DNA of 64,000 bases from Serratia fonticola. GTDB lineage: Bacteria > Pseudomonadota > Gammaproteobacteria > Enterobacterales > Enterobacteriaceae. A program made the translations under genes and the position numbers. Location: the NCBI RefSeq assembly GCF_001006005.1, contig NZ_CP011254.1, positions 3,534,001 through 3,598,000 of the forward strand, written 5' to 3'. Below, piece by piece: positions 1 to 64,000 of this stretch. The notes beneath the pieces were generated by a model. It was not told where the DNA came from. It searched no databases and saw only the letters and a list, made by a program, of their open reading frames with translations. Every line of letters begins with the position of its first letter. The first letter of the stretch is position 1.

Positions 1-390
1 CCGGAATTGGCCGAAGCCATTGCTCGCGCGGTGTTGGCGGTAGACCCTTCGTTACGCTTGGTGGGGTTGGCTGGCAGTGAGCTGATCCGCGCAGGTGAAA
101 AACTGGGGTTGGCGACGCGGCAGGAAGTGTTTGCCGATCGCGGCTATCAGGCCGATGGAACATTGGTGCCTCGTGGGCAACCAGGAGCACTGATCGCCAG
201 TGATGAACTGGCATTGCAACAGACGCTGGAAATGGTTCGCCACCAGCGTGTACGAACCGTTGAGGGGGGCTGGGCCTCCGTCAAGGCTGAAACCGTTTGC
301 CTGCACGGCGACGGGGAACATGCACTGGCCTATGCCAGGAAGCTGAGAGAGAGCTTTGCTCAGCAGCAGATTGGCGTCAGCGCCGCATAA
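1..390 (+). CDS. pxpA: 5-oxoprolinase subunit A (LamB/YcsF family), 5' truncated by window edge
   Basis: The frame is open from base 1 (first codons P-E-L-A-E) and stops with TAA at 388-390, so only the last 129 codons are present; family members are about 245 residues. The residues seen, including a QPGALI segment and a late [10 protein letters not shown] segment, fit the C-terminal half of the LamB/YcsF family. In the known system PxpA works with PxpB and PxpC to open 5-oxoproline to glutamate using ATP in the cytosol. In E. coli pxpA lies beside nei; here three genes, including a pyroglutamyl peptidase, lie between them and support the same pathway. Confidence 0.9.
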
Positions 391-456
391 AAAAATAATG
401 ACTACAGCAAACACAACATTGCCCGCAAGACCGAGGGCGACAAGAGGGAAGTGAAT

Positions 457-1188
457 ATGGAACAAGCGGTAAACCTCTGGCCACTGATAGGCATCGCTGC
501 CATCGTGGTTGGATTTGTATTACGTTTTAACCCGGTGCTGGTGGTGATCGCCGCCGGTATTATCACCGGGCTGGCGGCATTGATGCCGCTGGATGTCATT
601 TTGGAAAAGCTCGGCGAGGGCTTCCTCAATACCCGTAACCTGCCGCTGATCCTGCTGTTACCGCTGCCGATTATCGGGCTGTTAGAGCGCCACGGTTTGA
701 AAGAACGTGCGCAGGCGTGGATTGCCAAAATCAAAAGCGCTACCGCCGGGCGTTTACTGATCGTCTACCTGTTTGTGCGTGAAGTAACGGCGGCAATGGG
801 GCTGACCAGCCTGGGCGGCCAACCTCAGATGGTACGTCCGCTGTTGGCACCGATGGCAGAGGGGGCTACGGAAAACCGCTATGGGGAACTGCCGGAGCGT
901 GTGCGCTATCGTCTGCGGGCAATGTCTGCTGCGACCGATAACGTCGGGCTGTTCTTTGGTGAAGATATTTTTGTCGCCTTTGGCGCGATCATCTTTATGC
1001 ATAACTTTATGCTGGAATCCGGCGGCATTCAGACCGAACCGCTGCACATTGCGCTGTGGGGGATCCCAACGGCGATCTTTGCCTTCCTGATCCACTCGTT
1101 CCGTTTGTACCGCATGGACAAACAACTCAACGCTGAACTGAGCAAACTTAACCAGGCTGCGTTGCAGGCCAAGGGAGAAGGCCAATGA
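457..1188 (+). CDS. DUF969 family membrane protein
   Basis: A 243-residue hydrophobic protein with several membrane segments, recognised as DUF969. I choose the ATG at 457 because the GAGGG ribosome-binding sequence at 444-448 is about 8 bases upstream; the in-frame GTG at 451 would be too close. Its end overlaps the next gene by four bases (ATGA at 1185-1188), which suggests translational coupling and a two-component membrane complex. DUF969 and DUF979 genes often sit side by side and their function is not established. Placement between pxpA and pcp leads me to infer transport of 5-oxoproline or pyroglutamyl peptides. Confidence 0.85.
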   Translation: MEQAVNLWPLIGIAAIVVGFVLRFNPVLVVIAAGIITGLAALMPLDVILEKLGEGFLNTRNLPLILLLPLPIIGLLERHGLKERAQAWIAKIKSATAGRLLIVYLFVREVTAAMGLTSLGGQPQMVRPLLAPMAEGATENRYGELPERVRYRLRAMSAATDNVGLFFGEDIFVAFGAIIFMHNFMLESGGIQTEPLHIALWGIPTAIFAFLIHSFRLYRMDKQLNAELSKLNQAALQAKGEGQ

Positions 1189-2192
1189 TATTCCAACAAC
1201 AATATCTCTATTGGCTGGCGGGTGCGGTATTACTGATCGTCGCCGCGATGTCGTTTGGCGATAAGGCCAACCCACGTCGTATCTCTACCGGTCTGTTCTG
1301 GGCCTTGTATGGATTGATCTTCCTGGTGGGGGATTGGACCTATGGGCTATTTGGTTCAGGGGCCGAAGCCAAACGTCAACTGCATATCACCGTGGGCGTG
1401 CTGGTGGTGGTGATGGCTTTGATCGCCGGTTTTGGCGGTGTGCGTCTTGGTAGCTATCATCAGCGCAGCCAGCAAGAGCGCGAAACCAGTGCCAAACGCC
1501 TGGGCAACCGTCTGTTTATCCCGGCGCTGGCGATCCCTGTCGTCACGGTGATCGGCGTGCTGCTGTTCAATAACATCCCAGCCTTGCAACAGGCGGTGTT
1601 TGGCAGCGGTAACCACTCCACCTTGATCACGTTGTTCTCCATGACCCTCGGCTGCTTGCTTGGCCTGGTTATTGCGGTGAAGATGACCCGTGAGAAAATG
1701 TCGCAGCCAGTGCAGGAAGCTCGTCGTCTGCTGGATTCCATCGGCTGGGCCTTCATCCTGCCGCAAATCCTGGCTACTCTTGGCCTGCTGTTCACCGTTG
1801 CGGGCGTCGGCACGGCTATCTCCCATTTAACGCAGGAATACCTGGCGGTAGATAACCGCTTTATCGCCGTAGCGGTGTATGCCATCGGCATGGCCGTATT
1901 AACCATGATCATGGGGAACGCGTTTGCGGCTTTCCCAATTGTCACTGCGGGTATCGGTATCCCGATCCTGGTACTGCAACACGGCGGTAACCCCGCGGTG
2001 ATGGCGGCTATCGGCATGTTCTCCGGCTATTGCGGCACGTTGATGACGCCAATGGCTGCTAACTTTAATATTGTACCGGCGGCGTTACTGGAGTTGCCGG
2101 ACAAGAATGCGGTCATCAAGGCGCAGATACCGACCGGGGTCACGTTGCTGCTGGTTAACGTATTCCTGCTTTATTTCCTGATGTTCCTCTAG
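1185..2192 (+). CDS. DUF979 family membrane protein
   Basis: A 335-residue, very hydrophobic protein with about ten predicted membrane spans, recognised as DUF979, the usual partner of DUF969. It starts at an ATG overlapping the DUF969 stop. The second half has a conserved-looking stretch with [13 protein letters not shown] and [14 protein letters not shown], which resembles the glycine-rich hairpin regions of ion-coupled transporters (inference only). The stop is followed after eight bases by pcp, whose AGGAGA ribosome-binding site directly follows this gene, so the four genes from pxpA to pcp look like one operon. Role as a 5-oxoproline permease is inferred from context. Confidence 0.85.
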
Positions 2193-2200
2193 GAGAACGC

Positions 2201-2845
2201 ATGCAGAAAGTATTGATTACCGGCTTTGAGCCGTTTGGCGGCGAGCGTGTCAACCCATCCTGGGAGGTGGTGAAGCAGCTTAACGATCTGGAGCTTGGTG
2301 GGGCGCACATTATCGCGCGCCAGCTACCTTGCGTCTTCGGAGAGGCGTTGACGGTGCTGAACGCGGCCATTGACGAAGTTCAGCCAGCGATGGTGTTGGC
2401 GATCGGCCAGGCGGGCGGGCGTACCGACATCACGCTGGAGCGCGTCGCTATTAACGTCGATGATGCGCGTATTCCCGATAATCAGGGGCAACAGCCGATC
2501 GACCAGGTCATTGTGGCAGATGGCCCGGCGGCCTATTTCAGCACCTTGCCGATCAAGGCGGTGGTGAATGCGATGCGTGAGGCTGGCATTCCGGCCTCGG
2601 TATCACAAACCGCCGGGACCTATGTCTGCAACCATGTGATGTACGGTCTGTTGCACCGCTTGAGCGGGCAGCAGGCGGTGAAGGGCGGCTTTATCCATAT
2701 CCCTTACCTGCCTGAGCAAGCGGCACAGCATCCTGGTGCACCGAGCATGGCAGCCCAGACGGTGCTGTTTGCTTTGGAAATGGCAATTTCGATTGCCTTG
2801 CAGGTAGAGCATGACTTGAAAGTGGTGGGTGGCGCCACGCACTGA
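2201..2845 (+). CDS. pcp: pyrrolidone-carboxylate peptidase (pyroglutamyl peptidase I)
   Basis: A 214-residue cytosolic cysteine peptidase of family C15, which removes N-terminal pyroglutamate from peptides. The catalytic triad is visible: Glu80 in [13 protein letters not shown], Cys143 in [12 protein letters not shown] and His166 in [11 protein letters not shown]. The N-terminal FEPFGGE and NPSW motifs are also intact. The start ATG follows AGGAGAAC at good spacing. Its product, 5-oxoproline, is the substrate of the PxpABC enzyme encoded upstream, so the cluster forms a salvage route from pyroglutamyl peptides to glutamate. Confidence 0.95.
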
Positions 2846-2918
2846 GGTCATTTATGCTACCTCCATGTTAACCCTAGGGTTCGGCTTGCCGGACCCTTTT
2901 CAATCAAGGAGTTTGTCC

Positions 2919-3710
2919 ATGCCAGAAGGGCCGGAGATCCGCCGGGCGGCAGATAAGCTGGCGGCGGTGATGATCGAGCAACCACTGACCGAAGTCTGGT
3001 TTGCTTTCCCGCAACTGAAACACTATCAGGTCGAGCTGGTCGGTGAACGTATCACCGCCATCGAACCGCGTGGTAAAGCCTTGTTAACCGATTTCTCCAA
3101 CGGTTTGACCATGTACAGCCACAACCAGCTCTATGGCGTGTGGAAGGTGGTGCTAGCTGGCGAAACGCCAGAAACCAAGCGCGATTTGCGGGTGCGATTG
3201 GAGACGGCCGAGTGGGCGATTTTGTTGTACAGCGCTTCGGATATCACCATTGCGCCGCGCGGTGAGATCGAGCAGCACCCGTTTTTAAAACGTATTGGCC
3301 CTGACGTGCTGGATATGGCTCTGACCGTAGAGCAGGTGGAACAGCGGTTGTTATCGCCGGCGTTTTGTAAGCGCCAGTTAGGCGGGATGCTGCTGGATCA
3401 GTCTTTTCTGGCTGGCCTGGGCAACTACCTGCGAGCCGAGATTTTGTGGCAGGCAGAACTTGCACCCAAGCATAAACCGCAGGATCTCACCCCTGATGCG
3501 CTACATCAGTTGGCGCAGGCGCTGTTGGATATTCCACGCATTTCATATCAGACCCGTGGTCAGGTAGATGAAAATCGCCATCACGGCACACTGTTCAGCT
3601 TCAAGGTGTTTCATCGCAGCGGTGAGCCTTGTCCGCGCTGTGGGGCAATGATCGAGAAAACGGCGCTATCTTCGCGACCGTTTTATTGGTGCCCGGTTTG
3701 CCAGAAGTAA
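2919..3710 (+). CDS. nei: endonuclease VIII, DNA glycosylase/AP lyase
   Basis: A 263-residue protein, the same length as E. coli Nei. It excises oxidised pyrimidines and cleaves the abasic site. The start at 2919 is fixed by biology: the catalytic residue must be Pro2 after Met removal, and the protein starts [14 protein letters not shown] with the active-site Glu3 next to it. An AAGGAG site lies upstream. The C-terminus has the four-cysteine zinc finger (CPRCG and CPVCQK). A longer frame upstream would bury Pro2 and is rejected. The gene is followed by a hairpin that mainly serves gltA on the other strand. Confidence 0.96.
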
Positions 3711-3715
3711 CCCAT

Positions 3716-3742
3716 AAAAAAACGCTGCCAGTGGGGCAGCGT
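3716..3742 (-). terminator. gltA rho-independent terminator
   Basis: The stem ACGCTGCC/GGCAGCGT (3722-3729 and 3735-3742) is followed, reading on the minus strand, by a run of about seven T. It lies 55 bases past the gltA stop codon and also falls just after nei on the plus strand. Confidence 0.85.
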
Positions 3743-3797
3743 CAAGTCGATTGGGTCATTAGCCGAGTTGGGGCGAATATGACGCCCCTGCTAAAGC

Positions 3798-5087
3798 TTA
3801 CTTCTTAACCTGAGACTTGAACTCACGCTCGGCATAGCCGGTATACAGCTGACGCGGACGAGCGATCTTGATGCCTTCGTCGTGCATTTCGTTCCAGTGG
3901 GCAATCCAGCCAATGGTACGGGCAATTGCGAAGATCACCGTAAACATGGAAGAAGGAATACCCATTGCTTTCAGGATGATACCTGAATAGAAATCGACGT
4001 TCGGGTACAGTTTCTTCTCGATGAAGTACGGGTCGTTCAACGCGATGTGTTCCAGCTCCATCGCCACCTGCAGCAGGTTGTCGTCTTTCTTGTTCAGTTC
4101 TTTCAGCACTTCGTGACAGGTTTCACGCATCACGGTGGCGCGTGGATCGTAGTTTTTGTACACGCGGTGGCCAAAGCCCATCAGACGGAACGAGTCATTC
4201 TTGTCTTTGGCGCGTTTGATGAACTCAGGGATGTGCTCAACGGTTTTGATCTCTTCGAGCATCTTCAGTGCTGCTTCGTTGGCACCGCCGTGCGCTGGCC
4301 CCCACAGGGAAGCGATACCGGCCGCGATACAGGCAAACGGGTTGGCACCTGATGAACCGGCGGTACGCACGGTGGAGGTGGACGCGTTCTGCTCATGGTC
4401 GGCATGCAGGATCAGAATACGATCCATGGCGCGTTCCAGCACTGGATTCACCACGTACTCTTCGCAAGGTGTAGCAAACATCATGCGCAGGAAGTTACCG
4501 GCGTAGGACAGGTCGTTGCGTGGATAAACAAACGGCTGGCCGAGAGAATACTTGTAACACATCGCTGCCACGGTAGGCATTTTGGACAGCAGGCGGAACG
4601 CGGTGATCTCACGGTGACGTTCATTGTTGACGTCCAGCGCATCGTGATAGAACGCAGCCAGGGCACCTGTCACGCCGCACAGCACCGCCATTGGGTGCGA
4701 GTCACGGCGGAAACCACGGAACAGATGGGTGATCTGGTCGTGGATCATGGTGTGGCGGGTTACCGTGGTTTTGAAAGTTTCGAACTCTTCAGCGCTCGGG
4801 GTTTCGCCGTACAGCAGGATGTAGCACACCTCCAGGTAGGAGGACTCTTTTGCCAACTGCTCAATCGGGAAGCCGCGGTGCAGCAGGATACCTTTGTCGC
4901 CGTCGATGAACGTGATTTTGGATTCACAGGAAGCGGTAGAAGTAAAGCCGGGATCAAATGTGAAATAACCTTTGGAGCCCAGGGCGCGTACGTCAATCAC
5001 ATCAGGGCCCAGTGAAGGGGTGAGCACGCCCAGTTCGATCGGAGCTTCGCCGTTGTTGATGCTTAGCGTCGCTTTCTTATCAGTCAT
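3798..5087 (-). CDS. gltA: citrate synthase, type II
   Basis: A 429-residue enzyme that condenses oxaloacetate and acetyl-CoA to citrate, the entry step of the TCA cycle. Active-site residues are visible: His266 in [11 protein letters not shown], His307 in [14 protein letters not shown] and Asp365 in NVDFYSG. The length and the N-terminal extra domain match the hexameric NADH-sensitive form of enterobacteria (E. coli 427 residues). An AAGGAG site precedes the ATG. It is divergent from sdhC across a 646-base regulatory region, the arrangement of E. coli. Confidence 0.97.
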
Positions 5088-5482
5088 TTACAGTCTCCTT
5101 AACGCCTTATTTTAAAAACCTCTAACAACTGAAATACCTTAAATCTCCGCAGGTTGCCCGCAATAAAGTCGAGCGAACGCTAACTCTGTGAGCGACAGCG
5201 CATTTGCGCCGGTAGGGGACAGAGTTTGCACCAGGCGAACAAGACGGGTTAGCAGCCGTTAACGATTCATCGGGATTCGTTATTTTCTTTTAATCATTAC
5301 CTACGATCTGTTTGGAATGTTAACCACATACACTATCGCTACACTGTTGCATAACTTGTGCTTAGGGGGAAGTGTATCCGGTGACCGCTAGTGCATCATA
5401 GGGTTGATTGCTGCCCTATTTGTAATGGAAATGTTGATCTCTTGTCAAATCAGATAATTAATTTCGTGCTAAATGTAATAAT

Positions 5483-5498
5483 CGTGATCTAAATCACT
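5483..5498 (+). promoter_or_regulatory. CRP box upstream of sdhC
   Basis: CGTGA-TCTAAA-TCACT matches the CRP consensus TGTGA-N6-TCACA at eight of ten positions and is symmetric. Its centre is about 80 bases before the predicted sdh transcription start. CRP control of sdh is known in E. coli. Confidence 0.7.
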
Positions 5499-5535
5499 GT
5501 TCTGGGGAAATGTGACCAAAGGGATTGTATGGGAA

Positions 5536-5564
5536 TTGTAATAAGAATGTGAACCTCCTATACT
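5536..5564 (+). promoter_or_regulatory. predicted sdhC sigma-70 promoter
   Basis: TTGTAA at 5536-5541 and TATACT at 5559-5564 are separated by exactly 17 bases. This would give a leader of about 160 bases before sdhC. Confidence 0.6.
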
Positions 5565-5733
5565 GCCGCCAGGTCTCCGGATTACCCTGAAGTAGGAGCA
5601 CCCAGCGTTATCACTACGCGCCGTTTAAGCACTAGGATATCGATGTTTGAGCGCGTGAGGTGTAAGAGTGAAAACTCTTGGACGCTGTCTGATCCCCACC
5701 CAGGTCCGGAGGAAGGAAAATAATAAGAGCTGT

Positions 5734-6123
5734 GTGGGCAAAACCGTGAAAAAACAAAGACCTGTCAATCTGGATCTGCAAACGATCCGGTTTCCTGTAA
5801 CTGCGATAGCGTCCATCTTACACCGAGTCTCTGGCGTAATTACTTTCGTTGCCGTGGGCATTCTCCTCTGGCTGCTGGGTATCTCTCTCTCTTCTCAAGA
5901 GGGCTTCCTGCACGCTGCCGCCATCATGAATAGCTTCTTCGTGAAATTCATTTTCTGGGGGATCCTCACCGCGTTGGCCTATCACATTTGCGGTGGCATT
6001 CGTCACTTGTTAATGGATTTTGGCTATATCGAAGAGAGTTTAGCCGCAGGTACCCGTTCTGCCCAGGTGGCGTTCGGTCTGACCGTCGTGCTGTCAATTC
6101 TGGCTGGAGTCCTCGTATGGTAA
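5734..6123 (+). CDS. sdhC: succinate dehydrogenase cytochrome b556 subunit
   Basis: A 129-residue membrane anchor of complex II, with three membrane spans. The GTG at 5734 is chosen because it gives the E. coli length and register: quinone-site Ser27 and Arg31 and heme ligand His84 (LAYHICGG) fall at the E. coli numbers. The frame is open further upstream to 5668, but that part is unlike the family. The downstream in-frame GTG at 5746 is a possible alternative start. The gene overlaps sdhD by seven bases. Confidence 0.94.
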
Positions 6124-6464
6124 GCAACGTTTCTGCATTAGGACGTAACGGCGTACACGACTGGTTGTTACTGCGTGCTTCCGCTATCGTCATCACCCTG
6201 TATGTTCTCTATATCCTGGGCTTCGTGGCTACGGCTCCGGACATCACCTATGAAATCTGGCGCGGCTTCTTCGCCACCTCCATTACGAAAGTATTCACCT
6301 TGCTGACATTGCTATCGATCCTGGTTCACGCCTGGGTGGGAATGTGGCAGGTGCTGACGGACTATATCAAGCCACTGGCGTTACGCCTGGTGCTGCAACT
6401 GGCGATTGTCGTCACGTTGCTGGTCTATTTACTGTACGGAACAATCGTAGTGTGGGGTGCTTAA
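6117..6464 (+). CDS. sdhD: succinate dehydrogenase membrane anchor subunit
   Basis: A 115-residue membrane protein, identical in length to E. coli SdhD. With SdhC it binds heme b and ubiquinone in the inner membrane. His71, Asp82 and Tyr83 (VLTDYIKP) fall at the E. coli positions; Tyr83 is a quinone contact in the known structure. The ATG at 6117 overlaps the end of sdhC by seven bases, and sdhA starts on the base after its stop, so translation of the subunits is probably coupled. Confidence 0.96.
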
Positions 6465-8231
6465 ATGAAACTGCCAATCAGAGAGTTTGATGCAGTTGTT
6501 ATCGGTGCTGGTGGCGCAGGTATGCGCGCGGCGCTGCAGATTTCCCAGGCGGGCTCAACCTGTGCCCTGCTTTCCAAAGTATTCCCGACCCGTTCCCATA
6601 CCGTGTCTGCACAAGGCGGCATTACCGTAGCCTTGGGCAATAACCACGAAGACAACTGGGAATGGCATATGTACGACACGGTGAAAGGTTCCGACTATAT
6701 CGGTGACCAGGACGCCATTGAATATATGTGTAAAACCGGCCCGGAAGCGATTCTGGAGTTGGAACACATGGGCCTGCCGTTCTCCCGTCTGGACGATGGC
6801 CGCATTTATCAACGCCCGTTTGGCGGCCAGTCACTGAACTTTGGTGGCGAGCAGGCGGCCCGTACCGCTGCGGCGGCAGACCGTACCGGTCACGCGTTGT
6901 TGCACACCCTTTATCAGCAGAACCTGAAAAACCACACCACCATCTTCTCCGAGTGGTATGCGCTGGATCTGGTGAAAAACCAGGATGGTGCGGTAGTCGG
7001 TACCACCGCTATCTGTATCGAAACCGGTGAAGTCGTGTACTTCAAGGCCAAGGCAACCATTCTGGCTACCGGTGGGGCAGGCCGTATTTACCAATCCACC
7101 ACCAACGCCCACATCAATACCGGTGACGGTGTCGGTATGGCGCTGCGTGCCGGTGTACCGGTGCAGGATATGGAAATGTGGCAGTTCCACCCAACCGGTA
7201 TTGCCGGGGCTGGCGTACTGGTCACCGAAGGTTGTCGCGGTGAAGGTGGTTACCTGCTGAACAAACATGGCGAACGTTTCATGGAACGTTATGCGCCAAA
7301 TGCCAAAGATCTGGCGGGCCGTGACGTTGTGGCACGTTCGATCATGATTGAGATCCGTGAAGGCCGCGGCTGTGACGGTCCATGGGGCCCACATGCCAAA
7401 CTGAAACTGGATCACCTGGGCAAAGAAGTGCTGGAGTCCCGCCTGCCGGGCATTCTGGAGCTGTCCCGTACCTTCGCTCACGTCGATCCGGTGAAAGAGC
7501 CGATCCCGGTTATTCCAACCTGCCACTATATGATGGGCGGTATTCCGACCAAAGTAACCGGCCAGGCGCTGACCGTGAACGAGAAAGGCGAAGACGTGGT
7601 GATCCCGGGTCTGTTCGCGGTCGGCGAAATTGCCTGCGTATCGGTACACGGCGCCAACCGTCTGGGTGGCAACTCGCTGCTGGATCTGGTGGTGTTTGGT
7701 CGCTCTGCCGGTATGCACCTGCAAGAGTCGTTGGCAGAGCAGGGCGAAAGCCGCGAAGCCAGCGAATCGGACGTCGAAGCTTCGCTGGATCGTCTGAACC
7801 GTTGGAACAACACCCGTTCTGGTGAAGATCCGGTGGAAATTCGTAAGGCACTGCAATCCTGTATGCAGCATAACTTCTCGGTGTTCCGCGAAGGTGATGC
7901 GATGGCGAAAGGGTTGGAAGAGCTGAAAGTGATCCGTGAACGTCTGAAGAACGCACGCCTGGATGATACCTCCAGCGAATTCAACACCCAGCGCATCGAA
8001 TGCCTGGAGTTGGATAACTTGATGGAGACCGCGTATTCCACCGCCGTGTCGGCCAACTTCCGTACCGAGAGCCGTGGCGCGCATAGCCGCTTCGACTACC
8101 CGGAGCGTGACGATGCCAACTGGCTGTGCCATTCGCTGTATCTGCCGCAATCGGAAAGCATGACGCGTCGTGAAGTGAACATGCAACCGAAGCTGCGCGC
8201 GGCATTCCCGCCGAAAGTGCGTTCTTACTAA
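6465..8231 (+). CDS. sdhA: succinate dehydrogenase flavoprotein subunit
   Basis: A 588-residue FAD subunit, exactly the E. coli length, that oxidises succinate to fumarate on the cytosolic face of complex II. The N-terminal Rossmann motif [11 protein letters not shown] binds FAD, and His45 in [10 protein letters not shown] is the covalent FAD attachment residue. Substrate-binding stretches MWQFHPTGI and [10 protein letters not shown] and the C-terminal region [13 protein letters not shown] are intact. It follows sdhD with no gap. Confidence 0.98.
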
Positions 8232-8247
8232 TTGCGGAGCTCGATTG

Positions 8248-8964
8248 ATGAAACTTGAATTCTCTATCTATCGCTACAATCCGGATGTTGATAGCGCCCC
8301 GCATATGCAGGACTACAGCCTGGAAGCGGAAGAAGGCCGTGACATGATGCTGCTGGATGCGTTGATCCAGCTGAAAGAAAAGGACCCGACCTTATCTTTC
8401 CGCCGCTCTTGCCGTGAAGGCGTGTGCGGTTCAGACGGCATCAATATGAACGGTAAGAATGGCCTAGCCTGTATCACCCCAGTCTCGTCGTTGCGTAAAG
8501 GCAACAACAAGATTGTGATCCGCCCGCTGCCGGGGTTACCGGTGGTGCGCGATCTGGTGGTGGATATGGGGCAGTTCTATACCCAGTATGAAAAGATCAA
8601 GCCGTTCTTGATTAATGATGGCAAGAATCCTCCGGCGCGTGAGCACCTGCAAACGCCGGATCAGCGGGAAAAACTGGATGGATTGTACGAATGTATTCTC
8701 TGTGCCTGTTGCTCCACCTCTTGCCCATCGTTCTGGTGGAACCCTGACAAGTTTGTTGGCCCGGCCGGTCTGTTGGCGGCGTACCGCTTCCTGATCGACA
8801 GCCGTGATACGGAAACTGAAGCACGATTGGACGATCTGAACGACGCTTTCAGTGTTTTCCGCTGCCATAGCATTATGAATTGTGTCAGTGTATGTCCTAA
8901 GGGCTTGAATCCGACCCGTGCAATTGGTCATATCAAGTCTATGCTGCTGCAACGCGGCGCATAA
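8248..8964 (+). CDS. sdhB: succinate dehydrogenase iron-sulfur subunit
   Basis: A 238-residue protein, the E. coli length, carrying electrons from FAD to quinone. The 2Fe-2S motif CREGVCGSDG with a later cysteine in GLAC, the cluster motif CILCACCSTSCPS and the final CVSVCPKGLNP provide ligands for the 2Fe-2S, 4Fe-4S and 3Fe-4S centres. The ATG at 8248 is preferred over the in-frame TTG at 8245. A GCGGAG site lies upstream. Confidence 0.97.
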   Translation: MKLEFSIYRYNPDVDSAPHMQDYSLEAEEGRDMMLLDALIQLKEKDPTLSFRRSCREGVCGSDGINMNGKNGLACITPVSSLRKGNNKIVIRPLPGLPVVRDLVVDMGQFYTQYEKIKPFLINDGKNPPAREHLQTPDQREKLDGLYECILCACCSTSCPSFWWNPDKFVGPAGLLAAYRFLIDSRDTETEARLDDLNDAFSVFRCHSIMNCVSVCPKGLNPTRAIGHIKSMLLQRGA

Positions 8965-8978
8965 ACAGAACGAGATGC

Positions 8979-9002
8979 TGCGCCGGTGTCTTTACCGGCG
9001 CA
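8979..9002 (+). repeat. hairpin after sdhB
   Basis: TGCGCCGGT and ACCGGCGCA form a perfect 9-bp stem around a six-base loop. No T-run follows, so I read it as an mRNA-stabilising or processing hairpin within the sdh-suc operon rather than a terminator. Confidence 0.6.
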
Positions 9003-9011
9003 CATCCCAAG

Positions 9012-9088
9012 AGGGGATCTCTAAAAACTGACCCGTGATTGTGGTTAAAGGCAATCAGGTTTGTCCCGCCGGTTTTTAGAGGTTCCTT
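9012..9088 (+). ncRNA. structured intercistronic RNA between sdhB and sucA
   Basis: Bases 9012-9028 can pair with 9072-9088 in a 17-bp helix with three G-U pairs; the core CTCTAAAAAC/GTTTTTAGAG is a perfect 10-bp inverted repeat. Inside is a second hairpin, TGATTG (9036-9041) with CAATCA (9052-9057). The structure ends 130 bases before sucA. It could control relative sucA expression or act as an RNase site. Function is unknown. Confidence 0.5.
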
Positions 9089-9218
9089 GTATGGGGCCGC
9101 AAGGTCCAAAACAGAACGTGCACTTGTATAAGCACGTCTAGTGAACCGTTAAGCGTACCATTACGGTAATTATGTTAACCACGGCGAAAACTGAAGCTTT
9201 AAAGCTTAAGGGATCAAA

Positions 9219-12035
9219 ATGCAGAACGGCGCAATGAAGGCCTGGCTGGATTCCTCCTATCTGGCGGGCGCGAACCAGTCCTACATAGAGCAGCTCTATG
9301 AAGACTTTTTAACCGATCCGAGTTCCGTTGAAGATAGTTGGCGTTCGATTTTCCAGCAACTACCAACTGCGGGTGTCAAACCCGATCAGCTCCACTCCCA
9401 AACGCGAGATTACTTCCGCCGCCTGGCGAAAGATTCTGCTCGTTATAACACCACCATCAACGATCCTGAAACCGATGCCAAGCAGGTCAAGGTATTGCAG
9501 CTGATCAACGCCTTCCGCTTCCGTGGGCATCAGCACGCTAACCTCGACCCGTTAGACCTGTGGAAACAGGAGCGCGTTCCCGATCTCGATCCGGCGTACC
9601 ACAACCTGACCGAAGCCGACTTCCAGGAAACCTTCAACGTGGGTTCTTTTGCCATCGGCAAAGAAACCATGAAGCTGAGCGATCTGTACGCGGCGCTGAA
9701 GCAGACCTACTGCGGTTCGATCGGTGCCGAGTATATGCACATCACCAACACCGAAGAGAAACGCTGGATCCAGCAGCGCATTGAATCGGTAGCGGGGCGT
9801 GCCAGCTTCACCACCGATGAGAAACGCCGTTTCCTGAGCGAACTGACAGCAGCCGAAGGGCTGGAGCGTTACCTGGGTGCCAAATTCCCTGGGGCCAAAC
9901 GTTTCTCGCTGGAAGGTGGCGACGCGTTGGTGCCGATGCTGAAAGAAATGGTGCGTCACGCGGGCAAAAACGGCACGCGTGAAGTGGTGCTGGGTATGGC
10001 CCACCGTGGCCGTCTGAACGTGTTGATCAACGTGCTGGGTAAAAAACCGGCCGACCTGTTCGACGAGTTTGCCGGCAAGCATAAAGAACACCTGGGCACC
10101 GGTGACGTGAAATATCACCAGGGCTTCTCTTCCGACGTGGAAACCGAAGGCGGCATGGTTCACCTGGCGCTGGCGTTTAACCCGTCGCACCTGGAAATCG
10201 TCAGCCCGGTTGTCATGGGGTCTGTACGTGCCCGCCGTGACCGTCTGGACGAAGCGCGCAGCAACATGGTTCTGCCAATCACCATTCATGGTGACGCAGC
10301 AATCACCGGGCAGGGCGTGGTTCAGGAAACCCTGAACATGTCGCAGGCTCGCGGTTATGAAGTGGGCGGCACGGTGCGTATCGTCATCAACAACCAGGTT
10401 GGTTTCACTACCTCCAACCCGTTGGACGCGCGTTCCACCCAATACTGTACCGATATCGCCAAGATGGTGCAGGCTCCAATTTTCCACGTGAATGCCGATG
10501 ATCCGGAAGCGGTGGCCTTTGTCACCCGTCTGGCGTTGGATTTCCGTAACACCTTTAAACGTGACGTGATGATCGATCTGGTCTGCTACCGTCGCCATGG
10601 GCATAACGAGGCCGATGAGCCAAGTGCAACCCAGCCGGTGATGTATCAGAAGATCAAGAAACACCCAACGCCACGCAAACTCTACGCTGACGTGCTGACC
10701 GAACAGAAGGTTGCCAGCCTGGAAGATGCCACGGAAATGGTCAACCTGTATCGCGATGCTCTCGACCGCGGTGACTGTGTGGTTGAAGAGTGGCGTCCGA
10801 TGAACCTGCACTCCTTCACCTGGTCGCCATACCTGAACCATGAGTGGGACGAAGAGTACCCAAGCAAGGTTGAGATGAAGCGCCTGCAGGAACTGGCTCG
10901 CCGCATCAGCAGCGTACCGGAAGCGATCGAAATGCAGTCGCGCGTCGCGAAAATCTATGGCGATCGTGCCGAGATGGCTGCAGGCAACAAACCGTTCGAC
11001 TGGGGCGCAGCGGAAACGCTGGCTTACGCCACCATGGCTGATGAAGGCATCCCGATCCGTATTTCCGGTGAAGATGCTGGCCGTGGCACCTTCTTCCACC
11101 GTCATGCGGTGGTGCACAACCAGAAAAATGGTTCTGTCTATGTCCCGCTGGCGAATATCCACAGCGGCCAGGGCGAATTCAAAGTCTGGGACTCGGTGCT
11201 GTCTGAAGAAGCCGTTCTGGCATTTGAATATGGCTACGCCACCGCAGAGCCGCGCACCCTGACCATCTGGGAAGCGCAGTTTGGTGACTTTGCCAACGGT
11301 GCTCAGGTAGTGATCGACCAGTTCATCAGCTCCGGTGAGCAGAAATGGGGCCGTATGTGTGGCCTGGTGATGCTGCTGCCGCACGGTTACGAAGGCCAGG
11401 GCCCAGAGCACTCCTCTGCGCGTCTGGAACGTTACCTGCAGCTGTGTGCAGAACAGAACATGCAGGTGTGCATCCCATCCACTCCGGCACAGGTCTACCA
11501 TATGCTGCGCCGTCAGGCGTTGCGCGGTATGCGCCGTCCGCTGGTGGTGATGTCACCGAAGTCCCTGCTGCGTCATCCGCTGGCAGTCTCTTCCCTGGAA
11601 GAACTGGCAAACGGCACCTTCCAACCGGCCATCGGCGAAATTGACGAGCTGGATGCCAAAGCGGTGAAACGCGTGGTGCTGTGTTCTGGTAAGGTTTATT
11701 ACGATCTGCTGGAACAACGCCGCAAGAACGACCAGAAAGACGTGGCCATCGTACGTATCGAGCAACTGTATCCGTTCCCGCATCAGGCCGTTCAGGCGGT
11801 ATTGGAACAGTATGCCCACGTGCATGATTTCGTCTGGTGTCAGGAAGAGCCGTTGAACCAGGGCGCCTGGTATTGCAGCCAACACAATTTCCGTGAAGTG
11901 ATCCCGTTTGGGGCCTCTTTACGTTACGCAGGACGTCCAGCCTCTGCCTCTCCGGCGGTAGGTTATATGTCCGTACACCAGAAGCAGCAGCAGGCTCTGG
12001 TGAATGACGCGCTGAATATTGAAGAAAAAATTTAA
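9219..12035 (+). CDS. sucA: 2-oxoglutarate dehydrogenase E1 component
   Basis: A 938-residue thiamine-diphosphate enzyme (E. coli 933) that decarboxylates 2-oxoglutarate and transfers the succinyl group to the SucB lipoyl arm. The N-terminus [20 protein letters not shown] matches the family start. Recognisable features include the AHRGRLNVL segment, the [14 protein letters not shown] region and the [11 protein letters not shown] stretch of the ThDP-binding half. The stop is ten bases before sucB, with an AAAGGA site between them. Confidence 0.98.
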
Positions 12036-12045
12036 AGGAAAGCTA

Positions 12046-13260
12046 ATGAGTAGCGTAGATATTCTGGTTCCTGACCTCCCTGAATCCGTTGCCGATGCGA
12101 CCGTCGCCACCTGGCATAAAAAACCGGGTGATACCGTTCAGCGTGACGAAGTGCTGGTTGAGATTGAAACCGACAAAGTTGTATTGGAAGTGCCAGCCAG
12201 TGAAGCCGGTGTACTGGAAGCGATCCTGGAAGACGAAGGCGCAACCGTGACTTCACGTCAGCTTCTCGGGCGCATCCGTCAGGGTGACAGCTCTGGCAAG
12301 CCGACCGAAGCGAAAGCTCAGAGCGTTGAATCAACTCCGGCACAGCGCGCAACCGCTAGCCTGGAAGAAGAAAACAACGACGCACTCAGCCCGGCGATCC
12401 GCCGCCTGATTGCCGAACACGATCTCGATGCTGCCGCCATCAAAGGCAGCGGCGTGGGTGGCCGTATCACGCGTGAAGACGTAGAAGCGCACCTGGCTGC
12501 CAGCAAGAAAGCGGCACCGGCAGCAGCCCCAGCGGCGGCACCTCAGCCAGCCTTGGGCGGCCGTAGCGAAAAACGTGTTCCTATGACCCGTCTGCGCAAA
12601 CGCGTGGCCGAGCGCCTGTTGGAAGCGAAGAACAGCACCGCGATGCTGACCACCTTCAACGAAATCAACATGCAGCCGATCATGGATCTGCGCAAGCAGT
12701 ACGGCGAAGCCTTCGAAAAACGCCACGGTGTACGTCTGGGCTTTATGTCCTTCTACATCAAAGCGGTAGTCGAAGCGCTGAAACGCTTCCCGGAAGTGAA
12801 CGCCTCTATCGACGGTAGCGATGTGGTTTACCACAACTACTTCGATATCAGCATTGCGGTATCAACCCCGCGTGGCCTGGTAACCCCGGTACTGCGTGAC
12901 GTTGATTCCATGAGCATGGCGGACATCGAGAAGAAAATCAAAGAGCTGGCGATCAAAGGCCGTGACGGCAAATTGACCGTGGAAGAGCTGACTGGCGGTA
13001 ACTTCACTATTACCAACGGCGGCGTGTTCGGTTCATTGATGTCTACCCCGATCATCAACCCACCGCAGAGCGCCATTCTGGGTATGCACGCCATCAAGGA
13101 TCGCCCAATGGCGGTCAATGGTCAGGTCGTGATCCAGCCGATGATGTATCTGGCTCTGTCTTACGATCATCGTCTGATCGATGGCAAAGAGTCGGTGAGT
13201 TATCTGGTGACGGTGAAAGACATGCTGGAAGATCCGGCTCGTCTGCTGCTGGACGTTTAA
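12046..13260 (+). CDS. sucB: 2-oxoglutarate dehydrogenase E2 component (dihydrolipoyl succinyltransferase)
   Basis: A 404-residue core subunit. Domains in order: lipoyl domain with the modified lysine at Lys44 ([10 protein letters not shown]), peripheral subunit-binding domain around residues 110-150 ([26 protein letters not shown]), an Ala/Pro linker, and the catalytic acyltransferase domain with the active-site motif [10 protein letters not shown] near the end. The ATG at 12046 follows AAAGGAAAG. An open frame extends upstream into sucA, but the lipoyl domain begins here. Confidence 0.98.
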
Positions 13261-13269
13261 TCCCTGCAA

Positions 13270-13291
13270 GGGCGCGGTTTTTGCCGCGCCC
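13270..13291 (+). repeat. GC-rich hairpin between sucB and sucC
   Basis: GGGCGCGG and CCGCGCCC form a perfect 8-bp stem around TTTTTG. With no T-run after it, it more likely protects the 3' end of a processed sdh-sucAB message or tunes sucCD levels than ends transcription. Confidence 0.55.
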
Positions 13292-13379
13292 ACACCCTGT
13301 GCTATGTGGCCGATAAGTCATGCGGAATACCGCGAAAGTGACCCGGCTAAAACTTTCTGACCTGAATGGATAGAACATC

Positions 13380-14546
13380 ATGAATTTACACGAATATCAG
13401 GCAAAACAGCTGTTTGCTCGGTATGGCATGCCAGCACCAACCGGTTACGCCTGTACCACTCCGCGTGAAGCAGAAGAAGCCGCATCTAAAATCGGCTCCG
13501 GCCCGTGGGTGGTAAAATGTCAGGTTCATGCTGGCGGCCGTGGTAAAGCTGGTGGCGTTAAAGTCGTTAACAGCAAAGAAGATATCCGTGCTTTTGCCGA
13601 AGCCTGGCTGGGTAAACGCTTGGTGACCTACCAGACCGATGCGCTGGGCCAGCCGGTTCACCAGATCCTGGTAGAAGCGGCCACCGACATCGACAAAGAG
13701 CTGTATCTGGGTGCGGTAGTTGACCGTGCCAGCCGTCGCGTAGTGTTTATGGCTTCCACCGAAGGCGGCGTTGAAATTGAGAAAGTTGCGGAAGAGACCC
13801 CGGAACTGATCCACAAAATGACCATCGATCCACTGGCAGGCCCACAGCCTTACCAGGGTCGTGAGCTGGCGTTCAAACTGGGCCTGACCGGTAAGCAAGT
13901 CGGCCAATTTGCCAAAATCTTTATGGGTCTGGCAACGCTGTTCCTGGAGCGCGATCTGGCGATGGTTGAGATCAACCCGCTGGTAGTGACCAAGCAGGGC
14001 GATCTGATCTGCCTGGATGGTAAGCTGGGTGCTGATGGCAACGCCCTGTTCCGCCAGTCCGAACTGCGTGAAATGCGTGACCTTTCTCAGGAAGATGAGC
14101 GTGAATCCCGTGCGGCCCAGTGGGAACTGAACTATGTCGCCCTCGACGGTAACATCGGTTGTATGGTGAACGGTGCCGGTCTGGCGATGGGTACCATGGA
14201 CATCGTGAAACTGCACGGTGGCGAACCAGCCAACTTCCTGGATGTGGGCGGTGGCGCAACCAAAGAGCGCGTGACCGAAGCCTTCAAAATCATCCTGTCT
14301 GACGACAAGGTGAAAGCGGTACTGGTTAACATCTTTGGTGGCATTGTGCGTTGCGATCTGATCGCAGACGGTATCATTGGCGCGGTAGCTGAAGTGGGCG
14401 TTAACGTCCCGGTGGTAGTGCGCTTGGAAGGGAACAACGCCGAACTGGGCGCCAAGAAACTGGCGGACAGCGGTTTGAATATCATTGCTGCGACCAGCCT
14501 GACTGATGCGGCTCAGCAAGTTGTTGCGGCAGTGGAGGGTAAATAA
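13380..14546 (+). CDS. sucC: succinyl-CoA synthetase beta subunit
   Basis: A 388-residue subunit, exactly the E. coli length, with an ATP-grasp fold that binds nucleotide. The start [16 protein letters not shown] is typical. Near the end [14 protein letters not shown] and [12 protein letters not shown] are the CoA-ligase domain signature. It works with SucD to make ATP and succinate from succinyl-CoA. Its stop shares one base with the sucD start (TAATG), a coupled arrangement. Confidence 0.98.
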
Positions 14547-15418
14547 TGTCCATTTTAATCGATAAGAACACCAAAGTAATCTGCCAGGGTTTCACCGGTA
14601 GCCAGGGTACCTTCCACTCCGAACAAGCTATCGCTTACGGCACCAAAATGGTGGGTGGCGTGACTCCGGGCAAAGGCGGTACTCAGCACCTGGGTCTGCC
14701 AGTGTTCAACACCGTGCGTGAGGCTGTTGAAGCGACTGGCGCTACCGCGTCTGTTATCTACGTGCCAGCGCCATTCTGCAAAGATTCTATTCTGGAAGCC
14801 ATCGATGCAGGCATCAAACTGATCATCACCATCACCGAAGGCATCCCGACCCTGGATATGCTGACCGTGAAAGTGAAGCTGGATGAAGCCGGCGTGCGCA
14901 TGATTGGCCCGAACTGCCCTGGTGTGATCACCCCAGGCGAATGTAAGATCGGTATCATGCCTGGCCATATTCACCTGCCAGGCAAGGTGGGCATCGTTTC
15001 CCGTTCAGGTACCCTGACCTATGAAGCGGTAAAACAAACCACTGACGCCGGTCTGGGGCAGTCTACCTGCGTCGGTATCGGTGGTGACCCGATCCCGGGT
15101 TCCAACTTTATCGATATCCTGAAGTTGTTCCAGGAAGATCCACAGACCGAAGCTATCGTGATGATCGGTGAGATTGGCGGCAGCGCGGAAGAAGAAGCGG
15201 CGGCCTATATCAAAGAGCACGTCACCAAGCCGGTAGTCGGTTATATCGCTGGTGTTACTGCACCTAAAGGCAAGCGTATGGGCCATGCTGGCGCCATCAT
15301 TGCCGGCGGCAAAGGGACTGCGGATGAGAAGTTCGCGGCTCTGGAAGCGGCAGGGGTGAAAACCGTACGCAGCCTGGCTGATATCGGTGATGCAGTGAAG
15401 GCGATCCTGAATCGTTAG
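14546..15418 (+). CDS. sucD: succinyl-CoA synthetase alpha subunit
   Basis: A 290-residue subunit that binds CoA and carries the phosphohistidine intermediate. His247 in the [18 protein letters not shown] motif is the phosphorylated residue of the family. The N-terminal [15 protein letters not shown] is the CoA-binding Rossmann region. It is the last gene of the operon and is followed by a strong terminator 35 bases later. Confidence 0.98.
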
Positions 15419-15453
15419 TACCGTATAGCAAATAATAATATCTCGACATGTTT

Positions 15454-15477
15454 GGCCGCCTTTGGGCGGCCTTTTTT
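15454..15477 (+). terminator. sdh-suc operon terminator
   Basis: The stem GGCCGCC/GGCGGCC (15454-15460, 15465-15471) with loop TTTG is followed by six T. In E. coli the 3' end of this operon is processed into the small RNA SdhX; the 59-base tail here (15419-15477) is a candidate equivalent (inference). Confidence 0.9.
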
Positions 15478-15609
15478 ATGTATGTCACTGAGAGAGAAGG
15501 GCGTTTTGCAAGGCATTGTTGCGGGAGGTGAGAGCTGATCACTCAATGCTTGCAGGTTCTGGGATCAACCTCGCAACATGGTCTATGATTACTTAGCAAA
15601 AAGCAGATT

Positions 15610-15625
15610 TGTGAGTTAACTCACT
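15610..15625 (+). promoter_or_regulatory. CRP box upstream of cydA
   Basis: TGTGAGTTAACTCACT matches the CRP consensus at nine of ten key positions and has a perfect 14-bp palindrome core (15611-15624). It differs from the E. coli lac CRP site (TGTGAGTTAGCTCACT) at one base. It lies 558 bases before cydA, far for a direct activator unless a distal promoter is used. Confidence 0.65.
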
Positions 15626-15823
15626 GCAATTGCCATTGAAAATAAAAAGTTAATATCTATCGAATGGTAATGCTGAAGTAATACAATTGGGGGTATTTTA
15701 AATTACATTTATTTAACACAAAGATATCAATAAAAAACAATTAAACCATTGCTTAACATGGGCGCTGGGAAATTACAGTAAAATGTGTAATGAGCCTAGC
15801 AATAATATGCAGATAGGCTTAAA

Positions 15824-15837
15824 TTGTTTTAGATCAA
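15824..15837 (+). promoter_or_regulatory. FNR box upstream of cydA
   Basis: TTGTT-TTAG-ATCAA matches the FNR consensus TTGAT-N4-ATCAA at nine of ten positions. FNR repression of cydAB is known in E. coli. It lies 346 bases before the cydA start. Confidence 0.5.
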
Positions 15838-16182
15838 TATTGGCCTGGCTACCTATTTAGGCTGATTTTTGACCTGTAGCCAAAAGTCCAACCTGCGTCA
15901 CGCAAATACCTATTTATTGTATGGGCTTTGGCGAGTATCATGCCATTGTGTAATTATGGATGGTTGATCTTGTTGCATTTGTTACCCGCTGTCGGTTTTC
16001 ATTGGTGCGTTTTGCTCCCGCCCCTCGTGGTCTGGCTCTGAACGTACGGTTGAAAGCGGAGAGGCTGGATCAAATTTTGTTGTGTTTAAGGGCATTCACT
16101 GCGGGGCGTTACCGGCTACTCTTTCGGGAGTAATACCGATAACCGCAAGTCGGAGTCTTCCTGCGAGGAGCAAGGAGTCAAG

Positions 16183-17751
16183 ATGTTTGATATTGTCGAA
16201 CTGTCGCGCTTACAGTTTGCTTTAACGGCGATGTACCACTTCCTATTTGTCCCATTAACGCTGGGTATGGCGTTTTTGCTGGCAATTATGGAAACGGTAT
16301 ATGTGCTGTCCGGCAAACAAATTTATAAAGATATGACCAAATTCTGGGGCAAGTTATTTGCAATCAACTTTGCTCTGGGTGTGGCCACCGGGTTGACCAT
16401 GGAGTTCCAGTTCGGGACCAACTGGTCGTACTTCTCTCATTACGTCGGTGACATCTTCGGGGCCCCGCTGGCTATCGAAGGTCTGATGGCGTTCTTCCTG
16501 GAATCGACGCTGGTCGGTCTGTTCTTCTTCGGCTGGGATCGCCTGAGCAAGATCCAGCACATGACGGTCACCTGGTTTGTTGCCCTCGGCTCAAACCTGT
16601 CTGCGCTGTGGATCCTGGTCGCCAACGGCTGGATGCAAAACCCAATCGCCTCCGACTTCAACTTTGAAACCATGCGTATGGAGATGCTCAGCTTCTCCGA
16701 GCTGGTCTTCAACCCGGTTGCACAGGTGAAGTTCGTTCACACCGTAGCTGCTGGCTACACCACCGGCGCGATGTTCGTGCTGGGTATCAGCTCTTACTAT
16801 CTGCTGAAAGGGCGTGACGTTGCTTTTGCCAAGCGTTCGTTCGCCATTGCTGCCAGCTTCGGTATGGCTGCTATCCTTTCCGTTATCGTGCTGGGTGATG
16901 AATCCGGTTACGAAATGGGGGACGTGCAGAAAACCAAACTGGCTGCCATTGAAGCCGAATGGGAAACTCAACCGGCTCCGGCCGCATTTACCCTGTTCGG
17001 TATTCCGAACCAGGAGAAAATGGAGAACTCCTTCGCAATTCAAATTCCTTGGGCGCTCGGCCTGATTGCTACCCGTTCTATCGACACCCCGGTTATCGGC
17101 CTGCGCGATCTGATGGCACAGCACCAGGTGCGTATCCGTAACGGTATGAAGGCTTACCAACTGCTGGAAGAGCTGCGTGGCGGTAATACCGATCCGGCAG
17201 TGCGTACCGCATTCAACGATACCAAACAGGATCTGGGCTACGGCATGCTGCTCAAGCGCTATACCGAAAACGTCACCGACGCAACGGAAGCGCAGATCCA
17301 GCAGGCAACCAAAGATTCTATCCCGCGCGTTGCTCCACTGTACTTCGCCTTCCGTATCATGGTGGCGGCTGGCGTGTTGATGCTGTTTATCATCGGCCTG
17401 TCATTCTTGAGCGTGGTACGTGGTCGTATCGGTCAGAAGAAATGGCTGCTTCGCGCTGCGCTGTTCGGCCTGCCATTACCATGGATTGCCGTTGAAGCGG
17501 GCTGGTTCGTGGCAGAGTATGGCCGTCAGCCGTGGGCGATAGGTGAGGTGCTGCCAACCGCAGTCGCCACCTCTTCGCTGACCGCAGGCGACATTCTGTT
17601 CTCAATGGGGCTGATATGCGGCTTGTACACCCTGTTCCTGGTGGCTGAAATGTACCTGATGTTCAAGTTTGCACGTCTGGGTCCAAGCAGCCTGAAAACT
17701 GGCCGCTACCACTTTGAACAACCGACTGCCGCCGTGCAGGAAGCGCGCTAA
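16183..17751 (+). CDS. cydA: cytochrome bd-I ubiquinol oxidase subunit I
   Basis: A 522-residue inner-membrane protein, exactly the E. coli length. It oxidises ubiquinol and carries hemes b558, b595 and d. His19 in LTAMYHFLF is a heme ligand in the known enzyme, and the quinol oxidase stretch [14 protein letters not shown] is present. The long quinol-binding Q-loop sits in the middle. The ATG follows AAGGAG. Cytochrome bd has high oxygen affinity and serves microaerobic growth. Confidence 0.97.
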
Positions 17752-17766
17752 ACAGGAGTCCAAGAT

Positions 17767-18906
17767 ATGTTTGATTACGAAGTACTGCGATTTATCTGGT
17801 GGCTCCTGGTTGGCATCTTGCTGATCGGTTTCGCCGTCACCGATGGTTTCGATATGGGTGTCGGTATTCTGATGCGCATCATCGGTAAAACCGATACCGA
17901 GCGCCGGGTAATGATCAACGCCATTGCCCCGCACTGGGACGGTAACCAGGTGTGGTTGATCACCGCCGGTGGCGCATTGTTTGCCGCCTGGCCAATGGTT
18001 TATGCTGCCGCGTTCTCTGGTTTCTATGTGGCCATGATCCTGGTGCTGGCTGCCTTGTTCTTCCGCCCGGTCGGTTTTGACTACCGCTCGAAGCTGGAAA
18101 ACAGCACCTGGCGTAACATGTGGGACTGGGGCATCTTTGTCGGTAGCTTCGTGCCTGCGGTGGTGTTCGGCGTGGCGTTCGGTAACCTGTTACAGGGCGT
18201 GCCGTTCCATATCGATGAATATCTGCGTCTGTTCTATACCGGCAACTTCTTCCAACTGTTGAACCCGTTTGGTTTGCTGGCCGGTATTGTCAGCCTGACC
18301 ATGCTGGTGACTCAGGGGGCAACCTACCTGCAGATGCGTACCACTGCCGAGATTCACCTGCGCTCACGCGCTGCGGCGCAGATTTCTGCGCTGGTGATGG
18401 GCGTATGCTTCCTGTTGGCGGGTATCTGGCTGGTGAAAGGTATCGACGGTTTCGTGATCACCTCAGCACTGGATACGGCAGCGGAATCCAACCCACTGCG
18501 TAAAGAAGTGGCTCATCAGGCGGGTGCCTGGTTGATCAACTACAACAAGTATCCAATCCTGTGGGCACTGCCGGCGTTGGGCGTGGTTCTGCCACTGTTC
18601 ACTATCCTGTTTGCCCGTTTGGACAAAGCTGCGATGGCGTTCCTGAGTTCATCACTGACGATTGCCTGTGTGATCCTGACGGCTGGGGTAACCATGTTCC
18701 CGTTCGTTATGCCATCAAGCACCGTGCCTAACGTCAGCCTGACCATGTGGGATGCGACTTCCAGCCTGTTCACGCTGCAGGTGATGACCGTTGTTGCCAT
18801 TATCTTCGTGCCAATCGTTCTGGCGTACACCGCTTGGGCGTACTACAAAATGTTTGGTCGCCTGGATAAGAACTTCATCGAAAAAAATAAGCATTCGCTG
18901 TACTAA
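17767..18906 (+). CDS. cydB: cytochrome bd-I ubiquinol oxidase subunit II
   Basis: A 379-residue inner-membrane protein, the E. coli length, partner of CydA. The N-terminal stretch FAVTDGFDMGVG and the following NAIAPHWDGNQVWLI are typical of CydB. It starts 15 bases after cydA with an ACAGGAG site, so both are made from one message. Confidence 0.97.
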   Translation: MFDYEVLRFIWWLLVGILLIGFAVTDGFDMGVGILMRIIGKTDTERRVMINAIAPHWDGNQVWLITAGGALFAAWPMVYAAAFSGFYVAMILVLAALFFRPVGFDYRSKLENSTWRNMWDWGIFVGSFVPAVVFGVAFGNLLQGVPFHIDEYLRLFYTGNFFQLLNPFGLLAGIVSLTMLVTQGATYLQMRTTAEIHLRSRAAAQISALVMGVCFLLAGIWLVKGIDGFVITSALDTAAESNPLRKEVAHQAGAWLINYNKYPILWALPALGVVLPLFTILFARLDKAAMAFLSSSLTIACVILTAGVTMFPFVMPSSTVPNVSLTMWDATSSLFTLQVMTVVAIIFVPIVLAYTAWAYYKMFGRLDKNFIEKNKHSLY

Positions 18907-18923
18907 GCAAAAGGAGCTAAACC

Positions 18924-19037
18924 ATGTGGTATTTTGCCTGGATCCTCGGAACGCTTCTTGCCTGTGCCTTCGGTATCATCACGGCGCTGGCGCTTGAGCA
19001 CAGTGAAGATTCAAAAGCGCAGCAAGACGGTAAGTGA
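18924..19037 (+). CDS. cydX: cytochrome bd-I accessory subunit CydX
   Basis: A 37-residue single-span membrane protein, identical in length to E. coli CydX (formerly YbgT). It starts MWYFAWILGT, the conserved signature, and has a charged tail HSEDSKAQQDGK. CydX stabilises the heme environment of the oxidase. An AAGGAG site precedes the ATG, and the stop overlaps the ybgE start by one base (TGATG). Confidence 0.96.
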   Translation: MWYFAWILGTLLACAFGIITALALEHSEDSKAQQDGK

Positions 19038-19333
19038 TGAGTTCGTCACTGGTGGATAAGCTGTACGCTATCACCGACAAGGGCCCGGTTCGGGCCCTTT
19101 CATTGGTGCTGGCGGTGATTTTGGCGGGATGTGTCTTTTGGGATCCTAGCCGTTTTGCAGCACGTACCAGCTCGTTAGAGATCTGGCAGGGCATCTTGCT
19201 GATCTGGGCGGTATGTGCGGGCATCGTTCACGGTGTCGGCTTCCGGTCACAGAGCACGTTTTGGCGTGCATTTTTCGCGCCATTACCTGCAATTGTGATC
19301 CTGGCCGCAGGATTACTTTACGTTTCTTTATAA
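19037..19333 (+). CDS. ybgE: cyd operon protein YbgE
   Basis: A 98-residue protein with three predicted membrane segments, of the YbgE family that accompanies cydABX in enterobacteria. Its role is not established. The ATG at 19037 overlaps the cydX stop; the in-frame GTG at 19034 is less likely. A palindromic stretch GGGCCCGGTTCGGGCCC lies near its start (19082-19098) and could fold in the RNA. Confidence 0.9.
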   Translation: MSSSLVDKLYAITDKGPVRALSLVLAVILAGCVFWDPSRFAARTSSLEIWQGILLIWAVCAGIVHGVGFRSQSTFWRAFFAPLPAIVILAAGLLYVSL

Positions 19334-19466
19334 TCTATTACGCATCCCCCATGTTATGGGCCGTTCAGGCCCATAATTATTTTCATTCCCATTCAGTAAC
19401 CCATTCCCAACCCGATCCGTCTTGCGTATAGTAGCAATCGTTCAATTGCCTTGGTTTGGAAGTCTC

Positions 19467-20554
<1,088 letters not shown>

Positions 20555-20570
20555 GAAGTAGGAGGGTAGC

Positions 20571-20999
20571 ATGGCGAGAGTTCGTGGTCGTAACAAGCGT
20601 GAGCTGAAGTCGGAAATCAACATTGTTCCTCTGCTGGACGTCTTGTTGGTGCTGTTGCTGATCTTTATGGCAACCGCGCCAATCATCACCCAAAGCGTTG
20701 AAGTTGATTTGCCTGATGCCACCGATTCCAAGACGGTGTCCAGTGACGATAATCCACCGGTGATCCTGGAAGTTTCCGGCGTAGGTCAGTACACCCTGGT
20801 GGTTGATCACAACCGTATGGAGCTGTTGCCGCCTGAGCAGGTGGCGGCCGAAGCCAAGTCGCGTCTGGCAGCTAATCCGAAGACGGTGTTTTTGATCGGT
20901 GGGGCCAAGGAAGTACCGTACGATGAGATTATCAAGGCATTGAATATTCTGCATCAGGCGGGTGTCGCTTCCGTAGGGTTGATGACCCAGCCAATCTAA
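20571..20999 (+). CDS. tolR: Tol-Pal system protein TolR
   Basis: A 142-residue protein, the E. coli length, with one membrane span and a periplasmic domain. Asp23 in VPLLDVLLVLLLIF is the membrane aspartate essential for proton use in the family. A strong AGGAGG site lies upstream of the ATG. It forms the stator with TolQ. Confidence 0.97.
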   Translation: MARVRGRNKRELKSEINIVPLLDVLLVLLLIFMATAPIITQSVEVDLPDATDSKTVSSDDNPPVILEVSGVGQYTLVVDHNRMELLPPEQVAAEAKSRLAANPKTVFLIGGAKEVPYDEIIKALNILHQAGVASVGLMTQPI

Positions 21000-21020
21000 C
21001 CGTAAGGTCAGTGGCAACCC

Positions 21021-21046
21021 GGTTCCTGCCCTGTGGCGCAGGAACC
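21021..21046 (+). repeat. hairpin in tolR-tolA gap
   Basis: GGTTCCTGC (21021-21029) and GCAGGAACC (21038-21046) form a perfect 9-bp stem with an eight-base loop. It lies 31 bases before the tolA start and contains an in-frame GTG in its loop. It could limit ribosome flow or stabilise the tolA message. Confidence 0.6.
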
Positions 21047-21077
21047 CCGTTTAAGCAGCAGTTTTTGGGATTCTATT

Positions 21078-22283
21078 TTGGTAAAGGCAACTGAGCAAAA
21101 TGATAAGCTGAACCGCTCCGTGATTGTATCGGTGGTTCTGCACATTCTATTGATTGCCCTGTTGATTTGGGGTTCGCTGTACGAAAATACTGAAATGAGT
21201 AGTGCAGGCGGCGGCGGTGATGGTTCCGTGGTCGGGGCCGTGATGGTCGATCCAGGGGCGGTGGTAGAGCAGTACAATCGCCAGCAACAACAGAGCAGTG
21301 ATGCACAGCGTGCAGAAAAGCAGCGCCAGAAGAAGGCGGAGCAACAGGCTGAAGAGCTGCAGCAGAAGCAGGCGGCGGAACAGCAGCGCCTGAAAGAACT
21401 GGAACAAGAGCGTTTGGCCGCGCAGGAAAAAGCCGCGCAGGACGCCAAGGCACAGGCCGAACAGCAGAAGAAAGCCGCTGAGCAGCAACAGCAGGCCGCT
21501 GAGCAGCAGAAAGCAGCAGAAGCCGCTGCGGCGAAGGCCAAAGAACAACAGAAGGCAGCTGAGCAAGCTGCGGCAAAAGCTAAAGCTGAGGCGGATAAAA
21601 TAGCCAAGGCGCAGGCAGACGCACAGAAGAAAGCCGAAGCGGAAGCCAAGAAAGAAGCTGCCGCTGCCGCCGCTGCTAAAAAGCAGGCGGAAGAGGCGAA
21701 GAAAGAAGCCGCCGCGGCCGCTGAACAGAAAGCAGCTGAGGCTGCAGAGAAGAAAGCCGCTGCCGACGCTGAGAAAAAAGCTGCCGCAGAAGAAGCGAAA
21801 AAAGCCGCCGCTGCCGAGAAGGCTGCTGCCGCCAAGAAAGCCGCAGATGCCAAGAAGAAGGCCGCTGCTGAAGCAGCCAAACAGTCTGCTGATGTAGATG
21901 ACTTATTCGGTAGCTTGGCCGATGGTAAAAACGCGCCGAAAGGTGGCGGTGCCAAGGCTAAAGGTGACGGCAAACCAGCAGGGCAGGGTAATGCCAAAAC
22001 TGCAGGGGCAAGCGGTGCCGAGATTAATGGTTACCTGGGGCAGATTACTGCCGCAATACAGAGCAAGTTTTACGATGCTGACCTTTACAAAGGAAGGACC
22101 TGCGATTTACGGATTAAATTGGCACCGGATGGCTTGTTGATTGATGTTAAGGCTGAAGGTGGGGATCCTGCCTTGTGTCAGGCCGCATTGGCGGCAGCTA
22201 AGCAGGCTCGTATTCCAAAGCCACCTAGCCAGGCGGTGTATGAGGCATTTAAGAATGCTCCTCTTACATTTAAGCCTCAATAA
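21078..22283 (+). CDS. tolA: Tol-Pal system protein TolA
   Basis: A 401-residue protein. Domains in order: short cytosolic start VKATEQNDKLNRS, one membrane span (about residues 14-34), a very long Ala/Lys/Glu/Gln helical domain (about 60-290) with KKAA repeats, and the globular C-terminal domain that binds Pal, colicins and phage proteins (GRTCDLRIKLAPDG, GGDPALCQAALAAAK). The TTG at 21078 places the start where E. coli TolA begins; GGGA lies seven bases upstream. The in-frame GTG at 21033 lies in a hairpin loop and adds unrelated residues. Confidence 0.93.
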   Translation: MVKATEQNDKLNRSVIVSVVLHILLIALLIWGSLYENTEMSSAGGGGDGSVVGAVMVDPGAVVEQYNRQQQQSSDAQRAEKQRQKKAEQQAEELQQKQAAEQQRLKELEQERLAAQEKAAQDAKAQAEQQKKAAEQQQQAAEQQKAAEAAAAKAKEQQKAAEQAAAKAKAEADKIAKAQADAQKKAEAEAKKEAAAAAAAKKQAEEAKKEAAAAAEQKAAEAAEKKAAADAEKKAAAEEAKKAAAAEKAAAAKKAADAKKKAAAEAAKQSADVDDLFGSLADGKNAPKGGGAKAKGDGKPAGQGNAKTAGASGAEINGYLGQITAAIQSKFYDADLYKGRTCDLRIKLAPDGLLIDVKAEGGDPALCQAALAAAKQARIPKPPSQAVYEAFKNAPLTFKPQ

Positions 22284-22416
22284 TGATTGTCTTAAACCGA
22301 GTTAAACGCATGGATGTACCAAGGTAACCAACAGGGAATATGTAGTGTTGTTGGCGTTGGTTTGTTAAAATTCTGCTAAATTATCGCAGGCATACCGCCT
22401 GGATAAGGGAGATGAG

Positions 22417-23709
22417 ATGAAGCAGGCATTTCGAGTAGCGTTAGGTCTTATTGTTCTGTGGGCATCCGTGCTGCACGCGGAAGTTCGCATTGAAATCACC
22501 CAAGGGGTCGACTCTGCTCGTCCAATTGGCGTGGTGCCATTCAAATGGGCGGGTCCAGGCACGCCTCCGGAAGATGTTGGCCAGATCGTTGGCGCAGATC
22601 TCCGTAACAGTGGCAAATTCAACCCGATTGATGTGGCACGTATGCCGCAGCAGCCTACCACCGCGTCTGAAGTAACGCCGGCGGCCTGGACTGCGCTGGG
22701 CATCGATGCCGTAGTGGTTGGCCAGGTTCAGCCTGGTGCCGACGGCAGCTATCTGGTTTCCTACCAACTGGTCGATACTTCAGGTTCGCCTGGCACCGTA
22801 TTGGCACAAAACCAGTTTAAAGTGACCAAACAGTGGCTGCGTTATGCTGCTCATACCGCCAGCGATGGCGTATTTGAGAAGCTGACCGGTATCAAAGGCG
22901 CATTCCGTACCCGTATCGCTTACGTGGTGCAGACCAACGGCGGGAAATTCCCGTACGAGCTGCGCGTATCGGATTACGACGGCTATAACCAGGTTCCAGT
23001 GCATCGTTCACCAGAGCCACTGATGTCACCAGCCTGGTCGCCGGATGGCAGCAAACTGGCCTACGTGACCTTTGAGAGCGGCAAATCTGCGCTGGTGATC
23101 CAGAATCTGTCTGATGGTGCTATCCGTCAGGTAGCTTCATTCCCACGTCACAACGGTGCTCCTGCTTTCTCTCCAGATGGTAGCCGCCTGGCATTCGCGC
23201 TGTCTAAAACTGGCAGCCTGAATCTGTACGTGATGAACCTGGGCTCTGGCCAAATCAGCCAGATCACCGATGGTCGTAGCAACAACACCGAACCAAGCTG
23301 GTTCCCAGATGGTCAATCTCTGGCTTATACCTCTGACCAGGGCGGTCGCCCACAGATTTATAAGGTTGGTGCCAACGGCGGCGCACCACAGCGTCTGACC
23401 TGGGAAGGTGCCCAGAATCAGGACTCTGATGTCAGCTTCGACGGTAAATTCCTGGTGATGGTGAGCTCCAATAATGGGGTTCAGCATATCGCCAAACAAG
23501 ATCTCGGATCGGGAGCCGTTCAAATGTTAACGGACACGTTCCTGGATGAAACGCCTAGTATCGCACCAAACGGCACCATGGTGATCTATAGCTCCACGCA
23601 AGGTATGGGCTCCGTGCTGCAGTTGGTATCGACTGATGGGCGCTTCAAAGCGCGTCTTCCGGCAACCGATGGACAGGTCAAATTCCCTGCCTGGTCGCCG
23701 TATCTGTGA
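22417..23709 (+). CDS. tolB: Tol-Pal system beta-propeller protein TolB
   Basis: A 430-residue periplasmic protein, the E. coli length. A signal peptide ends at Ala21 (WASVLHA before EVRIEITQG). The mature protein has an N-terminal domain and a six-bladed propeller with repeated [20 protein letters not shown] and [12 protein letters not shown] motifs. TolB binds Pal and OmpA-type proteins. The 133-base gap before it may hold a separate promoter. Confidence 0.97.
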
Positions 23710-23756
23710 TGCATGTTTAAAATATGTATGGCAAAAACTATAAAAGGATCAAAGAA

Positions 23757-24266
23757 ATGCAACTGAACAAAGTGCTGAAAGGGCTTCTGCTGGCACTGCC
23801 AGTTCTGGCTGTAGCAGCTTGTAGTTCTAACAAAAGCGCTAATAACGATCAATCCGGTATGGGCGCTGGCACTGGTACAGAAAACGGCAGCAGCAACCTG
23901 TCTTCTGAAGAACAAGCACGTCTGCAGATGCAAGAACTGCAACGTAACAACATTGTTTACTTCGGCCTGGACAAATATGACGTCAGCTCTGAGTTCGCTC
24001 AGATGCTGGATGCGCATGCTGCTTTCCTGCGTAACAACCCATCCTACAAAGTGACTGTTGAAGGTCACGCGGATGAGCGCGGCACGCCAGAATACAACAT
24101 CGCTCTGGGTGAGCGTCGTGCTAATGCAGTTAAAATGTACCTGCAAGGCAAAGGCGTTTCTGCTGACCAAATCTCTATCGTTTCTTACGGTAAAGAAAAA
24201 CCAGCAGTACTGGGCCACGACGAAGCAGCCTATGCTAAAAACCGTCGTGCCGTTCTGGTTTACTAA
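23757..24266 (+). CDS. pal: peptidoglycan-associated lipoprotein Pal
   Basis: A 169-residue outer-membrane lipoprotein. Signal peptide with lipobox LAVAAC, lipidated Cys22, a Ser/Asn-rich linker, then an OmpA-like peptidoglycan-binding domain with [20 protein letters not shown]. The ATG at 23757 starts the lipoprotein signal; the upstream in-frame stretch lacks any signal features. Pal ties the outer membrane to the wall and binds TolB and TolA. Confidence 0.97.
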
Positions 24267-24275
24267 GAGAATCGC

Positions 24276-25079
24276 ATGAACAGTAACTTCAGACGTCACT
24301 TGTTGAGTCTGGCGTTACTGGTTGGCGTAGCGGTCCCATGGGCCGCTACTGCCCAAGCGCCAATCAGTAATGTCGGGTCCGGCTCGGTCGAAGACCGTGT
24401 CACATCACTTGAGCGTATCAGTAATGCTCAGGGCCAGCTTTTGAACCAACTCCAGCAACAACTCTCTGACAACCAACGCGATATCGATACGCTCCGTGGG
24501 CAGATCCAGGAAAGTCAGTATCAGTTGAATCAGGTAGTTGAACGCCAGAAACAGATCTATCAACAGATGGATAGCCTTAGCCAGGGTGGCGCACAGAATT
24601 CCGCTGGTGCAGCAGCAGGGGCCGCAGGTGGTACAGCCGCCGCGGCGTCTTCTGACGGCGCTGGCAGCGCTCCTGCGGGTGCGACAGCCGCTGCGGCTAG
24701 TACGGGCGATGAAAACAGCGACTACAACGCCGCTGTTTCACTGGCGCTGGAAAAAAAGCAGTATGACCAGGCGATCTCCGCTTTTCAGGCTTTCATAAAG
24801 CAGTATCCGAAATCCAATTACCTGCCTAATGCCAACTATTGGCTGGGCCAGTTGTACTACAACAAGGGTAAGAAGGAAGACGCGGCATACTATTATGCAG
24901 TGGTGGTTAAGAGTTACCCAAAATCACCCAAGGCGCCGGACGCAATGTATAAAGTTGGGGTGATCATGCAGGAAAAAGGGCAGGCTGATAAAGCCAAAGC
25001 CGTTTACCAGCAGGTGATCAAATCGTACCCGACCAGCGATGCGGCCAAGCAGGCCAAGAAACGCGAAGCGAGTTTGTAA
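24276..25079 (+). CDS. cpoB: cell division coordinator CpoB (YbgF)
   Basis: A 267-residue periplasmic protein (E. coli 263). Signal peptide ends near Ala28 (ATAQA before PISNVG). A trimerising coiled coil (about residues 40-105, rich in Gln and Leu) is followed by an Ala/Gly linker and TPR repeats (AFIKQYPKSNYLPNANYWLG, VVKSYPKSPKAPDAMYKVG, VIKSYPTSDAAKQAK). CpoB couples Tol function to PBP1B activity at the septum. It starts nine bases after pal. Confidence 0.96.
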   Translation: MNSNFRRHLLSLALLVGVAVPWAATAQAPISNVGSGSVEDRVTSLERISNAQGQLLNQLQQQLSDNQRDIDTLRGQIQESQYQLNQVVERQKQIYQQMDSLSQGGAQNSAGAAAGAAGGTAAAASSDGAGSAPAGATAAAASTGDENSDYNAAVSLALEKKQYDQAISAFQAFIKQYPKSNYLPNANYWLGQLYYNKGKKEDAAYYYAVVVKSYPKSPKAPDAMYKVGVIMQEKGQADKAKAVYQQVIKSYPTSDAAKQAKKREASL

Positions 25080-25088
25080 GTAAAAATC

Positions 25089-25127
25089 GAGCCCAGAAGT
25101 TAGTCGATTTGACCGAATTCTGGGCTC
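25089..25127 (+). terminator. probable tol-pal operon terminator hairpin
   Basis: GAGCCCAGAA (25089-25098) and TTCTGGGCTC (25118-25127) are a perfect 10-bp inverted repeat ten bases after cpoB. The loop is long (19 bases) and the T-run after it is poor, so termination may be partial. Confidence 0.45.
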
Positions 25128-25174
25128 ATTCGCGTGAAGAACAAGCAGTTGAACCTATTGCGCCAAAATTTAGG

Positions 25175-25202
25175 TTGCGCTGCTGAGATAAATTAGTAAT
25201 AT
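25175..25202 (+). promoter_or_regulatory. predicted stable-RNA promoter for the tRNA operon
   Basis: TTGCGC (25175-25180) and TAATAT (25197-25202) are 16 bases apart. The next bases, ATGCCGCCG, form a GC-rich discriminator as found in stringently controlled tRNA and rRNA promoters. It lies about 50 bases before the first tRNA-Lys sequence. Confidence 0.6.
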
Positions 25203-25253
25203 ATGCCGCCGTTGCCAAGACAACTTGCAAGATGTTAAAGCAGCTAGGAAATT

Positions 25254-25363
25254 GGGTCGTTAGCTCAGTTGGTAGAGCAGTTGACTTTTAATCAATTGGT
25301 CGCAGGTTCGAGCCGAGCGGCAGCGAGACAACGGCGACAGCCGGTAATCCTGCAAACCCGCCA
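25254..25363 (+). pseudogene. disrupted tRNA-Lys(UUU) with a 35-nt insert in the T-loop
   Basis: The first 58 bases are identical to the intact tRNA-Lys copies downstream (anticodon TTT). After GGTTCGA, where the intact gene continues ATCCTGC, there is a 35-base insert (25312-25346), then ATCCTGC and a changed acceptor end AAACCCGCCA. The insert contains CGGC-GACA-GCCG and can fold. The 3' acceptor strand no longer pairs fully with the 5' strand. I consider it a non-functional hybrid tRNA gene. The perfect 5' part suggests recent recombination or gene conversion. Confidence 0.8.
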
Positions 25364-25432
25364 ATTCGTAATGAGATATCGTTGTCGAATTGTGAAGTTA
25401 GAATTTTGTAGTTCAGCAGTAACCACATCAGT

Positions 25433-25508
25433 GGGTCGTTAGCTCAGTTGGTAGAGCAGTTGACTTTTAATCAATTGGTCGCAGGTTCGAATCCTGCACG
25501 ACCCACCA
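25433..25508 (+). tRNA. tRNA-Lys (anticodon TTT)
   Basis: A 76-base cloverleaf with encoded CCA: acceptor GGGTCGT/ACGACCC, D-arm TAGCTCAGTTGGTAGAGC, anticodon TTT in CTTTTAA, T-arm GCAGGTTCGAATCCTGC. Sequence corresponds to enterobacterial tRNA-Lys. Confidence 0.98.
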
Positions 25509-25552
25509 ATTCATAGTGAATTGGTAAAGAGTGGAGTAGTAACCACGACAGT

Positions 25553-25628
25553 GGGTGATTAGCTCAGTTGGTAGAGCATCTCCTTTACACGGAGGGGGTC
25601 GGCGGTTCGAGCCCGTCATCACCCACCA
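25553..25628 (+). tRNA. tRNA-Val (anticodon TAC)
   Basis: A 76-base cloverleaf with encoded CCA: acceptor GGGTGAT/ATCACCC, anticodon TAC in CTTTACACG, T-loop GGTTCGAGCCC. It is the only valine gene here; E. coli has two in this operon. Confidence 0.98.
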
Positions 25629-25635
25629 CTACAGT

Positions 25636-25711
25636 GGGTCGTTAGCTCAGTTGGTAGAGCAGTTGACTTTTAATCAATTGGTCGCAGGTTCGAATCCTGC
25701 ACGACCCACCA
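25636..25711 (+). tRNA. tRNA-Lys (anticodon TTT)
   Basis: Identical 76-base copy of tRNA-Lys with encoded CCA. It starts only eight bases after tRNA-Val. Confidence 0.98.
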
Positions 25712-25761
25712 TTTTTAAGATTTATTTGTGAGTCAAATCGTGAGGATGAGAACCGTTAAAA

Positions 25762-25819
25762 GTTCGAGCCGAGCGAAGCGAGACAACGGCAATAGCCGTT
25801 AATCCTGCCAGACCCACCA
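25762..25819 (+). repeat. isolated tRNA-Lys 3'-end module with 34-nt insert
   Basis: GTTCGA, then a 34-base insert (25768-25801), then ATCCTGCCAGACCCACCA. It resembles the T-arm and acceptor end of tRNA-Lys with the same kind of insert as the disrupted gene at 25254, but no 5' tRNA half precedes it. The insert contains a perfect AACGGC-AATA-GCCGTT hairpin. Confidence 0.7.
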
Positions 25820-25877
25820 TTATGTGCATTCGAGTCCTTCCTCGTTGCTCTCGTATTAAGAAGTAAACCACGTCAGT

Positions 25878-25953
25878 GGGTCGTTAGCTCAGTTGGTAGA
25901 GCAGTTGACTTTTAATCAATTGGTCGCAGGTTCGAATCCTGCACGACCCACCA
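25878..25953 (+). tRNA. tRNA-Lys (anticodon TTT)
   Basis: Identical 76-base tRNA-Lys with encoded CCA. Its 5' leader contains CCAC-GTCA-GTGG, ending on tRNA bases 1-2. Confidence 0.98.
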
Positions 25954-26029
25954 ATTCTTGATGAATTGGTAAAGCATTGCAGTCGAGTCCTCTCGTTGCT
26001 AACGCGGTTCAGCAGTAAACCACATCAGT

Positions 26030-26105
26030 GGGTCGTTAGCTCAGTTGGTAGAGCAGTTGACTTTTAATCAATTGGTCGCAGGTTCGAATCCTGCACGACC
26101 CACCA
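26030..26105 (+). tRNA. tRNA-Lys (anticodon TTT), last of the cluster
   Basis: Identical 76-base tRNA-Lys with encoded CCA. Its final CCA is also the first bases of the 138-bp tandem repeat, so the repeat array starts exactly at the tRNA end. Confidence 0.98.
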
Positions 26106-26516
26106 TCTTCAAGAATTCTCAATAATAAAATCCCAGCAATAAAATCGCATATCGCACCGGTCGTGCGGGTGAGATCCTGCGCTCAGGTTCGAGTCTCGCT
26201 TGCGAGACAACGGCGGCAGCCGGTCATCCTGTCAGACCCGCCATCTTCAAGAATTCTCAATAATAAAATCCCAGCAATAAAATCGCATATCGCACCGGTC
26301 GTGCGGGTGAGATCCTGCGCTCAGGTTCGAGTCTCGCTTGCGAGACAACGGCGGCAGCCGGTCATCCTGCCAGGCCCACCATCTCAAAGAATTCTCAATA
26401 ATAAAATCCCAGCAATAAAATCGCATATTGCACCAGTCGTGTAGGTGAGATCCTGCGCTCAGGTTCGAGTCTCGCTTGCGAGACAACGGCGGCAGCCGGT
26501 CATCCTGCCAGATCCA
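26103..26516 (+). repeat. three tandem 138-bp repeats with tRNA 3'-end sequence
   Basis: Units at 26103-26240, 26241-26378 and 26379-26516 are each exactly 138 bases. The first two differ at very few positions and the third slightly more. Each unit begins CCATCT and runs through an AT-rich part (AATTCTCAATAATAAAATCC). It ends with CAGGTTCGA, a 33-base insert, and ATCCTG plus an acceptor-like end into the next CCA. The insert holds the hairpin GTCTCG-CTTG-CGAGAC and a CGGC-GGCA-GCCG hairpin. Layout resembles the rtT repeats after E. coli tyrT, which also carry tRNA 3' ends. Confidence 0.85.
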
Positions 26517-26739
26517 CCAGTTCTTTAATCGTACTCCCGTCTAACTTGCCTTTAATTCCTCAACACTTAATCTCGCCAATTTATCGGTCAGGTGGGCGCA
26601 GCATGCAGCGCCCGTACTTTGCTCAGCCTGTGTATTGCCAGCCGCCACTCCCTTTTACAACCCGAAATTTTCAATCTAATAAACAAATAAAGCCAAAAAA
26701 AGAAATGTTCAGCGACTTTTAGCCAAAAATTAGGTATTT

Positions 26740-26757
26740 TGTTTAGTATATAAAACG
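26740..26757 (+). promoter_or_regulatory. candidate NadR operator before nadA
   Basis: TGTTTA-GTATAT-AAAACG resembles the NadR palindrome TGTTTA-N6-TAAACA: the first half is perfect and the second half matches four of six. It overlaps a TATA-rich region likely to include the -10 element, as expected for repression by NAD level. The rest of 26520-26826 shows no gene. Confidence 0.5.
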
Positions 26758-26826
26758 AGGCGGTTGAGCAAGCGGCAAGATACAGCCTAAAAAGCAGACC
26801 CACAGCCTAGCATAGAGATAACAGCG

Positions 26827-27888
26827 ATGAGTGAAATGTTTGATGTCAATGCGGCGATATATCCATTCCCGCCGAAACCGGTGCCGTTAGACGTCGCAGA
26901 GAAGGCTTTTTATCGGCAGAAGATCAAAACCTTGCTCAAGCAGCGTGATGCGGTCCTGGTAGCCCATTACTACACCGATCCGGAGATCCAGGCACTGGCC
27001 GAAGAGACTGGTGGCTGTGTCGCCGATTCACTGGAGATGGCGCGTTTCGGCAGCCAACATCCTGCGTCTACTTTGCTGGTTGCTGGCGTGCGTTTTATGG
27101 GGGAAACGGCCAAAATCCTCAGCCCGGAAAAACAGGTGCTGATGCCAACGCTGCATGCCGAGTGCTCGCTGGACCTCGGTTGTCCTGAGGCGGAGTTTGC
27201 CGCGTTCTGCGACAGCCATCCTGATCGGACAGTGGTGGTTTACGCCAATACCTCAGCAGCCGTCAAAGCGCGTGCCGATTGGGTGGTCACTTCCAGCATT
27301 GCCGTTGAGCTGATTGAACATCTCGATAGCCTGGGGGAGAAAATCATCTGGGCGCCGGATCGCCATCTGGGCAACTATGTACAGAAGCAGACCGGCGCAG
27401 ACGTACTATGCTGGCAGGGGGCCTGTATCGTCCATGACGAGTTTAAAACCCAGGCACTGATACGTATGAAAGCCCTATATCCGGAGGCCGCGATACTGGT
27501 GCATCCAGAGTCACCGCAGGCGATTGTCGATCTGGCTGATGCCGTCGGTTCGACCAGCCAACTGATCCAGGCGGCGGTAACCTTGCCCAACCGGCAACTG
27601 ATCGTGGCTACCGATCGCGGTATCTTCTACAAGATGCAGCAAGCTTGTCCGGATAAAGAACTGTTTGAAGCTCCTACTGCTGGCGAGGGGGCTACCTGTC
27701 GCAGCTGTGCCCACTGCCCGTGGATGGCGATGAACGGCCTGAAGGCCATTGCCGAAGGGTTGGAACAAGGCGGTTCACAGCATGAGATTTTTGTTGATGG
27801 CGCACTGCGTGAGCAGGCGCTTATTCCGCTCAACCGCATGCTGGACTTTGCAGCGCAGTTGAAAATGCAGGTTAAAGGCAACGCCTGA
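26827..27888 (+). CDS. nadA: quinolinate synthase A
   Basis: A 353-residue 4Fe-4S enzyme that condenses iminoaspartate with dihydroxyacetone phosphate to quinolinate, in de novo NAD synthesis. Cluster ligands Cys113 ([10 protein letters not shown]), Cys200 ([12 protein letters not shown]) and Cys297 ([13 protein letters not shown]) fall at the E. coli positions. The iminoaspartate partner gene nadB is not in the window. pnuC follows 31 bases later, joining synthesis and salvage in one likely NadR-controlled operon. Confidence 0.97.
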
Positions 27889-27919
27889 ATCCAGGCTGAC
27901 GTTTTTATAAGGAAGACAT

Positions 27920-28645
27920 ATGAGCTTTTTCAGCACCGGCAACATTCTGGTCCATATTCCGATTGGTGCAGGGGGGTATGACCTGTCGTGGATTGAGGCC
28001 ATCGGTACGCTGTTTGGTTTACTCTGTATCTGGTATGCCAGCAAAGAGAAAATTATCAACTATCTGTTTGGGCTGATCAACGTCACGCTGTTTGCGGTGA
28101 TCTTCTTTCAGATCCAGCTGTACGCCAGCCTGTTGCTGCAACTGTTTTTCTTCGTGGCCAATATTTACGGCTGGTACGCCTGGAGCCGCCAGACGCAGGA
28201 TAATCAGGCGGAATTGCAGATACGTTGGTTGCCACTGCCTAAAGCATTGGCATGGGGGGCGGTGTGCGTGGTTGGTATCGCGTTGATGACGTTTAATATC
28301 GACCGGGTATTTGCCTACCTGACACAAATTGCGGTGGCGGTCATGCAGGGGCTGGGTCTTAACGTACAGATGCCAGAACTGCAACCGGACGCTTTCCCGT
28401 TCTGGGATTCTGCCATGATGGTGCTGTCTATCGTCGCCATGATCCTGATGACGCGAAAATACGTCGAAAACTGGCTGCTGTGGGTAGTGATTGATGTGAT
28501 CAGCGTGGCAATCTTTGCTTACCAGGGCGTGTACGCCATGGCGCTGGAATACGTCATTTTGACGCTGATTGCGCTCAATGGCTCTTGGCTATGGATACGC
28601 AGCGCCGCGAAGAATCACTCCCAACCGTTTTCTTCAGCACCTTAG
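27920..28645 (+). CDS. pnuC: nicotinamide riboside transporter PnuC
   Basis: A 241-residue inner-membrane protein with about seven spans. It imports nicotinamide riboside by facilitated diffusion, followed by phosphorylation in the cytosol. The conserved stretches IYGWYAWSRQ and NWLLWVVIDVISV are seen. A TAAGGAAG site precedes the ATG at 27920. Together with nadA it is expected to be repressed by NadR. Confidence 0.95.
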   Translation: MSFFSTGNILVHIPIGAGGYDLSWIEAIGTLFGLLCIWYASKEKIINYLFGLINVTLFAVIFFQIQLYASLLLQLFFFVANIYGWYAWSRQTQDNQAELQIRWLPLPKALAWGAVCVVGIALMTFNIDRVFAYLTQIAVAVMQGLGLNVQMPELQPDAFPFWDSAMMVLSIVAMILMTRKYVENWLLWVVIDVISVAIFAYQGVYAMALEYVILTLIALNGSWLWIRSAAKNHSQPFSSAP

Positions 28646-28649
28646 TACG

Positions 28650-28674
28650 CCAGGGGCGCACCAAGCACCCCTGG
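28650..28674. terminator. convergent hairpin between pnuC and zitB
   Basis: CCAGGGG (28650-28656) and CCCCTGG (28668-28674) form a 7-bp stem in the 32-base gap between two converging genes. No T-run is present on either strand, so it is only a weak terminator candidate. Confidence 0.4.
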
Positions 28675-28677
28675 ATG

Positions 28678-29616
28678 TTAATGATGATGCCCCAGATGGC
28701 CGGAGTGTGAGTGGTCACTCGCAATGCCGCAGTCAGGGGTATCACAATGCTGGTACTCCATCTGGATCGTCGCATGGCCAATCTGGTAATGCTCCAGCAA
28801 ATAGGCCTGGATACGGCGTAACAGCCCGTCATGATCGTGGGGTGGGATCACCTGGGCGTGGAGCGTCATCAGCTTTTGTTCGCCAATCTGCCAGACATGC
28901 ACGTGATGGATGTTGCGCACTTCCGGAATATTCAGGCACAAATCCTTTTGCAGTTTATTGATATCTACCTCCTGCGGTGTTCCCTCCAGCAGTTCATGGA
29001 AACTCTCCTTCAGCAGGCGCCAGGCGCTGCGCAATACCAGGCAGGAAACCAGTACCGAGAGTATCGGATCGATGGGGGTCCAGCCGGTAGTGAGAATGAT
29101 GATGGCTGCTGCGATCGCCCCGACTGAGCCAAGCAGGTCGCCAAGAACATGTAGGGCGGCGGCACGCACGTTGATATTTTTCTCTTCATTGCCGCGGTGC
29201 AGCAGCCAGAAGGCGAACAGGTTAGCCAGCAGACCCGCTACGGCGATCACCAGCATTGGGGTACCCATCACTGGCTGTGGTTCGAAGAAACGCCGTATGG
29301 CCTCCCACAGGATGAATACGACGATCAGCAGTAATGCGGCAGCATTGATAAAGGCGGCCAAGGTGGTCAGGCGCAGATAGCCAAAAGTATGGCGGGCGTT
29401 GGGTTTTCGCTGCGAGAAGTGCACCGCCATCAGTGCGACGAGCAGGGCTGCGGAATCCGTCAGCATATGCCCGGCGTCTGCCAGCAGCGCCAGTGAGCCA
29501 GAAAGTAATCCGCCAATGGCCTCAACAACCATGAACAGGGTAGTGACTAAAAATGCGGCTAGTAGGCGCTTACTGTTGCCGTCTTTAGGCTGATGGGCAT
29601 GGGAAGCTCCAGACAT
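28678..29616 (-). CDS. zitB: zinc transporter ZitB, cation diffusion facilitator family
   Basis: A 312-residue zinc/proton antiporter of the inner membrane (E. coli 313). Zinc-site motifs are present in segments 2 and 5: [10 protein letters not shown] and HVLGDLLGS. The C-terminal tail is rich in His and ends [13 protein letters not shown], and an N-terminal HAHQPKDG also contains His. It faces pnuC and stands alone as a transcription unit. Confidence 0.94.
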
Positions 29617-29824
29617 TACTTATCCTTTTGCAAAATTTGTCGGGTGCCAAAGTCTAAGTTTGGCCGTTACTTAGCTCATTATAGGCGGCCTTGGTAGAGA
29701 GCTGAATATTTGCCGGTGGCGATTATGGGATCTAAAGGTGATTTACAGCGCCAGCCTCACAAGCTAGATTGGTAAAATCTACTTTACGCGCTGTGCGATA
29801 CACCCGATACCGAATGGAAAAGTG

Positions 29825-30880
29825 ATGAATTACCAAAACGACGACTTACGTATTAAAGAAATCAAGGAACTCCTGCCGCCGGTGGCCCTGTTGGAAAAGT
29901 TTCCGGCTTCGGCTCAGGCAGCAGAGACGGTGTCACTGGCTCGCCAATCGATCCACAACATCCTGCGTGGCAATGACGACCGCCTGTTGGTGGTGATTGG
30001 GCCTTGTTCCATTCATGATACCAAAGCGGCGAAAGAGTATGCCGCGCGCCTGATGACCCTGCGCCAGGAGCTCAACGGTGAGCTGGAAGTGGTGATGCGG
30101 GTCTATTTCGAAAAACCACGTACCACCGTTGGCTGGAAAGGGCTGATCAACGATCCGCAGATGGATAACAGCTTCCAGATTAACGAAGGCCTGCGCCTGG
30201 CGCGTAAGCTGCTGCTCGATATCAATGACGGCGGTTTGCCTGCTGCGGGCGAGTTCCTGGATATGATCACTCCGCAATACCTGGCAGATTTGATGAGCTG
30301 GGGAGCTATCGGTGCACGCACCACGGAATCCCAGGTGCATCGTGAACTGGCCTCTGGCCTGTCTTGCCCGGTGGGCTTCAAAAATGGCACCGACGGCACC
30401 ATCAAGGTCGCGATCGATGCTATCAATGCCGCTGGCGCACCGCACTGTTTCCTGTCCGTCACCAAATGGGGTCATTCCGCGATTGTTAACACCAGCGGCA
30501 ATGGCGACTGCCACATTATTCTGCGTGGCGGCAAAGAGCCAAACTACAGCGCAGCCCATGTGAAAGAAGTGAAAGAGGGTCTGGCCAAAGCGGGCCTGCC
30601 TGCACAGGTGATGATCGACTTCAGCCACGCCAACAGCAGCAAGCAGTTTAAAAAACAGCTGGAGGTGAACGCGGACGTTTGCCAGCAGCTGCGTGGTGGT
30701 GAAAAAGCCATTATCGGGGTGATGATCGAAAGCCACCTGGTGGAAGGAAATCAAAACCTGGAAAGCGGCGAGCCGCTGGTTTACGGCAAAAGCGTGACCG
30801 ATGCCTGTATTGGCTGGGAAGATACCGAAACCGTACTGCGCGATCTGGCCGCAGCGGTGAAGGCGCGCCGTAGCCGATAA
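29825..30880 (+). CDS. aroG: 3-deoxy-7-phosphoheptulonate synthase, Phe-sensitive type
   Basis: A 351-residue enzyme (E. coli 350) for the first step of the shikimate pathway, joining phosphoenolpyruvate and erythrose 4-phosphate. The start MNYQNDDLRIKEIKELLPP matches AroG rather than AroF or AroH. Conserved stretches LLVVIGPCSIHD, FEKPRTTVGWKG and DFSHANSSKQ are present. The ATG at 29825 is preferred to the in-frame GTG directly before it. Confidence 0.96.
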   Translation: MNYQNDDLRIKEIKELLPPVALLEKFPASAQAAETVSLARQSIHNILRGNDDRLLVVIGPCSIHDTKAAKEYAARLMTLRQELNGELEVVMRVYFEKPRTTVGWKGLINDPQMDNSFQINEGLRLARKLLLDINDGGLPAAGEFLDMITPQYLADLMSWGAIGARTTESQVHRELASGLSCPVGFKNGTDGTIKVAIDAINAAGAPHCFLSVTKWGHSAIVNTSGNGDCHIILRGGKEPNYSAAHVKEVKEGLAKAGLPAQVMIDFSHANSSKQFKKQLEVNADVCQQLRGGEKAIIGVMIESHLVEGNQNLESGEPLVYGKSVTDACIGWEDTETVLRDLAAAVKARRSR

Positions 30881-30895
30881 GCTACCCGTGTTTGT

Positions 30896-30920
30896 GGCCC
30901 TGCAGCATTGCTGCGGGGCC
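30896..30920 (+). terminator. aroG terminator hairpin
   Basis: GGCCCTGCAG (30896-30905) pairs with CTGCGGGGCC (30911-30920) with one G-T pair. The following AAGTTTAGTGTGGTTTT is only moderately T-rich. The remaining 30921-31245 shows no gene; a TATACT at 30983-30988 has no good -35 partner. Confidence 0.55.
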
Positions 30921-31245
30921 AAGTTTAGTGTGGTTTTAAGAAATTCCTCATGCAACAATATCACCAGAACAAAATCTGACGTTATACTAATTTTGTAGAG
31001 CTTTCCTCGTTCTGCTGGGCCTTTTCTGATGATAATAAGTCGGTGTTACCGGCTATACTTTTTATTTCCAGGAAACATCTTATTTGGCCCGCCGCGGTTT
31101 TCATCTTGCGTAACTGTTACTCGTTAAACACAATTTGCTCTTGCCGCACGGTATGATTATGATGATGCGTTTTTTACAACCAAAATACCCAATCTAAAAA
31201 TAAGGGCATTATGGTGAATGACTTTAATTTCAGGATGAATAGCTG

Positions 31246-32424
31246 ATGGAAAACAATAGTTCTCGGCATCAAATTTATTTTCGTGGTACGGGTGGGGAGT
31301 ATTTCGCAATCTGGCTGGTTAACATATTACTGACGGCTATTACGTTGGGAATATACTCAGCTTGGGCAACGGTGCGTCGTCGTCGTTATTTTTATGGCAA
31401 TACCGAATTGAATGGCGACCGCTTTGATTACCACGCGCAGCCAATGCAAATCCTCAAGGGCCGTCTGCTGGTGATCGGCGCCGTGATCCTGTTCTATATT
31501 CTTTTATTTATCAACCCATTGCTTGGTATGGTAGCCATGCTGGCACTCCTTGCGTTGATCCCTTGGATTATTATCCGTAGCTGGCGTTATAACGCGATTA
31601 TGTCTAGCTATCGTGGTGTTCGCTTCAATTACTTATGCCAAACCGGGCGCGCCTACTGGGTATTACTGTTCTGCCCGATACTGCTAGTGATTGGTCTGTA
31701 TGCGGTTATGATCGTATTGGGTGTGATTGGCAGCAGTTTGGGCAGCCCGACTGCGATCATTGTGTTGGCAGCTATTACGGTCATCCTGTTTGTGCCGATG
31801 CTGGCCGCAATCAATGGTATCTTGGCGACCCTGCAACATGATCTGTATGTGAACAACCTACGTTTTGGCACTTCACCATTTGTGGCCAAATTCAAGAAAG
31901 CGGAGTTCATTAAGATTGCGCTGTTCAGCCTGCTGATCTTCTTGCCATTCCTGGTCATCGCCTTGGTATTGGTTGGCTCATTCTTTGTCAGCTTATTCCA
32001 AATGGCGCTGTTTGGCGGGATGTCCGATGCAATGCTGCAAGCCCAGATGGCAAATAATATTGGTAGCCTGTTCATGATGATGTTGGTGCTGTTGCTAGGT
32101 GTGATGGTGTCCAGCAGTTATATGGTTGTCGCTCAGCGTAACTACGTGTTTAACCAAACCACCTTGCAAGGTGAGGTTAAACTGCGTTCTTCCATGCAGA
32201 CTCTGCCGTATATGGGACTGTTGATCACCAACAGCCTGATCACCGTGTTCTCATTGGGCCTTGCAGCCCCGGTGGCTCACGTACGTCATGCTCGCTATAT
32301 TGCTGAGTCAACTCAGGTTGAAGGCGATCTGTCGCTGTTGTCGGTACAGGCTCATCACGATACGGCCAATACCGCTATCGCTGAAGAAGCCGTACAGGCG
32401 CTCGATCTGAGCACCAGTTTTTGA
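31246..32424 (+). CDS. DUF898 (YjgN) family membrane protein
   Basis: A 392-residue inner-membrane protein related to E. coli YjgN, with about eight predicted membrane spans. Family hallmarks are the N-terminal FRGTGGEYFAIWLVN, ITLGIYSAWATVRRRRYFYG, and two further repeats of that type (RSWRYNAIMSSYRGVRF; SLGLAAPVAHVRHARYI). Function is unknown. An M48 metalloprotease starts ten bases after its stop, so the two are probably one operon and may work together. In E. coli this place between aroG and gpmA has no such genes. Confidence 0.88.
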   Translation: MENNSSRHQIYFRGTGGEYFAIWLVNILLTAITLGIYSAWATVRRRRYFYGNTELNGDRFDYHAQPMQILKGRLLVIGAVILFYILLFINPLLGMVAMLALLALIPWIIIRSWRYNAIMSSYRGVRFNYLCQTGRAYWVLLFCPILLVIGLYAVMIVLGVIGSSLGSPTAIIVLAAITVILFVPMLAAINGILATLQHDLYVNNLRFGTSPFVAKFKKAEFIKIALFSLLIFLPFLVIALVLVGSFFVSLFQMALFGGMSDAMLQAQMANNIGSLFMMMLVLLLGVMVSSSYMVVAQRNYVFNQTTLQGEVKLRSSMQTLPYMGLLITNSLITVFSLGLAAPVAHVRHARYIAESTQVEGDLSLLSVQAHHDTANTAIAEEAVQALDLSTSF

Positions 32425-32434
32425 GTAAAGACTG

Positions 32435-33469
32435 ATGATCCTTGAAGGACACTATCAGTGCCCTGGCCGGGCCGCCCAACAGGCGGCCCGGCTGCTGTTA
32501 AACGATATGGGCGACGGGGTAACGCTGCAATATGATGGCGAACATCGCTATTTTTCTTTAGCGCAAATTACCGTTTCCGAGTCATTGGGTCGCATTCCGC
32601 TGACCCTGACTTTCCCAGACGGTGGCCGGTTTGTGCCCGCCGATGACGCGTCATTCCGCCAGTGGTTTTATCAACGCCGTTCACCGGGGTTGGTGCACCG
32701 CTTAGAGCGTTATAAGCGTGGCGTGTTGCTGACGTTGTTGCTAACCGTTCTGTTGACCCTGGTTTATGTTTTCCTGGTTCTCCCTTGGGCGAGCAGTGAA
32801 ATCGCCATGCGCATTCCTACCGCGGCCGAACAGAAACTGGGTAAACATACGCTCGATTTCCTGCAAACCAGTGGCTTCAAGCCGTCGCAATTGCCCACCG
32901 AGAAACAGCAGGCGATACAGAAGCTATTCCTGCAGGTGATGCCGGAGCAGATGCGGCACGAGCGCACTCCGCTCAAGTTGAAATTGCTGGCGGTGCCAGA
33001 GGTTGCCAATGCGTTCATGTTACCTGACGGGACTTTGGTGATCACCGACGATCTGGCCAAGTTGGCGACCAATGACGACGGTCTGGCTGCGGTGATGCTC
33101 CATGAAATGGGGCATCATGCGTACCGTCATCCCATGCGCATGGTGGTGCGTTCATCCCTGGTGGCACTGACGTTTATGTGGATGACCGGCGATGTCAGCG
33201 GCATTGGTGATACCTTGCTGCAATCAGCCTCATTTATGCATGAAATGCAGTTCTCCCGCAGCGTGGAGCGTGAGGCAGACGACTGGGCAATCGCAGAAAT
33301 GCAACGCCAGGGGCGTTCGTTATTGGCGATGGAAGATCTTTACCGCGCATTGCAACAGGCGGCAAGTACGTCAACCGTGGCACTAGAGGTGCCGGAGTGG
33401 TTAAGTACCCATCCAGGGATGCAGGCGCGTTTGCAGGCTATCGAAGCGGCCAGGATCAAAGAGCAATAA
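32435..33469 (+). CDS. M48 family metallopeptidase with N-terminal DUF898-partner domain
   Basis: A 344-residue protein. The first about 90 residues form a small unrecognised domain, a membrane segment spans about 97-117, and the rest is a zinc protease domain with the HExxH motif at residues 223-227 (MLHEMGHHAYRH) and a downstream glutamate in SVEREADDWAIAEM. The topology puts the protease in the periplasm. Co-transcription with the DUF898 protein suggests an envelope quality-control pair (inference). A strong terminator follows. Confidence 0.88.
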   Translation: MILEGHYQCPGRAAQQAARLLLNDMGDGVTLQYDGEHRYFSLAQITVSESLGRIPLTLTFPDGGRFVPADDASFRQWFYQRRSPGLVHRLERYKRGVLLTLLLTVLLTLVYVFLVLPWASSEIAMRIPTAAEQKLGKHTLDFLQTSGFKPSQLPTEKQQAIQKLFLQVMPEQMRHERTPLKLKLLAVPEVANAFMLPDGTLVITDDLAKLATNDDGLAAVMLHEMGHHAYRHPMRMVVRSSLVALTFMWMTGDVSGIGDTLLQSASFMHEMQFSRSVEREADDWAIAEMQRQGRSLLAMEDLYRALQQAASTSTVALEVPEWLSTHPGMQARLQAIEAARIKEQ

Positions 33470-33471
33470 AA

Positions 33472-33498
33472 AAGCCCCCGGCTCAACACCGGGGGCTT
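33472..33498. terminator. bidirectional terminator between M48 gene and gpmA
   Basis: AAGCCCCCGG and CCGGGGGCTT form a perfect 10-bp stem. T-runs exist on both sides: TTGTTGCTTTTT on the plus strand and six T on the minus strand. It serves both converging genes. Confidence 0.92.
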
Positions 33499-33519
33499 GT
33501 TGCTTTTTAGGGGCGAAAC

Positions 33520-34272
33520 TTACTTCGCTTTACCCTGGTTGGCGACGGCCGCAGCTTTGGCTGCAATCTCATCGGCATTACCCAGGTAGTAACGCTTGAT
33601 TGGCTTGAAGTTCTCATCGAACTCATACACCAACGGCACGCCGGTTGGGATGTTCAGCTCGAGGATTTCGTCTTCGCTCAGGTTATCCAGATATTTCACT
33701 AGCGCACGCAGGGAGTTACCGTGAGCCGCGACGATCACGCGCTCGCCGCTCTTGATGCGTGGCAGGATCTCTTCGTCCCAGTAAGGGATAACGCGATCGA
33801 TGGTCAGCGCCAGGCTTTCGGTCAGCGGCAACTCTTTGTCGCTCAGCGCCGAATAACGCGGATCGTGACCCGGGTAGCGCTCATCTTCTTTGGTCAGCTC
33901 TGGTGGAGTGACTGCGAAGCCGCGGCGCCATTGCTTGACCTGCTCGTCACCGTATTTTTCTGCGGTTTCAGCCTTGTTCAGACCCTGCAGCGCGCCATAA
34001 TGGCGTTCGTTCAGCTTCCAGGACTTTTCGGTAGGCAGCCAGGCCTGGTCCAACTCGTCCAGAATGTTCCACAGAGTGTGGATAGCACGCTTCAGTACGG
34101 AGGTGTAAGCGAAATCGAAAGAGAAGCCTTCGTCTTTCAACAGCTTGCCCGCTGCTTTTGCTTCGGTACGGCCTTTGTCGGACAGATCGACATCATACCA
34201 ACCGGTGAAGCGGTTTTCGTTGTTCCACTGGCTTTCGCCGTGGCGCACCAGAACCAGCTTAGTTACAGCCAT
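33520..34272 (-). CDS. gpmA: 2,3-bisphosphoglycerate-dependent phosphoglycerate mutase
   Basis: A 250-residue glycolytic enzyme that interconverts 3- and 2-phosphoglycerate. The phosphohistidine motif [11 protein letters not shown] has His11, and the second catalytic His lies in [13 protein letters not shown]. Length equals E. coli GpmA. AAGGAG precedes the ATG. A near-consensus Fur box lies 32 bases upstream; gpmA is known to be Fur-controlled in E. coli. Confidence 0.97.
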
Positions 34273-34303
34273 AGCTTAACTCCTTAATAATCTGAAGGTT
34301 TAA

Positions 34304-34318
34304 TGATAACGAATATCA
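34304..34318 (-). promoter_or_regulatory. Fur box upstream of gpmA
   Basis: TGATAACGAATATCA matches the 7-1-7 Fur consensus TGATAAT-N-ATTATCA at 12 of 14 positions, with the extended palindrome ATGATA-N5-TATCAT. Confidence 0.75.
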
Positions 34319-34555
34319 TTATATTCCGCTGCTACTTACTCGGCAATCGATATACCCGTGAATATATCCACTAAAAGGCGAGGGTTTCGTACGACATGCG
34401 ACATTGTCTAACCCTTACTGCCACTGGGCATAGTGTTAACCATAGCCAATTTTTGGCCGCAGGGTAAGAGGGGCGCAAAGGAAAAAGCTGAATCGTTCAG
34501 GCTGGTCGAAGGGCGCGAATGAGAGCTATTCACTCGCGCCACAGCGTTAATGCGA

Positions 34556-34894
34556 TCAGGCGGTTTTTTTCAGGCAGCTACTCATGAAGGTTTTGCGCTC
34601 GTCACCTTTCAGGCTCTTTTTAGCGGCGTCGGCATTACAGTCTTTCATCTTCTGCTGCTGCGGCGTCAGGGCCTTCTCGGTATGGTGGCCTTCGGCCTTC
34701 AGGCAGGTGCTCATGAAGGTGGTGCGGTCAGAACCTTTCAGCGATTGGGTGGTAGCCTGTTGATTACAATCGGTCATGCGTTTTTGCTGGGCAGCCTGCG
34801 CCGGAGAAGGCGTTTTTGCTGCGGTGTCGGCAGCCATCAGGTTGGTGCTCAGCAGTAAACCTGCCAGTAATGGAAGTGCAGTGATCAGACGCAT
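34556..34894 (-). CDS. psiF: PsiF family phosphate-starvation-inducible periplasmic protein
   Basis: A 112-residue secreted protein. Signal peptide ends near Ala21 (LLLSTNLMA before ADTAAK). Two PsiF repeats follow: KRMTDCNQQATTQSLKGSDR with FMSTCLKAEG, and KMKDCNADAAKKSLKGDERK with FMSSCLKKTA. Each repeat has two cysteines that may form disulfides. In E. coli psiF is next to phoA, not here. Function is unknown. I could not find a clear Pho box upstream. Confidence 0.9.
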   Translation of the reverse strand: MRLITALPLLAGLLLSTNLMAADTAAKTPSPAQAAQQKRMTDCNQQATTQSLKGSDRTTFMSTCLKAEGHHTEKALTPQQQKMKDCNADAAKKSLKGDERKTFMSSCLKKTA

Positions 34895-35046
34895 TAGGTG
34901 TTCCTTCAGCTATTGAACGGCCAACGGGCCGAAAATTGTGATATCACTCACGGACTTGTGCATACCACGGTAGCCTGATTCTAGTGCGGGGATGGCAATA
35001 AGGAAAGGTAACGGCCTGGGGGCGCAATGTAAGCAATTATAACAAT

Positions 35047-35076
35047 CACGCCCCTTACCGCATGACAAGGGGCGTG
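35047..35076 (-). terminator. gal operon terminator hairpin
   Basis: CACGCCCCTT and AAGGGGCGTG form a perfect 10-bp stem six bases past the galM stop. On the minus strand it is followed by ATTGTTATAATT, a modest T-run. Confidence 0.55.
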
Positions 35077-35081
35077 GCGGC

Positions 35082-36125
35082 TCAGATAGGAATAAGCTGA
35101 TAGTGCGTTGCGCTCTGATAACGCTGGCCAGGTTGTAGCCAACAATCCGGCTGTGGCCATTCGGGATGGTTCGGGCTGTCCGGCAGGAACTCGCTTTCTA
35201 GCGCCACCCCGGCGTAATTTTGGTAGCTACCACCGTCACGCGCAGGTGTGCCACCCAGATAATTGCCGCTGTATAGCTGGAGCGCTGGTGCGGTGGTGAA
35301 TACCGTCATCGCGACCTTGCCGTCTGCAGACCACAGGTGAGCCGCCGGGCTTGCCAACCCGTGGCAGGTATCGTGCAACAGGTAAGCATGGTCGTAACCC
35401 TTTACCCGTTGCTGATCGCGGTCGCGCAATAAATCTTGCTGCAGGGTCTTCGGCTGGCGGAAATCCATCCCTGTGCCTGCAACCGCCGTCAGATCGGCAC
35501 TGGGGATGCCATCGCCATCTACGGGCAGATAACGGTCGGCGAACAGCTGCAAGCGCTGTTGTCGGGCGTCGTGGCCTGCACCATCCAGATTGAAATAGGC
35601 ATGGTTGGTCAGATTGACCGGGCAGGCGCGATCGGTCTGTGCCTGATACTCAATCTCCAGCCGGTGATCGGCGGTGAGTCGATAAGTCAGCGTTACGTCG
35701 AGGTTGCCAGGGAAGCCCTGGTCGCCGTCTGGTGAATGGAGCTGATAAATCACCTGCTGCTCATCCTGCTTCACAATCTGCCAGCGGCGAGCGTGGAAGC
35801 CGTTTGGCCCGCCGTGCAACTGATGCTCCCCTTGATTGGCGATCAGCGGGTGTGGCTTGCCATCGATGCTCAGGCTGGCATGTGCAATACGGTTGGCATA
35901 GCGCCCGACCGTGGCCCCGAGATAAGCTCCCTGATGCAGGTAGTCCTGCGGGGTTTGGCATCCCAGCAGCAACTCACGTTGTTCCCCTGATTTTAAGGGC
36001 AGCACGGCGGAAAGCCAGGTTGCGCCCCAATCCATAAACGTGACCGTCATTCCCGCGGCATTTCGCAGGGTGGTGAGAATAAAGGGCTGGCCGTCTGGGG
36101 CAACGGCGGAATTATCGCTCAGCAT
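35082..36125 (-). CDS. galM: galactose mutarotase (aldose 1-epimerase)
   Basis: A 347-residue enzyme that interconverts alpha and beta galactose. Motifs include [26 protein letters not shown] with the catalytic His, and the late [17 protein letters not shown] with the catalytic Glu. The ATG at 36125 ([12 protein letters not shown]) overlaps galK by seven bases. The open frame runs further upstream in galK's shadow, but that part is not family-like. Last gene of galTKM. Confidence 0.95.
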
Positions 36126-37270
36126 AGGCCGGATCCTTGTGAAGCTTTGCAGACGTAGAAGGTTTCTTGCAGGCCGTTGGTTCGCAATGGATATTCGCGA
36201 GCTACCGCCGTACGTACCGACTCTACCAGATCCTGCGGCATCAGGGCCACGATGCAACCCCCAAAGCCCCCTCCGGTCATGCGCACACCGCCACGATCGC
36301 CAATGACCTCTTTAACAATCTCGACCAGCGTATCGATAGGGGGCACGGTGATGGCAAAGTCATCACGCATCGACGCGTGCGATTCGGCCATCAGTTTGCC
36401 CATCAGCTTCAGGTTGCCAGCGGCCAAGGCATCGGCAGCGGCCAAGGTGCGATCGTTTTCGGTGATCACATGGCGCGCCCGTTTGGCCACGATCGGATCC
36501 AGTTCATGCATGATCGGGAAAAACAGATCCGGGCTGACGTCGCGCAGCGCCTTGACGCCGAAGAAGCGAGCTGCCGCTTCGCACTGTTGCCGGCGGGTGT
36601 TGTATTCGCTGTCAACCAGGCCGCGTTTGACGTTGGAGTTGATGATCACCACCGCGACATCGGCTGGCATTGGCACCGCCCGAGTTTCCAAAGAGCGGCA
36701 GTCGATCAGCAGGGCGTGGTCTTTCTTGCCCAACGCAGAAATCAGCTGATCCATAATGCCGCAGTTGCAGCCGACAAACTGGTTTTCTGCTTCCTGGCCA
36801 TTGAGCGCCAGCGCTACGCCGTCCAACGGCAATTGATAGAGCGCCTGCAACACCTGCCCGACGGCAACTTCCAGTGAGGCGGAAGAGCTAAGCCCGGCGC
36901 CCTGCGGGACGTTGCCGCTGATCACCAGATCGGCACCGCCAAAACTGGCATCGCGGGTCTGCAGGTGTTTCACCACGCCGCGTACATAATCGGCCCAGCG
37001 CAGATTGGCGTGGCTGACGATCGGCTCATCCAGCGAAAACTGATCCTGCTGGTTCTCGTAATCGGCGGCCAATACGCGGATCTGGCGATCGTTACGTGGA
37101 GCTCCGCTGATCACGGTTTGATAATCAATGGCGCAGGGCAGGACGAAGCCGTCGTTGTAATCGGTGTGTTCACCGATCAGATTGACTCGGCCCGGAGCCT
37201 GGATCGTCAGGGTGGGTGCGTAGCCAAAGTGTTCGGTAAACAGGGCTTGGGTAAGTTGTTTTAGACTCAT
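36119..37270 (-). CDS. galK: galactokinase
   Basis: A 383-residue GHMP kinase that phosphorylates galactose at C1. Signature [19 protein letters not shown] binds galactose, and [15 protein letters not shown] binds ATP; the third motif [11 protein letters not shown] is near the end. It overlaps galT by one base and galM by seven, giving a tightly coupled operon. Confidence 0.97.
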
Positions 37271-38319
37271 TATTTCACTCCGGCTTCGCGGTAATGGATA
37301 TCACTGACCGCACGCAGGCGTTCAGCGGCTTGTTCTGCGGTCAGGTCGCGTTGGGTTTCCGCCAGCATTTCATAGCCCACCATAAATTTGCGCACCGTGG
37401 CGCTGCGTAGTAACGGCGGGTAGAAGTGGGCATGCAGTTGCCAGTGGCGGTTATCGGCCTGGTTGAAGGGCGCGCCGTGCCAGCCCATGGAATAAGGGAA
37501 AGAGCATTGGAACAGGTTGTCATAGCGGCTGGTGAGTTTCTTCAGCGCGATGGCCAGATCGCGGCTTTGTGCTGCACTAAGGTCGGTCAGGCGTTGTACC
37601 GGCGCTTTTGGCAGCAACAGCGTTTCAAATGGCCAGGCTGCCCAGTAAGGGACAACCGCCAACCAGTGCTCGGTTTCCACCACCGTACGGCTACCATCGG
37701 CCTGCTCGCGCTGAGCATAGTCCACCAGCATGGCGGATTGATGCTGGCTGAAATACTCCTGTTGCAGGCGATCTTCTCGTTCGGCTTCATTCGGTAGGAA
37801 GCTGTTGGCCCATACCTGACCGTGTGGATGAGGATTGGAACAGCCCATCGCGGCCCCTTTATTTTCAAACACCTGCACCCAGGGGTAGCTGCGCCCCAGA
37901 TCGGCGGTCTGTTCCTGCCAGGTGGCGATCACCTGCTCCAGCGCGGGTAGCGTCAGCTGCGGTAGCGTTTTACTGTGATCGGGGGAGAAGCAGATCACCC
38001 GGCTGGTGCCACGGGCACTTTGGCAACGCATCAGTGGATCGTCACTTTCCGGTGCCTGCGGGGTATCTTGCATTAGTGCGGCAAAATCATTGGTGAACAC
38101 GTAGGTGCCCGGATAGTCAGGGTTTTTATCACCGGTCACGCGCGTGTTGCCGGGGCAAAGGAAGCAGTCAGGATCGTGGGCTGGCAGTGTTTCCTGAGCG
38201 GGGGATTCCTGCTGGCCCTGCCACGGGCGTTTGGCCCGGTGCGGAGATACCAGCACCCATTGCCCGGTAAGGGGATTAAAACGGCGATGTGGATGATCGA
38301 TAGGATTGAAATCAGGCAT
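37270..38319 (-). CDS. galT: galactose-1-phosphate uridylyltransferase
   Basis: A 349-residue enzyme (E. coli 348) that exchanges UMP between UDP-glucose and galactose 1-phosphate. The active site [11 protein letters not shown] holds the nucleophilic histidine. The N-terminus [20 protein letters not shown] is typical. In E. coli galE precedes galT; here galT is first in the operon, 31 bases after a GalR operator. Confidence 0.97.
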
Positions 38320-38349
38320 TGCGCTTCCTTTATCTCGCGACGGGGCTAG

Positions 38350-38365
38350 TTGTAATCGCTTTCAC
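38350..38365 (-). promoter_or_regulatory. GalR/GalS operator, internal (OI-like)
   Basis: On the minus strand GTGAAAGCGATTACAA fits the gal operator pattern GTGKAANCGNTTNCAC at all but two positions. Its centre is about +52 from the predicted start site, as in E. coli (+53.5). Confidence 0.75.
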
Positions 38366-38415
38366 CTGCTGTGTGACCGACTTTAGCCGAGTGCATTTTG
38401 GAAAATAATGGCTAG

Positions 38416-38458
38416 AAGATAGCACGGTCGCGGTGAGAAAAAGGTGATCTAGCGCGAA
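38416..38458 (-). promoter_or_regulatory. gal P1 promoter with class II CRP site
   Basis: On the minus strand an extended -10 TGCTATCTT (38424-38416) predicts a start near 38409. A CRP-like site with one good half (TAGATCACC) is centred near 38450.5, that is at -41.5, exactly the E. coli gal P1 geometry. No good -35 element is seen, as expected for a CRP-dependent promoter. Confidence 0.65.
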
Positions 38459-38460
38459 AA

Positions 38461-38476
38461 ATGGAATCGCTTACAT
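38461..38476 (-). promoter_or_regulatory. GalR/GalS operator, external (OE-like)
   Basis: On the minus strand ATGTAAGCGATTCCAT matches the gal operator pattern at 14 of 16 positions and resembles E. coli OE. Its centre is near -59.5, and 111 bases from the internal operator, fitting DNA looping. Confidence 0.75.
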
Positions 38477-38527
38477 CGATTGAGGCTTTAATCCGGTTGA
38501 GGTAGGTAAGGCGGTGGGGTTGGTTAA

Positions 38528-38543
38528 GTGGTAGCGATTACAC
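38528..38543 (+). promoter_or_regulatory. third GalR/GalS operator-like site
   Basis: GTGGTAGCGATTACAC has one mismatch to the gal operator pattern and closely resembles E. coli OI. It lies 67 bases beyond the OE-like site and 40 bases past the end of the CPBP gene. Confidence 0.7.
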
Positions 38544-38582
38544 GATGCAGGCTGGCAGTGAAATCTGCCAGCCTGTAGGGGA

Positions 38583-39401
38583 CTAATATTGGTAAGCCGG
38601 GTAGGTAAAGAACAGCAAATGGACCAGATTTAGCCCAAAGTGGAAGAGAATGGGCACCCACAGGCGGCCGCTCCACATCCAGGCCAGGCCATAAATCACC
38701 CCCGCCAGCGTGGCAAATGCCATCATCAACGTGCCGCCAGCAAAGTGAGCGGCACCAAACAGCAGGGCGGTGATAATCAGTGCCGGATAGGCACCCAGCC
38801 ACTGGCGCAGGCGCTGTTGCAAATAGCCACGGAACAGCGCTTCTTCTGCCATCGAAACAAAAAACAGGTTGGCCATAATGAAAGCCAGGATCCAGGAGGG
38901 CAGGTGCAACTCAACTTTGAGCCCACCGAGCGCCACCGCCAACAGCAACACAGCAGGTACGCAGAGCACCAGGATCAGCCAGGCGCTGAGGCCTACTTGT
39001 TTGTCGGGTTTACCCGCGTTAAACAGCGTTGGCAGGCAGGCTACCAGCAGAAAGGGCACCAGTGCCTTATCGAAGTTGTAATACATGGAATACAGCGAGC
39101 TCATCGGGCCCACTTTGTCCTGATCGACCATCAATTGGTTATTGAAGCCCGGTATCAGGTGATAAAACAGCGCAATTGAGCAGGCGACTAAAAACACTTC
39201 CAGCGCGAGCGTGATGCTGCGCTGTTGGCGATAATGCTGATGAAGCCAGATGGCAATGGCGATAACAGCCAGATAACCCAGCCCGACGGGCGTCAGGATA
39301 TGATGGTAAATCCCCATTGCGGCGGCCGCAGCCAATACTACCGAGGCAATCAGCCGATTAAATGGCAAAAAAAACAACGAAGCCGAAAGTACGCCCCACA
39401 T
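38583..39401 (-). CDS. CPBP family intramembrane glutamic endopeptidase
   Basis: A 272-residue membrane protein with about eight spans. The three CPBP motifs are present in order: EExxxR in MAEEALFRGYLQQRL, the FGAAHFAGG histidine motif, and FHFGLNL near the end. Family members cleave within membranes and are used in CaaX processing or bacteriocin self-immunity; the substrate here is unknown. It takes the place of galE between gal and mod. No partner gene is visible. Confidence 0.9.
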   Translation of the reverse strand: MWGVLSASLFFLPFNRLIASVVLAAAAAMGIYHHILTPVGLGYLAVIAIAIWLHQHYRQQRSITLALEVFLVACSIALFYHLIPGFNNQLMVDQDKVGPMSSLYSMYYNFDKALVPFLLVACLPTLFNAGKPDKQVGLSAWLILVLCVPAVLLLAVALGGLKVELHLPSWILAFIMANLFFVSMAEEALFRGYLQQRLRQWLGAYPALIITALLFGAAHFAGGTLMMAFATLAGVIYGLAWMWSGRLWVPILFHFGLNLVHLLFFTYPAYQY

Positions 39402-39573
39402 GATAGCTATCCCTTTAAAATAGATACACGGCGCTCAATGCCGGAAGTCCGGCGTGTTAATGTCTGGTTAAATGAGCACTAATTGGGATAGTAGCACAAG
39501 CTAGCGCTAGTAAAGGTCGGGACAGTAGTTAATCGTGCTTATAACGGCTAACTAGCTGTTTCTAATTGTGCTG

Positions 39574-39680
39574 CAGGAGGGAGTCATGCAGATCACCGAC
39601 ACGCCGTAAACCCGTCCCTGGGGGCTCGAGTCGCGCATCCATGCGCTCAACGGTGGGTTAACCTGCATGACTCCCTCCTG
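39574..39680. repeat. 107-bp MITE-like element with perfect 18-bp inverted repeats
   Basis: Bases 39574-39591 (CAGGAGGGAGTCATGCAG) are repeated in perfect inverted form at 39663-39680. Between them are 71 bases with smaller hairpins, including GCGCAT-CC-ATGCGC (39633-39646). There is no open frame. I see no clear target duplication. It may be a non-autonomous element, a REP-type palindrome, or an unusually long attenuator hairpin. The remaining 39402-39573 shows no gene. Confidence 0.7.
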
Positions 39681-39704
39681 TCTCAAACTTATGGTGTCGT
39701 GGTT

Positions 39705-40277
39705 TTAACCGCGCATCCACGCCTGCGAACGCATAACCTCCCCAAGGTTCTGCAAGGTCTCCAGGCTTTGCTGGTGGATCTCTTCCGTTGGGGCGGCGCA
39801 TAAATCTTGTAGCACCGTTACCTGTAAACCTGCATCGTGCGCCTGCCGGGCGGTGCTCTCAATGGCTAGCGGGGTGCTGATACCGCCCAATAACAGGTGG
39901 TGGCAGCGATGTTGCTGTAACCAGGCTAACAAATTGTTACCGGCAAAGGCGCTAAGCCCTTTCTTTTCCAGGCACAGATCCTCGGTTTTTACCTCCAGAC
40001 CGGCCAGCCAATGACATCCCTCGTTGCTTAAGCGCAGCGCGCCGATATGTTTGAGCTGATTGAACAGCGGTGAGTGTCGGGGAATATCGTGGTAATTGTC
40101 GGCAAAACCGGTACGTAACCAAATCACCGGGATTTTACGCACCCGCGCGTAGGCCGCAGCAGCATTGACGTGTGCGATCACATCACGCGTTACGATCTGT
40201 TCGCGGCAGTGATTCGCCCGCCCTTTAGGACCAGCCAGATCTTCAATCAGGTCAATAATCATCAGCGCGGCGGACAT
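39705..40277 (-). CDS. isochorismatase-like hydrolase lacking the usual cysteine
   Basis: A 190-residue protein of the isochorismatase-like fold. Asp9 in MIIDLIED and a lysine near residue 105 in CLEKKGLSAF fit two of the three usual catalytic residues. The third, a Cys in the G-x-x-T-x-x-C motif, is Ala138 here (GGISTPLAIESTARQAHD). True isochorismatases such as EntB and PhzD also lack this Cys, so it may act on a vinyl ether or be a different hydrolase. Substrate is unknown. It is a single gene downstream of modF on the same strand. Confidence 0.8.
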   Translation of the reverse strand: MSAALMIIDLIEDLAGPKGRANHCREQIVTRDVIAHVNAAAAYARVRKIPVIWLRTGFADNYHDIPRHSPLFNQLKHIGALRLSNEGCHWLAGLEVKTEDLCLEKKGLSAFAGNNLLAWLQQHRCHHLLLGGISTPLAIESTARQAHDAGLQVTVLQDLCAAPTEEIHQQSLETLQNLGEVMRSQAWMRG

Positions 40278-40363
40278 ACCTTCTCCAAAAACGTCTCTGT
40301 ATCCTTTAATGATAAAAGGCCAAATGTGATGCGTTATGGAGGAAGTGTTGCCGGATATGTCCC

Positions 40364-40391
40364 CAGGATGAGCGCTGTAGCACTCATCCTG
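40364..40391 (-). terminator. hairpin downstream of modF
   Basis: CAGGATGAG (40364-40372) and CTCATCCTG (40383-40391) form a 9-bp stem whose loop can pair further. It lies seven bases past the modF stop; no T-run follows on the minus strand, so termination is uncertain. Confidence 0.4.
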
Positions 40392-40397
40392 AGTAGG

Positions 40398-41867
40398 TTA
40401 AGCCAGGACGTCTTGCTGATAGCGGTAGCCATCGCCTTCAGGGATGAAGGAGAAACGGTGGGTGATGCATTGCGGCGCATCTTCTGCGTGGTGTGAAACA
40501 AACAGCAACTGGGTCGAGCCCTGTTGGATCAGCACATCCACGAAGCGCCTTACCAACTGGCGGTTTAGCGGATCCAAGCCTTGCAGTGGCTCATCGAGGA
40601 TCAGCAGCGCCGGATGTTTGACTAACGCCCGGGCGATCAGCGCCAGGCGTTGTTGCCCCCAGGACAGGCTTTGGAAGGGGGCATCGCCCATAGCGCCAAG
40701 CCCGAGCAGCGCCAGCCATTGCGAGGTCAACTGATGCTGACGATCGGAAACTGCCTGATAAATGCCGATCGAATCAAAGAAGCCGGACAGGATCACGTTA
40801 CGCACGCTGGAGCTGACCCGGTAGTCCAGATGCAGGCTGCTGCTGACGTAGCCGATATGGCGTTTGATATCCCAGATGGTTTCCCCACTGCCGCGTCGGC
40901 GGCCAAACAGCGTCAGATCGTTGCTATAGCCTTGCGGATGATCTCCGGTGATCAGGCTGAGCAGGGTGGATTTTCCCGCCCCGTTCGGGCCGACGATCTG
41001 CCAGTGTTCACCGGGATTAACCTGCCAACTGAGTTGGTTGAGGATGGGGCGATCGTTGTAGCTCACTACGCCATCACGCAGAACGATCAGTGGCCGATCG
41101 TCCGGCAGCCTGATGACCTGGGTGGGATCTTCGGTTTCTGGCAGCGTCAAGCCGTTGAGATTTTCACTGTGAGCCAGCTGGGCGACCAGCGCGTCGGCCA
41201 TCACCTGCTCCCGTGGCCCTTGGCTGGTGAGGGTGCAATCGGCCAGCACGCCGACCCGCTCAATGAAACCTGGGATTTCATCAAACCGGTTGAGCACCAG
41301 GACCACGGTATAACCCTGCTGTGAAAGTTTGCCAAGCAGGGTGGCGAGCTGAGCGCGTGAATTGACGTCCAGCCCGTCGAACGGCTCATCGAGGATCAAT
41401 AAATCGGGTTTGGCCATCAGGGCGCGACACAGCAGGGTTTTACGGGTCTCACCGGTAGAGAGATATTTGAAGCGGCGCGTAAGCAGGGGCGTGATGCCAA
41501 ACTGCTCGGCCAACTGTGCGCAGCGAGCGGGATCTTTGTGCTCTTCCTGAATGATTTCCGCCGTGGTGCGGCCGGTGTCGTCTTCGTCCGCGCTGAGCAG
41601 GTCGGTATTGTTGCGCTGCCATTCATCGCTGACCAGCTTTTGCAACTGCTCAAAGGAGAGCCGTACTACGTGGCGAAAATCACTGTGGCGTTCGCCTTTC
41701 AGTAACGTCAGCTCACCGGCCAGCGCCCGGGCTAGCGCAGATTTCCCACTGCCGTTAGCTCCGACGAACGCCCAGCTATCGCCGGACTGAATATCAAGCC
41801 GATCCAGCTCCAGCGTGCGGGTATCGCTTAAACGAAATGAACCTTGCGAAATGTGCAACGACGACAT
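40398..41867 (-). CDS. modF: double ABC ATPase ModF
   Basis: A 489-residue cytosolic protein (E. coli 490) made of two ABC domains. Walker A motifs are GANGSGKSALAR (N-terminal half) and GPNGAGKSTLLS (C-terminal half); Walker B stretches LLILDEPFDGL and LLILDEPLQGL and signatures LSTGETRKTLL and LSWGQQRLALI are intact. Its role in molybdenum metabolism is not established, but it is co-located with modE as in E. coli. Confidence 0.95.
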   Translation of the reverse strand: MSSLHISQGSFRLSDTRTLELDRLDIQSGDSWAFVGANGSGKSALARALAGELTLLKGERHSDFRHVVRLSFEQLQKLVSDEWQRNNTDLLSADEDDTGRTTAEIIQEEHKDPARCAQLAEQFGITPLLTRRFKYLSTGETRKTLLCRALMAKPDLLILDEPFDGLDVNSRAQLATLLGKLSQQGYTVVLVLNRFDEIPGFIERVGVLADCTLTSQGPREQVMADALVAQLAHSENLNGLTLPETEDPTQVIRLPDDRPLIVLRDGVVSYNDRPILNQLSWQVNPGEHWQIVGPNGAGKSTLLSLITGDHPQGYSNDLTLFGRRRGSGETIWDIKRHIGYVSSSLHLDYRVSSSVRNVILSGFFDSIGIYQAVSDRQHQLTSQWLALLGLGAMGDAPFQSLSWGQQRLALIARALVKHPALLILDEPLQGLDPLNRQLVRRFVDVLIQQGSTQLLFVSHHAEDAPQCITHRFSFIPEGDGYRYQQDVLA

Positions 41868-41957
41868 CTTCTAATCCCTATTCTGCAATGTTTCGCTTTA
41901 GAAATAGGCGCAAGCGGAAAAGATGTCAATCGGCAATACTGCAACGTGACGTTGCGT

Positions 41958-42749
41958 TTAACACAACGTCGCGACAATCACCCGATCGGCGTTGAACAAG
42001 GCGTGTATCGGCGTGCCGACGCTCAGTTTCAACTGCGCCAGTTCCTGGTTGCTGACGGTGGCGCACAGCGTTTCTCCGCCGTTGAGCGTCACCAGAACCT
42101 CACTGTGATCGCTACCAGGCTGAATGCTGGCAACGGAACCCGGCAGCGCGTTATCGGCCAGGCCAGTCGAAGCCGGATCGGTGCTCAGCTTCACCCAAGG
42201 CGCTTTAATCAGGGCCAATACCTCTTTGCCCGGCGTCAACTGTAGCCGGTCGGCGCTTTGCTGAGTGACGGCAGCGGTCAGGCGGGTGTGGCCGTCGGCC
42301 AGCAGCAGGCTGATATGCTGTTGGACCTGCTGATGGTCGCGTTCAATCACGGTGCCGAAAAACTGGTTGCGGGCGCTGGTTTGCAACGAGAAACGGGCGA
42401 TGGCGGCCAACAGGCTGTCCAACGGCAAATTGTCCTTCTGCAACACGTCAAAGGCCTTCTGCTGGATTTGGCCCAGCAGATCGTAAAGTTGGATCAGCCG
42501 CAGGCCATAACGGGTCACCTGCGCACCGCCGCCGCCTTTGCCGCCGGTAGCACGTTCGACCACCGTCTGCTCGGCCAGCTGATTCATCTCGTTGATGGCA
42601 TCCCAGGCGCTTTTGTAGCTGATCCCCGCCAGTTTGGCTCCCTGGCTGATCGAGCCGGTATGCACCACTTGCTTGAGCAGCGCGATGCGGCGTGGGTCAG
42701 CGAACAGTTTCTGCTGCAGCTTTAAGGTAAGGAGGATCTCGGCCTGCAT
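41958..42749 (-). CDS. modE: molybdate-responsive transcription regulator ModE
   Basis: A 263-residue protein (E. coli 262). N-terminal winged helix (residues 1-120; LKQVVHTGSISQGAKLAGIS is the recognition region) and two C-terminal Mop domains that bind molybdate (ARNQFFGTVIERDHQQVQQH and LPGSVASIQPGSDHSEVLV). With molybdate it represses modABC and activates moaA. Matching boxes are present before both in this window. Confidence 0.96.
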   Translation of the reverse strand: MQAEILLTLKLQQKLFADPRRIALLKQVVHTGSISQGAKLAGISYKSAWDAINEMNQLAEQTVVERATGGKGGGGAQVTRYGLRLIQLYDLLGQIQQKAFDVLQKDNLPLDSLLAAIARFSLQTSARNQFFGTVIERDHQQVQQHISLLLADGHTRLTAAVTQQSADRLQLTPGKEVLALIKAPWVKLSTDPASTGLADNALPGSVASIQPGSDHSEVLVTLNGGETLCATVSNQELAQLKLSVGTPIHALFNADRVIVATLC

Positions 42750-42889
42750 GATGGGTCCTTATAAGGCAGTAAGTCAGGCTATTGTCGCCGATTTGCCGCA
42801 AAGCGCCAACTGAGCACGTTTAGCCGGTTACAAATTTCCCGCAGTCGGTAAAATAACCGCGTTTTCGCCTGCGTTTTGGTTTACAGTGA

Positions 42890-43072
<183 letters not shown>

Positions 43073-43083
43073 TCCCCTCCCAA

Positions 43084-43111
43084 ATGCCCGCTGAGCTCTC
43101 TTGGCGGGTAT
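43084..43111 (+). terminator. acrZ terminator-like hairpin
   Basis: ATGCCCGC and GCGGGTAT form an 8-bp stem with one G-T pair, 11 bases past acrZ; a short TTCTC follows. Likely partial terminator. Confidence 0.45.
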
Positions 43112-43165
43112 TTCTCAAGTTATCTCTCGCTTTGCCGATAAACCGCATGACAATCGTTCTCGCTG

Positions 43166-43189
43166 CGTTATATTATTTTTTACATAGCG
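43166..43189 (+). promoter_or_regulatory. ModE box of the modABC promoter
   Basis: CGTTATATT and ACATAGCG half-sites span 24 bases, closely matching the E. coli modA ModE site (CGTTATATT to ACATAACG). It lies 31 bases before the modA start, so molybdate-bound ModE would block transcription. Confidence 0.8.
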
Positions 43190-43220
43190 ATGTGATGAGA
43201 GTTAACTTGCGGAGAAAACA

Positions 43221-43994
43221 ATGAAACAGCAATGGATTAACTGGGTTGGCGGTGTGGCCTTGGCTTGCGGGCTGGTGGCACAGGTTTCTGCGGCGGAGAA
43301 AATCACCGTGTTTGCCGCAGCCTCGCTGACCAACGCCTTACAAGATATCGCCACTGAATACCAGAAAGGCAAAGACGTCGAAGTCGTCTCCTCTTTTGCT
43401 TCCTCCTCAACGCTGGCACGCCAGATTGAGCAAGGGGCACCTGCGGATATGTTTATCTCTGCCGATCAGCAATGGATGGATTACGCCATCGATAAGCAGC
43501 AGATGGTGAAAGACACCCGTTATACCCTGTTAGGTAACGAACTGGTGCTGATCGCTGCCAAATCGGCCAAACAAGATAAAATCACTATCAACAAGCAAAC
43601 CGACTGGGCCAAATTGCTCAACGGTGGCCGCTTGTCCGTAGGCGATCCGGATCATGTTCCTGCGGGCATCTACGCCAAAGAAGCGTTGCAGAACCTGGGG
43701 GCCTGGACCACGCTGGAACCACGGCTGGCGCGGGCTAATAACGTGCGCAGCGCCATGGCCATGGTTGAGCGTGAAGAAGCCCCGCTGGGCATCGTTTATG
43801 GCTCTGACGCCGTGGCGAGCGACAAGGTCAAAGTGATTGCCATCTTCCCGGAAGACAGCCACAAGCCGGTTGAGTATCCAATGGCCATCGTTAAAGATCA
43901 CCAAACGCCAGCCGTGACGGCTTTCTACGATTACCTGAAGACACCGGCTGCTGCGGCTATCTTCGAACGTTATGGATTCACCCCGCGTAAATGA
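43221..43994 (+). CDS. modA: molybdate-binding periplasmic protein
   Basis: A 257-residue binding protein (E. coli 257). Signal peptide ends near Ala24 (VAQVSA). The mature start EKITVFAAASLTNAL contains the oxyanion-binding Ser of the family, and SSFASSSTLARQIEQGAPAD is typical. It delivers molybdate to ModBC. GCGGAG precedes the ATG. It overlaps modB by four bases. Confidence 0.97.
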   Translation: MKQQWINWVGGVALACGLVAQVSAAEKITVFAAASLTNALQDIATEYQKGKDVEVVSSFASSSTLARQIEQGAPADMFISADQQWMDYAIDKQQMVKDTRYTLLGNELVLIAAKSAKQDKITINKQTDWAKLLNGGRLSVGDPDHVPAGIYAKEALQNLGAWTTLEPRLARANNVRSAMAMVEREEAPLGIVYGSDAVASDKVKVIAIFPEDSHKPVEYPMAIVKDHQTPAVTAFYDYLKTPAAAAIFERYGFTPRK

Positions 43995-44680
43995 TATTAA
44001 GTGAGTATGAATGGCAGGCGGTCGAACTGAGCCTGAAAGTCTCCAGCCTGGCGGTGATCTGCAGTTTGCCGCTGGGTATTTTGATGGCCTGGATCCTGGT
44101 TCGCTGCAATTTCCCCGGTAAATCGTTGTTGGATAGCATTATTCATCTGCCGTTAGTCCTGCCACCGGTGGTGGTGGGCTATCTGCTGCTGATCGCCATG
44201 GGGCGGCGCGGCTTTATCGGCGAATGGCTGTACAACTGGTTTGGTTTCAGCTTCAGTTTCAGCTGGCGTGGTGCTGCCTTGGCTTCGGCGGTGGTAGCAT
44301 TCCCGCTGATGGTGCGAGCTATCCGCATGTCGCTGGAAGCGGTGGATACCCGTTTGGAACAGGCAGCCCGCACCTTGGGCGCCAATCCGTGGCGAGTGTT
44401 TTTCACCATCACCTTACCGCTTTCGCTGCCCGGTGTGATCGTTGGTGTGGTGCTGGCCTTTGCCCGCTCTTTGGGCGAGTTTGGCGCCACCATCACCTTT
44501 GTTTCCAATATCCCTGGTGAAACCCGTACCATCCCGTTGGCAATGTATACCCTGATCGAAACGCCAGGGGCCGAGGCGGCGGCAGCGCGTTTGTGCGTGA
44601 TTGCCATCGTGTTGGCACTGGCTGCTTTGATGGTTTCCGAATGGCTGGCCCGCTGGGGCCGCAAGCGTATGGGCTTATAG
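43991..44680 (+). CDS. modB: molybdate ABC transporter permease
   Basis: A 229-residue inner-membrane protein (E. coli 229) with about five spans. The EAA loop contacting the ATPase is RLEQAARTLGANPWRVFFTI. The ATG at 43991 overlaps the modA stop (ATGA), and modC follows with no gap. Confidence 0.97.
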   Translation: MILSEYEWQAVELSLKVSSLAVICSLPLGILMAWILVRCNFPGKSLLDSIIHLPLVLPPVVVGYLLLIAMGRRGFIGEWLYNWFGFSFSFSWRGAALASAVVAFPLMVRAIRMSLEAVDTRLEQAARTLGANPWRVFFTITLPLSLPGVIVGVVLAFARSLGEFGATITFVSNIPGETRTIPLAMYTLIETPGAEAAAARLCVIAIVLALAALMVSEWLARWGRKRMGL

Positions 44681-45787
44681 ATGTTAGAACTGGATTTCTC
44701 CCAGCAGCTTGGCGATCTCAATCTCAACGTGCAGGCTAATCTGCCAGCTCAGGGGATCACCGCGATCTTCGGGCTTTCCGGGGCCGGTAAAACCTCCTTG
44801 ATCAATGCCATCGGTGGCCTGACGCTGGTGCAGCAGGGGCGTATTGTGCTTAATGGCCGCACGCTGGTGGATACCGCCAGCGGTGTCTGTTTGCCACCGG
44901 AAAAACGCCGGGTTGGCTATGTTTTCCAGGATGCGCGCCTGTTCCCACATTATCGGGTACGCGGCAATCTGCAATACGGTATGGCGGCCAGTATGCGCGG
45001 CCAGTTTGACAGCATTGTCGAACTGTTGGGGATTGCGCCGTTGCTCAACCGCTTGCCTTTGACCCTCTCCGGCGGTGAGAAACAGCGCGTCGCGATTGGT
45101 CGGGCGCTGCTGACTGCGCCGGAACTGTTGCTGATGGATGAACCGCTGGCCTCGCTCGATATGCCACGCAAGCGTGAGTTGTTGCCGTATCTGGAGCGGC
45201 TGGCGCAAGACGTCAACATCCCCATCCTCTATGTCAGCCACAGCATGGACGAGATTTTACGCCTGGCAGAGCAGGTGATGGTGTTGGATCACGGCCAGGT
45301 GCGGGCGTACGGCGGGTTGGAGGAGGTTTGGGCCAGCAGCGCGCTGCGGCCTTGGCTACAACGTGAAGATCAGAGTAGCGTGTTGAGCGTTAGCGTGATT
45401 GAGCATCACCCGCGCTATGCCATGACCGCGCTGGCATTGGGCGATCAGCGGCTGTGGGTCGGCGGTATTGAAGCGCCGGTGGGCAGCCAAATGCGTATTC
45501 GTATCAACGCCGCCGACGTTTCTTTAGTGCTACAACCGCCAGCCAACAGCAGTATCCGTAATATTCTGCCCGCCAAGGTGGTGGAGTGTCTGGATGTGGC
45601 AGGGCAGGTTGAGGTGAAGCTGATGGTCGGGGAAAATATCCTCTGGGCGCGCATCACCCCATGGGCACGTGACGATCTGGCTATCAGGCCCGGCCAGTGG
45701 CTGTATGCACAGGTCAAGAGCGTGTCGATCAGCCGTGATGGCCCCTCACCCCAACCCTCTCCCACAGGGCTGAGGAATCCCCACTAA
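44681..45787 (+). CDS. modC: molybdate ABC transporter ATPase with repeat-encoded C-terminal tail
   Basis: A 368-residue ATPase. Walker [11 protein letters not shown], signature [15 protein letters not shown], Walker [13 protein letters not shown], and a C-terminal Mop domain ending near KSVSIS at residue 351. The E. coli protein is 352 residues. The final 17 residues ([17 protein letters not shown]) are encoded by a dispersed palindromic repeat and then by the end of a MITE, which supplies the TAA stop. The core is intact, so transport is probably unaffected. It is the last gene of modABC. Confidence 0.95.
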
Positions 45788-45988
45788 TTTTTTCTTAGTG
45801 ATTTCAGAGAATTAGAGCGAGTGTTTTACGATCAATCTGTTCCATTTTGTTCGTAAATTGGCAGTGAGAGAATGACGAACCACTTCTTCTCGTCTGCTTG
45901 AGGCTGTTTTTTAGTCCGTTTTTGGGTAAAAAACAGCCTATTTCTCGTCTCAATTTTTCTGGGGATTCCTCAGCCCACAGGGAGAGGG
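45742..45988 (-). repeat. REP-like palindrome interrupted by a MITE
   Basis: Without the inserted 204-bp element and its duplicated CCCACAGGG, this reads on the minus strand as a CCCTCTCCC-TGT-GGGAGAGGG palindrome followed by TTGGGGTGAGGGG. A second copy, in the opposite orientation, is at 46205-46238 and a variant is at 60271-60305. The left part encodes the end of modC. Confidence 0.75.
45770..45973. mobile_element. 204-bp MITE with IS10-like ends and 9-bp target duplication
   Basis: Ends are perfect 14-bp inverted repeats CTGAGGAATCCCCA (45770-45783) and TGGGGATTCCTCAG (45960-45973). Both sides are flanked by CCCACAGGG (45761-45769 and 45974-45982), a 9-bp target duplication. IS10 ends begin CTGAGAGATCCCC and IS10 also duplicates 9 bp, so I assign it to the IS4/IS10 group by inference. 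Inside is a perfect 13-bp hairpin AGGCTGTTTTTTA/TAAAAAACAGCCT (45901-45939). No transposase. Confidence 0.85.
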
Positions 45989-46037
45989 AGCTATTAGCCC
46001 CTGCTCTTTTGGAAGTAAAGAGATGATCTTGGCAATG

Positions 46038-46180
46038 GAGATCGCTCCTGCAACCAAGGTGAATCAACGGGTACTCATGAAGAGTCACGATCCTCTTTTG
46101 GTCGTAAATAGGTCATTTCAGCAACTGCGATCGCACCTTCATCCAAGGTGAATCAGCCGGGGATCATGAAGGATCACGAT
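46038..46180. repeat. imperfect direct repeat, two 54-bp copies
   Basis: 46038-46091 and 46127-46180 are about 80% identical, sharing CCAAGGTGAATCA and CATGAAG, with an 89-base period. They lie between the two inverted REP-like copies. No open frame is convincing in 45788-46244; the stretch is repeat-derived spacer between converging modC and ybhA. Confidence 0.6.
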
Positions 46181-46204
46181 ACTTTCAACCCACTCGATCG
46201 GTTC

Positions 46205-46238
46205 CCTCTCCCTGTGGGAGAGGGTTAGGGTGAGGGGT
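46205..46238 (+). repeat. REP-like palindrome, second copy
   Basis: CCCTCTCCC-TGT-GGGAGAGGG forms a perfect 9-bp stem and is followed by TTAGGGTGAGGGG. It ends six bases before the ybhA stop codon and could act in 3'-end protection of ybhA mRNA. Confidence 0.75.
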
Positions 46239-46244
46239 ATCTTT

Positions 46245-47066
46245 TTAATTCAACACGCGAGAACGGATAACCTCGGCAATACCCGGCTGCAGATGGTCGG
46301 CAATCACCAGATCCGCACGTTCCTTGATGGCATTATCGGCATTACCCATGGCAACGCCCAGCCCAACGGCCTCAAGCATGCTCAGGTCGTTGTAGTTGTC
46401 ACCAAAGGCGACCACCTGATCCATGCTCAACCCCTGTGACTCCACCCACTGCTGCAGGCGTTTGCCCTTGCTGTTGCCGCCTTTGGCAATGTCCACCTGA
46501 TCGTGCCAGGACCATTCACAGGCCAGGCCCAGCTCTTTTTCTACCATTTCGGCAAAGCTGCGCAGCGCTGGGAGATCGCTATGTGACGTGGCAAACTTCC
46601 AGATAGCCTGCGCGTCATCCGCCGCCTGCATCAGGCTGTTGACCTGCAACAACGTTGGGCGCTGGGCTACCGGCAAAGTCTCTGACCAGGCCAGCGAACG
46701 GATCACATGACCGCTTGTCTCCTGATACAGCATGGCGTCGTCAACATACATCAGGCCGTGAATATCGTTTTGCTTGAGCAGTTGCAGTACCTGCTTGGCC
46801 TGCTCTTTTGCCAGCGGATCGGAAGCCAGTACCTTTTTCTGCTGGAAGTCGTACAGATAGGTGCCGTTACAACAAATGGCTGGCGTATCGATTTGCAGTG
46901 CCTGATAAAACGGATGGATAGCCACGTGATGGCGGCCGGTGACCACCACGACTTTCACCCCGGCGGCACGGGCTTCCCCCAGTGCGGCCAGCGACTGCGG
47001 TAAGATACGTTTCTGGTTGTCTAGCAAAGTGCCGTCTAAATCGAGGGCAATAACACGGTAGCTCAT
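46245..47066 (-). CDS. ybhA: HAD-family pyridoxal phosphate phosphatase YbhA
   Basis: A 273-residue cytosolic phosphatase of the Cof-type HAD family (E. coli 272). Nucleophile Asp9 and acid/base Asp11 in VIALDLDGTLLDN, the cap region TPAICCNGTYLYDF, the lysine region GGNSKGKRLQQWV, and the final VAFGDNYNDLSML are seen. E. coli YbhA hydrolyses pyridoxal phosphate and sugar phosphates. The ATG at 47066 begins the HAD domain; upstream in-frame sequence is unrelated. Confidence 0.95.
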   Translation of the reverse strand: MSYRVIALDLDGTLLDNQKRILPQSLAALGEARAAGVKVVVVTGRHHVAIHPFYQALQIDTPAICCNGTYLYDFQQKKVLASDPLAKEQAKQVLQLLKQNDIHGLMYVDDAMLYQETSGHVIRSLAWSETLPVAQRPTLLQVNSLMQAADDAQAIWKFATSHSDLPALRSFAEMVEKELGLACEWSWHDQVDIAKGGNSKGKRLQQWVESQGLSMDQVVAFGDNYNDLSMLEAVGLGVAMGNADNAIKERADLVIADHLQPGIAEVIRSRVLN

Positions 47067-47221
47067 AGCGGTCTCATTATAGTTAGCAAGAAAATTACCT
47101 CGATGGTACACCGGATAACCGTTCGATAAAACTGCGTAACCTGCCAGGGTTGCCATGTCACAAATGTCGCGTAAGCTAGAACAAACTGAAACCGGTTACC
47201 CTTTCTCATTAAGGAGAGCAA

Positions 47222-48217
47222 ATGAAGCAAATCGTTTATGTCGCCAGCCCGGAGAGCCAGCAGATCCACGTGTGGCAGTTAGACGACAAGGGCGCACTGG
47301 CGCTGCTGCAAACGGTCGAGGTCGCGGGGCAGGTACAGCCGATGGCGATCCACCCGGACAAGACTCATCTGTATGTTGGTGTGCGTCCGGCGTTTGGCAT
47401 TGTCAGCTACCGTATCGCGGACGATGGCACATTGCATGAGGCAGGGATGGCACCGCTACCAGGCAGCCCAACCCATATTTCCACCGATTTGCAGGGCCGT
47501 TATCTGTTCTCCGCCTCTTACAGCGGCAACTGTGCCAGCATCAGCCCGATTGGCCATGATGGTGTGGTGCTTGCGCCTACCCAGCAGATCGATGGCCTGA
47601 CCGCGCCGCATTCGGCCAATATTGACCCGACCAATCAATTGCTGCTGGTGCCGTGCCTGAAGGAAGACCGCATCCGCCTGTTCAATCTGAGCCAGCAGGG
47701 CCAACTGACGCCACACGGCCAAGAGGCCGTAGCAACGGCAAGCGGAGCAGGCCCTCGCCATATGGCATTCCATGGCAACGATAAATTCGCTTACTGCGTC
47801 AATGAATTGGATGGCACGGTGGACGTGTTCGCCATCGAAGCCAACGGTGGCAAATATACGCTGGTGCAAAGCCTGGACATGATGCCTGCCGATTTCACCG
47901 GCACGCGTTGGGCGGCGGATATCCACCTCACGCCAAACGGCCGTTTCCTGTATACCAGCGATCGCACCGCCAGCATTTTAACCGTATTCAGCGTGTCGGA
48001 AGATGGCGGCCAGATTGTGGTGGTTGGCCACCATGCCACAGAAGAACAGCCACGTGGTTTCAACATCGATCACAGCGGTCGCTTCGTGATTGCGGCAGGG
48101 CAGAAATCTGGCCATATTGGCGTGTATCAGATTGACCAAGACAGCGGTGAGCTGACGGACCTGGCGCGTTACCCGGTGGGCAAAGGCCCAATGTGGGTGA
48201 GCGTGCTGGCAAAATAA
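47222..48217 (+). CDS. pgl: 6-phosphogluconolactonase
   Basis: A 331-residue seven-bladed propeller lactonase, exactly the E. coli length, that hydrolyses 6-phosphogluconolactone in the pentose phosphate pathway. It starts [20 protein letters not shown]. Conserved blade motifs include [35 protein letters not shown] and [20 protein letters not shown] precedes the ATG. It is divergent from ybhA. Confidence 0.97.
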
Positions 48218-48230
48218 TGTGTTAAAAATC

Positions 48231-48250
48231 GGGGCGAAGCGCTTCGCCCC
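48231..48250 (-). terminator. ybhB terminator (palindrome also after pgl)
   Basis: GGGGCGAAGCGCTTCGCCCC is a perfect 20-bp palindrome. On the minus strand it is followed by GATTTTTAAC, a usable T-run 11 bases past the ybhB stop. It could also serve pgl weakly. Confidence 0.75.
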
Positions 48251-48260
48251 TCAACGTATC

Positions 48261-48743
48261 TCAGCTGTATTTTACCGTCAACGTCGCTTTGCCAAGGCTA
48301 TGGAAGTGGATGTTAAAACCGACCATCGCGCCGCTCGCTTCTGCGTCCACTGGGATGCTTTCTACGTCCAACGCATGCACGGTGAACTGATAACGATGGC
48401 TTTCACCCTGCGGCGGAGCCGCGCCACCGTAACCGGCCTTACCGAAATCGGTACGGGTTTGCACTGAGCCAGCGGGTAGCCCCGGTTTGCCGGAACCCGC
48501 ACCTTGCGGCAGTTCATCTACGTTTGCCGGGATATTCGCGACCACCCAGTGCCACCAGCCGGAGCCGGTAGGGGCATCGGGATCGTAAACCGTGATGGCA
48601 AAGCTCTTGGTGCCCGCTGGTGCATCTTCCCAGGCCAGATGAGGGGAGAGGTTATCCCCGTGGTAGCCCATGCCGTTAAATACCTGCCGTTCAGGCATTT
48701 TTGCGCCGTCTTGCAGATCGTTGCTGTACAAACGAAAAGCCAT
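48261..48743 (-). CDS. ybhB: PEBP/Raf kinase inhibitor-like protein YbhB
   Basis: A 160-residue cytosolic protein (E. coli 158) with the phosphatidylethanolamine-binding-protein fold. Motifs LSPHLAWEDAPAGTKSFAIT with VYDPDAPTGSGWWHWVV, and the later GGAAPPQGESHRYQFTVHAL form the anion-binding pocket. Function in bacteria is not established. The ATG at 48743 (MAFRLYSNDLQDG) aligns with E. coli. It lies next to bioA as in E. coli. Confidence 0.94.
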   Translation of the reverse strand: MAFRLYSNDLQDGAKMPERQVFNGMGYHGDNLSPHLAWEDAPAGTKSFAITVYDPDAPTGSGWWHWVVANIPANVDELPQGAGSGKPGLPAGSVQTRTDFGKAGYGGAAPPQGESHRYQFTVHALDVESIPVDAEASGAMVGFNIHFHSLGKATLTVKYS

Positions 48744-48818
48744 AATGACTCCCAGTTGTCTAAAATACCGAACCCCTAAGCTAGATCGGTTTGCCGCCAC
48801 AATACAACCTTAAAACCG

Positions 48819-50093
48819 TTACTCCACCGCCGCGGCGATCGCCGCCGTCAGCCGGGTGAGTTGTTCTGGCGTGATGATATAAGGCGGCATCAGGTAGATC
48901 AGTTTACCGAACGGCCGGATCCACACGCCGCGTTCGACAAATCCGCGTTGCAGCAACGCCACATCCACCGGCTGATGCATCTCCACCACGCCAATTGCCC
49001 CAAGCACCCGCACGTCGGCCACCTTGGGTGATGCCACCAGCGGTAAGAGTTGCTGTTTAAGCTGTGTTTCAATAGCGGCGACCTGATGTTGCCAGCTATT
49101 TTCCTCCAGCAAGGTCAGGCTGGCGCAGGCGACGGCACAGGCCAGCGGGTTGCCCATAAAGGTTGGCCCATGCATAAAGCAGCCTGCGGCCCCGTTACTG
49201 ATCGTTTCTGCTATGTGGCGCGTGGTCAGTGTGGCGGAAAGGGTCATATAGCCACCGGTTAGCGCTTTGCCCAGGCAAAGAATATCCGGCACCACGTCGG
49301 CATGTTTACAGGCAAACAGTTTGCCAGTGCGGCCAAAACCGGTGGCGATCTCGTCGGCAATCAGCAGGATTTGGTAGCGATCGCATAGCTCCCGCACGCG
49401 TTGCAGATAGGTTGGATGATAGATCCGCATCCCACCGGCTCCTTGCACCACCGGCTCCAGGATCACCGCGGCTATTTCCCCGGCGTGCTGCTCCAGTAAT
49501 TCGGCAAACGGCACAATGTCCTGTTCGTCCCAAGGCTGGTCAAAACGGCACTGCGGCGCAGTGGCAAACAGGTGGGTGGCCAAATAGCCCTGATACAGGC
49601 TATGCATGGAGTTGTCCGGATCGCAGACCGACATCGCGCCAAAGGTATCGCCGTGATAGCCATGGCGTAAGGTCAGAATGCGTTGCCGCCGTTCACCACG
49701 GGCCTGCCAATATTGCAGCGCCATCTTTAACGCCACTTCGACCGCCACCGATCCAGAATCTGCCAGGAATACGCACTGTAAAGCTTCCGGGGTCATCGCT
49801 ACCAGCTTGCGACACAGTTCAATAGCGGCGGGATGAGTGATGCCACCGAACATCACGTGCGACATTTTTTCCAACTGCTGTACGGCTGCCTGATTCAACT
49901 GTGGATGATTGTAACCGTGGATCGCCGCCCACCAGGAAGACATGCCATCCACCAGCAGGCGGCCATCGTCCAGTTGCAGCTCGACGCCGCTGGCGGACAC
50001 CACCGGATAGCAAGGCAAGGGCTGGGTCATGGAGGTGTAAGGGTGCCAGATGTGGCGTCGATCGAATTCAATATCGCAGGGAGAAACAGACAT
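48819..50093 (-). CDS. bioA: adenosylmethionine-8-amino-7-oxononanoate aminotransferase
   Basis: A 424-residue PLP enzyme that aminates KAPA to DAPA using SAM, in biotin synthesis. Fold type I motifs: [49 protein letters not shown] with the PLP aspartate, and [11 protein letters not shown] with the PLP lysine. The ATG at 50093 gives the E. coli-like start [16 protein letters not shown]; the SD sequence is weak. It is divergent from bioBFCD across a BirA operator only five bases upstream of its start. Confidence 0.96.
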
Positions 50094-50097
50094 TAAC

Positions 50098-50128
50098 CGT
50101 AAACCAAATTTTAATAGAATGGTTGACA
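50098..50128. promoter_or_regulatory. BirA (biotin repressor) operator between bioA and bioB
   Basis: CGTAAACC (50098-50105) and GGTTGACA (50121-50128) are separated by 15 bases, matching the TTGTAAACC/GGTTTACAA operator of enterobacteria. It overlaps both promoters. Confidence 0.85.
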
Positions 50129-50150
50129 GTATAATCGCAAACTCTACACT
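50123..50150 (+). promoter_or_regulatory. predicted bioB promoter
   Basis: TTGACA (50123-50128, inside the operator half) and TACACT (50145-50150) with a 16-base spacer. On the other strand TTGCGA and TATTAA with an 18-base spacer may drive bioA. Confidence 0.6.
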
Positions 50151-50184
50151 GACGACACTTTTTTCCCTTTTGGAGACGCCGTAA

Positions 50185-51222
50185 ATGGCCGATCGCATTC
50201 ACTGGACAGTAGGGCAAGCCCAGGCCCTGTTTGATAAACCCCTACTCGAACTGCTGTTCGAAGCACAGACCGTTCACCGCCAACATTTTGATCCGCAACA
50301 GGTGCAGGTCAGCACGCTGCTGTCGATCAAAACCGGTGCCTGCCCGGAAGACTGTAAGTACTGCCCGCAAAGTTCGCGCTACAAAACCGGCCTGGAATCC
50401 GAGCGGCTGATGCAGGTGGAACAGGTACTGGAATCGGCGCGCAAGGCCAAAGCGGCCGGTTCGAGCCGTTTCTGTATGGGGGCCGCCTGGAAAAACCCGC
50501 ACGAGCGCGATATGCCTTATCTGCAACAGATGGTGCAGGGCGTCAAGGCGATGGGAATGGAAACCTGCATGACGCTGGGCACGCTGGATGGCGCGCAGGC
50601 AGAACGGCTGGCCGAAGCGGGGCTGGATTATTACAACCATAACCTGGACACCTCGCCGGAATTCTACGGCAACATCATCACCACTCGCAGCTATCAGGAA
50701 CGTCTGGATACCCTGGATAAGGTGCGTAACGCCGGGATCAAAGTGTGCTCCGGTGGGATTGTCGGGCTGGGCGAAACGGTGCGTGACCGCGCTGGGCTGT
50801 TGGTGCAACTGGCCAATCTGCCCAAGCCACCGGAGAGCGTGCCGATCAATATGCTGGTGAAGGTGAAAGGTACGCCATTGGCCGATAATGACGACGTCGA
50901 TCCGTTCGACTTTATCCGCACCATTGCCATTGCCCGCATCATGATGCCGACATCCTATGTCCGCCTGTCGGCAGGCCGTGAACAGATGAGCGAGCAGACT
51001 CAGGCGATGTGCTTTATGGCCGGGGCCAACTCCATCTTCTATGGCTGCAAATTGCTGACCACGCCCAATCCGGAAGAGGACAAGGATCTGCAACTGTTCC
51101 GCAAGCTGGGCCTGAATCCGCAGCAAACCGCCACCGAACAGGGTGACAATCAGCAGCAGCAGGTGCTCACCGAGCAGTTGCTGCACGCCGATACCGCCGA
51201 ATTCTACAACGCGGCGCTGTAA
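50185..51222 (+). CDS. bioB: biotin synthase
   Basis: A 345-residue radical SAM enzyme (E. coli 346) that inserts sulfur into dethiobiotin. Radical SAM cysteines Cys53, Cys57 and Cys60 are in [16 protein letters not shown] at the E. coli positions, and the 2Fe-2S ligand region includes [12 protein letters not shown] and [11 protein letters not shown]. It ends one base into bioF (TAATG). Confidence 0.98.
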
Positions 51223-52373
51223 TGAGCTGGCAGCAACGGATCGAACAGGCGCTGGAGGAGCGGCGAGGAGCAGCCGCTTATCGCCAACGGCAGGTGAATC
51301 AAGGCGGTAATGGCCGCTATCTGCAACTCGACGGTCAGCGCTATGTGAATTTTTCCGGTAACGACTATCTGGGCCTGAGCCAACATCCTGAGGTGATCGC
51401 CGCCTGGCAGCAGGGGGCACAGCGCTACGGTGTGGGTAGTGGCGGTTCCGGTCACGTCACCGGTTTTTGCCATGCTCATCATGAGCTCGAGCAGCAACTG
51501 GCAGAGTGGCTAGGCTACCCGCGGGCGTTGCTGTTTATTTCCGGCTACGCGGCCAATCAGGCATTGCTGGCTGCCCTGATGCAGGCCGACGATCGCATTC
51601 TGGCGGATAAGCTCAGCCACGCCTCTATATTGGAAGCGGCCACTCACTCACCGGCACAACTGCGGCGCTTTCGGCATAACCAGCCCCAGGCATTGGCCAC
51701 CTTGCTGCAAAAAACCTGTGCAGGCCAACAGTTGGCGATCACCGAAGGGGTGTTCAGCATGGACGGTGATAGCGCACCGTTGACCGAACTACATCGGTTG
51801 ACGCAGCAGGCAGGTGCCTGGTTGATGGTGGATGATGCGCACGGCATTGGCGTACGTGGCGAACAGGGGCGCGGCAGTTGCTGGCAGCAAGGTGTGCGCC
51901 CGGAGGTGTTGGTCGCCACCTTTGGCAAGGCATTCGGCGTCAGCGGCGCGGCGATCCTCTGCGATGAACCGTTGGCGGAATATCTGCTGCAGTTCGCCCG
52001 CCATCTGATTTACAGCACTGCGATGCCGCCCGCCCAAGCCTGTGCCTTGCAAGCGGCGTTAAGCTGTATTCAGCAAGGGGATGAACTACGTAGTCGGCTG
52101 CAAAAACACATCCAGCATTTTCGTGCCGGGTTGGCGGGTCTGCCGTTAACGCTAACCGCGTCGGATACCGCTATCCAACCGTTGCTGGTGGGGGATAACC
52201 AACAGGCGCTGGATTTGGCGCAGCGCCTGCGAGAGCAGGGATTGTGGGTCAGCGCCATCCGCCCACCAACGGTACCACCGGGGGGCGCGCGGTTACGCAT
52301 TACGCTCACTGCGGCACACCAGCCACAGGATATCGATCGCTTGTTGGAGGTATTGCATGACGTCTGCCATTGA
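51222..52373 (+). CDS. bioF: 8-amino-7-oxononanoate synthase
   Basis: A 383-residue PLP enzyme (E. coli 384) that joins pimeloyl-ACP and alanine. Conserved stretches: [44 protein letters not shown], and [14 protein letters not shown] containing the PLP lysine. The ATG overlaps bioB's stop by one base, and its own end overlaps bioC by 17 bases, so the operon is translationally compact. Confidence 0.97.
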
Positions 52374-53124
52374 TGCGGTGAACAAGCAGGCGGTGGCCGC
52401 CGCCTTCAGCCGGGCAGCGACGAGTTACGATACCGCAGCGGTGCTGCAACGGGAGGTTGGTGAACGCTTACTGGGGATGGGACTGTCTCATCCTGGCCAA
52501 CAGGTATTGGATGCCGGTTGCGGCACGGGCTATTTCAGCCGTCGCTGGCGCGAGCTGGGCAAGCAGGTCAGCGCGCTGGATCTGGCTCCGGGCATGCTGG
52601 CTTTTGCCCGCCAGCAGCAAGCGGCGGATCGCTATCTGCTGGGGGATATCGAACACATCCCTTTGCCGACCGCCTCGGTGGATATCTGTTTTAGCAGCCT
52701 GGTGGTGCAGTGGTGCAGCGATCTGCCTCTGGCGTTGGCTGAGTTGTATCGGGTGACGCGGCCCGGTGGACTGATCCTGTTTTCTACTTTGGCACAAGGG
52801 GCTTTACACGAGTTAGGCGACGCCTGGCAGCAAGTCGATGGCGAGCGTCATGTTAATGACTTCCTGCCGCCAGCTAACATCGCCGCCGCCTGTCATCCCT
52901 ATCGGCACCAGCTTACGGCCGATTGGCAAACGCTCAGTTATCCCGACGTGATGACGCTGATGCGATCGCTAAAGGGCATCGGTGCGACTCATCTGCACCA
53001 AGGGCGCGAGGCTGGCCTGCTTTCCCGCCAGCGGCTTGCCGCATTGCAGGCTGCTTATCCTTGCCGGGACGGGCAGTTTCCTCTCAGTTATCATCTGGTT
53101 TATGGAGTGATTTATCGTGATTAA
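52357..53124 (+). CDS. bioC: malonyl-[acyl-carrier protein] O-methyltransferase
   Basis: A 255-residue SAM-dependent methyltransferase (E. coli 251) that starts pimelate synthesis by capping malonyl-ACP. SAM motif [16 protein letters not shown] is intact, followed by [14 protein letters not shown] and [14 protein letters not shown]. The C-terminal [19 protein letters not shown] is typical of enterobacterial BioC. It overlaps bioF and bioD. Confidence 0.96.
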
Positions 53125-53797
53125 GCGCTGGTTCGTTACCGGAACCGACACCGAAGTGGGTAAAACCGTGGCCAGCAGCGCCTTGTTACAGGCCGCCAGC
53201 GCGGCGGGATGGCGCTGTGCTGGCTATAAACCGGTGGCGTCAGGTAGTGAGATGACCGATGAAGGGTTGCGCAACGGCGATGCGCTGTTGCTGCAGAGAA
53301 ACAGCAGCGTAGCGCTGGATTACGCCGTAGTGAACCCTTACACCTTTGCCGAACCGACCTCGCCGCATATCGTCAGCCAGACCGAAGGACGGCCCATTTC
53401 GCTAACACGGCTTTCCACTGGTTTACGTCATCTTGAGCAACGTGCAGACTGGCTTTTAGTAGAGGGCGCAGGCGGTTGGTTTACGCCGCTTTCTGAGCAT
53501 GAAACCTTTGCCGACTGGGTGCAGCAGGAGCAATTGCCGGTGATCCTGGTGGTGGGCATCAAGCTGGGCTGCATCAATCATGCTCTATTGACTGCGCTGG
53601 CGATCCAACAGTCAGGTCTGACTCTGGCAGGCTGGATCGCCAATGACGTCACCCTGCCGGGAAAACGACATCAAGAGTACCTTGCCACTCTTTGCCGCCT
53701 ATTGCCCGCGCCCCTGTTGGGCGAGATCCCACATTTACCGCAGGTAGAGCAGCAGGCACTGGGACAGTATCTCGATTTAACCAGGTTGAACCCTTAA
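53117..53797 (+). CDS. bioD: dethiobiotin synthetase
   Basis: A 226-residue ATP-dependent enzyme (E. coli 225) closing the ureido ring from DAPA and CO2. P-loop GTDTEVGKT at residues 9-17, the GYKPVASGSEM substrate region, and EGAGGWFTPL are conserved. It uses a GTG start and overlaps bioC by eight bases. A 6-bp hairpin TGGCCC/GGGCCA follows at 53803-53820 before the converging ATPase gene. Confidence 0.96.
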   Translation: MIKRWFVTGTDTEVGKTVASSALLQAASAAGWRCAGYKPVASGSEMTDEGLRNGDALLLQRNSSVALDYAVVNPYTFAEPTSPHIVSQTEGRPISLTRLSTGLRHLEQRADWLLVEGAGGWFTPLSEHETFADWVQQEQLPVILVVGIKLGCINHALLTALAIQQSGLTLAGWIANDVTLPGKRHQEYLATLCRLLPAPLLGEIPHLPQVEQQALGQYLDLTRLNP

Positions 53798-53823
53798 CCT
53801 GATGGCCCACGGAGGGGCCAGAA

Positions 53824-54534
53824 TCACTCCGTCAGATAGGTATCAATCAGCCCTTCATCCAACTGCCCCAGTGTACCATTTGCCACGCTACGGCCTTTAT
53901 CCATCAGACAGAAGCGGTCTGCCAGATGGCGGGCAAAGGGGAGTTGGTGCTCAACCAGCAAAATGGTCATGCCCAACTCCTGATTCAGCTTACGGAGCAC
54001 CTGGCCGATCTCCGTCGCCAGGGAAGGTGACATACCGGCGGTGGGTTCATCCAGGATCAGCAGTTCCGGTTCCAGCATCAAAGCGCGGCCTAATGCCAAC
54101 TGCTGTTGCTCACTTTGGCACAGGTCACCCGCACGGCGCATACGCATCGCCTGCAGCCGGGGGAACAGATTGTAAATGATGGGGGGCATACGGCGGACCT
54201 TGTCACGCCCGGCCAGCAAGGCCACCTGCAGGTTCTCTTCTACGCTCAGTTGGGAAAAGATTTGCCGCCCTTGTGGCACGTAACCAATGCCCAGTAATGC
54301 CCGGTTTTCTACCGGCTGTGGCAACAGGTTTTGCGGTGGCTCATCCGCCAACTGCCAGGTCATGCTGCCGCTGACGATCGGCAGGTGTCCCATGATGCAA
54401 TTGATCAGCGTGGTTTTGCCCACTCCATTGCGGCCAAGCAACAGGGTGCATTGCCCACGAGGTAACTCAAGGCTGACATCCCACAGCGTATGCTGTTGCC
54501 CATAATATTGGTTTACCGCCCTTAAGCTTAACAT
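53824..54534 (-). CDS. orphan UrtE/LivF-type ABC ATPase with altered signature motif
   Basis: A 236-residue ABC ATPase closest to UrtE (urea) or LivF (branched-chain amino acid) subunits: start SLRAVNQYYGQQHTLWDVSL, Walker A GRNGVGKT at 34-41, Walker B LLILDEPTAGMSP, H-loop LVEHQLPFARHLADRF. The signature, normally LSGGQ, is LCQSEQQQLALGRAL here, which may impair ATP hydrolysis. The ATG at 54534 follows a strong GGAGGAG site. No permease, binding protein or UrtD lies beside it: bioD converges on one side and about 1 kb without genes is on the other. Possibly a remnant of a lost urt operon. Confidence 0.75.
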   Translation of the reverse strand: MLSLRAVNQYYGQQHTLWDVSLELPRGQCTLLLGRNGVGKTTLINCIMGHLPIVSGSMTWQLADEPPQNLLPQPVENRALLGIGYVPQGRQIFSQLSVEENLQVALLAGRDKVRRMPPIIYNLFPRLQAMRMRRAGDLCQSEQQQLALGRALMLEPELLILDEPTAGMSPSLATEIGQVLRKLNQELGMTILLVEHQLPFARHLADRFCLMDKGRSVANGTLGQLDEGLIDTYLTE

Positions 54535-55173
54535 TTGGCATCTCCTCCAAGACCGATATTCACGTATGGATAACGTTGACCGCAGCAAGCGGTGTCTCTC
54601 CCGGGTGTGGCAAATGCTGTGCTGATTACCCTAATCGCGGCTCAGGCTAAAAATTGGAAAATGGCCGCTACCGGTCGTTTGGCGGCTCTAGGGGGGGTTT
54701 TTGGTATGCAATGAACTTTTTCGCCGCAGATAACCGAGCTGGCTGTGGCCGGTTTTCGCCAGAATTTGCCGGTTCTTCTGCAAGGTAACGCCCCCGGATC
54801 AGGAAATGCAATTCCCAGGCCATCAGGTGTTGCGCAACAAAAAAAACGGTTTGTTACTGTTTTGTTAACTGTATTTGGGCCCGGTACGCAGGGGGCTCTG
54901 CCAGGGCCAGAAGGTTAACTTGGGCGTTTTTTGCACCGTTAGCGTGCGGCATGGCAAGCTGTTGGTGCAAGCCCTAAAGGTTGTTGCCGCAACTTGCAAC
55001 CCCTGAAAAGCAAAATAGCGAAAAGAGTGTTTTCGTTATCACGGCTTTTAGCATTAATCGGCATAACCAAAGCAGAATTATTGTAAAAAAATAACTAAAA
55101 AACCGGCTCCGTTGACGTTTCATTGGGAAAAGCGTTCTTTCCGCAACTCCCGTCCCCCGTGGGGTAGTGAGAG

Positions 55174-55196
55174 TTATCCACTATTCCTGTGGATAA
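55174..55196. promoter_or_regulatory. paired inverted DnaA boxes
   Basis: TTATCCACT (55174-55182) and TGTGGATAA (55188-55196, the inverse of the perfect box TTATCCACA) lie five bases apart. They are about 400 bases before uvrB. DnaA boxes upstream of uvrB are known in E. coli. Confidence 0.65.
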
Positions 55197-55496
55197 CCTT
55201 GTGCATTATACTTAGAAAAGCGGTGTGAACAGAGAGCGGGCGCGGGTTGTGCGCAGGTTGTCCGCATTCTCGTCTTTTTATTAAATTAATTTAATATCAA
55301 TAGGTTATTTAAAATCAAGCCAACGGATATCGTTAACGTGCCGATGGGCGGTTTTTCAGCGAAATCACGGCCAAAAGTTAATTCGTGACGCAATCTGGGG
55401 ATAACAGGGTGATTGACAATAAAAATGTCATGGTATTGTCACCTTGCCGGTGCGTTCGCGCTCCGTTAACGGACGCAATAGCGTAAATCCGCTTGA

Positions 55497-55516
55497 AGCT
55501 GGTTTTATATCCAGTA
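55497..55516 (+). promoter_or_regulatory. LexA (SOS) box of uvrB
   Basis: AGCTGGTTTTATATCCAGTA contains CTG-N10-CAG with an AT-rich centre and matches the E. coli uvrB SOS box well. It lies 84 bases before the start. Confidence 0.85.
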
Positions 55517-55599
55517 TCATGGGCACTGGCGGAAATCTTCCGGTCTTTCCATAATTAGGCCGCTACCGCCTGGCCGCAAACCTGAAAGATGATGGGGAT

Positions 55600-57612
55600 A
55601 TGAGCAAACATTTCAAACTGCATTCCGAATTCAAACCGGCCGGCGATCAGCCGCAAGCCATCCAAAAGCTGGAAGAGGGCCTGGAAGACGGCCTGGCGCA
55701 CCAAACGCTGCTGGGGGTGACCGGCTCGGGTAAAACCTTTACCATCGCCAATGTGATTGCCGATCTCAACCGGCCCACCATGGTGCTGGCGCCCAACAAG
55801 ACCCTGGCGGCACAGCTGTATGGCGAGATGAAAGAGTTCTTTCCCGAGAATGCGGTGGAATATTTTGTCTCCTACTACGATTACTACCAGCCAGAAGCCT
55901 ATGTACCTAGCTCCGATACCTTTATCGAGAAAGATGCTTCGGTCAACGAACATATCGAGCAGATGCGTCTGTCGGCCACCAAAGCGCTGCTGGAGCGGCG
56001 TGACGTAGTGGTGGTGGCTTCGGTTTCTGCGATCTACGGCCTGGGCGATCCGGATCTGTACCTGAAAATGATGCTGCACCTGACTAAGGGCATGATCATC
56101 GATCAGCGTTCGATCCTGCGCCGTCTGGCCGAGCTGCAATATACCCGCAACGATCAGGCCTTCCAGCGTGCCACCTTCCGCGTACGTGGCGAAGTGATCG
56201 ACATTTTCCCGGCGGAATCGGACGAGTTGGCGCTGCGCGTTGAGCTGTTTGACGAAGAGGTCGAACGCCTGTCCCTGTTCGATCCGCTAACCGGCCAGAT
56301 TGAGCAGGTGGTGCCACGCTTTACCATCTATCCCAAATCTCACTACGTTACCCCGCGTGAACGTATCGTGCAGGCGATGGAAGAGATCAAGGTGGAACTG
56401 GCCCAGCGGCGCAAAGTGCTGCTGGAAAACAACAAGCTGTTGGAAGAGCAGCGGTTGACGCAGCGTACCCAGTTCGATCTGGAGATGATGAACGAGTTGG
56501 GTTACTGCTCCGGTATCGAAAACTACTCGCGCTATCTTTCCGGGCGCGGTGAGGGCGAGCCACCGCCAACCCTGTTTGACTACCTGCCAGCAGACGGATT
56601 GCTGGTGGTAGATGAATCCCACGTCACCATCCCGCAGATTGGCGGCATGTTCAAAGGTGACCGCTCGCGTAAAGAGACGCTGGTGGAGTACGGCTTCCGT
56701 CTGCCTTCGGCGCTGGATAACCGGCCGATGCGTTTTGAAGAGTTTGCCGCTGCGGCACCGCAGACCATCTACGTATCCGCCACGCCGGGCAAATATGAGC
56801 TGGAGAAATCCGGCAGCGATATTATCGATCAGGTGGTGCGCCCAACCGGCCTGCTGGATCCGATCGTGGAAGTGCGTCCGGTCACCACTCAGGTGGACGA
56901 TCTGCTTTCCGAGATCCGCAAGCGCGTTGCCATCAACGAGCGCGTACTGGTCACCACGTTGACCAAACGCATGGCAGAAGACCTGACGGAATATCTGGAA
57001 GAACACGGGGAGCGGGTGCGTTATCTGCACTCGGACATTGATACGGTAGAACGTGTCGAAATCATCCGTGATTTGCGCCTGGGTGAGTTTGACGTGCTGG
57101 TGGGCATCAACCTGTTAAGGGAAGGCCTGGACATGCCAGAGGTGTCGCTGGTAGCGATCCTGGACGCAGACAAGGAAGGGTTCCTGCGTTCTGAGCGTTC
57201 ACTGATCCAGACCATTGGCCGAGCGGCGCGTAACCTCAACGGTAAAGCGATCCTGTATGGCGACAGGATCACCGATTCCATGGCCAAGGCGATCGGCGAA
57301 ACGGAACGCCGCCGTGCCAAGCAGCAGGCGCATAACGAAGCCAACGGTATCGTACCTCAGGGCCTGAACAAGAAGGTTTCGGATATTCTGCAGCTTGGGC
57401 AACCAAGCAGCCGTGGCAAGCACAAAGGGAAGGGCAAAGCGGCAGAGAGTGCGGCGCAATACCAACTGCTCACCCCCAAAGCGCTGGAGCAAAAAATCCA
57501 GGAGTTGGAGGCACAGATGTATTCTCATGCACAGAATCTGGAGTTCGAGCAGGCCGCTGCGGTGCGTGATGAAATCCACCAGCTGCGCGAGCAATTTATC
57601 GCGCTATCATAG
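55600..57612 (+). CDS. uvrB: excinuclease ABC subunit B
   Basis: A 670-residue helicase-like subunit (E. coli 673) that verifies DNA damage and loads UvrC. Walker A GVTGSGKT at 39-46, the beta-hairpin region [13 protein letters not shown], helicase motif [13 protein letters not shown], motif VI region [10 protein letters not shown], and the C-terminal UVR motif ([20 protein letters not shown]) that binds UvrC are all present. It has its own SOS-regulated promoter. Confidence 0.98.
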
Positions 57613-57621
57613 TGAACCCAA

Positions 57622-57642
57622 GGGGCGTGGTATGCACGCCCC
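57622..57642 (+). terminator. hairpin after uvrB
   Basis: GGGGCGTG and CACGCCCC form a perfect 8-bp stem ten bases after the uvrB stop. The sequence after it (GGTAAATTTTC) has only four T, so termination may be partial. Confidence 0.5.
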
Positions 57643-57714
57643 GGTAAATTTTCTTGCCGTACGCCCGTTTGCTGATTAAGGTGTGCGCCCCAAGTATTGA
57701 GACGAGTAGCCGCC

Positions 57715-57960
57715 ATGACCGCAACCCCATCCAAAGACCCGTTACACGGCATTACGCTGGAGCAACTGCTGAACAAGCTGGTAGCCCAATATGGCTGGAA
57801 CGGGCTGGCAGAGCGTATTCGCATCAACTGCTTCAGCAGCGATCCGAGCATCAAATCCAGCCTCAAGTTCTTGCGCCGCACCCCGTGGGCACGCAAGCAG
57901 GTGGAAGATCTCTACATCGACAGCGTTAGCGATAATCCTTGGCTCCGGGGTCAAGATTAA
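57715..57960 (+). CDS. VF530 family (DUF2132) small DNA-binding-like protein
   Basis: An 81-residue protein with the VF530 family signature: [60 protein letters not shown]. Family structures suggest DNA binding; the role is unknown. The ATG at 57715 is used because the family motif begins a few residues later. Its stop overlaps the ybhK stop tail to tail by four bases (57957-57960). Confidence 0.9.
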
Positions 57961-58874
57961 CCGCGGCTAGCTAGCTGCACCAACGCGGTATCCAGCGCCT
58001 GGCGTAATAGTTGGCGATCGTGGCGATACGGGATATCGCTGGCTTCCAGCGGTTGTTGCACCACAATGCGATCCTGCATGGCGCTGGTATCCACCGCCGG
58101 GCCAACGATCACCGCGTCAATCATTTTACGGCCGATCTTCTCTTCCATCAGCGCCAGTTTGTCTTGCAGCGTCAATGCGGCTGCGGCGACGCTCAGCTCG
58201 CGGCCCAGGTTACCGATATACACCATATTGGCGCTACTGCGGCGCAGGGCCTGAGTCAGATCCTCAAGCAGCAACAGTGGCATCAGGCTGGTAAGAAAAC
58301 TGCCTGGCCCGATCAGGATCAGATCGGCTTGCGCGATTGCTTCAACCGCTTCGCGGGTGGCGTGTACCGGCGGGGAGAGCATCAGCTCTTGCGGCATGAT
58401 CCTCAGTTGATCGATATTGACTTCACCGTAGACCTGGTGCCCCTCATGATCGTGGGCCATCAGATCGACCGGCTGTTCCGACATCGGGATCAGCGCCGCG
58501 TCGATCTTTAGCAGACTACGCACCAGATTGATCGCCTCCAGCGGGCGAACGCTCAGGTGATCCAAGGCTTTCAGCATCAGATTCCCCAGGTTATGGCCCG
58601 CCAGTTCGCCGTTGCCGCTAAAACGGTATTCAAACATCGCCGAGGCGACGCTAGGCTCGGTAATCAGCTGATTGAGGCAATTACGGGTGTCACCCCAGGC
58701 AATGCCGCCTTCAGAACGGCGGATGCGGCCGGTAGAACCGCCGTTATCGGTAGTGGTCACAATGCCGGTCAGGCGAGAGCCCAACGACGACAGCGAAGAC
58801 ATCACACGGCCAAGACCGTGACCACCACCTAGTGCCACGACGCGATCAAGATCGGCCAGGGTACGGTTACGCAT
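57957..58874 (-). CDS. ybhK: YvcK/YbhK family gluconeogenesis factor
   Basis: A 305-residue protein (E. coli YbhK 302) of the YvcK/CofD-like family. The N-terminal [37 protein letters not shown] as two adjacent stretches, and [16 protein letters not shown] are conserved nucleotide-sugar-binding regions. Bacillus YvcK affects cell wall growth under gluconeogenic conditions and binds UDP-sugars; the role in enterobacteria is unclear. It is divergent from moaA. Confidence 0.93.
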
Positions 58875-59026
58875 AAAATTCCTTAACTCAGGGTAGGTAG
58901 ACTGCCTGCATAAAGTAGCGGATTTGACACAAAAACGCGATAAAGAGTGCGATTTGCGTGATTCTGGTCAATTCGCTGGCGTAACGGTTGTTTATTATGG
59001 TTATCAAGACTTGAGAGGGTGAAAAA

Positions 59027-59052
59027 TCGCTGTATACACAAGTATATAGCGT
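59027..59052 (+). promoter_or_regulatory. ModE box upstream of moaA
   Basis: TCGCTGTATA-CACAAG-TATATAGCGT is a near-perfect copy of the ModE consensus TCGYTATATA-N6-TATATAGCGA type palindrome. E. coli moaA is activated by ModE with molybdate. The rest of 58875-59180 shows no gene. Confidence 0.8.
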
Positions 59053-59180
59053 AAATCCACATTGGCTATCGCGGCTGTTTAGCGCTAGAATTCTCAGGAA
59101 AACCACGGTTTTGTTCCGGCTACTTGAGGTAGTGGGAATGAGATCAAAACTCCTAGCCTTGATACCTACGTTGTTCATTA

Positions 59181-59265
59181 GAGCGATAAGGTCTCCTGGC
59201 CGTGGCGATGTCAGCCACCAGGGTGCAGAGTGGAAACGCTCGCATCTCCCGTATTTGGAAGGTGT
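59181..59265 (+). promoter_or_regulatory. Moco (molybdenum cofactor) riboswitch before moaA
   Basis: The leader shows the Moco RNA motif known before E. coli moaA: CCTGG pairs with CCAGG, enclosing GTGGC (59202-59206) paired with GCCAC (59214-59218), followed by GGGTGCAGAG, a variable hairpin, and the conserved GCATCTCCCGTATTTGGAAG end. The end overlaps the moaA ribosome-binding site GGAAGG, so cofactor binding can block translation. Confidence 0.85.
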
Positions 59266-59270
59266 TACAG

Positions 59271-60254
59271 GTGCCGCAACTCATTGATGCTTTTGAGCGC
59301 AAATTCTATTATTTGCGCCTGTCGATCACCGACGTGTGTAACTTTCGTTGCACTTACTGTCTGCCGGATGGCTATAAACCGAGCGGCAGCCCCAAGACTT
59401 TCCTCTCTCTGGATGAAATTCGGCGCGTCAGCCGTGCCTTTGCCGAACTGGGTACCGAAAAAGTACGCCTGACCGGCGGTGAGCCTTCTTTACGCCGCGA
59501 TTTTACCGACATCATTGCCGCCGTACGCGAAAACCCAGCGATCCGTACCCTGGCCGTGACTACCAATGGCTACCGCCTGGCGCGTGATGTGGCCAGTTGG
59601 CGTGATGCGGGCCTCACGGCGATTAACGTCAGCGTAGACAGCCTTGATGCGCGCCAGTTTCATGCCATCACCGGCCAGGACAAGTTCCGCCAGGTGATGG
59701 AGGGCATCGATGCCGCCTTTACCGCCGGTTACAGCAAGGTGAAGGTGAATGCGGTGCTGATGCGTGATGTCAATCACCAGCAACTGGGCAGCTTCCTTAA
59801 CTGGATCAAGGATCGGCCAATCCAACTGCGGTTTATCGAACTGATGGAAACCGGCGATGGCAGCGATCTGTTCCGCAAGCACCATGTATCTGGCGAAGTG
59901 ATCCGCCTGCAGTTGGAGCAGCAGGGCTGGCAGCGCCAAGTCCGTGGCCGCAGCGATGGCCCGGCGCAGGTATTCAGCCACCCGGATTATCAGGGCGAGA
60001 TAGGGCTGATCATGCCGTACGAAAAAGATTTCTGTGCCAGTTGCAACCGCCTGCGGGTTTCCGCCATCGGCAATCTGCATCTGTGCCTGTTTGGTGAGCA
60101 AGGGATTACCCTGCGCGATCTGCTGGCGGATGACGGCCAGTTGGAACAGCTGAAAATGCGCATTCAAAGCGGGCTGCAAACCAAAAAGCAGACCCACTTC
60201 CTGCATCAGGGCAATAGCGGTCTCACGCAGAACTTATCGTTTATCGGCGGCTAG
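59271..60254 (+). CDS. moaA: GTP 3',8-cyclase
   Basis: A 327-residue radical SAM enzyme that starts molybdopterin synthesis by cyclising GTP. N-terminal cluster Cys23, Cys27, Cys30 ([10 protein letters not shown]), C-terminal cluster [10 protein letters not shown] with HLCLFG, and the essential C-terminal Gly-Gly (FIGG). I choose the GTG at 59271 ([17 protein letters not shown]) because GGAAGG lies eight bases before it and it aligns with the E. coli start; upstream in-frame sequence is the riboswitch. Confidence 0.95.
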
Positions 60255-60270
60255 CTTTAACTCGAACGGT

Positions 60271-60305
60271 CCCCTCTCACTAAAGGAGAGGGTTAGGGTG
60301 AGGGG
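60271..60305 (+). repeat. REP-like palindrome in moaA-moaB gap
   Basis: CCCTCTC-ACTAAAG-GAGAGGG followed by TTAGGGTGAGGGG. The tail is identical to the copy at 46226-46238 and the loop differs. It lies 17 bases after moaA inside the moa operon. Confidence 0.75.
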
Positions 60306-60333
60306 CCATCGACAATAAGGAGCACAACACACA

Positions 60334-60846
60334 ATGAGCCAAACCAGCAGTGAATTTATTGCGGCCAGGATTGCCATTCTGACCGTTTCTGATCGCCGCA
60401 CTGCAGCGGACGATACCTCCGGGCAATATCTACAAGAAGCCGTGCAGGAAACCGGCCATCAGGTCGTGGCACGTGCCTTGGTCAAAGACAATATTTATCA
60501 GATCCGTGCGCAGGTTTCCGCATGGATTGCCAGCGATGACGTGCAGGCCGTGTTGATTAACGGCGGCACCGGCTTTACCTCTGGGGACAATACGCCAGAA
60601 GCGCTATTGCCGCTGTTTGACCGCGAAGTGGAAGGGTTCGGCGAACTGTTCCGTATGGTGTCATACGAAGAGATCGGCACCGCGACCATTCAGTCCCGTG
60701 CTCTGGCCGGTATTGCCAACCAGACGGTGATCTTCGCCATGCCGGGTTCCACCCGAGCCTGCCGTACCGCTTGGGAACGCATTATTGAAGAACAACTGGA
60801 CGCGCGCCATCGCCCGTGCAACTTCTTACCTCATTTAAAGAAATAA
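60334..60846 (+). CDS. moaB: molybdenum cofactor biosynthesis protein B
   Basis: A 170-residue protein (E. coli 170) of the MogA/MoaB fold. Motifs AILTVSDRRTAADDTSGQYL and LINGGTGFTSGDNTPEALLP are conserved. In other organisms relatives adenylylate molybdopterin, but E. coli MoaB is dispensable. An AAGGAG site precedes the ATG. Confidence 0.96.
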   Translation: MSQTSSEFIAARIAILTVSDRRTAADDTSGQYLQEAVQETGHQVVARALVKDNIYQIRAQVSAWIASDDVQAVLINGGTGFTSGDNTPEALLPLFDREVEGFGELFRMVSYEEIGTATIQSRALAGIANQTVIFAMPGSTRACRTAWERIIEEQLDARHRPCNFLPHLKK

Positions 60847-60849
60847 TCC

Positions 60850-61329
60850 ATGACGCAGCTAACCCACATTAACGCCGCTGGCGAGGCCCATATGGTCGAT
60901 GTCTCTGCCAAAGCGGAGACGGTACGTGAAGCCCGTGCCGAGGCTTTTGTTGAAATGCAGGCGGCAACGCTGGCGATGATTATCGACGGCAGCCACCATA
61001 AAGGCGACGTATTCGCCACGGCGCGTATTGCTGGAATTCAAGCGGCGAAGCGCACCTGGGAACTGATCCCTCTTTGCCATCCGTTGATGTTAAGCAAGGT
61101 GGAAGTACAGCTCGAAGCGCAGCCGGAATTTAACCGCGTGCGTATCGAAACCTGCTGCCGTTTGACCGGTAAAACCGGGGTTGAAATGGAGGCGTTGACT
61201 GCCGCTTCGGTGGCCGCGCTCACCATCTACGACATGTGCAAAGCGGTGCAGAAAGATATGGTAATTGGCCCGGTGCGGCTGCTGGCAAAAAGCGGCGGCA
61301 AGTCCGGTGATTTTAAGGTGGAATTATGA
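60850..61329 (+). CDS. moaC: cyclic pyranopterin monophosphate synthase
   Basis: A 159-residue enzyme (E. coli 161) that turns the MoaA product into cyclic pyranopterin monophosphate. Conserved [32 protein letters not shown] and [20 protein letters not shown] (here [15 protein letters not shown]) are seen. It begins three bases after moaB and overlaps moaD by four bases. Confidence 0.97.
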
Positions 61330-61571
61330 TCACTATTCTGTTTTTCGCGCAGGTACGTGAACTGGTCGGCACCAGCACGCTGAGCCTGCCAGCACAGTAC
61401 CTAACGGTTGAAGAGCTGCGTAAATCGCTGTGCGAGCGTGGCGATCGTTGGGCGCTGGCGCTGGAGCCCGGTAAATTGCTGACGGCGGTCAACCAATCGC
61501 TGGTGGCCGCCGAGCATCAGCTGCAAGCCGGTGATGAAGTGGCTTTCTTTCCACCGGTAACCGGAGGTTAA
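61326..61571 (+). CDS. moaD: molybdopterin synthase small subunit
   Basis: An 81-residue ubiquitin-fold sulfur carrier (E. coli 81). It ends in FFPPVTGG; the C-terminal Gly-Gly is thiocarboxylated and donates sulfur. The start overlaps the moaC stop (ATGA). It works with MoaE. Confidence 0.97.
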
Positions 61572-61573
61572 CA

Positions 61574-62026
61574 GTGGAAAATACTCGTATCCGCGTTGGC
61601 CAGGCAACTTTTAGCGTAGGTGAAGAATACCAGTGGCTGGCACAGTGTGATGATGATGGCGCAGTGGTGACTTTTACCGGCAAGGTACGCAATCACAATT
61701 TGGGGGATGACGTCAGTGCCTTGTCGTTGGAGCATTACCCTGGCATGACTGAAAAAGCCCTTGAAGAGATCGTTGCAGAAGCGCGATCCCGTTGGCCATT
61801 GCAGCGGGCAACGGTGATCCATCGCATCGGTGATCTCTTCCCTGGTGATGAAATTGTGTTTGTCGGCGTGACCAGCGCCCACCGCAGCATGGCTTTCGAG
61901 GCGGCACAATTTATTATGGATTATCTGAAAACCCGAGCTCCCTTCTGGAAGCGTGAGGCGACCGGGCAGGGGGAGCGCTGGGTAGAAGCTCGCGATACGG
62001 ATAAACAAGCCGCCAAGCGTTGGTAA
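61574..62026 (+). CDS. moaE: molybdopterin synthase large subunit
   Basis: A 150-residue catalytic subunit (E. coli 150). Conserved GAVVTFTGKVRNHNLGD, LEHYPGMTEKAL, VTVIHRIGDL-like AtVIHRIGDLFPGDEIVFVG, and KTRAPFWKREAT with the essential lysines. It uses GTG at 61574 with GGAGG directly upstream inside the end of moaD. Last gene of moaABCDE. Confidence 0.96.
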   Translation: MENTRIRVGQATFSVGEEYQWLAQCDDDGAVVTFTGKVRNHNLGDDVSALSLEHYPGMTEKALEEIVAEARSRWPLQRATVIHRIGDLFPGDEIVFVGVTSAHRSMAFEAAQFIMDYLKTRAPFWKREATGQGERWVEARDTDKQAAKRW

Positions 62027-62151
62027 ATACCGCCTCAACAGCGGAAATAAATCAATACCTTTGTCCGTTTCGCGCGGTGTTTTCTGTGGTACGCTTATTA
62101 TTGGCAGGGGAAGTTCCCCGAAACTTGGCTCACATGTAAAAGGTAACCGTC

Positions 62152-62859
62152 ATGGACCGATATCCACGTAATGGTTCGATCGTTGAACGTGCCAACAGCG
62201 GCATTCAGGCTTATATGGCGCAGGTGTATGGCTGGATGACCTGTGGCTTGCTGTTGACCGCATTTGTTTCCTGGTATGCAGCGCATACGCCTGCGATCAT
62301 CAACTTTATTTTCTCTAGCCAGATCACCTTCTTTGGGCTGATTATTCTACAGCTGGGCCTGGTGTTTGTGATTTCCGGCATGGTTAACCGCCTGAGCGGC
62401 ACCATGGCCACTGGGCTATTTATGCTCTACTCGGCGCTGACCGGGTTAACGCTATCGAGCATCTTCATTGCCTACACCTATAGCTCGATCGCCAGCACCT
62501 TCGTGGTCACTGCGGGTATGTTCGGCGCGATGAGCCTGTACGGCTACACCACCAAACGCGATTTGAGCGGTTTCGGTAGTATGCTGTTTATGGGGCTGAT
62601 TGGTATTGTGCTGGCTTCACTGGTGAACATCTGGCTGAAAAGCCCGGCGCTGATGTGGGCGATCACCTATATCGGTGTGCTGGTATTTGTGGGCCTGACG
62701 GCGTACGACACCCAGAAACTGAAAGCGATGGGTGAACAACTGAATGCCGATGATAAAGACAGCTTCCGCAAATACGCCATCGTTGGCGCATTGACGCTGT
62801 ATCTCGATTTTATCAACCTGTTCCTGATGCTATTGCGTATCTTCGGCAACCGCCGCTAA
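62152..62859 (+). CDS. ybhL: Bax inhibitor-1/YccA family membrane protein YbhL
   Basis: A 235-residue inner-membrane protein (E. coli YbhL 234) with seven spans. It starts MDRYPRNGSIVERANSGIQA. Typical BI-1 motifs are GLTAYDTQKLKAM and the final ALTLYLDFINLFLMLLRIFG. Relatives act as calcium leak channels or FtsH-interacting proteins; the role of YbhL is not established. Its stop codon is the first base pairs of an ERIC element. Confidence 0.95.
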   Translation: MDRYPRNGSIVERANSGIQAYMAQVYGWMTCGLLLTAFVSWYAAHTPAIINFIFSSQITFFGLIILQLGLVFVISGMVNRLSGTMATGLFMLYSALTGLTLSSIFIAYTYSSIASTFVVTAGMFGAMSLYGYTTKRDLSGFGSMLFMGLIGIVLASLVNIWLKSPALMWAITYIGVLVFVGLTAYDTQKLKAMGEQLNADDKDSFRKYAIVGALTLYLDFINLFLMLLRIFGNRR

Positions 62860-62984
62860 TACCCGTCGTCTTTCAAGCCGCAGCGTTGTTACCTGCACTA
62901 TCTCACCCCAGTCACTTACTAAACGTAAGCTCCTGGGGATGAGATAGCTTGGCGCCTAGCTGCAACTTGAAATCCATAGGGTAT
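62859..62984. repeat. ERIC element (126 bp)
   Basis: Terminal ATACCC/GGGTAT repeats, the internal CTTTCAAG with CAACTTGAAA, and the central CACCCCAGTCAC with CTCCTGGGGATGAG arms identify an enterobacterial repetitive intergenic consensus sequence of the full about 127-bp class. It starts at the ybhL stop codon. The following 62985-63170 shows no gene. Confidence 0.9.
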
Positions 62985-63170
62985 CGTGGAGTCTTTTGTT
63001 CTTTCAGTTATCCATATAGAAAGTTAATGGAACAGCTTTTTAGTGCGGGCACTGTCTACGAACGATATCTCATCTTATTGAAAAATAAACCATTATTAAC
63101 GTATTATTTAACCGTTAGTTAAAGACCGTTCCATTCCGGCTAGAGGCATTAGTTTCATGCTAGGAAGTGT

Positions 63171-63199
63171 AAAAAACCGACCTCACCCGTCGGTTTTTT
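63171..63199. terminator. bidirectional terminator between ybhL and ybhR
   Basis: AAAAAACCGAC and GTCGGTTTTTT form an 11-bp stem with T-runs on both strands, 13 bases past the ybhR stop. Confidence 0.93.
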
Positions 63200-63211
63200 T
63201 ACGCCCGAAAT

Positions 63212-64000
63212 TCAGGCAATCTTGCGCCGGAACATGGCATAGGCCGCGCTGCCGGTGGTGGCGGTGATCACCAGTAACGGCCACAGGCTGTGCCAGATGA
63301 TGCCGAAACCGGCATCCTTGAGGTAGATCTGCTTGGTGATATCGGTGAAGTGGCGGATAGGGTTGGCCCAGGTGAGATGCTGAAGCCAAACCGGCATATT
63401 CTCCACCGGCGAGACATAGCCAGAAAGCAGTATCGCCGGCATCATAAACACAAACACCCCGATAAACGCCTGCTGCTGTGTCGCGCACAGCGAAGAAATC
63501 AGCAGCCCGAAGCCCACCAAAGACAGCCCGTAAACCAGCATGGTGCCGTAGAACAGCAGCAACGAACCGGCAAACGGGATCTGATAGGCAAAGATACCGA
63601 TCAACAGCACGATCGAAGCCTGGAAGGTGGCAATGATCAGGGCCGGTACCGCTTTGCCAATAAAGATCTGCCAGGTGGTTAAAGGCGAAACCAACAACTG
63701 CTCTAAGGTACCTTGCTCACGTTCACGCGCGACGGAAAGCGAGGTAACGATCAACACGCCGATGGTGGTGATCATCGCGATCAGCGAAGGCACCACGAAC
63801 CATTTGTAATCCAGATTCGGGTTATACCAGTTGCGTACCACCAGTTCGCTGTTGTTGGGCTTGGTACGCTGCCCAATCAGCTCATTCTGGTAGTCCTGCA
63901 CGATCTGTTGCACATAGTTGGCGGCGATCTGCGCGCTGTTGGAGTTACGGCCATCGAGGATCAGCTGCAACGGCGCGGTATTACCGCTGGCGATATCCCG
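63212..64000 (-). CDS. ybhR: ABC transporter permease YbhR, 5' truncated by window edge
   Basis: The last 262 residues of an ABC-2 type permease; the E. coli protein is 368. The frame is open to base 64000. The large periplasmic part with [20 protein letters not shown] and NYNPNL-like [15 protein letters not shown] is followed by six membrane spans with [17 protein letters not shown] and [15 protein letters not shown]. In E. coli YbhFSR exports drugs and sodium or lithium ions. It is the last gene of its operon, ending at the bidirectional terminator. Confidence 0.94.

Follow-up and report, generated by a model that had tools for sequence, protein, structure and literature searches.

Behind a tRNA-Lys gene of Serratia fonticola lie three tandem repeats that each end much as the tRNA does, and the question is whether they are small RNA genes comparable with the rtT repeats of the Escherichia coli tyrT operon or elements of another nature. 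All positions refer to the window, the stretch of 64,000 nucleotides that was analysed, which comes from a 6.0-Mb single-contig genome. The preliminary description had placed three 138-bp repeats with tRNA-Lys-like ends at 26103-26516; we recovered the same array shifted by 3 nt (26106-26519, Table 1), beginning one base past the CCA of the tRNA. TRF gave a period of 138, 3.1 copies and 94% matches over 26088-26519, and a repeat search found copies 2 and 3 to be 96% and 92% identical to the first, at spacings of 138 and 138. The array belongs to a Lys/Val tRNA cluster and is flanked by the tol-pal genes (tolA, tolB, pal, cpoB) and by nadA-pnuC. A scan of the + strand from 24400 to 26900 found no terminator, so that a transcript through the array is possible. 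Every spacer holds a weak sigma-70-like match (9/12; 26116-26145, 26254-26283 and 26392-26421), three in all compared with a shuffle mean of 2.2. An ARAGORN tRNA-Gln call at 24620-24699 was discarded as false; it lies inside cpoB and is missing among the Rfam tRNA matches.

Table 1. Features of the tRNA cluster and repeat array, in window coordinates.
Feature	Position	Strand	Remarks
Broken tRNA-Lys	25254..25363	+	5' part up to GGTTCGA fused to element core and tail; Rfam tRNA 36.0 bits, T arm unaligned
tRNA-Lys(UUU)	25433..25508	+	
tRNA-Val(UAC)	25553..25628	+	
tRNA-Lys(UUU)	25636..25711	+	
Single element after tRNA-Lys 25636-25711	25738..25819	+	GGATGAGAACC type; RF00391 24.7 bits; tail 2/18 mismatches; RNA fold z -3.4
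tRNA-Lys(UUU)	25878..25953	+	
tRNA-Lys(UUU)	26030..26105	+	Immediately 5' of array; array tails resemble its 3' end
Unit 1	26106..26243	+	Spacer, left arm GGTCGTGCGGGT 26159-26170, hairpin 26173-26190, core hairpins 26194-26207 and 26211-26222, tail 26226-26243
Unit 2	26244..26381	+	Repeat search, TRF; RF00391 16.0 bits
Unit 3	26382..26519	+	Repeat search, TRF; RF00391 19.2 bits

From 5' to 3', each unit of the window array is composed of an AT-rich spacer, a left arm (GGTCGTGCGGGT, slightly altered in unit 3) that repeats part of the tRNA 3' end in inverted orientation, a hairpin (GATCCTG-CGCT-CAGGTTC), CGA, two core hairpins (TCTCGC-TT-GCGAGA, then CGGC-GGCA-GCCG) and a tail that starts with ATCCTG. 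The general arrangement is an inverted partial 3'-end copy, GGTTCGA, a two-hairpin core and ATCC...CCA. The double hairpin insert described earlier for each unit is indeed present, as two hairpins inside a T-loop core of about 33 nt. Each unit had also been credited with a tRNA-like T-arm and CCA end: the Lys-like 3' end stands, but the T-arm is not a plain one, its loop being opened by the insert, and the tails differ from that of tRNA-Lys at 4/18 (unit 1), 3/18 (unit 2) and 3/18 (unit 3) positions. On inspection, the left arm is still more complementary to the tail of the tRNA itself (CACGACC) than to the drifted tail of the unit to which it belongs.

The window units fold weakly, with z scores against shuffles of -1.0, -1.2 and -1.2 as RNA, and of -0.4 (unit 1) and -1.2 (unit 3) as DNA. 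Further Lys copies occur in the genome, two in the same cluster (Table 1) and one (L002) behind another Lys gene, probably lysV by the E. coli gene order. The L002 copy adopts one branched fold (z -4.9 as RNA and -4.7 as DNA; -4.1 for the opposite DNA strand, so that a strand preference as DNA is not evident). Weak folds and drifted tails in the window, compared with the well-folded L002 copy, indicate that the window array is an amplified but partly decayed member of its class. Decay of the array in close relatives, without conserved hairpins, had been named in advance as an outcome that would speak against the small-RNA proposal, and the weak folding and tail drift go part of the way towards it.

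The likeness to E. coli rtT had been presented as an analogy, and we find kinship. The copies in the window score 27.8, 24.7, 19.2 and 16.0 bits with RF00391, all under its gathering cut-off of 45, the last two scores being full-length alignments (model positions 1-130) to units 3 and 2. The cut-off is exceeded (45.4-47.5 bits) by four copies elsewhere in this genome, which stand behind Ser and Tyr genes. The RtT order of inverted arm, hairpin, GGTTCGA, core and ATCC tail is found in the window alignment and, as in the tyrT repeats, tandem units start from the tRNA 3' end and each ends likewise, with tails 14-15/18 identical. E. coli K-12 has units of the same anatomy, a single one separating tyrT from tyrV and another three behind tyrV; the annotated K-12 RttR (171 nt) runs from just behind tyrV to the exact CCA of the first tail. 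The repeat had been called unrelated in size: the sizes do differ (138 versus 178), but mostly through a shorter core and spacer. No match was obtained by blastn of the window array against E. coli genomes. Salmonella rtT is listed as a 175-bp VNTR in PMC2658671, and an antisense sRNA at tRNA-Tyr is mentioned in PMC11623569. A literature search, with most subscription journals outside its reach, found no paper on such elements behind non-Tyr bacterial tRNAs.

The distribution of copies in the S. fonticola genome was analysed with R1, a model made in this analysis from 40 sequences, applied to the best 150 of 1851 first-look candidates. Fifteen of the 16 matches at E<=10 (the 15 with E<=0.2) lie behind same-strand tRNA genes; the 16th, at 1535172 (E 7), was taken as noise. 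No convincing dispersed MITE- or REP-like copy was seen at unrelated places among these best 150 of 1851 candidates. An initial palindrome detector, which returned 480 candidates, was abandoned as too permissive. Scanning with the 18-nt tail of each of the 83 tRNAs called by ARAGORN showed that Pro and Arg genes, two Lys loci and both Ser(GGA) loci are followed by copies on the same strand; the other tRNAs gave only scattered matches at 4-5 mismatches. The two Ser genes differ in the acceptor end, and the tails behind each one are of the corresponding type (best, 1 mismatch). Three Tyr copies, found by model search, have tails 7-8 off, too decayed for the tail scan. Elements of this genome occur only behind tRNAs with a TTCGAA T-arm (29/83 calls) and behind none of the other 54.

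The match between tail and tRNA was examined in 162 listed RtT matches (146 of the 150 listed in the survey of 59 genomes described below, 15 from the S. fonticola genome and one added window unit). A same-strand tRNA call was present upstream, in the sequence examined, in 155 (Lys 47, Tyr 45, Ser 33, Pro 22, Val 4, Arg 3, Gln 1). Among these, the tail differed from the 18 nt of the upstream tRNA at no position in 99 cases, at one in 19 and at two or more in 37, which include the decayed S. fonticola Tyr copies; 85 of the 110 non-Tyr elements had at most one mismatch. The four 'Val' elements span a tRNA-Lys, and three of them end exactly as tRNA-Lys does, whereas the fourth deviates at 5 positions; the single 'Gln' element is the broken tRNA-Lys at 25254, scored against the false cpoB call. 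Seven matches lack a tRNA call: three of them end in a Tyr or Lys tail with no more than one mismatch, two others deviate at 3 and 5 positions, and the remaining two, located near contig ends in G046, correspond to no tail. In most elements the tail is identical to that of the tRNA upstream.

Elements of this kind are widespread. Loci from relatives and from a Gammaproteobacteria sample were gathered through matches to the RtT model; genome counts include the S. fonticola genome, and since first-look candidates were scored for the best 47, 11 or 8 per genome, prevalences are lower bounds. RtT matches at E<=0.01 were found in 28 of 59 genomes (S. fonticola and relatives; 27 above the cut-off), and at E<=0.001 in 51 of the 274 genomes of the Gammaproteobacteria sample (19 above the cut-off), where the parents of the loci read include Gln, Ser, Tyr, Glu and Arg. 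Taken together, the parent tRNAs in Gammaproteobacteria are Tyr, Lys, Pro, Ser, Arg, Gln and Glu. In a phylum sample, R1 matched 71 of 398 genomes, 38 of them outside Gammaproteobacteria and 37 of those in one family, probably zetaproteobacterial; one named Zetaproteobacteria contig carries an element. Of 14 loci read in this family, 13 follow Ser, Gln or Asp genes with tails at 0-1 mismatches, and one is without a tRNA call.

A strict DNA pattern found 108 stretches in named genomes. The 80 of these that were listed contain 96 matches, of which 83 lie no more than 1500 nt downstream of a tRNA; among the 83, the tail is exact in 61, has one mismatch in 7 and at least two in 14, and was unscored in 1; 11 of the 13 matches without tRNA lie within 300 nt of the edge of the sequence examined. 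The records include Serratia, Yersinia, Pectobacterium, Neptuniibacter, Idiomarina, Thioalkalivibrio, Bacteroidota and an Auribacterota MAG, and an alphaproteobacterial MAG with a tail 3 off. In Bacteroidota records, elements follow Thr, Val and Ser genes. As the Bacteroidota search pattern requires GATGAGAACC, GGTTCGA and TAATCC, the sharing of these motifs is not independent evidence, and several of the records are MAGs, for which mis-binning is possible. Two Bacteroidota Cys cases have poor tails (9/16 off in L318, 4/16 off in L386). With a similar strict pattern, only the starting genome matched among the 395 genomes of a Bacteroidota sample; the Bacteroidota form is either rare or too different for the strict pattern. 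Two arrays were seen apart from any called tRNA: two Lys-tailed units near 1241-1440 of L339, an orphan array with no tRNA called in the 8 kb examined, and two Tyr-type units in L120 (G003:C11:528795-529070), with no same-strand tRNA called in 1.1 kb upstream.

The structure of the class was analysed on 85 units selected from 222 tail copies, four of which, after Ala (L178), are unverified elements; alignment A1 holds 40 of the 63 elements left after dereplication. In A1, 92.3% of the cells pair, compared with 76.4% in shuffles, a paired fraction biased upward by the selection for at most three left-arm and one tail mismatches. Covariation was 0.407, compared with 0.149 in shuffled and 0.08-0.12 in slid alignments. 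Six of nine outer pairs in A1 have changed on both sides, and the left arms examined below show no wobble excess. The left arm of the 85 units contains TTCGAA, the exact reverse complement of the T loop, in 7 cases, a sequence one change off in 11, GAG instead in 57 and another sequence in 10; the inverted copy measures 22-31 nt in the best Gln and Ser loci and reaches the variable arm in Ser. Given the TTCGAA remnants and the long inverted copies, the left arm has the appearance of a genuine inverted duplication.

For 105 of 115 cores, the most similar core from another genome stands behind a tRNA of the same type, and core similarity is 0.194 between different tRNAs of the same genome versus 0.186 between genomes. 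Since cores follow the tRNA type and not the genome, inheritance looks vertical, with local tandem amplification, and active hopping as the present mode was rejected.

Elements also fuse with their tRNA genes. The tRNA-Lys at 25254-25363 was destroyed by a junction to an element at GGTTCGA, and a relative (G004, L179) keeps an intact tRNA and element there (alignment A2). In L298 (reversed strand, near 3574), 15 nt of the 5' end of a tRNA-Gln are fused to an element, with no tRNA called in the 8 kb examined; the gene before it is presumably rpsI, judging by its C-terminus. Two further loci show altered units. In L069, near 1380, a second Pro unit ends just behind GGATGAGA and is followed by unrelated sequence, which we presume may be an insertion sequence. 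In L269, a unit after tRNA-Ser contains an additional hairpin piece in its core, as though cores were able to grow, and its tail ends 224 nt past the tRNA.

The reading that we favour, and to which we give an even chance, is that the class consists of DNA palindromes bound to tRNA genes and kept in step with their own tRNA, the window array being a partly decayed Lys member and E. coli rtT the known example. A unit consists of an inverted partial copy of the resident tRNA 3' end followed by a direct copy, in which a core of two to four hairpins interrupts the T loop behind TTCGA (or a close variant). The tRNA-sense strand would fold during replication, while it is single-stranded, and both arms would be kept matched to the tRNA by template switching between them and by recombination with the tRNA gene. 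Slippage or unequal exchange between tails would yield tandem arrays and sometimes tRNA-element fusions. Any RNA made, such as RttR in E. coli, would then be a by-product or of local use, and a general RNA role is probably absent. Template switching is described as able to make and mend hairpins in PMC8794818 and PMC7202029. More tentatively, and with somewhat less than even probability, RtT may be the visible part of an ancient group of DNA palindromes that fold as single strands, occurring in at least two Pseudomonadota classes and in Bacteroidota and possibly selected for a DNA function at tRNA genes (such as replication restart or recombination control).

The main competing explanation widens the proposal of the preliminary description, in which tRNA 3' enzymes could release small RNAs of about 138 nt: every unit would be a gene for a small RNA that is cotranscribed with the tRNA, processed at the tRNA-like 3' end and active as a decoy or regulator. 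The annotation of K-12 RttR, with its end at the tail CCA, agrees with it, as do the strong covariation in A1 and the tandem GA motif reported in RtT RNA (PMC7657543). Of 122 first units (tail at most 4 mismatches, within 260 nt, a choice made for both terminator sets), 53 are separated from the tRNA by an intrinsic-terminator-like hairpin: Pro 11/13, Ser 23/34, Lys 11/27, Gln 6/17, Arg 1/4, Glu 1/2, Tyr 0/24 and Ala 0/1, the Ala case being an unverified element. The absence of such a hairpin before 24/24 Tyr and 16/27 Lys first units suits an RNA gene, but units beyond the hairpins are as intact as the rest, with exact tails in 39/53 versus 57/69 and a mean tail mismatch of 0.42 (53 units) versus 0.36 (69 units). 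Elements are also independent of an encoded CCA: in Bacteroidota, tRNA genes that encode no CCA are followed by element tails also without CCA, which end where the gene ends (four units after Thr in L326; two exact and a third truncated after Val in L380; Ser in L345). The tail is therefore copied from the gene DNA, and an encoded CCA is not essential.

Base pairing was also compared with what an RNA would prefer. At left-arm positions 5-11 of 130 elements, wobbles occupy 21/356 sites and mismatches of the A-C type 42/554, a weak test as one side is the tRNA-matched tail. G-U pairs number 147 in sense versus 154 in antisense folds without the outer stem, and 133 versus 213 in whole units, compared with 225 versus 149 in tRNAs. 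C-GNA-G accounts for 118 of 176 triloops, compared with 6 of 149 in shuffles; GNA-loop DNA mini-hairpins are described as unusually stable in PMC4686876. Certain features count against the DNA-palindrome reading: the annotation of RttR; a better RNA fold of the sense strand (mean -1.5 kcal/mol relative to antisense, lower in 51/85; tRNAs likewise, -2.3 and 90/120); one core pair that favours G-U over A-C, 11 to 3; and conserved unpaired stretches (GAG, GAACG, GAGTA), which suggest that the fold is recognised by something. The poorly folded window array, the 37/155 tails at two or more mismatches and the 7/162 matches without upstream tRNA call also weigh against it. Units beyond terminators, Bacteroidota tails without CCA and the lack of a G-U preference in the arms disfavour a small RNA as the general function of the class, which is not supported, and we consider the small-RNA gene unlikely.

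Less probable still is that the units are relics, or dependent satellites, of a site-specific recombinase or transposase that entered tRNA T loops at TTCGA and displaced the tail. The core does stand directly behind TTCGA or a near variant, S. fonticola elements are restricted to TTCGAA T-arm tRNAs, core motifs are common to different tRNA types and to Gammaproteobacteria and the outside family, and a few units (L120, L339) are without a nearby tRNA call. On the other hand, cores follow the tRNA type and not the genome, S. fonticola has no convincing element away from tRNAs, one strict pattern gave 0 matches in viral contigs, and no recombinase gene or longer bounded element was found: the 138-bp units hold none, and the neighbours are cpoB and nadA. 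That the units are neutral leftovers, duplicated tRNA ends decaying by chance, would fit the weak folds and drifting tails of the window and the three decayed Tyr copies, but is very improbable for the class, in view of its exact tails, compensatory arms and core motifs conserved across classes.

In conclusion, the family filed as RtT under the RNA of one E. coli operon stands in Pseudomonadota behind tRNAs of eight amino acids (Tyr, Lys, Pro, Ser, Arg, Gln, Glu, Asp) and in Bacteroidota records behind those of at least three (Thr, Val, Ser), and its members mostly match their own tRNA. The old puzzle of the tyrT repeats is thereby recast, and the elements offer a natural test of the concerted evolution of palindromes and tRNA genes; deletion between a tRNA and its element is a route of tRNA gene loss.

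REP and BIME sequences are short intergenic palindromes at 3' ends, often arrayed. By that description, the tRNA-tail elements are set apart in being tied and matched to tRNA genes and not dispersed. Quasipalindromes homogenised by template switching (PMC7202029) similarly have imperfect inverted repeats that are kept or made more perfect; in the present elements one arm is a copy of the neighbouring tRNA gene, and they are spread over classes. The closest relatives are the E. coli tyrT/tyrV repeats (RttR, RF00391), which share with the window array the tandem position behind a tRNA, the inverted arm, the hairpin, GGTTCGA, the hairpin core and the ATCC tail with CCA. The window array differs from them in scoring under the Rfam cut-off, in having tails mismatched to its tRNA, in its parent, which is Lys and not Tyr, and in a shorter, two-hairpin core within a unit of 138 instead of 178.
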